From: a virus
Length of the DNA: 28,631 nt
Direction: 5' to 3' (one strand)
Virus record (IMG/VR): IMGVR_UViG_3300035212_000510
Coordinates: 1-28,631 of that record
The notes below the pieces were generated by a model. It saw only the letters and a list, made by a program, of their open reading frames with translations, did no database searches and was not told the DNA's origin. The translations under genes were made by a program, and so were the position numbers. Positions 1 through 28,631 of this stretch are shown in pieces; the first letter of the stretch is position 1; every line of letters begins with the position of its first letter.

Positions 1-18
1 TTTACTGTTTAAGATTCT

Positions 19-47
19 ATTATATACCCAAAACCATTTATTGTCAA
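19..47 (-). promoter_or_regulatory. sigma70-type promoter, cassette copy 1
   Basis: On the minus strand TTGACA (42-47) and TATAAT (19-24) are separated by exactly 17 bases, a perfect consensus pair. The downstream bases match the leader of the copy at 14903-14931. It should drive a gene that lies beyond the left edge of the window. The -35 box lies directly behind the stop codon of the gene at 51-323. Confidence 0.85.
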
Positions 48-50
48 ATT

Positions 51-323
51 TTAGCGTTTGTCGCAATACTCAAAAAGTATCCATTTTGCACGATTCAGGG
101 CTTGACGGGCGTCCTCGGCTCGCATATAGTCAACCTCGCCGTGCTCGGTGTTAATCATTTCTTGGGCATCACTCATTAAACTAGCGGCCATCATTGCAGG
201 ACCTGAGAAACGTAAAGTAATACTTTGTTCTACAGCCTCACGCATTTGGGCCTCTGTGCAACCATACATTTTGATTTCACGGGTACGTTGTATGTCACGT
301 GATACTGCGGCTGATAAGTTCAT
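51..323 (-). CDS. small conserved-type phage protein, 90 aa, unknown function
   Basis: This is an unrecognised 90-residue protein with no signal peptide, membrane segment or metal motif. It is mostly helical in character, with alternating charged and Ala/Met-rich stretches around residues 40-55 (SGPAMMAASLMSDAQEM). The ATG start is supported by an AGGAGC Shine-Dalgarno sequence just upstream and by a consensus promoter at 354-382. The stop codon TAA is followed immediately by the next promoter cassette, so the gene is probably a stand-alone early unit. It looks like the accessory early genes of T4-like phages, but no function can be assigned. Confidence 0.75.
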   Translation of the reverse strand: MNLSAAVSRDIQRTREIKMYGCTEAQMREAVEQSITLRFSGPAMMAASLMSDAQEMINTEHGEVDYMRAEDARQALNRAKWILFEYCDKR

Positions 324-353
324 TGAAAGCTCCTTTTGACTGAATAAGACTCT

Positions 354-382
354 ATTATATACCCAAAACCATTTATTGTCAA
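354..382 (-). promoter_or_regulatory. sigma70-type promoter, cassette copy 2
   Basis: TTGACA (377-382) and TATAAT (354-359) have a 17-base spacer that is identical to copy 1. Transcription should begin near 347. The leader contains TCTTATTCAGT and AGGAGC, nearly the same as the leader of the copy at 15172-15200. It drives the gene at 51-323. Confidence 0.9.
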
Positions 383-386
383 ATTT

Positions 387-611
387 TTAGACACGAATTT
401 CAAAAGCAAATTCAGTGCCGGCCCTAGTGACATAAATCTTATGTCCATAAACCGTGATATAACCCCATTCACCATCTAGGTAAATGTCGTGCGGGTCCTT
501 TTCAATAGTAACATTACGGACTATTTCGCAGAAACCATTGCGCCATGTGGGCATTTTCTGTTTGAAATACTTGTCGTTGTCACGTTGATTAATAAAGATT
601 TTTGATTTCAT
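387..611 (-). CDS. small phage protein, 74 aa, unknown function, probably leaderless
   Basis: The reading frame is open from a GTG at 626, but that codon lies inside the spacer and -10 region of its own promoter. The ATG at 611 (MKSKIFINQR) is therefore the likely start. This ATG begins six bases after TATAAT, exactly where RNA should start, so the message has no room for a Shine-Dalgarno sequence and is predicted to be leaderless. The protein is basic in its first half and has a beta-rich second half (DGEWGYITVYGHKIYVTRAG). No family was recognised. Its TAA stop abuts the next promoter cassette. Confidence 0.65.
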   Translation of the reverse strand: MKSKIFINQRDNDKYFKQKMPTWRNGFCEIVRNVTIEKDPHDIYLDGEWGYITVYGHKIYVTRAGTEFAFEIRV

Positions 612-617
612 AAATGT

Positions 618-646
618 ATTATACACCCAAAACCATTTATTGTCAA
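618..646 (-). promoter_or_regulatory. sigma70-type promoter, cassette copy 3
   Basis: TTGACA (641-646) and TATAAT (618-623) are 17 bases apart, and the spacer differs from copies 1 and 2 only in its last base. The TGA inside TTGACA is also the stop codon of the gene at 643-909. The predicted start of transcription coincides with the ATG at 611. Confidence 0.88.
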
Positions 647-909
647 ATTCTGTATGAGCAATAACCTCGGATTTTGCTTTGTTTATTGGTAAAGCTTTCG
701 TTGAATTTTACTTCATAGCCTTTGGCTTTAAGAACTGCCAACAATGTTGATAGGTCACAATCTTCCTCGAGGAAAGCATTAGCACCATTTTGATAACTAT
801 AAGGTGTAATCTTATCAGCGATACCAAACTTGACCAAACGTGCTTTGGGAAAACGTGCCCAAGCGTGTCCCGGGTCACCGAATACTTTGATAGAAATTTT
901 CTTAGTCAT
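643..909 (-). CDS. small conserved phage protein, 88 aa (GDPGHAW / EEDCDLSTL family)
   Basis: The protein has the pattern KVFGDPGHAWARF near the N-terminus, GIADKITPYSYQNG in the middle and EEDCDLSTLLAVLKAKGY before a basic C-terminus. From memory this pattern is widespread in phages of many hosts, but I know no established function. A GAGTCC sequence lies before the ATG and promoter copy 4 lies upstream. The reading frame ends at a TGA that is part of the -35 hexamer of the next promoter, so the C-terminus may have been set by the arrival of that cassette. Confidence 0.8.
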   Translation of the reverse strand: MTKKISIKVFGDPGHAWARFPKARLVKFGIADKITPYSYQNGANAFLEEDCDLSTLLAVLKAKGYEVKFNESFTNKQSKIRGYCSYRI

Positions 910-941
910 TTTGAGTCCTTTAGTTAACTGTCTAAGATTCT

Positions 942-970
942 ATTATAGACCCAAAATGATTTATTGTCAA
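942..970 (-). promoter_or_regulatory. sigma70-type promoter, cassette copy 4
   Basis: TTGACA (965-970) and TATAAT (942-947) are 17 bases apart. The spacer keeps ATAAAT and TTTTGGGT of the other copies. The leader TAGAATCTTAGACAGTTAA closely matches that of copies 1 and 5. It drives the gene at 643-909 and directly follows the stop of clpP. Confidence 0.88.
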
Positions 971-974
971 ATTT

Positions 975-1568
975 TTAGCTGTTGCGATTTTGCAACACTT
1001 TATCGGCTAAGCCATAAGCTACGGCCTCATTAGCACTCATAAAGAAATCACGTTCCATATCCTTTGCAAGTTCCTCAAAAGTTTTACCTGCGCTATTATG
1101 GTCAACATAAATTTGTGTTAGAGACTTCTTCATTGCTAAAATCTCTTTAACTTGAATTTCCATATCAGTAGCTTGACCACGGGCACCACCTGATGGTTGA
1201 TGAATCATATGGCGAGCATTGGGTAGGATACTACGTTTACCTTTTGCACCTGATTGACCTAGCAAGCTACCCATTGAACAGGCTTGACCCATTACAATAG
1301 TTTGTACATCTGGTTTGACAAATTGCATACAATCATAAATTGCCATACCAGCAGTTACACTACCACCCGGACTATTGATATAGATGCTAATGTCTTTTTC
1401 TGGGTCTTCGCTTTCTAAGTATAATAGTTGTGCAACGATTAAGTTTGCCATTTGGTCGTGTACTTCACCTTCAAGCAAGATTACACGGTCACGTAATAGA
1501 CGACTATAAATGTCATAGCTACGTTCGCCTTTACTTGTTTGTTCTAATACCATTGGGACTAAGCTCAT
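975..1568 (-). CDS. clpP: ATP-dependent Clp protease proteolytic subunit ClpP
   Basis: This is a full-length, 197-residue ClpP serine peptidase, the barrel that degrades proteins unfolded by ClpX. The catalytic triad is intact: Ser98 in GQACSMG, His123 in HMIHQPSGG and Asp174 in ERDFFMS. The [17 protein letters not shown] segment of the oligomer core is at residues 63-79. The N-terminus ([25 protein letters not shown]) fits the mature bacterial form without a long propeptide. An AAGGAAAC Shine-Dalgarno sequence and a TTGTAA-N17-TATAAT promoter precede it. It stands 2.8 kb from clpX with unrelated genes between, and seems to be transcribed by itself. Function is near certain by motif; partnership with the phage ClpX is inferred. 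Confidence 0.97.
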
Positions 1569-1599
1569 ACTGTTTCCTTCTTTAATAATTGATACTACA

Positions 1600-1628
1600 A
1601 TTATATAACAGTTGAGAGTAAATTACAA
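1600..1628 (-). promoter_or_regulatory. sigma70-type promoter of clpP
   Basis: TTGTAA (1623-1628) and TATAAT (1600-1605) are separated by 17 bases on the minus strand. Transcription should begin about 25 bases before the clpP ATG, leaving room for its AAGGAAAC ribosome site. The spacer is unrelated to the repeated cassette, so this promoter looks independent of that family. Confidence 0.75.
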
Positions 1629-1646
1629 GTTATTTGGTGACCAAAA

Positions 1647-2135
1647 TCAGCATTTATCAAATCGTTGATGTTTAAGCCAACGTTTTTGTCCGTGTCCGAT
1701 TTTTAATGAAATTCCGTGTTGTGCTAGTTTGTCTCTATGAGCAAAGAAGCTAGGTCCGTGACTCATTATCCTATCTTTGCCCTCTTTTTCCCGCTTGTCT
1801 CCTTCGATATCCCATTGATATTGATGAACCATTTCGTGGGCTAATGTAGTGATTAACCATTGTTTACAGAACCATTTGTCCATAAGACGTATTTTGCAGT
1901 AGGTTTTACGATATTTAATGATATCGAATCCACCAAAACACATTCCCCAGTATTTCCTGCATCTGGGAAATATCTCAATTTCCGGCATACTCAATTTGTT
2001 GTTAAAACAAGACTTATTTATAACTTTATACAACTCCTCAACCTCAGCCTGATTGGTGCGATAGCTTAGCCGTTTTTGGTAACCGATACTAGGTAAGGGT
2101 TCACGCATTAATTTGGATAGTTCGGATTTCTTCAT
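1647..2135 (-). CDS. SprT-like zinc metalloprotease, 162 aa
   Basis: The zincin motif HEMVH is at residues 100-104 (AHEMVHQYQ), with a likely third ligand His126 in MSHGPSFF, the arrangement of SprT/Spartan-type domains. The N-terminal helix region (EVEELYKVINKSCFNNKL) and the strand MPEIEIF also fit the family. Several Cys residues (43, 59, 66, 80, 90) are scattered and do not form an obvious zinc ribbon. Cellular SprT-like proteins cleave DNA-crosslinked or other proteins; the phage role is unknown. The ATG follows an ATAAATAC late-type motif by six bases and there is no Shine-Dalgarno sequence, so the transcript may be leaderless. It is transcribed divergently from the plus-strand gene at 2236. 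Confidence 0.85.
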   Translation of the reverse strand: MKKSELSKLMREPLPSIGYQKRLSYRTNQAEVEELYKVINKSCFNNKLSMPEIEIFPRCRKYWGMCFGGFDIIKYRKTYCKIRLMDKWFCKQWLITTLAHEMVHQYQWDIEGDKREKEGKDRIMSHGPSFFAHRDKLAQHGISLKIGHGQKRWLKHQRFDKC

Positions 2136-2141
2136 AATTTA

Positions 2142-2149
2142 GTATTTAT
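2142..2149 (-). promoter_or_regulatory. T4-late-type promoter motif ATAAATAC before the SprT-like gene
   Basis: The minus strand reads AATAAATACTAAATTATG. This matches the T4 late consensus TATAAATA closely, and initiation at the usual distance would fall at or next to the ATG at 2135. Confidence 0.55.
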
Positions 2150-2210
2150 TGTAGTGTTTTTGTGTAAACTATCAATACTTAAGGAAAAATTACCCTTTTA
2201 TTTTCCGTGA

Positions 2211-2218
2211 GTAAATAT
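2211..2218 (+). promoter_or_regulatory. possible late-type promoter GTAAATAT
   Basis: GTAAATAT lies upstream of the plus-strand gene at 2236, followed by the ribosome site AGGAGA at 2225-2230. It is a weaker match to TATAAATA than the other sites. A GGAAAA/TTTTCC inverted repeat with a 12-base loop lies just before it (about 2182-2205). Confidence 0.35.
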
Positions 2219-2235
2219 ATCTTTAGGAGATAAAA

Positions 2236-2541
2236 ATGTTAGACTTTTTCAAGCGTTTAATGGGTATGCCCACAAAACAAGAATCAGAAGTGGCTGCCCA
2301 GTCCGCTTCTAAGGTAGAAACACCATCTGCCCCGTACAAAGTACCGGAGCCGGCTGCGATTACTCCGATTCCATTGGGAACAGAAGGAATTGCCCCGATA
2401 GTAGCTCAAGTTGCTCCTGCAAAGAAGGTAACAAAAGCTAGAGCACCTGCAAAACCAAAGGTAGAAGTTAAACCTAAAGCAGAAGCTAAACCAAAAGCTG
2501 CCGCAAGAACAGCTAAGCCAAAGATTTCTGTAGCAAAATAA
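2236..2541 (+). CDS. basic Lys/Ala/Pro-rich protein with H1-like tail, 101 aa
   Basis: The first 12 residues (MLDFFKRLMGMP) form an amphipathic helix. The middle is Ala/Pro-rich and low in complexity, and the last 40 residues are an alternating Lys/Ala/Pro tail (KPKVEVKPKAEAKPKAAA) like the C-terminal tails of histone H1-like and other nucleic-acid-binding proteins. It is probably disordered. A strong AGGAGA site precedes the ATG. It is followed six bases later by the phosphoesterase-like gene, so the two form a small plus-strand unit inside a minus-strand region. DNA or RNA binding is inferred from composition only. Confidence 0.7.
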   Translation: MLDFFKRLMGMPTKQESEVAAQSASKVETPSAPYKVPEPAAITPIPLGTEGIAPIVAQVAPAKKVTKARAPAKPKVEVKPKAEAKPKAAARTAKPKISVAK

Positions 2542-2547
2542 AACTTG

Positions 2548-3240
2548 ATGAAAATAGGGTTTGATGTTATTAGTGACTTGAATCTAATCCCAGATGAAGA
2601 ATTCAATTGGGAAGGAAAAGCGACAAGTCTATATTGTATTATAGCAGGTAACATCAGTAATGATTTACGTACTATACATCAAACCCTAAATTATTTGAGT
2701 AAATTTTATCAAGGTATATTTTATACTGCAGGAGCACTAGAATATGAAGGTGCTCCCAGTATACCTATCCGAACTGAAGAAATAGTTAAAATATGTAAAA
2801 CAATACGCAATATTGCATATTTACATAATCATGTTGTGGTTATCGATGGTGTTGCTATCATCGGTACAAATGGATGGTATGCTACTAATTTCCCCAACAT
2901 CCTTGTTTCTCCCGAAGAAATAGAAATCGAACGATACGAAGACCTAGGTTATTTGGGTAACACAATAGAAAAACTTCAATTACATTTAGATGTTAAAAAA
3001 GTAATAATTGTTAGTCATTCTGTTCCCGGACAAGATTTATTCTTTAAAGAATACCCACAATCTATACACGAAATTCCATCACTACAATTAGCGTTAGTAA
3101 AAGATTCAGAGAGTAAAATACATCACTGGATATTTGGTACTTATGGAAAAACTGTTGATATTGTAATTAATGGAATTAACTACGTTAACAACAGTTATTA
3201 TAAAAGAAATCCCTACTGGGCTAAACGAATAGAAATTTAA
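2548..3240 (+). CDS. metallophosphoesterase-like protein with eroded metal sites, 230 aa
   Basis: The order of segments is that of calcineurin-like phosphoesterases, but key ligands are changed. ISDLNL (residues 8-13) stands where SDLHL is expected, so DxH has become DxN. AGNISND (33-39) replaces GDISND, GALE (62-65) replaces GNHE, SHSVP (156-160) keeps one His of the THHxP motif, and GTYG (197-200) replaces GHTH. The fold-defining GVAIIGTNGWYA strand (101-112) is intact, as is the length. The frame also opens at a TTG three bases earlier, but ATG at 2548 is more likely. The reading frame is undamaged, so this looks like a maintained pseudoenzyme rather than a decaying gene. It ends tail to tail with clpS, sharing four bases. 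Confidence 0.7.
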   Translation: MKIGFDVISDLNLIPDEEFNWEGKATSLYCIIAGNISNDLRTIHQTLNYLSKFYQGIFYTAGALEYEGAPSIPIRTEEIVKICKTIRNIAYLHNHVVVIDGVAIIGTNGWYATNFPNILVSPEEIEIERYEDLGYLGNTIEKLQLHLDVKKVIIVSHSVPGQDLFFKEYPQSIHEIPSLQLALVKDSESKIHHWIFGTYGKTVDIVINGINYVNNSYYKRNPYWAKRIEI

Positions 3241-3542
3241 GTTTCAGACTCTACTTTGACCTGTAGAGGATATCCTTGACTACGTGCTGAAACAGTTACT
3301 TCAATGCCTTTTTGTTCAGCAATTTCATATGGTAACACAGCAACAACTGCACTACCTTGATTATGAATATTCTCGGTAATAGTAGCCGCGGTATCATTCG
3401 TATAATTGAAGTATTCAATTAAACTACCTACAACAAATTCCATACTTGTTACCTCATCGTTAAGATAAATGATTTTGAACAACGGAGGCTCTGCTAAACT
3501 CAAGTTAGGTTTAATTTTGATTTTTGTTTCTGTTTTAGACAT
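3237..3542 (-). CDS. clpS: ClpS-like N-degron adaptor for Clp protease
   Basis: This is a 101-residue ClpS homologue. The signature FKIIYLNDEVTSMEFVVGSLIEYF (residues 22-45) holds the residues that bind the alpha-amino group of N-degron substrates: Asn28, Asp29 and Glu30, with Met34 at the hydrophobic pocket. His60 in ENIHNQGSAVV corresponds to the conserved pocket His. The N-terminal extension of about 20 residues, which in bacterial ClpS helps delivery to ClpA, is present. ClpS normally serves ClpA or ClpC, and no ClpA is seen in this window, so it may act on the host enzyme or be adapted to the phage ClpX. No Shine-Dalgarno sequence is present; a late-type CTAAATAC lies four bases before the ATG. 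Confidence 0.92.
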   Translation of the reverse strand: MSKTETKIKIKPNLSLAEPPLFKIIYLNDEVTSMEFVVGSLIEYFNYTNDTAATITENIHNQGSAVVAVLPYEIAEQKGIEVTVSARSQGYPLQVKVESET

Positions 3543-3546
3543 ATAT

Positions 3547-3554
3547 GTATTTAG
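3547..3554 (-). promoter_or_regulatory. late-type promoter motif CTAAATAC before clpS
   Basis: The minus strand reads CTAAATACATATATG, putting the ATG at or next to the expected RNA start. It lies directly after the inverted repeat at 3558-3581. Confidence 0.45.
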
Positions 3555-3557
3555 TTA

Positions 3558-3581
3558 AGTGTGCGATTCTCACCGCACACT
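3558..3581 (-). promoter_or_regulatory. perfect 8-bp inverted repeat between hsp20 and clpS
   Basis: AGTGTGCG (3558-3565) and CGCACACT (3574-3581) flank an eight-base loop. There is no T-run on either side, so it is not a typical intrinsic terminator. It may be an RNA-processing or stability hairpin at the end of the hsp20 message, or an operator for the motif next to it. Confidence 0.6.
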
Positions 3582-3605
3582 GTTAGTTAACGAACTTTTA
3601 TTCTA

Positions 3606-4049
3606 TCACTTAGTGTAACTAATAGCAATAGCTTTTGGTTTCTTTTCTTCAGGAACTTTACGTTCTAGCAAAACGGATAAGATACCGTCTTTAATAGATG
3701 CGTTAGCCACCTCAATATGTTCAGCTAATGGAAATTCTCTTGTAAAATCTCTACTGCTAATACCATGATGTAAGTATTCTACGTCAACACTATCTATGCG
3801 TTTGTTTTCGCCCTTGATAATCAATGTACGATTATCTAATTCAACATTAATTTCTCCCTCAGTAAAGCCAGCAACAGCAACTTCGATTGTAAATAAATCG
3901 TCAGTGTGTTTGACTACATTGTATGGGGGATAGTTAGATTGTCCTTGATTAGTTAATCGTGCAAGTTCATCAAACATACTATCGAAACCGATACCTAGTT
4001 TGTGAATTGATGGAATATCTAAGGAACGAAGGGTTAAAGTGCGTGTCAT
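3606..4049 (-). CDS. small heat-shock protein, Hsp20/IbpA type
   Basis: This is a 147-residue alpha-crystallin-domain chaperone that holds unfolded proteins in a refoldable state. GIGFDSMFDELARL (19-32) and YPPYNVVKHTDDLFTIEVAVAGFTEGEI match the enterobacterial IbpA pattern. The domain runs from about residue 40 to 135, including DNRTLIIKGE, YLHHGISSRDFTREFPL and DGILSVLLERKVPEEKKP, followed by the C-terminal IAI motif that docks between dimers. The frame is open 18 codons further upstream, but the ATG at 4049 has a good AGGAGA site and begins like IbpA. Hsp20 genes are common in T4-like aquatic phages. A late-type motif lies 62 bases upstream. Confidence 0.94.
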   Translation of the reverse strand: MTRTLTLRSLDIPSIHKLGIGFDSMFDELARLTNQGQSNYPPYNVVKHTDDLFTIEVAVAGFTEGEINVELDNRTLIIKGENKRIDSVDVEYLHHGISSRDFTREFPLAEHIEVANASIKDGILSVLLERKVPEEKKPKAIAISYTK

Positions 4050-4108
4050 TTTATTTCTCCTATTAAGCAAGTTATGACTATTTTCAGACCCGACCATCGG
4101 CATCTGAA

Positions 4109-4136
4109 TACGTATTTATTGTAATAAAAATACGTA
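4109..4136 (-). promoter_or_regulatory. late-type promoter inside a 9-bp inverted repeat, upstream of hsp20
   Basis: TACGTATTT (4109-4117) and AAATACGTA (4128-4136) form a perfect inverted repeat with a ten-base centre. The minus-strand ATAAATAC motif (4112-4119) lies in one arm, and the plus strand carries the similar AATAAAAATAC. The layout suggests a late promoter with an operator-like palindrome. RNA would start about 55 bases before the hsp20 ATG. Confidence 0.55.
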
Positions 4137-4160
4137 AAAAATTCTACTATTTAGGATAAA

Positions 4161-4379
4161 TTAATACAACTTTTTTGGAAGACTTTGGTCACGTAAAAAC
4201 TTGTCCCAACGTCTTTTAGCCTGACTTTTAGCAAGTTTACGTTTCACGGTGGGTTTCACAAACTCTTGACGATCACGTACCTCTTGTAAGGTCCCGTAAT
4301 CTGTTATCAACTTTTTGAATTTGCGTAATGCTTTTTCAGCATTACCATCGTTAACTATAACTTTGCGTCCTCTAATCAT
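4161..4379 (-). CDS. rpsU: ribosomal protein bS21
   Basis: This is a 72-residue bS21 homologue. It is strongly basic and keeps the family pattern: an N-terminal strand (RKVIVNDGNAEKALRKFKKL), the EVRDRQEFVKPTVKRK segment at about 34-49, and a basic C-terminus (KSQAKRRWDKFLRDQ). bS21 sits on the small subunit near the anti-Shine-Dalgarno end of 16S rRNA, so a phage copy could bias host ribosomes towards phage mRNAs. That effect is inferred. It is interesting beside the number of start codons here that lack Shine-Dalgarno sequences. The ATG overlaps the clpX stop as ATGA, so the two are co-translated. Confidence 0.93.
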   Translation of the reverse strand: MIRGRKVIVNDGNAEKALRKFKKLITDYGTLQEVRDRQEFVKPTVKRKLAKSQAKRRWDKFLRDQSLPKKLY

Positions 4380-5581
4380 ATAACAGCTTTTGGTTGTAAA
4401 ATTTGCTCCTGACTAATATTTATCTTTTTAATGTTATTTTCACGGTATTTCTTAGTGTTATACATATGAGGCATTAAAACTTTCTCAATTTCTGTGTGTA
4501 ATCCACGTGCTCCTGTTTTTAATTTCATAGTATTTTCAGCTAGCTGAGAGATAGCATCAGCACTAAATTCTAGCTCAATATCATCTAAACTTAACAAATA
4601 CTTATATTGGTCAATATAGTTATTTTTAACACTAGTAAGGACCTTAATCATTTCTTCCTTAGTCAAATTCTCTACATTTACAGTTGTAGTGAAACGGCCA
4701 ATAAACTCAGGAATCATACCAAATCGGGTTAGATCATCAGGGGTAACTAAACTCAAATCACCTTCTTTACGTGCATCTTTGATATCAGCACCAAAGCCAA
4801 TACTAGTGCCGTTCAGTCTATTGTTTACTATATCTTTTAACCCTACAAATGCACCACCTGCAATGAATAGAATATTCTTGGTATTGATTTCCATCATATC
4901 CCCACCGGGATGCTTGCGTCCGCCACCGGCTGGAATTCTACACACTGTTCCTTCAACTAACTTGAGTAGTGCTTGTTGTACTCCCTCACCTGACACATCA
5001 CGTGTAATACTTGCACCTTCACTCTTGCGGGCAATCTTATCAATTTCATCAACAAACACAATACCTCGTTCTGCTAATTTAATATCTCCACCGGCTGCAT
5101 TGAGTAGCATAGTAATCATTGACTCTACATCATCCCCTACATACCCTGCTTCAGTCAAACTAGTAGCATCGGCAACAATAAAGGGCACTTCTAAATATTT
5201 TGCGACAGTTTTTGCCAGTAAAGTTTTACCTGAACCAGTTGGTCCTACTAATAGTACGTTACCTTTAGAAATTTCTAAATCTTTGGGAGGAGAATTAATA
5301 CGTTTATAATGATTAGCAATGGCTACACTAAGTACTATCTTAGCATTATCTTGTCCTACAATATGTAGGTCTAAAAACTCTTTAATTGTTTCTGGATCAT
5401 ATCTGGGTTGTTCTTTATCTGCTGATGGTTCATCAACATTTTTATCATCAATCATTAGTTGAGTACATAGTTCAATACAGTCGCTACAAATAGCAACATC
5501 TTCCCCGACAATTAGTTTGTTAACGGCATCTTTGTGATTACCGCAGAATGAGCAATGGCTTAGTTTTGTTTCAGTTGACAT
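4376..5581 (-). CDS. clpX: Clp protease ATP-binding subunit ClpX
   Basis: This is a complete 401-residue AAA+ unfoldase. The N-terminal C4 zinc domain uses Cys10, Cys13, Cys32 and Cys35. Walker A is GPTGSGKT (113-120), Walker B VFVDEID (175-181), the pore-1 loop GYVG (146-149), the RKH loop at 222-224, the arginine-finger region ends in GRF (295-297), and sensor 2 is GARGL (357-361). The ClpP-docking loop IGF (261-263) is intact, so it can be expected to bind a ClpP ring, either the phage one or the host one. No Shine-Dalgarno sequence is seen; GATAAGTATTAAT precedes the ATG, a variant of the late motif. It is the first gene of an overlapping pair with bS21. Confidence 0.97.
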
Positions 5582-5605
5582 ATTAATACTTATCTAATTT
5601 TCTCT

Positions 5606-6592
5606 TTAGTTATTTTTTTGACAGGAACTCTTGTTGGAAATTGATAGTTCAATATTAGTTAAATCATTCATAATCCTAGCTAATTTACTATTGTTTTGTA
5701 TTTTTAATTCCATAGTTCCCCTTTCCATACCATTGTTATAAAATCCTGCATTAATAGTACGTACATAATTAATTTCATAAAAGGGTTTGTTTCTACGAAA
5801 CATTGCATCAGGTGTAAAACATTCTTTATATTGTATTCTATTATATTGATCGGAAATTGTCAAGCTAATTCTCACTTCATTGTTATCCATTATAGCATCT
5901 AATATACGATTAGGGATAATGAATTCATTAAAATAGAATGTATTATTTTGAACCCGCATCGTGGATGGAGATTTATGCATAAAGCCATTACTACCATCTT
6001 CTAGCATTTTCAATGCATCGTTCAATGATGTTAGATAATTCTTATTCCATCCTATCTCATAAGGAACAACTAATGTTAAGTTACGATAGGTGTCAATTTT
6101 AACAATATAGTTATGTTGAATAATGTTATATGCGTGTTTGGGATAATCATTCAATACTCGTTGAAGAATCTTATCTCCGTTTTCTTTATTACCCAAATAA
6201 GTTCTATATTGATTGTCGTGTTTTGCCCCTTCAAACCCTTTGTTTGATTTGCTAGAAGATAGTATGCGGTCGCTAATTCTATTAGAAGATAGTTTAACAT
6301 CTGCTATTAGACTTATACGACCGTTATTAATCTTTTGTGAGATAATAACATACTCATCTACATATCCTGCACTGTATGCTAATATTTCATTCCTAACTAA
6401 TTTCTCACCCTGACTTTCACGTTCGCTAGCAATAACAACACCTAAATGTTGTTCCATAGCATTAGTGAAAGCATTGTGTTTTGCTTGTTCAAACGTATGA
6501 CCTTCACCGTTTGCACGTACAAAATTGTTTTGTTTATTATTAGAAGCGCAGGCAGTCAATAACAAACATACTATTAATAATAGTAAACGCAC
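5606..6592 (-). CDS. predicted lipoprotein, LPP20/FlgT-N-like region, 328 aa
   Basis: A short signal peptide ends in the lipobox LTAC, with Cys15 as the lipidation site, so the mature protein should be anchored in a membrane of a Gram-negative cell. The following domain (about 25-110) has an ANGEGHTFEQAKHNAFTNAM helix and a GYVDEYVIISQKINNGRISLIADVKL strand pair that resemble LPP20-type lipoproteins and the N-domain of FlgT. The C-terminal 200 residues are beta-rich and were not recognised. The start is GTG, two bases after the stop of the preceding lipoprotein, so the two are coupled. It may modify the host envelope; a CsgG-like assembly role is possible but not shown. Confidence 0.75.
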   Translation of the reverse strand: MRLLLLIVCLLLTACASNNKQNNFVRANGEGHTFEQAKHNAFTNAMEQHLGVVIASERESQGEKLVRNEILAYSAGYVDEYVIISQKINNGRISLIADVKLSSNRISDRILSSSKSNKGFEGAKHDNQYRTYLGNKENGDKILQRVLNDYPKHAYNIIQHNYIVKIDTYRNLTLVVPYEIGWNKNYLTSLNDALKMLEDGSNGFMHKSPSTMRVQNNTFYFNEFIIPNRILDAIMDNNEVRISLTISDQYNRIQYKECFTPDAMFRRNKPFYEINYVRTINAGFYNNGMERGTMELKIQNNSKLARIMNDLTNIELSISNKSSCQKNN

Positions 6593-6594
6593 TA

Positions 6595-7230
6595 TCAGTT
6601 ACCGAATGTTTTACGCAACTGGTTAGAAACCATTTCAGAATTTTTATCCCAACGAATCGTTACTGATACTTCTTGTGGTCCTATTATTTCTTGTTTGATT
6701 ACTTTAAAACCACGCAAGATACCTTGAGCGTTAACCCGAATAGTTTCATTTAGTTGATATGCAGTATCGTTGCTATTTTCCCGTATAGATTGGTTAGTAT
6801 CTTTTTCAGCATCAGTATCACTCATAGAAACAACCTCACCGGTTGTTGTACGTGATTTCATCCGATCACTTGCTTTTTCAACGTTTTTAGCAAGAGTATT
6901 AGTGACACGTTCACTTGATACATCCTCTTGAATAAAATGACGAACTCCGGCCCTAGCACGGTCCGATGCACGAATCAATGCAGTCCGGCGATTATTTTCA
7001 GTATTGCCATTTGTACTAGCTGTTCCTACTGATTCAATCGATACGATATCACATTGTGATTTCCAAGGTGTGTACCAGGCACAGTCAGTTTCAATACGAA
7101 TTGTATCTTGCTTGAATGATGTTGACAGTTTTTGATTTCGAATCTGGTCGAATTCGCCCTCACCGCGTTTAGTAGTTGAACATCCTGCTAATGCAATGAT
7201 AGATGCTAGTGCTAATAACTTGAGTTTCAT
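6595..7230 (-). CDS. predicted lipoprotein, 211 aa
   Basis: The signal peptide ends with the lipobox LAGC, lipidated at Cys17. The middle (about 75-110) has NRRTALIRASDRARAGVRHF, the helix pattern of LPP20-like proteins, and the C-terminus has GFKVIKQEIIGPQEVSVTIRWD, the strand pair expected with it. A polar, probably helical insert (about 115-160) separates these. It is thus likely a distant relative of the next lipoprotein. A TTGACT-N17-TAGGAT promoter is directly upstream. Acting at the inner or outer membrane is inferred from the lipobox. Confidence 0.75.
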   Translation of the reverse strand: MKLKLLALASIIALAGCSTTKRGEGEFDQIRNQKLSTSFKQDTIRIETDCAWYTPWKSQCDIVSIESVGTASTNGNTENNRRTALIRASDRARAGVRHFIQEDVSSERVTNTLAKNVEKASDRMKSRTTTGEVVSMSDTDAEKDTNQSIRENSNDTAYQLNETIRVNAQGILRGFKVIKQEIIGPQEVSVTIRWDKNSEMVSNQLRKTFGN

Positions 7231-7260
7231 TTAAATTTCCAATAAGTTTAAGATATGTAT

Positions 7261-7289
7261 ATCCTAACACAATATTGATTTAAAGTCAA
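7261..7289 (-). promoter_or_regulatory. probable sigma70 promoter of the lipoprotein pair
   Basis: TTGACT (7284-7289) and TAGGAT (7261-7266) are 17 bases apart, directly after the stop codon of the membrane-protein gene at 7290-8864. The -10 box is weaker than in the other sites. Confidence 0.5.
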
Positions 7290-8864
7290 TTATTTTTGGT
7301 TCTTTAGGAACAATTCTATCTGTTCTTTTTCAGTTTCGGACAATAGATCAAGGTCATATTCGCCCTTTTCTATCTTTTCAACCAAATATTTGATATATTT
7401 TTGGTTATGTAGGTATGTATCAGATTGGTCCTTTTGGACCTCTATCCACTTGCGCCCATCATACTTATATACACAATTTGGTAAAGAATCTACTCTAACA
7501 AATACATCTCCTTTGTTAGCATTATTTGGGAATTTTATTCCAAAATTAGTACTAATTGTACGTTGACTATCTGCTGTTAACATAAAGATATCTGGGCGCA
7601 AACTTTTTAATGCATCCATTTGGTAATGCTTATCCTCAAACATTACATAACCACCCGCTAATTCCTTATAAGGTTTTTTTGGTTGAATTAATACTTCAGT
7701 ATCTGCCGTAAGTGTTCTATCAACTGTAATAGGTTCTTCTTTGAGTGCAACCATTGGCTTAACATCAAAGCTAACAAATGGTTTACTTAAGTAAGGATGT
7801 TGTTCTAATATAGATTTTGGTTCTTCTTCTGGTTCTTCAAAAGGACCGTCCTTAACATCACATTGTTTATTTGGGCAGAATAGACCTATACCAGTAGCAT
7901 TAACCAACTCAGTACCGCACATATAACAGTTAATAGGTTCTTTGGGAGTTTCAGCCGTCGCAATAATCTGTTTAATTTGGTCATCAGTTAAAGGACCATC
8001 ATCAGGTTCATATGCAGGTTCTGGTTCTGGTTCTGTGACAGTGGGAGTCGATGGTGTTTCATTCCCTAGAGGGCTGTCACCCTCCTCATCTTTTTCTTCA
8101 TCCCATTCTTTACTTGCGTTAGCGGCAAGAACAAGTGCAATAGCAAGTGGATCAAATACAATAACCAATAAGATAATAACCCAACGAACAGCGGCTTCTA
8201 ACGTGTTTGTATCAGTATTATCCCCGTAAATTAATGCGGCAATATACTTAATAGGGCCTACCTCAGCCTCAACCTTACGTACCTCAGCCGCAATGGGTGC
8301 TCGTTCTTCTCTAAGTCCAGCAATTGTTTTCTGTTCGGCTGCAATTTCAGCAAGGAGTCTAGTTCTTTCCTTCGATTGAGATTTACGTATAGCAACGGCT
8401 TTATCTGCACCCGTTTCTGAAGTCGAGCGGCCCATAACTTGGTCCACCGCCTCATCGAGTTGTTTAAGTGCTTTGCGATTAACATCTATGGTGTCCTGTG
8501 ATACTTTAATTTTCTCATCGTAGATTGCAATTTTGGCTTGTACATCCCCTGATGTAATACCTTGATCCATATGAGCCTTTGACAAGAAGCCAAAGATACC
8601 CATACTAGTTAGTAATGCTAGTGCAATAACAGCAGGAACAAGATATAGTTTAAGCAAGAAACCACAACGACTCCAGTACTTACGTAGCCAAACAGTTGTG
8701 GTGATCTTTCCTACTTCGAGGATAGAACCCATTATGATAACAGGAATAACCGCACCTGCAAAGATAGCGGTTAGACCAATGATACTATACCAGGCAGCTA
8801 CTGAACTAAGTGATAGTGCTACTAATAGTGTGAGATTTGAAAATGATAAAAATTTAAGGCGCAT
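7290..8864 (-). CDS. multi-pass coiled-coil membrane protein with zinc-ribbon-like site, 524 aa
   Basis: Residues 10-50 form two membrane helices and 72-96 a third. A long charged coiled-coil region follows (about 105-205, for example LLAEIAAEQKTIAGLREERA), and a fourth membrane helix lies at 227-250 (VIILLVIVFDPLAIALVLAA). A Pro/Glu-rich linker (270-300) leads to a four-Cys site: C313, C316, C330 and C335. The last 100 residues contain KGDVFVRVDSLPNCVYKYDG, which looks like a small beta domain, and an acidic helix-rich end. I recall similar proteins in aquatic T4-like phages but no proven role. The coiled coil between membrane helices would suit a spanin-like or envelope-remodelling role, which is speculative. 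CTAAATAT lies three bases before the ATG. Confidence 0.75.
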   Translation of the reverse strand: MRLKFLSFSNLTLLVALSLSSVAAWYSIIGLTAIFAGAVIPVIIMGSILEVGKITTTVWLRKYWSRCGFLLKLYLVPAVIALALLTSMGIFGFLSKAHMDQGITSGDVQAKIAIYDEKIKVSQDTIDVNRKALKQLDEAVDQVMGRSTSETGADKAVAIRKSQSKERTRLLAEIAAEQKTIAGLREERAPIAAEVRKVEAEVGPIKYIAALIYGDNTDTNTLEAAVRWVIILLVIVFDPLAIALVLAANASKEWDEEKDEEGDSPLGNETPSTPTVTEPEPEPAYEPDDGPLTDDQIKQIIATAETPKEPINCYMCGTELVNATGIGLFCPNKQCDVKDGPFEEPEEEPKSILEQHPYLSKPFVSFDVKPMVALKEEPITVDRTLTADTEVLIQPKKPYKELAGGYVMFEDKHYQMDALKSLRPDIFMLTADSQRTISTNFGIKFPNNANKGDVFVRVDSLPNCVYKYDGRKWIEVQKDQSDTYLHNQKYIKYLVEKIEKGEYDLDLLSETEKEQIELFLKNQK

Positions 8865-8867
8865 CTA

Positions 8868-8875
8868 ATATTTAG
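8868..8875 (-). promoter_or_regulatory. weak late-type motif CTAAATAT
   Basis: The motif overlaps the stop codon of the gene at 8872-9084 and lies three bases before the ATG of the membrane-protein gene, which has no Shine-Dalgarno sequence. It could be a chance match. Confidence 0.3.
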
Positions 8876-9084
8876 TCTAGTGTTAAGTCAAATAAGTGAC
8901 TATAATAACTAAGAAACTCTGCTACCGGCAATACAAGTTTTTGAGGGATACTAGGACCATGGGTCACGTGATAAGTTACTAAATAATCACCTCTATCCTC
9001 ATCAGTTTTCTTTACCTGAATAATCTCAATCTTATTACCGTCTTCAAATACATAGAATTTGCCAATTAAGTCTAATGGGTTCAT
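8872..9084 (-). CDS. small conserved-type phage protein, 70 aa
   Basis: The N-terminus MNPLDLIGKFYVFEDGNKIEII begins a small beta-rich domain, with a middle strand (GDYLVTYHVTHG) and a helical end (VAEFLSYYSHLFDL). The pattern is familiar from other phage genomes but has no known function. It overlaps the previous gene by four bases (ATGA), so it is probably translated together with the acidic protein at 9081-10322. Confidence 0.75.
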   Translation of the reverse strand: MNPLDLIGKFYVFEDGNKIEIIQVKKTDEDRGDYLVTYHVTHGPSIPQKLVLPVAEFLSYYSHLFDLTLD

Positions 9085-10322
9085 TTTGTGTTGTGATACA
9101 CATCAAACTGTGCCCACTGACCTCGCCAGTTGTCGTGTTCACCATCCATACCCTCATCATCAAGTTCATCACCATCATATACTAATCTTGTAACTACACT
9201 TGTGCCTTGAATGTCCCAGTTCAATGCTTTAAGTTTCTTAGGTTCAAATACACCCTCGATACTTGTTTGAATACAACTACCTTTGCCACCTTGTGTCCAC
9301 ATTAACCAGTAGCCCTTACCTAGATGTTCTGGATATAGTTCTTCTTGTTCTTCTGTAGCATCATATAGACTATCTTCTTCACCATGTGCTTCACTAAAGA
9401 ATGATTCTAATTCACCGTCATAGATGGTCTCACCTTCACTGTTCTCAATTGTCATATGAGTATCATCTTGGTCAAAGCCCCAGAACGAATGTTTACCTTG
9501 ATACTCGTAATAAGGCAAATCAAATCGTGCCGCCTTAGGAGTTTCATTCTCATCGTAGTCATAGTTCTCATTAAGTGCGTCACTCAAATCGCCCTCATGA
9601 TCCTCATCACTCCAATACTCGTATTGTGCCTTTTTAATCTTATGTACACCAATCTCCCGTGTACGGCCCCAAACACGAATTGTATATGTATCTTCGGGGT
9701 AACTTTCTTTTAGTGAATCGTCATCTTCCGCAGTCAATGTTTCAAACTCTGCCTTTAGTTCTTCTAATGCTTCTTCTAGTTCATTTTCATCAACTAGTTC
9801 TTCATCTTCTTCCTCAGTTTCCTTAGCCCAACGTGCAGTACGTTCTGCACTTTCTTTTTCTGCTATGACACCGGCTTCTGTTAGTTCAACATCACTCTCA
9901 CAGTAAGGACAAATTTTTCTAGGATTATCAATTTCAGTTCCGTCTTTGTCTATCCAAGACCATTCAGCATCATAGCTTTGACCAGTCCACTTGCACTTAG
10001 TGCATTTGTGAGTAGGCTCAGGTGGAGGAGGGTCACTATGCCAACTATCCTCATCACCTAATTCATATGTAACATCGTAACCACCTTTGCGGTCAGTCCA
10101 ACAATCATCATATTGAAACTCCCATTCAATCTCAACATCATTCTCATAGGCATCATTAATAACATCTTCATAATCATATGTGCCATCAGCGATACCATCC
10201 AGTATTACTTTAATCTCATCTTCTTCCTTGTCAGGATAGATTTCACTTAATAGTGCTTCATCAATTTCAATAGCATATTGTCTATCGTGCTGATGCCATT
10301 CGTGTTTAACTATTGTTACCAT
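9081..10322 (-). CDS. highly acidic protein with four-Cys zinc site, 413 aa
   Basis: The protein is very rich in Asp and Glu throughout. Two CxxC pairs (C107, C110 and C138, C141, in CTKC and CPYC) likely bind zinc. A region of nearly pure Glu/Asp helices lies at 150-205 (EEEDEELVDENELEEALEEL). The C-terminal half has aromatic-rich stretches (GKGYWLMWTQGGKGS; WRGQWAQFDVYHN). Strong negative charge is common in DNA-mimic proteins and in proteins that bind basic partners, but no relationship is established. It has a GGAGAA ribosome site and an extended -10 promoter. No family was recognised. Confidence 0.75.
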   Translation of the reverse strand: MVTIVKHEWHQHDRQYAIEIDEALLSEIYPDKEEDEIKVILDGIADGTYDYEDVINDAYENDVEIEWEFQYDDCWTDRKGGYDVTYELGDEDSWHSDPPPPEPTHKCTKCKWTGQSYDAEWSWIDKDGTEIDNPRKICPYCESDVELTEAGVIAEKESAERTARWAKETEEEDEELVDENELEEALEELKAEFETLTAEDDDSLKESYPEDTYTIRVWGRTREIGVHKIKKAQYEYWSDEDHEGDLSDALNENYDYDENETPKAARFDLPYYEYQGKHSFWGFDQDDTHMTIENSEGETIYDGELESFFSEAHGEEDSLYDATEEQEELYPEHLGKGYWLMWTQGGKGSCIQTSIEGVFEPKKLKALNWDIQGTSVVTRLVYDGDELDDEGMDGEHDNWRGQWAQFDVYHNTK

Positions 10323-10340
10323 TATGTTCTCCTATATTTA

Positions 10341-10349
10341 ATTATATCA
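10341..10349 (-). promoter_or_regulatory. extended -10 promoter TGATATAAT
   Basis: The minus strand has TGA-TATAAT (TGN plus a perfect -10) 18 bases before the ATG at 10322. No good -35 is present, which an extended -10 can tolerate. It overlaps the last codons of the ligase gene. Confidence 0.45.
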
Positions 10350-11681
10350 CTTGTCATCACGGAAACGAACAAATCTGGGGAAACGCAAACTGTAGGTTCC
10401 ATCTTGGTTCTGTGTAATCACATCACATAAGACTTCAGCAGTTCGACCAATGACCAGATTACGGTTAGTCCAATAGTCATCTCTATCAACATCACTAAAG
10501 CCACTACCCACATTGACTGTAATTTCTTTCCCGTCGTCAACTCCATGACAAACGAGTGCTCCAAGTCTTCCCAAATTTCTACCAGTACCTTCTTCAACAC
10601 CTACGACCTCCAAGTCTACAGTTAATGTTGGCTTCCACTTCATCCAGTCAGTACTACGTTTACAGATGTATGGAGCTTCTAATTCTTTAATCATAATGCC
10701 TTCAAATCCTGCGTTCACATTGTCTTTAGCATAACGTTCAAGTTGATCCTTACCTGCGGCTGTATCTAAGTCAACCATAATGTGTGGTAGTAGTTCAACG
10801 TTAGGCATTGTGTCAATCACGTGCCGAATATGTTCAAGTATATTGATACGTTTACGCAGTTGAGCATTCCAGTGTCCTTCACGGAAATCACTTAATGGAA
10901 TAATATCAAAGATATTGAATACGCTATCATCAGCCTGCACGTTATCTTTACGACGGGCTTGTCGCATAAGTTCTTGGAATGTATTACCAATCACTTCACC
11001 ATCTAATACAAATCCGTTAACCAATGCGTTCTGATGTCCTCTAGCAATCTTAATCCAGTTATTACGCACCTGTTCTTCAATGTGACCAAAGTTGTCAAAC
11101 TGTTTGCCGTTGCGACTGAAACAGATAGTAGTCACATCACCAAAGTCACTTGGGATAACCATCAACAATACACGCACACCATCGAGCTTTGGCTCAAGGC
11201 GCTTAACACCTTTCATCTCAGGACGACCTTCGCTATTAGTAGCCAGCTGGCAACCAAAGATAGGAATCTCGTAATCAGTTTTCTTACAGATTTTATTAAC
11301 TGTCTTATCACTAATACCCGCACGTAAGTCCCTACGTAACACAGGTGCTAAGAATGTATTCCATTCATCACTATCAAACCGCTCAGCCGTACTTTGAATT
11401 GCATCACGTGCGGCATGACCTGTCAATCTACGCTGACTAAGTTGTAGCATCAACTCATTAAACTCATCCCAGGGATTCTCTGCATCGGTAATACCTACAG
11501 TGTCTGGTACTTGACGAACACCAAATGTAACGTAAGGATTATAACAAGCTTTTACAAAAGACAGGAAATTGATAGCATTTGTGCTACCTAGGACACTTGC
11601 CTCTAATGCTTGTTTGATAACGTCTTCCTTGTGCAGGCGGCTATCTGATTCGTTTAGTTTATTAATCCAACTTGCTGACAT
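10347..11681 (-). CDS. ATP-dependent DNA ligase, 444 aa
   Basis: The nucleotidyltransferase motifs are complete and in order: motif I EPKLDGVR with the adenylated Lys165, motif Ia FSRNGKQF (188-195), motif III FVLDGEV (224-230), motif IV EGIMIK (327-332) and motif V WMKWKP (346-351). An N-terminal helical domain (about 1-140) that embraces DNA precedes it, and a C-terminal OB domain (about 352-444) contains GRLGALVCHG. The length and layout are like T4 gp30. It seals nicks in phage DNA during replication, repair and recombination. An AGGAT site precedes the ATG. A perfect sigma70 promoter lies inside the previous gene at 11761-11789. Confidence 0.96.
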   Translation of the reverse strand: MSASWINKLNESDSRLHKEDVIKQALEASVLGSTNAINFLSFVKACYNPYVTFGVRQVPDTVGITDAENPWDEFNELMLQLSQRRLTGHAARDAIQSTAERFDSDEWNTFLAPVLRRDLRAGISDKTVNKICKKTDYEIPIFGCQLATNSEGRPEMKGVKRLEPKLDGVRVLLMVIPSDFGDVTTICFSRNGKQFDNFGHIEEQVRNNWIKIARGHQNALVNGFVLDGEVIGNTFQELMRQARRKDNVQADDSVFNIFDIIPLSDFREGHWNAQLRKRINILEHIRHVIDTMPNVELLPHIMVDLDTAAGKDQLERYAKDNVNAGFEGIMIKELEAPYICKRSTDWMKWKPTLTVDLEVVGVEEGTGRNLGRLGALVCHGVDDGKEITVNVGSGFSDVDRDDYWTNRNLVIGRTAEVLCDVITQNQDGTYSLRFPRFVRFRDDK

Positions 11682-11684
11682 ATT

Positions 11685-12155
11685 TTATCCTGAGAATGGC
11701 CACGCTGTTGTTGCGACAAAAGGTGGACGGGGTTTAAGTTCTATTGTTTCAATACTCTCATTATACACGTCCTCGTCAATTTTGTCAACAACGAATGGAC
11801 CCAAAATAGTGATACAATCACCCTCAAGTTGCCAATTATTATCACCTTCGAGTACCCAATTTAATCCAGTATCTTCCCAACCTTGCTCAATAGTTTCTTT
11901 CTCCTCATCGGTAAAACTATCATCAAACTCAAATTCTACATAGCATAGGTCATCAAGCTCACATCCCCAGCCCAAATTAGGATCAACATTATGTTCGGTA
12001 TCATCACTATAAGGTAATTCATCTTCGTGTTCAACAAATCCTTGCCCCCAACGATATGTTTCAGTAACACTCCATCTACGTTCGTTATCAACTATATCAT
12101 ATAGTGCTTCAATGGATTTTTTATGTTGTGGTTTGATACGATATAGTATGGTCAT
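11685..12155 (-). CDS. acidic protein, 156 aa, unknown function
   Basis: The protein is acidic and Trp-rich (RRWSVTETYRWGQG, NWVLEGDNNWQLEGD). The second half ends in a Pro-rich stretch (LKPRPPFVATTAW). It resembles the acidic protein at 9081-10322 only in charge. It overlaps the upstream small membrane protein by four bases (ATGA). Its 3' part contains a complete TTGACA-N17-TATAAT promoter for the ligase, so the codon choice near residues 121-133 may be constrained by that site. No family was recognised. Confidence 0.7.
   Translation of the reverse strand: MTILYRIKPQHKKSIEALYDIVDNERRWSVTETYRWGQGFVEHEDELPYSDDTEHNVDPNLGWGCELDDLCYVEFEFDDSFTDEEKETIEQGWEDTGLNWVLEGDNNWQLEGDCITILGPFVVDKIDEDVYNESIETIELKPRPPFVATTAWPFSG
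11761..11789 (-). promoter_or_regulatory. perfect sigma70 promoter inside the gene before ligase
   Basis: TTGACA (11784-11789) and TATAAT (11761-11766) are 17 bases apart, lying within the coding part of the gene at 11685-12155. RNA would start near 11754 and reach the ligase ATG after about 75 bases. Confidence 0.75.
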
Positions 12156-12337
12156 TTTTTAGGAAATCGTTTATTACATTCTTCAATTACTTCATTTGGT
12201 ACTTGTTCATACGTGTCTAGCTTAGAGCATTGATATTCTATAGTAATATAATCTGGATCATCCGTACCTTCTCGCACAAACCAAAACATTCCTACAAGTA
12301 CTAGTATTGTTATAATTGCTGATTTAATGATGTCCAT
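12152..12337 (-). CDS. small single-span membrane protein, 61 aa
   Basis: Residues 3-22 (IIKSAIITILVLVGMFWFV) form one membrane helix. The remaining acidic part (VREGTDDPDYITIEYQC...) contains two Cys, at 36 and 54. An AGGAA ribosome site precedes the ATG. It could be a small holin- or rim-type membrane protein, but nothing beyond topology supports that. It overlaps the next gene by ATGA. Confidence 0.65.
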   Translation of the reverse strand: MDIIKSAIITILVLVGMFWFVREGTDDPDYITIEYQCSKLDTYEQVPNEVIEECNKRFPKK

Positions 12338-12350
12338 AATTCTATTCCTA

Positions 12351-12373
12351 AAGTAGTATACTATTTACTACTT
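12351..12373 (-). promoter_or_regulatory. perfect 8-bp inverted repeat in an intergenic gap
   Basis: AAGTAGTA (12351-12358) and TACTACTT (12366-12373) flank a seven-base loop, overlapping the stop codon of the gene at 12368-12784. There is no T-run, so it is more likely an RNA hairpin or operator than a terminator. Confidence 0.45.
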
Positions 12374-12784
12374 ATTATGCGTAATAAAATCAATTTTTGA
12401 TGTTAATTTATCTACATCTAAACCATTAAAAGAATAACCGTCAATTAAACAATTCTCGTATTGAATACTAGGAGGTTCCTCTAATCCTTTTTCATTCATA
12501 ATGTATGCCATAGCAATGATGTTATCATTTACCACTACATTAATTTTATTATAGTAGTACGGATATCCCTCTAACCCATCTAATGCTTTTTCACATTTAC
12601 TAGTAATATACCAAAGAACTCCTTCCATTTCACTACCCGGAACAAGATCAATATCAGCGTGATGTCTGAATTTTAAATCAAAGTTCTTTAAGGTACACTT
12701 ACCAAGGTTAACGGCATTAGGACAACGTAAGGTCATCTCATTAACATTGGTATTCATACCATAAGCAAAATAAAATTTATTCAT
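12368..12784 (-). CDS. gamma-glutamylcyclotransferase-like protein, 138 aa
   Basis: The fold signature YFAYGMNTN (5-13) corresponds to the YGSN substrate loop of the GGCT/AIG2-like family. The catalytic acid is likely Glu72 in LDGLEGYPYYY, a characteristic motif of the family. GVLWYITSKCEKALD (55-69) is the expected strand and helix between them. Cellular relatives cleave gamma-glutamyl amides and release 5-oxoproline, for example from glutathione breakdown products. Phage-encoded copies are seen in other genomes but their substrate is not known. The start overlaps the stop of the previous gene as TAATG. Confidence 0.82.
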   Translation of the reverse strand: MNKFYFAYGMNTNVNEMTLRCPNAVNLGKCTLKNFDLKFRHHADIDLVPGSEMEGVLWYITSKCEKALDGLEGYPYYYNKINVVVNDNIIAMAYIMNEKGLEEPPSIQYENCLIDGYSFNGLDVDKLTSKIDFITHNK

Positions 12785-13212
12785 TACCAGCTACTGTTAT
12801 AAAATACTTTCAATCCTAAGAACACTTCTGCCTTAGCATTGTTTACAAACTCAAGGTCTTGTTCATAGTAATGATTGTCAGAAGGATTACCAAAGAAGAA
12901 ACCTTCTGTGTCTGGAAGTTGTCCGTGCCGAATAGCTCGTTCAAGGTCATCCAAGTCATCCCAAGTTAGTTCAAGTTCAATGCCGTTGAATATAGGCCAA
13001 CCAACACTTTGCCTCGGACGACCTTTGCGTTCCCATAGTTGTTCCATCCAACCATGCAAGTTAGGATGCTTACGCCAATAAGCAATTTCATGTGGCTTAT
13101 TAACTGTCTTACTTACAAAGTCCTTAGAGGTTTCATCAAACTCTGCGGTCTCATAGAAATCATTGTATTGCCCTTTTTTCTTGGCAACATAAGCATACAT
13201 ATCTAGTCCCAT
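12784..13212 (-). CDS. conserved phage protein of the MGLDMYxY family, 142 aa
   Basis: The N-terminus MGLDMYAYVAKKKG and the later IAYWRKHPNLHGWMEQLW and GFFFG segments are typical of a frequently seen phage protein with no known function. The frame is open to an upstream GTG at 13245, but the ATG at 13212 has a very strong GGAGGAG ribosome site and matches the family's usual start. Several Trp and His residues are clustered at 50-65. It is rich in acidic residues near 90-100 (LTWDDLDDLERAI). Confidence 0.8.
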   Translation of the reverse strand: MGLDMYAYVAKKKGQYNDFYETAEFDETSKDFVSKTVNKPHEIAYWRKHPNLHGWMEQLWERKGRPRQSVGWPIFNGIELELTWDDLDDLERAIRHGQLPDTEGFFFGNPSDNHYYEQDLEFVNNAKAEVFLGLKVFYNSSW

Positions 13213-13241
13213 AATCTCCTCCACCTTTTTACGTTTATATT

Positions 13242-13370
13242 TCACTTTGTTTGTTCAATGGTCACTTCTTTAACCTTGTCTATACTTCTATCAGCCATTT
13301 TAGCGATACCACTAAAGCCAACTGTTGAGACAACGATACCAAGAATAAACCCTACTAATAAGTTTGTCAT
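13242..13370 (-). CDS. tiny single-span membrane protein, 42 aa
   Basis: The first 22 residues (MTNLLVGFILGIVVSTVGFSG) form a membrane helix, followed by a charged tail (ADRSIDKVKEVTIEQ). A GGAGA ribosome site lies inside the end of the upstream gene, and the spacing between them is two bases. The glycine-rich helix, small size and lone span resemble small inner-membrane proteins of T4-like phages. Function is unknown. Confidence 0.7.
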   Translation of the reverse strand: MTNLLVGFILGIVVSTVGFSGIAKMADRSIDKVKEVTIEQTK

Positions 13371-13371
13371 T

Positions 13372-13614
13372 TTAAATCTCCGGAAAGTTAAATGTTTGCC
13401 AATCTTCGGCATACTCTTTTTCTAAACACTGTGCCGCATCTGTGTAACCGTGATTGACTAATGTTTGCTTACACTCGTCAATAACTAGTGAAAAAAATGT
13501 ACGATAGGCCTTATCAGCATTTTCTGCACCTAACCATTTAGGCCAGGGCTCACCGTTAAAGTCAACATACAATCCTGCTTCGTTTGAAAGCTTTTTAAAA
13601 ACTTCATTCATCAT
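13372..13614 (-). CDS. small phage protein, 80 aa, possible relative of its neighbour
   Basis: The core LSNEAGLYVDF...AYRTFFSLVIDECKQTL corresponds to the pattern EQAG...F..LIVxEC that is common in small phage proteins. The likely start is ATG at 13614 in a TAATG overlap with the preceding gene, with GGAA upstream. The upstream in-frame codons would lie entirely inside the previous gene. It differs from the family's usual end (HFG) in the C-terminal part (EDWQTFNFPEI). Function is unknown. Confidence 0.7.
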   Translation of the reverse strand: MMNEVFKKLSNEAGLYVDFNGEPWPKWLGAENADKAYRTFFSLVIDECKQTLVNHGYTDAAQCLEKEYAEDWQTFNFPEI

Positions 13615-13856
13615 TAGATTCCAAAACGTTGTTTCAGTTGTCCTACGCAATCTCTACGGAAAGCGTCTTCAATCTGATTACGATAATCATCATAACCAGG
13701 ACTCAATGTTTCCACGACATTGATACATTCTTTTGCAATCAACAATGCAAAAGTTTCTGGATCAAAGTCATATGTGTAAGTGGATTTGTTTCCACCATCA
13801 TCGATTTCAACATAGCCACCGGCTTGTTTAAAAAGTATTTCTATTGACATATTCAT
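13614..13856 (-). CDS. small phage protein of the ECxxVV...FG family, 80 aa
   Basis: The segment FKQAGGYVEIDDGG, then ETFALLIAKECINVVETL, then a C-terminal LKQRFGI match a small, very common phage family whose members end in I+xHFG. The member at 21385-21600 has the same layout. The start ATG overlaps the stop of the gene at 13853 as ATGA. Function of the family is unknown. Confidence 0.75.
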   Translation of the reverse strand: MNMSIEILFKQAGGYVEIDDGGNKSTYTYDFDPETFALLIAKECINVVETLSPGYDDYRNQIEDAFRRDCVGQLKQRFGI

Positions 13857-14593
13857 ACAATCACCTTTACACGATTAAGTTGGGTAGTGTTATCTCTATG
13901 AGCTTTAACAGTACCATAAATGTCATACATTTTGCCTGCTTCTAAATCTTTTTTGTAAGCAAAGAAAACAACTTGGTCATCACTATTGATACCGGTTACA
14001 AAATTTACATTGTAAGTTTGTGAGTATACGGACCTCAATACTTCAATACTTGTTGATACTTTTTTACCAACGGTACCAATCAAACCACCAGTAGCAAAGT
14101 TAACACGCTGGTCTACAGTTTGACGTTTTACACCACGCTCATAGCAACTTGGTAAGCTAGCAATAACTGCCAAATCATATGTACTAGTAATAACATCACG
14201 ATTGGAAATAACCATAGCATTGTTATCAAACTCATTCAAGTGTTTACCTTGCAGGATTTTGAAAGTGAATGCTTGATAGAAAGCACGAACCTTTTTACCT
14301 TCTTCCCTAGACTCGTCGGTAATCAATGTAGTGTCAACCAACAAACTTTCAACAATCTGACGATTGGATAGTTTGTTCTGGCTTTTGTCGTCCTCGGTCA
14401 ACACACTCAGTTTAACATACGCACCATTAGTACGTTGTGCCTGACAAGCCGCACTCCATACGTCATCGGCGTTAAAATTCAAAACAACTTTTTTAGTGTT
14501 GGTTCTTACACGATACGGAGTAGAATTATCTGAATGACCCAACCGTTGGATCTGACGACTAGTCATATTTGATACGTTAGCAAATCCTGGCAT
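13853..14593 (-). CDS. unknown phage protein, 246 aa, possible OB-fold end
   Basis: No family was recognised. The C-terminal 45 residues (DQVVFFAYKKDLEAGKMYDIYGTVKAHRDN then LNRVKV) have the strand pattern of an OB-fold like those of single-stranded DNA-binding proteins. The N-terminal half is basic (TSRQIQRLGHSD; YRVRTNTKKVVLNFNADDVW) and mixed alpha/beta. A GGAG ribosome site lies six bases before the ATG. It follows the small gene at 14604 by ten bases, so it is probably read from the same early promoter. A nucleic-acid role is a tentative inference. Confidence 0.7.
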   Translation of the reverse strand: MPGFANVSNMTSRQIQRLGHSDNSTPYRVRTNTKKVVLNFNADDVWSAACQAQRTNGAYVKLSVLTEDDKSQNKLSNRQIVESLLVDTTLITDESREEGKKVRAFYQAFTFKILQGKHLNEFDNNAMVISNRDVITSTYDLAVIASLPSCYERGVKRQTVDQRVNFATGGLIGTVGKKVSTSIEVLRSVYSQTYNVNFVTGINSDDQVVFFAYKKDLEAGKMYDIYGTVKAHRDNTTQLNRVKVIV

Positions 14594-14603
14594 AGTAATC
14601 TCC

Positions 14604-14870
14604 TTAAACTTCTGTGCCGTACTCGTAAAACTTAACTGACGGGTCCAAACGCTTTAATTCAAATGCCGCACTAGTCAATGCCTTGTACCGGGCGTTAACC
14701 TGACTACGTGGAAGTTCGCCGTCACACGTAAGATTTTCAGGACTCAAATCACTATCGATTGAATCAGCAATTTTTTGACGGTCACTTGCATTTTGCAAGC
14801 TAAGTTCCTTGTTACCAAAGATTTTAGAAAAAGAATTTTTACGATCCACATACGCTGTTAATGCTGACAT
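14604..14870 (-). CDS. small phage protein, 88 aa, unknown function
   Basis: The protein is mixed and soluble, with no membrane segment (MSALTAYVDRKNSFSKIFGN at the start). A strong AAGGAAAC ribosome site and promoter copy 5 precede the ATG. It is the first gene after that promoter, followed closely by the 246-residue protein. No relative was recognised. Confidence 0.7.
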   Translation of the reverse strand: MSALTAYVDRKNSFSKIFGNKELSLQNASDRQKIADSIDSDLSPENLTCDGELPRSQVNARYKALTSAAFELKRLDPSVKFYEYGTEV

Positions 14871-14902
14871 TTTGTTTCCTTTATTTAACTGTTTAAGATT
14901 CT

Positions 14903-14931
14903 ATTATAGCACAATGCCCATTTATTGTCAA
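14903..14931 (-). promoter_or_regulatory. sigma70-type promoter, cassette copy 5
   Basis: TTGACA (14926-14931) and TATAAT (14903-14908) are 17 bases apart. The first half of the spacer (ATAAATGG) and the leader (TAGAATCTTAAACAGTTAA) match copies 1 and 4, but the second spacer half differs. The TGA of TTGACA is the stop codon of the gene at 14928-15143. Confidence 0.88.
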
Positions 14932-15143
14932 ATTTTGGAGTATTCAGGAACCACAGATTCACGTGCGGCCAAAATAATATCACGGACACGTTCACGGTCT
15001 ATACTGTCTCCCCAAAACTCTTCGCCTTCAGGAAGACGGCATTTGTAAAGTTGAGTAGCAAGACTGATTTGGGTACTAGTAAAGCCCTCTGGGTATAAAC
15101 CATTTGGACCATAAAAATCAAGCATATATTGTGTGAAATTCAT
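14928..15143 (-). CDS. small phage protein, 71 aa, unknown function
   Basis: The frame opens at 15200, but the promoter of this gene occupies 15172-15200, so the ATG at 15143 (MNFTQYMLDFYGPNGLYP) with its AGGAG site is the start. The protein is acidic with a DSIDRERVRDIILAARES helix. The last codon is followed by the TGA that is also part of the next -35 box. No relative was recognised. Confidence 0.72.
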   Translation of the reverse strand: MNFTQYMLDFYGPNGLYPEGFTSTQISLATQLYKCRLPEGEEFWGDSIDRERVRDIILAARESVVPEYSKI

Positions 15144-15171
15144 ACTAGCTCCTTTGACTGAATAAGACTCT

Positions 15172-15200
15172 ATTATAGACCCAAATCCATTTAATGTCAA
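15172..15200 (-). promoter_or_regulatory. sigma70-type promoter, cassette copy 6
   Basis: TTGACA (15195-15200) and TATAAT (15172-15177) are 17 bases apart with a spacer related to copies 1-4. The leader matches that of copy 2 (TCTTATTCAGTCAAA then AGGAGC). It directly follows the methyltransferase stop codon. Confidence 0.88.
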
Positions 15201-15202
15201 AT

Positions 15203-16162
15203 TTAGGGTAGTACTTCAAACACGGTGTCGTCCAAGACTAGGTTACTAGTCTGGGTTGTATCAATGCGTAATTTCATCTTATCAAACATAACTACATCAC
15301 GTTCAATTAAAATACAATTTCTATCTAATTTATTACAAGCTATTCCTGTGGAACCAGATCCGGCAAAGGTATCTAATACTGTATCACCTTTGTTACTTAA
15401 CAGTTCAATAAAGTATTCTAATATCTCAGTAGGCTTTTGTGTTGGGTGAATTTTGTTCTTGCCTAACCCACCACTATATGTAATAGTATTTGGGATGACA
15501 CATTGAATCAATCCCTCTGTAGTACGTTTTCTATCTGCTAACATCTTTGTTGCTTCTTTTTTAGCATTAGCAAAAATACTATCTAAGTCGTTAAGATTGT
15601 CAGCATCCTTAATCATTTTATAAACAATACTACTAATTTTGTCAGCACTAGCATAACGTTCTACAATAGTACCCTCAATACTATCAGCATTGAATGTACG
15701 CTTACCACCTGGCTTAATACCAAATAGTACATACTCACACGCACTTACAGGATTGACCTGACGATTAAAAGGAACTGCGGCTGGTTTCTTCCAAGTGAAT
15801 ACACGTTTCGGTTCAAAGCCTGCATCTTCCATAATCTTCCATAGATATGAAACATATTGGTCACTAATAAAGATTGCGAATGTACCGCCCTTACGTAGTT
15901 TTGTAAACCAGAACTTAGCCCAGCTATTCATTTGATTTAGAAACTCTGTATGTTCAACACTATCCCAATCTTGTTCAAAGCTTTCGCTAAATTTCTGATT
16001 GTGAATAGTTGTTTTGTTCTTACCAGTTTCTTTATCAATCCAGACTGGTTGAGCACCATCTTCGCTGATGTTATAGGGCGGGTCAGTAAGCAATAAGTCA
16101 ATAGACAAATTAGCTATGTCATCACCGGCGAGTGTGCAATCTTTGTTTATACAGGTAATCAT
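15203..16162 (-). CDS. DNA methyltransferase, beta class (DPPY)
   Basis: The catalytic motif DPPY (27-30, in LLLTDPPYNIS) comes before the AdoMet-binding FAGSGSTG motif (266-273), the beta-class order. The HPTQKP motif (239-244) typical of these enzymes precedes the FAGSG strand. DPPY suggests N6-adenine, though N4-cytosine is possible. An insertion of about 60 residues lies at 160-225. The ATG at 16162 begins six bases after the -10 of the promoter at 16169-16197, so the transcript is predicted leaderless. The upstream in-frame TTG at 16180 lies inside the promoter. It probably modifies phage DNA against host restriction. Confidence 0.93.
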   Translation of the reverse strand: MITCINKDCTLAGDDIANLSIDLLLTDPPYNISEDGAQPVWIDKETGKNKTTIHNQKFSESFEQDWDSVEHTEFLNQMNSWAKFWFTKLRKGGTFAIFISDQYVSYLWKIMEDAGFEPKRVFTWKKPAAVPFNRQVNPVSACEYVLFGIKPGGKRTFNADSIEGTIVERYASADKISSIVYKMIKDADNLNDLDSIFANAKKEATKMLADRKRTTEGLIQCVIPNTITYSGGLGKNKIHPTQKPTEILEYFIELLSNKGDTVLDTFAGSGSTGIACNKLDRNCILIERDVVMFDKMKLRIDTTQTSNLVLDDTVFEVLP

Positions 16163-16168
16163 ACACGT

Positions 16169-16197
16169 ATGATAACACAAAAACTATTATGTGTCAA
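16169..16197 (-). promoter_or_regulatory. sigma70 promoter of the methyltransferase
   Basis: TTGACA (16192-16197) and TATCAT (16169-16174) are 17 bases apart. Exactly six bases separate the -10 from the ATG at 16162, as at 618-646. The TGA of TTGACA is the stop codon of the gene at 16194-17693. Confidence 0.75.
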
Positions 16198-17693
16198 TAT
16201 ACAATCATAAATCCGGGTAAATTATTGCCCGGTTTGTGACTTGGTGCGTGATACTGGAACTTGAATTTCAATTCAGTAAACGGTTTCGCACTAGCAACAA
16301 CTTGCCCACTATCTGTGATATCTAAACGACCTAACCAAGCGGGACTTTGGTTAACAATATTGGTCATCATTTTTGCATATTCCTGTGCATCAGGACCACG
16401 CTCAACTGCATTAAGTGTACCGATACCCATTACGTAAGTTAAGATATCTGTAGCGGCTTTTGCAGGATTAGCCCTGAAGCTAGGATATCCTGCTTCTTTT
16501 TCTGTGGGCTTTTCTTTACCCTTAGAAGTACCCATATAGTAATTACCATCTGCGGGTAATCCTACTGGCTTACCCCAATTACCCGCAATCATTGCCGGAT
16601 AAAACATCTTTAAGAATGTATTATAACCTTGTTCATTTGGCATCTTAGCAAATTGCTGTTTGCTGAGTAGTGATTGTAATGAAGCGTAGTCTGTGAAATC
16701 TTCACCCAAAATACTTGAAATTTTAGCGTATTCTGGAACATTGATATGCTTAGAGCCAGCAATAATTTTATCTACATTTTTACCGCCTGCTTTAGGATGA
16801 TAACTTTTGAATAATGAGAATAGTTTTTCTTGTGTCTTATCATTTTGAATAGTTCCCTCAAAGTTATCCATTAAGTTTTGGATACTTCTAAAGCTCGTAC
16901 CACTACCTGTTAAACTCTTTACACTATATTTAAGATCACCAACAAAAACATCAATCAATGGGAAGTTACCTTCTTTAGGGAACTCAATCTTATCATTCTT
17001 ATTAGCTAATTTGATCGGAGCAAGAATCTCACCGAAGTCAACACTTAACTGGTCTCTTGCACGTTGACTTAAATTTTCATTAGTTTCAGGTGATAATGCT
17101 GGTTGTGCACCGGCTGCAACCTGGATTAATTCTAAAAGAATTTGTTGTAATTCAGGACGTGATTTTGTCTTAGCAATTACTGCGGCTTGTGTATCTTTAA
17201 TAAGTGAATTACGATTATATATTTGTCCAGCAAGACCCAGTGTAGTAGGAGTGAATTCTTTGATACTAACAGAAACACCTTTGCCATCATCATCTTTTTT
17301 ACCCGATCCAGCAACAACCATAGAGTAGATAGTATTACCTGCGTTATAGCTTAAGATATTACTTCTATACTTGCTACTAAGTCCAAACTGTTTTGGTTCT
17401 AGTGGTAAGTTGTCATAACCATATTGTTTTAAATAACTTGTGATTGTTTGTTTATCAGATCCAAATACTCGTATATAAGGTAAACCTGATTTAGTTTGTA
17501 CCTCAAAGCGAACGTCCGGCATATCTTGTTCTAAGTTAGCAGCCAGTTGTTTAATCTGCGCCCGTGATGCAAATTGTGCATCTGGCTCTGGCTCAGGTGC
17601 AGTTTGTGTTTGCTGTGCAGGTTGCACTTGTTGTTCTGGAGCAGGCGTTGTTTTTTCCGTGTCCATACGATTTTTAATTTCATTGAATCTCAT
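16194..17693 (-). CDS. unknown phage protein, 499 aa, possible nuclease-like core
   Basis: The N-terminus MRFNEIKNRMDTEK resembles the leader of the gene at 25733. A Gln/Pro-rich linker (15-40) follows. A core near 215-265 reads VDFGEILAPIKL, then PLIDVFVGDLKYSVKSLTG; the Glu222, Asp248 and Lys259 spacing is like PD-(D/E)XK nucleases, though the usual Glu or Gln before xK is replaced by Ser. It directly precedes the methyltransferase on the same strand. The last part is rich in Gly and aromatic residues. The start is supported by a late-type ATAAATAC motif. A nuclease function is a tentative inference; an internal head protein is an alternative given the leader. Confidence 0.7.
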   Translation of the reverse strand: MRFNEIKNRMDTEKTTPAPEQQVQPAQQTQTAPEPEPDAQFASRAQIKQLAANLEQDMPDVRFEVQTKSGLPYIRVFGSDKQTITSYLKQYGYDNLPLEPKQFGLSSKYRSNILSYNAGNTIYSMVVAGSGKKDDDGKGVSVSIKEFTPTTLGLAGQIYNRNSLIKDTQAAVIAKTKSRPELQQILLELIQVAAGAQPALSPETNENLSQRARDQLSVDFGEILAPIKLANKNDKIEFPKEGNFPLIDVFVGDLKYSVKSLTGSGTSFRSIQNLMDNFEGTIQNDKTQEKLFSLFKSYHPKAGGKNVDKIIAGSKHINVPEYAKISSILGEDFTDYASLQSLLSKQQFAKMPNEQGYNTFLKMFYPAMIAGNWGKPVGLPADGNYYMGTSKGKEKPTEKEAGYPSFRANPAKAATDILTYVMGIGTLNAVERGPDAQEYAKMMTNIVNQSPAWLGRLDITDSGQVVASAKPFTELKFKFQYHAPSHKPGNNLPGFMIVY

Positions 17694-17698
17694 AATAA

Positions 17699-17706
17699 GT
17701 ATTTAT
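17699..17706 (-). promoter_or_regulatory. late-type promoter motif ATAAATAC
   Basis: The minus strand reads GATAAATACTTATTATG, with five bases between the motif and the ATG at 17693. There is no Shine-Dalgarno sequence at a normal distance. Confidence 0.6.
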
Positions 17707-17725
17707 CTCCATTTAAGAAGATTTA

Positions 17726-17734
17726 ATTATAGCA
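17726..17734 (-). promoter_or_regulatory. extended -10 promoter TGCTATAAT
   Basis: TGC-TATAAT is a full extended -10 directly after the terminator at 17735-17763. It could give a sigma70-dependent message for the 499-residue gene in addition to the late motif. No good -35 is seen. Confidence 0.5.
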
Positions 17735-17763
17735 CAAAAAAAGGCTCCGAAGAGCCTTTTTAT
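17735..17763 (-). terminator. intrinsic terminator with UUCG-type loop
   Basis: GGCTC (17743-17747) and GAGCC (17752-17756) pair around a four-base loop. On the minus strand the loop is TTCG closed by a C-G pair, an especially stable tetraloop, and a run of seven T follows. It lies 12 bases past the stop of the gene at 17776 and should end that transcript. The plus strand also has a T-run, so it may work both ways. Confidence 0.9.
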
Positions 17764-17775
17764 ATAAAAAATATA

Positions 17776-18042
17776 TTATTTTTTTGTCGGATTATTTACA
17801 AAACCATACATTTTTTCAGCAGTTTCAAGGATCTTGTCCAGACCTGGAAACTCTGGCATTGCAACAGTAGAAACAAGTTGACCTGTTTTCTCATCACGTT
17901 TTGCGCTCATTTCCCAACCGTGAAATTTCATTTGATATTCGTGTTGAACAGCATCTTTAGCCATAGCCAAGATATCTGTACGTAGTTCATAGCCGTTCTT
18001 GTTAAATTTAACTTCGGGCAATTTTGGTGTATAGTCTGTCAT
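17776..18042 (-). CDS. small conserved-type phage protein, 88 aa
   Basis: The N-terminal half (YTPKLPEVKFNKNGYELRTDILAMAKD) and the later KFHGWEMS, MPEFPGLDKILETAEKMYGFV segments form a recognisable pattern I associate with aquatic T4-like phages, but no function is known. It has its own TTGACA-N17-TAAAAT promoter, an AAGGAAAC ribosome site and a strong terminator behind it, so it is a monocistronic and probably highly expressed early gene. Confidence 0.78.
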   Translation of the reverse strand: MTDYTPKLPEVKFNKNGYELRTDILAMAKDAVQHEYQMKFHGWEMSAKRDEKTGQLVSTVAMPEFPGLDKILETAEKMYGFVNNPTKK

Positions 18043-18072
18043 TTTGTTTCCTTAAAAAGTGTATGTGTGTTT

Positions 18073-18101
18073 ATTTTATATTGACTTAGTATATTTGTCA
18101 A
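18073..18101 (-). promoter_or_regulatory. sigma70 promoter of the 88-residue gene
   Basis: TTGACA (18096-18101) and TAAAAT (18073-18078) are 17 bases apart. The promoter lies within the last codons of the tiny gene at 18076-18171, whose TAA stop is in the -10 box. Confidence 0.78.
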
Positions 18102-18171
18102 CGGGTTTTGGTAATGTACCGTAATTAACCCATTCCCAATCTTCATCGGTCATCGGTTGCCATTGGTTCAT
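18076..18171 (-). CDS. tiny protein, 31 aa
   Basis: The protein reads MNQWQPMTDEDWEWVNYGTL and a short Pro/Lys tail. It is acidic and rich in Trp, with no known relative. The ATG overlaps the stop of the preceding tiny gene as ATGA, which argues for real translation. Its 3' end is shared with the promoter at 18073-18101. Size keeps confidence moderate. Confidence 0.5.
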   Translation of the reverse strand: MNQWQPMTDEDWEWVNYGTLPKPVDKYTKSI

Positions 18172-18251
18172 TTCATCTTACTCGCTTTGTAGTCTTTGAT
18201 AGACTGTATTGCCTCTAATAGGCTGTTAAATAGGTGTTTAAGTGTGTTCAT
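18168..18251 (-). CDS. tiny amphipathic helical protein, 27 aa
   Basis: The sequence MNTLKHLFNSLLEAIQSIKD and a basic tail would form one amphipathic helix, of the type seen in several small phage proteins. It overlaps the genes on both sides by ATGA, and GGAG precedes the ATG in the end of the previous gene. Function is unknown; membrane association is possible. Confidence 0.5.
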   Translation of the reverse strand: MNTLKHLFNSLLEAIQSIKDYKASKMK

Positions 18252-18415
18252 AGAAATCTCCAATCTGATTGTTTGCGATGGAACTCGTAGGTCAATCGCT
18301 CAATGTCGCCTGCATCTTTTGGATTTCGGCCAACAATATATCTTTCTAACTCTGTTCCGTAGGTGTCTGTAGAGAAACCCAGGAACGCTATTAACATTCC
18401 TAGAAGTTTCTTCAT
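18248..18415 (-). CDS. small protein with hydrophobic N-terminus, 55 aa
   Basis: Residues 1-16 (MKKLLGMLIAFLGFST) look like a signal peptide or short membrane anchor. The rest is charged (ELERYIVGRNPKDAGDIERL). The in-frame extension to 18451 lies inside the previous gene, so the ATG at 18415 is preferred. The stop overlaps the next ATG (ATGA). Function is unknown. Confidence 0.6.
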   Translation of the reverse strand: MKKLLGMLIAFLGFSTDTYGTELERYIVGRNPKDAGDIERLTYEFHRKQSDWRFL

Positions 18416-18416
18416 A

Positions 18417-18704
18417 TTACTTAACCTTTGTAGATTTTGCAGTTTTTGCAATATTGAAAGCAGGAACCATTGCTTTGAACTGGTTGCCCATTTCTGTGTA
18501 GAAATCTTTGCTTGTGAAAATCATACCCAAGCCCATCATAGATTGCATTCCTGCATCTGCGGCTGCTTTAGTATATTTTGCTTGTGCATCAACAAAACCG
18601 TTTAATGCTGTTTTGATGCCTTCGTGTTGAACTGTTTGTTCTACGAATTTCTTTTTAAAGTCTGAAACGCCGTCAATAAAGGCGTAAGTTGCTGTGTTAA
18701 ACAT
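18417..18704 (-). CDS. small helical protein, phasin-like, 95 aa
   Basis: The protein is almost wholly helical: ATYAFIDGVSDFKKKFVEQTV, then TALNGFVDAQAKYTKAAADAGMQ, then a Met-rich stretch and a basic Thr/Lys end. The FVDAQAKYTKAA pattern resembles phasins, which coat storage granules in bacteria, but this is weak. A strong AGGAGA ribosome site precedes the ATG. It begins a chain of tiny overlapping genes down to 18076. Late-type ATAAATAT lies 60 bases upstream. Confidence 0.7.
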   Translation of the reverse strand: MFNTATYAFIDGVSDFKKKFVEQTVQHEGIKTALNGFVDAQAKYTKAAADAGMQSMMGLGMIFTSKDFYTEMGNQFKAMVPAFNIAKTAKSTKVK

Positions 18705-18764
18705 TTTATATCTCCTATGTGTGTGTTTAAAGTGGGTTTTTATGAAGAACCCCTAACTTCATAT

Positions 18765-18772
18765 ATATTTAT
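18765..18772 (-). promoter_or_regulatory. possible late-type motif ATAAATAT
   Basis: On the minus strand CATAAATAT overlaps the end of the gene at 18769-19074 and would start RNA about 53 bases before the ATG at 18704. A GGGTT/AACCC imperfect repeat lies in this leader. Confidence 0.4.
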
Positions 18773-19074
18773 GCCGTTTGGTAGATTTCTCTATATTTTG
18801 ACATAGCCAATTCTCTAGCTAGAAATAATCTTAACTTGACATAATCAGTCAACTCCTCATCGTTAATTAAAGAGGTTTGAATCTTTAATATAATACGACG
18901 GGAATTAACTAATATATCCTCATCACCGATTAGAACATTATTAGGATCAAGTCCCCAGGTTCTAATTGCAATGAGTCTGTATGGATTACTTCTTAGAAGC
19001 TTCGGCTTTTTTATCGTCAGCTTTTGCTGGACTAGCAGGCTTTGCGTCACTTTTGGCATCTGCCTTGGGAGCAT
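18769..19074 (-). CDS. 101-codon frame overlapping the Ala-rich gene; start unclear
   Basis: The unique part (LRSNPYRLIAIRTWGLDPNN to the end REIYQTA) looks like a real, charged alpha/beta protein. The first 30 codons (from ATG 19074) lie wholly within the Ala/Lys-rich gene at 18986-19243, in the +1 frame. No ATG or good GTG lies near the point where the upstream gene stops. Either translation starts inside the upstream gene (ATG 19074 or 19059), or at a rare start codon, or a +1 frameshift joins the two. The real extent at the N-terminus is therefore uncertain. Confidence 0.5.
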   Translation of the reverse strand: MLPRQMPKVTQSLLVQQKLTIKKPKLLRSNPYRLIAIRTWGLDPNNVLIGDEDILVNSRRIILKIQTSLINDEELTDYVKLRLFLARELAMSKYREIYQTA

Positions 19075-19243
19075 CCTTTTTCTTAGCTAACTTCATTTCT
19101 TCTTTTGGTGCTTCTGCCTTAGCAGGTGCAGCCGGTGCTGTAGCTGCCGGAGCAGGGGTTGCTGGCTTAGCGGCAGTGGTTGCAGTTTGAGCAAATGCTG
19201 TTAATGACAATGCTGATAGGATTACGATTGCTAATGTTTTCAT
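18986..19243 (-). CDS. secreted Ala/Lys/Pro-rich protein, 85 aa
   Basis: Residues 1-19 (MKTLAIVILSALSLTAFAQ) are a standard signal peptide with an AFA-Q cleavage site. The mature part is a low-complexity Ala/Lys/Pro chain (PAAPAKAEAPKEEMKLAKKK) and should be disordered in the periplasm. The ribosome site is AAGGAAAC. Host-like export in a phage gene is unusual. A GTAGA/TCTAC inverted repeat containing TATAAA lies upstream (19269-19286). Confidence 0.75.
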   Translation of the reverse strand: MKTLAIVILSALSLTAFAQTATTAAKPATPAPAATAPAAPAKAEAPKEEMKLAKKKDAPKADAKSDAKPASPAKADDKKAEASKK

Positions 19244-19268
19244 TTTAAGTTTCCTTTAAGTTAATGAA

Positions 19269-19286
19269 GTAGATTTTATAGTCTAC
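19269..19286 (-). promoter_or_regulatory. inverted repeat around TATAAA
   Basis: GTAGA (19269-19273) and TCTAC (19282-19286) flank a centre holding TATAAA on the minus strand. No -35 at 17 bases was found. It might be an operator-like site for the gene at 18986-19243. Confidence 0.35.
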
Positions 19287-19321
19287 ATATATATAACGCG
19301 GTAGCTATTGATTCCGTTGAC

Positions 19322-19329
19322 ATAAATAC
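19322..19329 (+). promoter_or_regulatory. late-type promoter motif ATAAATAC
   Basis: The plus strand reads CATAAATACATATTATG, with five bases between the motif and the ATG at 19335 and no Shine-Dalgarno sequence. TTGACA at 19317-19322 has no usable -10 before the ATG. Confidence 0.55.
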
Positions 19330-19334
19330 ATATT

Positions 19335-19817
19335 ATGTTATATATATCTTATCAGGGCATTTACGATGGGCAAAACTATGAAGATGCCAATACTCCTGAC
19401 CAAATAGGGAAATCCTTCAATAATGGATTTGCTTGTATGGTTGATGTTTGGAGAATAGATAATACATTATGTGTAGGACCTGAAGAAAATCCAATAGAAG
19501 TTACTGACAAATATTTACAGGGGAATCGTTTTTGGATTAAATGCGGGAATCAGGAAACATATGATTGGTTTACTACACAACCAATAAGAAATTATCCTAA
19601 CTATTTTTATCAACCTAATTCTAATGTAAATGCATTAACTAGTAGCAATAAGTTATGGACACCCGGCACAGTACCTGTTAATAATAATAGTATAGTTGTT
19701 CTACCTGAAATAAAAGATAGAGCATTGTTTAGTACTGTAAGATTAAGATGCTACGGAGTATGTAGCACCTACTTAACCTTCATTAAACGTATGCGTAATG
19801 AAGGTGAATGGTATTAA
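19335..19817 (+). CDS. degenerate GDPD-like phosphodiesterase-fold protein, 160 aa
   Basis: The segments follow viral relatives of glycerophosphodiester phosphodiesterases, but the catalytic residues are gone. YQG (6-8) stands where HRG is expected, DANTPDQIGKSFNNGFACMVDVW (17-39) replaces ENSP..I..A...G.DVEIDVW, and VGPEENP (47-53) replaces LGHDEP. RFWIKCGNQETYDWF (65-79) fits the WxHxKN strand and helix. The second half (80-160) has no clear match. The frame is intact, so it looks like a maintained pseudoenzyme. It lies alone on the plus strand and ends tail to tail with the gene at 19814, sharing four bases. The family assignment is moderately sure. Confidence 0.6.
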   Translation: MLYISYQGIYDGQNYEDANTPDQIGKSFNNGFACMVDVWRIDNTLCVGPEENPIEVTDKYLQGNRFWIKCGNQETYDWFTTQPIRNYPNYFYQPNSNVNALTSSNKLWTPGTVPVNNNSIVVLPEIKDRALFSTVRLRCYGVCSTYLTFIKRMRNEGEWY

Positions 19818-19981
19818 CCACCTCTTCCACTTCTACGAACTACAGTTGCACCACCATTACCCTTAGTTGGTTTAGGACCTTGTGATTTGGGTGCTTTGCC
19901 CAATCCAGGATGTTTCATATCTTTTTTAGCGGCATTAGCTAAGTTAATAAATGGGTTTTTGCTTTTCTTTTCTTCTGTCAT
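19814..19981 (-). CDS. small basic protein, 55 aa
   Basis: The sequence MTEEKKSKNPFINLANAAKKDMK and a Gly/Pro/Lys-rich tail (KGNGGATVVRRSGRGG) suggest a small nucleic-acid-binding or disordered protein. The ATG overlaps the stop of the gene at 19978 as ATGA, which supports translation. No relative was recognised. Confidence 0.65.
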   Translation of the reverse strand: MTEEKKSKNPFINLANAAKKDMKHPGLGKAPKSQGPKPTKGNGGATVVRRSGRGG

Positions 19982-20385
19982 TTTTTTACCTTTATACTAT
20001 CTAAGTAATCATTTACATTCCCATACAAACTAATCATCATAGCAATTTTACTATCATAGAATCGTATATAGGGAAAGCTTTTCTTTCCATCTTTATTTAC
20101 TCCCATATAGTAGGGACATTTGATTTTTTTATTTAAATCTAATATATAAGCGTGATATTGTGTTTCTGGTTGTAGCTTCAACTCATATTGATAAAATTCA
20201 ATTTCTGCCATTCTGAATGCTAGATCACCGGTATCAGTTAGTCGTAATCCATCCTGACGACCAGTCATCCACCATTTAAATAATAGCTTATCTACTGGTA
20301 TAATTTTTTCTTGATTGAGTGAGTCAGGAAGTTGAGCCAATACAACTTCTGTAATAGTTTCTTTAAGAGTCTTGCGCTTACTCAT
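19978..20385 (-). CDS. phage protein, 135 aa, unknown function
   Basis: The protein is basic at both ends (MSKRKTLKETITEVVLAQLP; DYLDSIKVKK) with a middle of mixed strands and helices (LQPETQYHAYILDLNKKIKCPYYMG). The ATG at 20385 lies in an ATGAGTAA overlap with the preceding gene; the in-frame TTG at 20397 is less likely. It has the character of a small soluble phage enzyme or adaptor, but no motif is recognised. Confidence 0.7.
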   Translation of the reverse strand: MSKRKTLKETITEVVLAQLPDSLNQEKIIPVDKLLFKWWMTGRQDGLRLTDTGDLAFRMAEIEFYQYELKLQPETQYHAYILDLNKKIKCPYYMGVNKDGKKSFPYIRFYDSKIAMMISLYGNVNDYLDSIKVKK

Positions 20386-20671
20386 CTGGGTAGACAACTC
20401 TACCTGAGTTCATAAACACTACGGTAAACTTATCTGTTTTAAACTGTAGATTTAGCTTGCGACATAGATTACGTGCGTGTCCGGGATTACTAAAACTTGT
20501 TTTCTTATATTTAGGAGTTGACTCATTATCTAAGTAATGTTGGCTTTTTAAATTGATAGGTTGACCGTCATAAAATACTGCCCATATGCCAGCTGCCTCT
20601 ACAATTTGGTCACACTTGTATGTTACTTTGTCTACTAATTCAAGTAAGATTTTTGGTTGTGTTCTACTCAT
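20378..20671 (-). CDS. small conserved-type phage protein, 97 aa
   Basis: The motif WAVFYDGQPINLK and the later YKKTSFSNPGHARNLCRKLN are familiar from many T4-like phages, without a known role. The C-terminal strand FKTDKFTVVFMNSGRVVYP completes a small alpha/beta domain. It starts in a TAATG overlap with the preceding gene. Confidence 0.78.
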   Translation of the reverse strand: MSRTQPKILLELVDKVTYKCDQIVEAAGIWAVFYDGQPINLKSQHYLDNESTPKYKKTSFSNPGHARNLCRKLNLQFKTDKFTVVFMNSGRVVYPDE

Positions 20672-20871
20672 TAAAATCTACCACCGTTAATTTCTACTTG
20701 AAATGCAGGCTCTACTGAAGCCTTGTTCTGCAACAATTCATAGTTATCTGTAATTAATTTACTTAATTCATCACGTAATCCACGAGCCTCACCTATAGGG
20801 ATTACAACATCTTTTCCCTGTCGGCTCTCCATTGCGGATACTTTATCTATAAATCGTTTTACGTTAATCAT
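20671..20871 (-). CDS. small phage protein, 66 aa
   Basis: The N-terminal helix NVKRFIDKVSAMESRQGKDVV, a middle EARGLRDELSKLITDNYELL helix and the C-terminal strand VEINGGRF match a common family of small T4-like phage proteins. It may pair with the gene it overlaps at 20671. The ATG overlaps the stop of the upstream gene as TAATG, three bases after the motif at 20875-20882. Confidence 0.72.
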   Translation of the reverse strand: MINVKRFIDKVSAMESRQGKDVVIPIGEARGLRDELSKLITDNYELLQNKASVEPAFQVEINGGRF

Positions 20872-21332
20872 TAAGTATTTATCGCTTTTTTTGCCTCAGC
20901 TTCAGATTTATACGGACCTTGATAAGGATAACGCTGAATAAAGATATATTTAGGACAAAAAATCACTTCTTTTTCGCTACCTTGTTGTATTGTGAACCAT
21001 CCTGCGGCGTGATAACACTTGCTTTTTGGATCTGTGGTAAATAGATGCAATTTTCGCTTGATATCTAATATACTATTAAAAACTTTATTAGTTGTTGGAT
21101 ATACCTTAAAGGGTAAATCGTGTGTTGTTTTGTCTACTTTTTTAACAGCCTCAAATTCAATATTTGTTTTACGCTTAATAGCAGTAGTATTTTTATAGTG
21201 AGATTTTGCCCCGTTTAGCTTAACTTCATATCCAGACCCGTCAGCTAATACGTTACCTACTTTTTCTTTACCATCTGTTACAATCCAAAATTGATTTTTA
21301 ACTACAGGTTTAGCAATTAATGTTTTTGTCAT
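20871..21332 (-). CDS. conserved-type phage protein, 153 aa
   Basis: The N-terminus MTKTLIAKPVVKNQFWIVTDG, the middle VYPTTNKVFNSILDIKRKLHLFT, and the end YCPK-like FCPKYIFIQRYPYQGPYKSEAEA are the marks of a family seen in many cyanophages and relatives, of unknown function. The start ATG 21332 has an AGAGGAA ribosome site and is preceded by a consensus promoter. The open frame upstream (to 21416) passes through that promoter and is unlikely to be translated. Confidence 0.78.
   Translation of the reverse strand: MTKTLIAKPVVKNQFWIVTDGKEKVGNVLADGSGYEVKLNGAKSHYKNTTAIKRKTNIEFEAVKKVDKTTHDLPFKVYPTTNKVFNSILDIKRKLHLFTTDPKSKCYHAAGWFTIQQGSEKEVIFCPKYIFIQRYPYQGPYKSEAEAKKAINT
20875..20882 (-). promoter_or_regulatory. 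ATAAATAC motif inside the end of a gene
   Basis: GATAAATACTTAATG holds the last codons of the upstream gene (Ile-Asn-Thr-stop) and is three bases before the next ATG. The match may be a coding coincidence. Confidence 0.3.
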
Positions 21333-21348
21333 ATTATTCCTCTGTGTA

Positions 21349-21377
21349 AGTATACTATGTTTAAATGTGTTTGTCAA
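21349..21377 (-). promoter_or_regulatory. sigma70 promoter
   Basis: TTGACA (21372-21377) and TATACT (21349-21354) are 17 bases apart, upstream of the gene at 20871-21332. It is probably the promoter for the whole tightly packed run of genes down to 19814. Confidence 0.8.
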
Positions 21378-21384
21378 GCCTATA

Positions 21385-21600
21385 TTACTCCATACCAAAA
21401 TGATTTTTAATAGCAAGTTTTACTTGATTAATACTACCCTGATGTTGTGCCAAATCAAAGGTAGTATGCACGTGTGGGCTAATCACTTCAGTAACTACAC
21501 TTAAACATTCATTTACTAAAAGTTCAGTAAATTTGCCCACATCAAATGTTCCGTCCGTAATGCACTGTTCTGCTATTTTTTTAATCTTTTCATTATCCAT
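21385..21600 (-). CDS. small phage protein ending in IKNHFG, 71 aa
   Basis: The pattern KIAEQCITDG..., FTELLVNECLSVVTEVI and C-terminal VKLAIKNHFG is the common small phage family also present at 13614-13856. It has an AAGGAT ribosome site. Members are often found in several copies per T4-like genome; no function is known. Confidence 0.78.
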   Translation of the reverse strand: MDNEKIKKIAEQCITDGTFDVGKFTELLVNECLSVVTEVISPHVHTTFDLAQHQGSINQVKLAIKNHFGME

Positions 21601-21609
21601 ACTTATCCT

Positions 21610-21849
21610 TTACTTAAATAATTTTACATCCTTGTGTTTAACAATTATAACACGATGTATTTTATCTTTATATTTAATCGGTAAATCTAAGTGAACACTA
21701 ATTCGTGGACCTTCAATCTCATTAATCAATGTATCATTACCCACAGTACCTACGAATGGAATCTTATTCCATTTACCAATAATACGATCACCGATATTGT
21801 ATTTACCCTGATATCGGTTTGCTTTGAAATATTCTGCTAAAGTTGGCAT
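21610..21849 (-). CDS. small conserved-type phage protein, 79 aa
   Basis: The central segment YNIGDRIIGKWNKIPFVGTVGND, then GPRISVHLDLPI and RVIIVKHKDVK, is a beta-rich domain I recognise from many phages, with no known function. It starts in a TAATG overlap with the preceding gene. Confidence 0.78.
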   Translation of the reverse strand: MPTLAEYFKANRYQGKYNIGDRIIGKWNKIPFVGTVGNDTLINEIEGPRISVHLDLPIKYKDKIHRVIIVKHKDVKLFK

Positions 21850-22067
21850 TATAACATAAACTGTTTTAATAGGTCACGGGCAATTGATACATCCTCAATA
21901 TCATCTAGTACTGCAAATTGATATTCTTTTATGGAATTATGATATACCTTAATAAGGTCCATAGCATAACTCTTATTATCCTCATCTAAACCAATCCACC
22001 AAATATATAGTTCTTGTGGATTCTTTGCTAGAATAGATTTCAAATTGTTATAATCATAATCATCCAT
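21849..22067 (-). CDS. small acidic phage protein, 72 aa
   Basis: The protein has a helix-rich pattern (DDYDYNNLKSILAKNPQELYIWW) followed by two more acidic helices. It matches, by eye, a common small phage family that begins MDDYxxNNL. Function is unknown. Confidence 0.72.
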   Translation of the reverse strand: MDDYDYNNLKSILAKNPQELYIWWIGLDEDNKSYAMDLIKVYHNSIKEYQFAVLDDIEDVSIARDLLKQFML

Positions 22068-22068
22068 A

Positions 22069-22296
22069 TTATTCTCCTAGTTGTTCCCAAACGTATTCAG
22101 ATTCTTTCATATATGCTATAGGTTGTAGCCATCCATTCTTTATAGCTTCTATAATCATAAGTTTATATTGTCTTGGACATTTGTTGCTAATTTCAAATCC
22201 AGCACGTGGCGCCATAAGAAATCCATTATGAATATGAAAGTCAGGGTCATCCTGTCTTATTGTTTTAATAGTTTTGTCAGGCTTACTAAAGGTCAT
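22069..22296 (-). CDS. small conserved-type phage protein, 75 aa
   Basis: The segment DDPDFHIHNGFLMAPRAGFEIS, then CPRQYKLMIIEAIKNGW and YVWEQL are typical of a small family common in T4-like phages. No role is known. Its ATG overlaps the stop of the AbrB-like gene as ATGA. Confidence 0.75.
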   Translation of the reverse strand: MTFSKPDKTIKTIRQDDPDFHIHNGFLMAPRAGFEISNKCPRQYKLMIIEAIKNGWLQPIAYMKESEYVWEQLGE

Positions 22297-22754
22297 TTTT
22301 CTTGGTCAGCCAATGTTGTGAAAAAGTTTTTAACTTTTGTGTCATTATCCCAAGATATAGTATAATCATTATCCTTATCAGTTAAAGCAATAGCTTCGTC
22401 ATACGTAACAACACGATGGCTTACAATTTGTTCACCCAAATACTTTTGGCTGAACTCTTTGGCCTCTTCCATTGTTACTGTGTCTAATGCCCACAATGAT
22501 TTGTCTTTACCGTAATCGTCAGTACCTACAGGTACCTCGACCATATAACGCTTACGAAAGGTACCAATACATTCTACAAGAACCCATTGTGTTTCTTTCT
22601 TAGTTAACATAAAACTTCCATCTCCATTATCTTCCCAAATTAATGAATCCCCTTCGACCCAACCTGTTTGTTCTAACATATCCGGTGGAAACTCTAAGAT
22701 AGAGTCGCCGGTAACAGGATCTTCCTGTAATTCAACTGTCCACATTGTTTTCAT
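22293..22754 (-). CDS. AbrB-like domain fused to a second phage domain, 153 aa
   Basis: Residues 1-53 contain EDPVTGDSILEFPPDMLEQTGW, then EGDSLIWEDNGDGSFMLTKK, the swapped-hairpin pattern of SpoVT/AbrB DNA-binding domains. The second domain (about 54-150) has WVLVECIGTFRKRYMVEVPVG and LDTVTMEEAKEFSQKYLGE, which I recall as a separate small phage protein elsewhere, so this looks like a fusion. It starts at ATG 22754 with a GGGAG ribosome site, overlapping the exonuclease stop. A role in transcription control is inferred from the first domain only. Confidence 0.72.
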   Translation of the reverse strand: MKTMWTVELQEDPVTGDSILEFPPDMLEQTGWVEGDSLIWEDNGDGSFMLTKKETQWVLVECIGTFRKRYMVEVPVGTDDYGKDKSLWALDTVTMEEAKEFSQKYLGEQIVSHRVVTYDEAIALTDKDNDYTISWDNDTKVKNFFTTLADQEK

Positions 22755-23749
22755 ACTAAACTCCCTTGATAAGGACTGTTCAACCATTTTGCATATGTGT
22801 CTGTTTGTTCACTAATTTTAGTCAGTTCATATTTACCGCAGAATTTCATAAAGTGAATACCAACTTGAGGGGTAACTGTTGTACGTACACCCTCACGAAT
22901 GTTTGTATCTACTGATTGTTTAATCTCATCTGGTTGACAAGTCAAATCAATCAATACACGGTTACGTTCATAATCATCACGTACACGATGTTCTACCCCA
23001 TTATGATCAGCCCATCGTTGTAACATCATATTATTCCAATCAAAACCTTGTTTTTTTCTGTCAGCATACGCTTCCATCAAACCAGCTTTCTTTTGTGTAC
23101 CTTTACTACGTACCCCGGGATATGCACTAAACACATTGTCGGTTGAATCACCACGCATACATTTCTCGAATAGGATATATTGTGGATCACCTAACAGTTT
23201 TGGTTCACTAGTTTTCTTATCCTTGACAATACGACCTTTGTCATCATAGTATCCGTCAAGTGTAATCAACTGATTAGTGATTCCATTATATTGTTTGGTC
23301 CTTTCAGTAATCAGTTGGATGTAATCAGTATCGCTACTAATAATGAAATGTTCATCCTCGGGATGTAGATGAACGAAACGTGCAATCAAATCATCTGCTT
23401 CTGCTTTAGGATCACGTAATACGCTTACGTTTGTTTTCTCACGCAAAAATGTAGTAAAATGTTCATACGTTTCCCAGAACATTTTATTTTCTTCAACCTC
23501 TGCTTCTGTTTGTGATTGTGTATCAACGATACGATTCTTTTTATATGGCTCGTAGTAGTCCTTACGCCAGCTTCTGCCCTCAAGACAGAACACAACATGG
23601 TCAATGCCAAATTTGCGAACTATTTGATTACACGATGCTAGTGTAAGATGTAGTGCCATTCCGATCTTTTCCCAAGTATCACTATTGCGAGAAGCAATGT
23701 GACGGGCACGAAAGAATGTATTAGCTGTGTCAATAAGTGCGTACTTCAT
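22751..23749 (-). CDS. 5'-3' exonuclease of the FEN / T4 RNase H type, 332 aa
   Basis: The acidic metal-binding residues are in place: Asp7 (ALIDTAN), Glu117, Asp119 and Asp120 (EADDLIARF), Asp140 and Asp142 (SSDTDYIQL), and Asp201 and Asp204 (MRGDSTDNVFSAYPG). The bridge region with Arg62 and Lys63 (RSWRKDYYEPYKKNR) fits the FEN family. The enzyme should remove RNA primers of Okazaki fragments and 5' flaps, working with the DNA ligase elsewhere in the window. TATAAT sequences at 23766-23771 and 23782-23787 may be its promoter but lack a clear -35. The AbrB-like gene follows with an ATGA overlap. Confidence 0.93.
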   Translation of the reverse strand: MKYALIDTANTFFRARHIASRNSDTWEKIGMALHLTLASCNQIVRKFGIDHVVFCLEGRSWRKDYYEPYKKNRIVDTQSQTEAEVEENKMFWETYEHFTTFLREKTNVSVLRDPKAEADDLIARFVHLHPEDEHFIISSDTDYIQLITERTKQYNGITNQLITLDGYYDDKGRIVKDKKTSEPKLLGDPQYILFEKCMRGDSTDNVFSAYPGVRSKGTQKKAGLMEAYADRKKQGFDWNNMMLQRWADHNGVEHRVRDDYERNRVLIDLTCQPDEIKQSVDTNIREGVRTTVTPQVGIHFMKFCGKYELTKISEQTDTYAKWLNSPYQGSLV

Positions 23750-23782
23750 GTGGATCCTATTACCTATTATAATATATGTATA

Positions 23783-24220
23783 TTATACTTCATAACCCAT
23801 TAAATAGCTAATATTTTGGTCATATTTTTCAATCAATCCTGTAAACAATCCAGTGTCTACAATTTTTGCCCTACGGCTTTGTTTTGGTTGTTTGTGATGT
23901 TCTTCACGTAAAGTAACCATTCTATGACATAAGCAACATAGGACCTCTACGTTTTTTTCATCACGGTTATCGTTGTTTCCGTCAACGTGATTAATATCAA
24001 GTTGTACTGGATCTAGGATTTCGTTTGCAGTACAAGGGAAACCATATTTGCCATTCTTATTGGCACATCCGGCATCCATTTTCCATTTGTCTACTTCATT
24101 TTTTCTAGAATTACGATGTGCAGAACACACTTGTTTGTTAACATTCTTTTGTTTACTATGTTGACCAACTGTATTGTGACAGTTGGGCATAGAGCATTTC
24201 ATATGTTTAAGTGTTGTCAT
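23783..24220 (-). CDS. HNH endonuclease-like protein, 145 aa
   Basis: The core LDINHVDGNNDN (74-85), followed by an Asn at 90 and LCCLCH (94-99), is an HNH/beta-beta-alpha-Me nuclease with structural zinc ligands, the Cys and His of CCLCH. An N-terminal zinc finger (CSMPNCHN, C32, H35) precedes it. Such proteins are common in T4-like phages, both as homing endonucleases and as fixed genes; here it lies in a tight operon, overlapping its neighbour by one base. It is more likely fixed than an inserted homing element. Confidence 0.85.
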   Translation of the reverse strand: MTTLKHMKCSMPNCHNTVGQHSKQKNVNKQVCSAHRNSRKNEVDKWKMDAGCANKNGKYGFPCTANEILDPVQLDINHVDGNNDNRDEKNVEVLCCLCHRMVTLREEHHKQPKQSRRAKIVDTGLFTGLIEKYDQNISYLMGYEV

Positions 24221-24642
24221 TAGCTTACCTCTGTTCTACCGTTACCTAAATCTTTTGTACGAATAACTCTTGCATCACGATTCTCAGGATCTGCTACCTG
24301 TTGCTCATACATCTCTAATGCTACGTTCCGACATACTGTCTGAAACCACCTATCAACTATGATCACATCTGTATCATCTTCACGTTGCCTATAACCTGCT
24401 TTGATAAGATTCAATACAAATTTGTCATTAAAATCTAAATCAAATGCACCATCATTGATATTCTCAGGATTGATTTCTACCTTAGTAATAGCAATATACG
24501 GTTCACCTGCCGCTGTTGCTTTTTCTTTTTCTGTGAGTTCAGTTTTAGTTTTGGCTTGTTTAGGAGTAGGCTTAGGAAGCTCTTTCCTAGCAATAGGCTT
24601 ATCCTCTTGCTTTTTAAATAAGTTTTTTAGTTTTTCAAACAT
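24220..24642 (-). CDS. conserved-type phage protein with basic start, 140 aa
   Basis: A Lys/Pro/Thr-rich N-terminal 45 residues (KKQEDKPIARKELPKPTP) is likely disordered. The rest contains GEPYIAITKVEINPENINDGAFDLDFNDKFVLNLI, a pattern seen in cyanophages and relatives, ending in VDRWFQTVCRNVALEMYEQ. No function is known. It overlaps UvdE by 16 bases at one end and HNH by one base at the other. Confidence 0.78.
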   Translation of the reverse strand: MFEKLKNLFKKQEDKPIARKELPKPTPKQAKTKTELTEKEKATAAGEPYIAITKVEINPENINDGAFDLDFNDKFVLNLIKAGYRQREDDTDVIIVDRWFQTVCRNVALEMYEQQVADPENRDARVIRTKDLGNGRTEVS

Positions 24643-25652
24643 TTGTATCTTTCTAGTAATTTAAAGCTGGCAAGATTCTTTGCCTTCGATTCACACATCA
24701 TATCAAAATTATCAATAAATGTCAATGCCCAATCATTCACCGCTTCGTTCCAATAGTAATCACTATGTGCCCGAAGTTTCTGTTTACTATATCCTGCTTC
24801 AATCAACGCATCATGGGCGGGACGTTCGTGTCGGGAGTGTTCAACAAGACAATCTTCACGGCTGACGGAGTAATGTAAAGTAGGCCTGACACCGCGCCAG
24901 CTATCCCTAACCATTTTAACCCGATCATCAGTCGATTGAATATATTCTCCCGTTTTAATCCAATGATGGTGAATGTCCATGACCGTAGGGACGAGGTCAG
25001 ATAACGATAAGCAGTCAAGTAATCCATGTGTGTATTCTTCATTTTCTAGTGTTAGTGTGTTTCGTGCCTCGGGGCTGAGTCTACCATAAACATCTCTGAT
25101 ACCCTGAGGACCTTTTCTACCAGAGATATGTACATTGATTTTGATATCTTGAAATTGTTGACCATAACCCATCCAACGAGCCATGTCACAATGATATTCA
25201 AATTCTTCTATACTCTTATTTACTACTTCTTCACGGTCACTTGCTAAAACAACAAATTGGTCAGGGTGAAAACTTAGTCTAACATCATTTGCCCTAGCAG
25301 TTTCACCAATGGGTGCAAACCATCGTTGTAAACTATTTTGTACATCGGTTGATTGCCAAAATTCTTTGTATCCATCCATAGTATAAAAACTAAGCATATC
25401 GCTAGTAAGACGAACCATACGCAATTCGGGTTCTAATGTAGCTACACGCTTAACCAGTGCGTGAGTATTCATAATATTGCGTTTAGCAACATCCATAATC
25501 TTTTCTTCTACTACACTACGATTATTACGCTTTGCCCAAGCTTGTGTAGTTCCACCCGTATTAAGACCTTCGGCTGAAACAATTTCACCTTTTTTGTTGA
25601 TTTCTGCCCATTTACAAGCAAAGCCGATGCGTTTGATATATTGATTTGTCAA
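24627..25652 (-). CDS. UvdE-like UV-damage endonuclease, 341 aa
   Basis: The TIM-barrel metal-site motifs are all present: FHPDQF (128-133), NVHISG (173-178), ENE (203-205), MDIHHHW (225-231), HYSVSR (260-265) and HSDYYWN (296-302). It should nick DNA 5' to UV photoproducts and possibly other lesions, a repair route suited to a sunlit aquatic environment. No ATG lies near the expected start; the frame begins at TTG (25652, MTNQYIKRIGF by initiator Met), and there is no strong Shine-Dalgarno sequence. A TTGACT-N17-TACACT promoter is upstream. Confidence 0.92.
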   Translation of the reverse strand: MTNQYIKRIGFACKWAEINKKGEIVSAEGLNTGGTTQAWAKRNNRSVVEEKIMDVAKRNIMNTHALVKRVATLEPELRMVRLTSDMLSFYTMDGYKEFWQSTDVQNSLQRWFAPIGETARANDVRLSFHPDQFVVLASDREEVVNKSIEEFEYHCDMARWMGYGQQFQDIKINVHISGRKGPQGIRDVYGRLSPEARNTLTLENEEYTHGLLDCLSLSDLVPTVMDIHHHWIKTGEYIQSTDDRVKMVRDSWRGVRPTLHYSVSREDCLVEHSRHERPAHDALIEAGYSKQKLRAHSDYYWNEAVNDWALTFIDNFDMMCESKAKNLASFKLLERYKCLKN

Positions 25653-25668
25653 AGTAATAGTCCAAAGT

Positions 25669-25676
25669 GATAAATA
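25669..25676 (+). promoter_or_regulatory. possible late-type motif GATAAATA
   Basis: GATAAATA on the plus strand lies 56 bases before the ATG at 25733. It would give an RNA of about 50 leader bases. It is the best promoter candidate for that gene, but the match is short. Confidence 0.3.
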
Positions 25677-25685
25677 ATAAGATAC

Positions 25686-25714
25686 AGTGTAACACGTTTA
25701 CGCAATAAAGTCAA
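25686..25714 (-). promoter_or_regulatory. probable sigma70 promoter of UvdE
   Basis: TTGACT (25709-25714) and TACACT (25686-25691) are 17 bases apart, with RNA expected to start near 25679, about 27 bases before the TTG start codon. Confidence 0.55.
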
Positions 25715-25732
25715 CTATTTACGGATACCACT

Positions 25733-26650
25733 ATGAGATTTAACGAATTTATATCAGAATCAGATAAAAAAACCATGAGCCGTGCAGCCAAAGGCAATGA
25801 AAAATACGGTAAAGATGGTATGAAAGCATTAGCCAAAGCAGGCCGTGAAGGGGCCGGTGAAAAGAAACTTGACACCATTAGAGACAAATACGACAAGTAT
25901 GATATTGATGAAGCCGCTAACCCAGCTCAACAGGCTGCTATAGCCATTTCTAAGAAAAAAGAGCAAGGAATAGATGAAGAAGAGGGTATGTTTGGTAGGT
26001 CAAAAAACGATAAACGTTATTTGGATAAATTTGATCCAACTGAAGTTATGAATATCAGCGATGATCCCGGAATGAAGGCGCACAAGACAACAGGAAAGGG
26101 TTCATTAAGAACCTCTAAGGAAGATTTAGAGTTTGCATTTGGACCTCCCGGAGAAGATGATACATGGGTTTTGGAATTTAGTAATGGGTTAATTGCTACT
26201 ATATACCCTCAATCTAATAGTGCTGGTATGGATTGGATCATAGGTGGCAATCATCCAAACACAGAAGATTTTGTACATATGGCTTATTCAGCCGCACAAG
26301 ATGAAGAACTTGAGGAAGACTGGCAAAAGACTAACAAGAAGGACAAAACTGACGGCATGAGCAGTAAAGCCGTTAAAGCATATCGTAGAGAGAATCCAGG
26401 ATCAAAGTTAAAGACTGCTGTAACTACTAAACCTAGTAAGTTGAAAAAGGGTAGTAAGGCTGCTAACCGTCGCAAAAGTTTCTGTGCAAGAATGGGAGGA
26501 ATGAAAAAGTCCCGAGCAAGTGCTAAGACTAAAAGAGATCCAGATAGCCCAATCAATAAGGCACTACGTAGATGGAACTGCGAAAGTGTAGAGCAAATGC
26601 AAGAGTTAGTAATGATTGCTGAACAATTTGTACGTAAGGCTAAATCTTAA
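25733..26650 (+). CDS. basic phage protein with T4 capsid-targeting-like leader, 305 aa
   Basis: The first ten residues MRFNEFISES follow the leader of T4 internal head proteins (MKTYQEFI-x-E), including the I-x-E site cut by the T4 head protease. A Lys-rich helical part follows (SRAAKGNEKYGKDGMKALAKAGREG). A middle domain (about 130-195) has beta strands (DTWVLEFSNGLIATIYPQ). The C-terminus is very basic with KAYRRENPGSKL, SFCARMGGMKK and INKALRRWNC, a motif I have seen in other phage proteins, possibly nucleic-acid binding. The protein may be packaged with the DNA. The plus strand and late-type signal fit a virion gene, but the role is inferred. Confidence 0.75.
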   Translation: MRFNEFISESDKKTMSRAAKGNEKYGKDGMKALAKAGREGAGEKKLDTIRDKYDKYDIDEAANPAQQAAIAISKKKEQGIDEEEGMFGRSKNDKRYLDKFDPTEVMNISDDPGMKAHKTTGKGSLRTSKEDLEFAFGPPGEDDTWVLEFSNGLIATIYPQSNSAGMDWIIGGNHPNTEDFVHMAYSAAQDEELEEDWQKTNKKDKTDGMSSKAVKAYRRENPGSKLKTAVTTKPSKLKKGSKAANRRKSFCARMGGMKKSRASAKTKRDPDSPINKALRRWNCESVEQMQELVMIAEQFVRKAKS

Positions 26651-27470
26651 GCAATTCTTCAATTGTATAAAGATTCTTCATATAGGGTGACACATCTTCA
26701 AGTACATAGTACTCAATGTCACCTTTTCTTCTGGGTCCTTTAATTATTTCAAAGTCACACTCATTGATAGTTTGAAACTTCTCTGCCATTTCACGCACAG
26801 TATAACCTACACCGTGACCTAAACATTCAATATTGTTGGCAGGTTTCTCAATTGCGTCACATAATGCTTGGCAGATTTCTTCTACGTGAACATAATCTCG
26901 CACACACGTACCGTCACTTGTGTTTGGGTAATCATTACCATATATCGTAAAATTACCAGTATCACGTGCTTTAATTAAATTGTAGAATAACCCATCAGGG
27001 TTAGTAGGTTTAGTAACTGTAGTACCAATTACATTGTAAAATCTAAAGATAGTATAATCTGTAGGTTTATGTTCTGTACAATATTCACGTATCACATCTT
27101 CTGCGGCACGTTTACTAACACCATATGCACTTTCACACGCTTGTGCGGCACCAGTACTAGAAAAAATAAAGTTTTTTGTTTTAACTTTATTAATTACATT
27201 CATTGTGCCGTTTAAGTTAGTAATGTAATAACGAATAGGCATCTTTTCACTTTCACCTACATTGACCAATGCGGCTAAGTGAATGACTGCATCAAATTCT
27301 TCATCAATAGTAAACTGTCTATTGATATCTTGACGATAAAATCTATGCAATGGATATTGAGGTTCACGTATATCTAATCCATGAACTTCATATTTCAATG
27401 AATCCATTAACATCTTACTTAGATGTGTACCAATGTAACCTGAGTTACCTGTAATTAAAATCTTTTTCAT
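26640..27470 (-). CDS. NAD-dependent nucleotide-sugar epimerase/dehydratase, 276 aa
   Basis: The Rossmann motif GNSGYIG (8-14) binds NAD(P). The catalytic YxxxK is Y116-GVS-K120, with Ser/Thr in FSSTGAA (103-109) as the third member. The sequence resembles UDP-glucose 4-epimerase-like members of the extended SDR family (VIHLAALVNVGES, RFYNVIG, DGTCVRDYVHVEE). Its likely role is to make a sugar used by the overlapping glycosyltransferase, for example to decorate DNA or virion proteins or to change host polysaccharides. It shares 11 bases tail to tail with the plus-strand gene. Confidence 0.92.
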   Translation of the reverse strand: MKKILITGNSGYIGTHLSKMLMDSLKYEVHGLDIREPQYPLHRFYRQDINRQFTIDEEFDAVIHLAALVNVGESEKMPIRYYITNLNGTMNVINKVKTKNFIFSSTGAAQACESAYGVSKRAAEDVIREYCTEHKPTDYTIFRFYNVIGTTVTKPTNPDGLFYNLIKARDTGNFTIYGNDYPNTSDGTCVRDYVHVEEICQALCDAIEKPANNIECLGHGVGYTVREMAEKFQTINECDFEIIKGPRRKGDIEYYVLEDVSPYMKNLYTIEELLKI

Positions 27471-28631
27471 AATCCTTCAAACAAACTTAAGCCTGTCTCT
27501 TCCTCTACTGGTTTAAATGTTGGATCTTTGCTAAAATAAGTATCAGCATCTGTATAATATACTGACAGAAACTTATACTTGTTTCCCAACACACTTTCAA
27601 AATCTTCACGTGCTAAATGCTTACGATCTAAATCTATAATGTAATCACGGTATTTGACTGTTTCATATGTATTAATCTTTGCGGAATTTGTATTGCTACG
27701 TTTACCGGGAAAGTTATCTAAGAAACTAATCCAACCTTGTGATACATCATCATCTAACTCACATACATAATCTAATGCTTCTGCTGATTGAGTAGAACAA
27801 TATATTTCTGTAATAGTCTTTCCGGCATCTTTAATATTAACTTTATGAAAGTATTTTTTATTAAAGTTATCTGACCAATCTTGATTATCTAATACGACAC
27901 ATGGCATATGACCTAGACATTCTAAGAAAGCAAATGGATAGTTCTCACGCAAACTTGGCATAAAGAATACGCCACTACTACGAATGAAATCTACTTTCTC
28001 TTGACCAGTAATACCTGCACGTATTTCATAATCAGTAATACCTGCATCTGCAAAAGCTTTCTCAAACTTCTTTGCCCCGTTACTATTAGTCATTACCTTA
28101 CATGGTAATTTACATTCTTTCATTACACGAATATATGCTTCTGGGTTTTTACCTTCTTCCCAACGTCCAATGAATAGTACACCTTTGTGAGATCCTGTAT
28201 ATGGTTCTAGTAATCCACGCTCACTCATTGGCATACGTAGTAAAGCACAGTTAGTTGCGCCAAACTTAGTAAGTTCGTCAATGTTCTTTTGACTTTGTGT
28301 ACCAATAATGATATCAGTAAACTCCATATGCTTGTTATAGAAGTGGTGATAACTGTCTAAGAATACATCACTACCTTGACTTTCACGGAAGATCATACTA
28401 TGTAAGTGAGTATAGAATACAACAGGTATATACTTATTGACTGTCATGGCATAACTAGCAGTCATTGCTTCCTGTGTATTACATACAATCATATCATAGA
28501 CGTTTGTTTCAAATGCTTTAAGAATACTTTTACGGAAGTTAATAATCTTCTCAAAGTTAATTGTATCACTAAACGCAAACGTAGCAGTATGGTCACTGTA
28601 TCGTAGTGGTTCATCCGGATAGATAATGTTA
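27467..28631 (-). CDS. glycosyltransferase, GT4/GT1 type, partial (N-terminus beyond right edge)
   Basis: The frame stays open from the stop at 27467 to the right edge of the window, with no stop and a plausible reading upstream of the first internal ATG (28492): YPDEPLRYSDHTATFAFSD and AFETNVYDMIVCNTQE. The true start therefore lies outside. The GT-B C-domain is present: GVLFIGRWEEGKNPEAYIRVM (strand and helix), RAGITGQEKVDFIRSSGVFFMPS and the donor-site region LRENYPFAFLECLGHMPCVVLDN, with the Glu of the E-x7-E type motif. It overlaps the epimerase by ATGA. The likely role is transferring a sugar to an unknown acceptor. Confidence 0.88.
   Translation of the reverse strand, partial: NIIYPDEPLRYSDHTATFAFSDTINFEKIINFRKSILKAFETNVYDMIVCNTQEAMTASYAMTVNKYIPVVFYTHLHSMIFRESQGSDVFLDSYHHFYNKHMEFTDIIIGTQSQKNIDELTKFGATNCALLRMPMSERGLLEPYTGSHKGVLFIGRWEEGKNPEAYIRVMKECKLPCKVMTNSNGAKKFEKAFADAGITDYEIRAGITGQEKVDFIRSSGVFFMPSLRENYPFAFLECLGHMPCVVLDNQDWSDNFNKKYFHKVNIKDAGKTITEIYCSTQSAEALDYVCELDDDVSQGWISFLDNFPGKRSNTNSAKINTYETVKYRDYIIDLDRKHLAREDFESVLGNKYKFLSVYYTDADTYFSKDPTFKPVEEETGLSLFEGL

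Follow-up and report, generated by a model that had tools for sequence, protein, structure and literature searches.

A repeated putative promoter-and-leader module ahead of small shuffled genes in uncultured, probably T4-type huge phages

Putative promoter copies and small genes in the window

The window, meaning the whole stretch of DNA that was analysed, was an entire IMG/VR virus record of 28,631 bases and a fragment of the phage genome. The initial annotation had listed six promoter-like sites, and all six were present on the minus strand, at 19-47, 354-382, 618-646, 942-970, 14903-14931 and 15172-15200, each with a perfect TTGACA-N17-TATAAT. When up to two mismatches were allowed, TTGACA-N17-TATAAT was found at 23 sites in the window compared with 9.6 expected, and none of 100 shuffled sequences reached 23. 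The module was laid out as TTGACA-ATAAATGGTTTTGGGTN-TATAAT, a leader of 26 to 34 nt and an ATG, about 60 bases in total. A seventh exact TTGACA-N17-TATAAT at 11760-11788 was not assigned to the family: it is part of the coding sequence of a conserved gene, its spacer is unrelated, and it represents a coding coincidence conserved in relatives.

The first array lies downstream of clpP (975-1568, minus strand), which was used as a module-independent anchor. Module copy 1 (942-970, TTGACAATAAATCATTTTGGGTCTATAAT) starts 4 nt after clpP and is followed by a leader (941-910) and an ORF of 88 amino acids (643-909, minus strand; MTKKISIKVFGDPGHAW..) from a family of 25 members. The TGA of this ORF (645-643) is part of the TTGACA of copy 2 (618-646, TTGACAATAAATGGTTTTGGGTGTATAAT), which is leaderless, with 6 nt between the -10 box and the ATG at 611. 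The ORF behind copy 2 (387-611, minus strand; 74 amino acids, MKSKIFINQRDNDKYF..) is predicted to have a leaderless mRNA, and 13 of the 24 members of its family are leaderless. Copy 3 (354-382, TTGACAATAAATGGTTTTGGGTATATAAT) has a leader at 353-324 (gtcttattcagtcaaaaggagctttca) and precedes an ORF of 90 amino acids (51-323, minus strand; MNLSAAVSRDIQ..) from a family of 32, and copy 4 (19-47) has the same core as copy 3, with its leader and gene lost at the record end.

The other two copies lie behind a DNA methyltransferase gene (15203-16180). Copy 5 (15172-15200, TTGACATTAAATGGATTTGGGTCTATAAT) begins 2 nt after that gene and is followed by its leader (15171-15144) and by an ORF of 71 amino acids (14928-15143, minus strand; MNFTQYMLDFYGPNG..), the TGA of which lies within the TTGACA of copy 6. 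Copy 6 (14903-14931, TTGACAATAAATGGGCATTGTGCTATAAT) has a leader at 14902-14871 and precedes an ORF of 88 amino acids (14604-14870, minus strand; MSALTAYVDRKNSFSK..) from a family of 36. The upstream stop codon is thus inside TTGACA at two junctions in the window (643-645 and 14928-14930), and each complete copy in the window is followed by a small ORF without a known function.

It was proposed that the spacer is kept with few changes in all six copies and that the leaders fall into two types. The first description held for five copies, which had no changes from ATAAATGGTTTTGGGT (19-47, 354-382 and 618-646) or two changes (942-970, with CA for GG, and 15172-15200), but the spacer at 14903-14931 (ATAAATGGGCATTGTGC) had six mismatches, and its distal part, GGGCATTGTGC, placed that copy in an extended -10 (TGn) subtype. 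The leaders were more diverse than two types, with atcttagacagttaactaaaggactc behind the copy ending at 970, atcttaaacagttaaataaaggaaac at 14931 and gtcttattcagtcaaaaggagc at both 382 and 15200; the copy at 646-618 had no leader at all, and that of the copy at 47 was cut by the record end.

The same phage fragment encodes ClpP and ClpX, both recognized by Pfam matches, as well as ClpS-like and small heat-shock-like ORFs recognized by eye. These Clp and heat-shock-type ORFs lie at 975-1568, 4376-5581, 3237-3542 and 3606-4103.

Anatomy and distribution of the module

We then analyzed a collection of 663 distinct copies, all from metagenome assemblies. Since the copies came largely from contigs with an exact motif, the reported consensus strength is inflated; the loci anchored on clpP are the least biased part of the data. 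When sites were picked by the two hexamers alone, ignoring the spacer, 251 of the 297 sites had the spacer. Spacer positions 8-12 (TAAAT) were nearly invariant and positions 16-22 (TTTGGGT) strongly conserved, while positions 13-15 and 23 were looser. The leader after the -10 box was CTTAnaCAGTtAA..AAAGGA, and the distance from the -10 box to the ORF start was either 26 to 34 nt or exactly 6 nt. Almost all of the 663 copies had the previous gene directly 5' and a small ORF directly 3'. An ORF start was found within 110 nt of 648 copies, and these ORFs had a median length of about 90 amino acids (133 clusters, of which 72 were singletons).

Two promoter subtypes, GGGTn and the extended -10 TGn, were distinguished. 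Boxes other than TATAAT made up 28% of the -10 boxes in the extended -10 subtype compared with 6% in the GGGTn subtype (P 9e-9), and the weaker -10 box of the extended -10 subtype was also seen in the less biased subset (P 0.013). A weak -10 box offset by TGn is the kind of compensation that a sigma70 promoter would be expected to show.

Of the 282 modules in the first set that had an ORF, 29 had their ATG exactly 6 nt after the -10 box. At this distance the ATG would be at about +1, and the mRNA of the copy at 646-618 would therefore be leaderless. Some of the gene families behind the module mixed leaderless and leadered members. A GIY-YIG nuclease (Pfam PF01541, E 5e-6) was a recurrent small gene behind the module, at only 24 of the 663 copies (G001:C1:103336-103602, minus strand, and 23 other sites; representative of 112 amino acids, MNSKIVRKRRTDRNQVIYFIQ..), and its start was leaderless in 24 of 24 copies.

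A hairpin within 60 nt upstream was found for 9.6% of the internal copies and 12.4% of the first or solo copies, compared with about 2% in shuffled sequences. A terminator-promoter unit was therefore rejected, as hairpins precede only a minority of modules.

The 31 fixed bases of the module matched 71 stretches in IMG/VR, and a looser pattern matched at least 120 viral stretches there. Eighteen long records were scanned and had 2 to 24 copies each (24 for a 524-kb record, 10 for a 349-kb record); the reversed pattern, used as a control, was absent from all 18. The reversed motif also had no match in the viral contigs, which is a weak control because none was expected anyway. A host origin of the module was rejected, as the contigs of GTDB genomes held no exact match and only two matches to the looser pattern, in unrelated MAGs. 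Megablast revealed no near relatives among sequenced phages, and the module was unmatched in that phage collection. Judged by one exonuclease, the closest isolates were PA5oct, GAP32 and XaC1 (about 48% identity), and these do not have the spacer.

Two long records that carry the module (G001 and G002) encode a major capsid protein of the T4 gp23 family (E 4e-99 and 5e-99) and a UvsX/RecA-like protein. An Rpb2-type RNA polymerase subunit was looked for in these two records and none was found, and a phage multisubunit RNA polymerase was rejected on this ground. Together, these features point to an uncultured lineage of T4-type huge phages that presumably uses the host RNA polymerase; the assignment comes from the two long records, and the window is a fragment. 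One of them (G001, 524,565 bp) has two clpP loci (within 63000-73584 and 458969-469550) and two sets of module arrays, together with only one gp23. The doubled sets possibly represent a duplication or a composite assembly.

Gene shuffling at the module and divergence of its spacer

Module-gene-module junctions were compact. The upstream stop codon was inside TTGACA (a gap of -4) at 122 of 291 such junctions, and most of the others had 1 to 5 nt between the upstream stop and the next module. Using clpP loci found independently of the module, we found the module right after clpP at 22 of 81 loci, and at least eight different genes followed it there. The remaining 59 loci, mostly from more distant relatives, had no module at this site, so it is not the case that every relative has inherited the copies at fixed ancestral loci. 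The initial annotation had asked whether the module stays while the gene that it carries differs between relatives; this was the case after clpP and, as a shuffling of gene families with many alternative neighbours each, throughout the collection.

The two sides of the module had different histories. The 5' bases tracked the upstream gene and the leader tracked the downstream gene, while the promoter core tracked neither. Between copies with the same downstream family and different upstream genes, the identity was at background until the module and rose in the leader; between copies with the same upstream gene and different downstream families, the identity dropped at the module. Disjoint pairs gave 69 cases in which the gene was the same and its upstream neighbour was replaced, and 25 in which the upstream gene was the same and the following gene was replaced. 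Most of the mass of explicit breakpoints was inside the module. A few converse breakpoint pairs were leader-length shifts of one gene and were excluded by family from the count of disjoint pairs. As an example, two loci (L009 and L264) have the clpP end and the whole module in common and then carry different genes, and the gene in L264 is identical to one in L110, where it stands behind another module and another neighbour.

The location of breakpoints alone is weak evidence, since the module fills nearly all of the intergenic DNA and breakpoints within it are partly expected for any viable rearrangement. The in-register junctions and the block-wise core changes coupled to swaps are stronger evidence. 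The junctions were precise, with one module kept in register. The core differences were clustered in blocks (variance 6.6 compared with about 2.5, a value reached by fewer than one permutation in 2000) and were commoner where the upstream gene had been swapped. When both flanks were unchanged, a core block was replaced in only about 3 of 47 pairs, with modest P values. All P values and E-values from pairs assume independence, which the greedy disjoint pairing only approximates.

To compare the spacer with coding sequence, we used third codon positions as the reference. TAAAT diverged by 1.6-2% compared with 8.5-16% at third codon positions, and in pairs that were alike on both flanks, the rates of the hexamers (P 4e-10) and of TAAAT (P 5e-5) were far lower than that of third codon positions, with much smaller P values in the larger set. 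The slow divergence of TAAAT indicated that it is under purifying selection. Positions 7, 13-15 and 23 evolved at the third-codon rate. For TTTGGGT, the divergence was 0.067 compared with 0.085 at third positions in the closer set (P 0.14), and 0.103 compared with 0.159 in the wider set (P 2e-5). Over the long term, the spacer identity stayed at about 0.85 while four-fold sites fell to 0.39, and the module identity was flat across all levels of coding divergence. The plateau of the distal spacer could reflect re-copying, and it would also fit weak purifying selection. Taken together, the short-term rates and the long-term plateau suggest that one part of the spacer is selected and another part behaves as if repeatedly re-copied. 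The initial annotation had attributed the conservation of the spacer to copying; for TAAAT selection is the better explanation, while TTTGGGT fits copying as well as weak constraint.

Module copies from the same contig resembled each other more than copies from different contigs did, both here and in sister lineages, and here the likeness extended to freely varying positions, for example 7, 15 and 23. The sister lineages keep TTGACAATAAATCC but have other distal spacers and leaders. At positions 16-22, their copies had an identity of 0.52 within a contig compared with 0.38 between contigs (permutation sd 0.017), a pattern that would be predicted by concerted evolution. Position 7, directly after TTGACA, flipped between A and T in 37% of near-identical close pairs, faster than expected.

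It may also be that the spacer is simply needed for function, through polymerase contacts, DNA shape or a regulator, and that gene order changes by other means, with the homology of the modules playing no causal part. The low divergence of TAAAT speaks for this explanation, as do the recurrence of ATAAAT in sister lineages with other distal halves and the alternation of GGGTn and TGTGC as -10 extensions. However, constraint alone does not readily account for the short-term divergence of TTTGGGT and positions 7, 13-15 and 23, which equals or approaches that of third codon positions, for the clustered changes coupled to neighbour swaps, for the excess of within-contig likeness at free positions or for junctions that retain one module in register. 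We consider it unlikely that constraint is the whole explanation.

Alternatively, a phage or host protein may bind the spacer, for example at a dyad CCCAAA..TTTGGG around the -35 box, and control all copies together. Arms of at least 10 bp were found in 14 copies compared with 4.0 expected, and in the copy before MITTLAQFIQ (L293) the -35 box is surrounded by an inverted repeat with perfect arms of 14 bp, TATACACCCAATAC / GTATTGGGTGTATA. In several copies of a sister lineage (L431 and L416), the spacer holds a palindrome, CAATAAAT-CCA-ATTTATTG, between the -35 and -10 boxes. However, arms of 5-9 bp were no commoner than after permuting the upstream sequences, and many of the copies with long arms belong to one clpP-linked group. 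The paired positions did not covary beyond permutation, and a dyad operator was rejected as a general cause. Such common control is very unlikely to explain the conservation.

Vertical inheritance of old copies at fixed loci is extremely unlikely: clpP and MTKKISIKVF remain paired in seven related loci, the core variants of which are similar, but elsewhere the same clpP site has other genes or no module, each family has many alternative neighbours, and the module identity does not follow coding divergence. Repeats of 30-60 bp are a known assembly hazard in metagenomes, but wrong joins are just as hard to credit, since 47 adjacency types were each seen in two or more versions with over 3% divergence (26 of them in at least three), ten gene families had at least two different right-hand neighbours each supported in this way, and the joins often carried several core differences instead of one shared k-mer.

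A promoter that may double as a joint for gene exchange

On the basis of the swaps at the clpP site, the variety of neighbours and the tracking of the flanks, we consider it likely that the promoter-plus-leader cassette of about 60 bp is both a strong consensus promoter of the sigma70 type and a homology joint for gene exchange. A promoter of the host sigma70 type with a ribosome-binding leader of fixed length would allow independent transcription and translation of any small ORF behind the module, most likely at an early stage of infection. Each small gene has a near-identical copy on either side, and these copies could therefore serve as short homologies at which phage recombination, possibly by the encoded UvsX/RecA-like protein, joins unrelated neighbours precisely. 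Swaps, insertions and losses would then leave one intact promoter with complete ORFs on either side, and the TGA of TTGACA often provides the stop for the gene upstream. Selection maintains the hexamers and TAAAT, while the lineage-specific distal spacer and leader are apparently kept alike by recurrent exchange among copies.

A further-reaching reading, which we regard as quite doubtful, is that the arrays form a plug-in cassette system in which each unit supplies a stop, a promoter, a leader and a joint, and that the leaderless GIY-YIG nuclease cuts recipient arrays and drives the homing of a shared early anti-host library. If it were true, any exchange at any copy would yield working genes.

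The initial annotation had compared the module with mobile promoter cassettes of T4-type phages. PeSL (promoter early, stem-loop) cassettes have been reported to bring about the shuffling of genes among T4-like phages (PMC4503421, which refers to Arbiol et al. 2010, doi 10.1093/gbe/evq006, and Comeau et al. 2014, doi 10.1093/gbe/evu129). As PeSL cassettes are described there, the resemblance lies in repeated promoters, here predicted to be of the early sigma70 type, between small, hypervariable, shuffled genes of a T4-type phage, the T4-type capsid here being that of G001 and G002. Set against that description, the module has a sequence-conserved spacer, an upstream stop codon that is often inside the -35 box, and a stem-loop before only some 10-12% of copies. 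The comparison thus stands for gene shuffling at a promoter and fails for the stem-loop, and we did not class the module as a PeSL because most copies have none. The SAS/ESAS of Cluster K mycobacteriophages, a 13-bp repeat (GGGATAGGAGCCC) at the ribosome-binding site with a suggested role in translation initiation (PMC3203893), is a parallel at the level of translation. It likewise consists of a short repeat and precedes numerous small genes from different families, and the upstream stop can fall within it, but it is not a -35/-10 promoter and differs from the module in sequence and position.

Escherichia phage RB49 (NC_005066) has 20 module-like sites, each with a near-consensus promoter, a common leader and a small ORF. 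The -10 box is 24-46 nt from the ATG, and the promoter often directly follows the previous gene, as in the module. However, the RB49 spacers are diverse (mean identity 0.33), and there is no sequence similarity to the module. With a test nearly identical to that used on the module, a hairpin preceded 5 of the 20 sites. In several early-type promoters of RB49, the 17-bp spacer is a palindrome (for example GGGGATCGGTGATCCCC) that recurs nearly unchanged, and Cronobacter phage GAP32 (NC_019401; 11183, 11575 and 14725) has its own repeated promoter with a common spacer around ATGGTTAGAGTACTT.

Putative mobile promoters, or promoter propagation, in prokaryotes involve near-identical promoters before unrelated genes, and there the promoter would have been copied to new places. 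Here, by contrast, it is the genes that are replaced, and the promoter between them keeps its register. Given the similar layout in RB49, the module is not a new mechanism but a known idea in a striking new form. One near-identical signal of about 60 bases stands before dozens of small interchangeable genes that are swapped between phages, with the joins inside the signal. The 663 copies and about 130 gene clusters represent a large natural data set in which a promoter is visibly a recombination joint and in which position-by-position rates separate selected bases from re-copied ones. Almost all of the genes that can be found with the 31-base motif are of unknown function, and the motif provides a handle for finding and delimiting those genes of uncultured huge phages that probably serve early interactions with the host.
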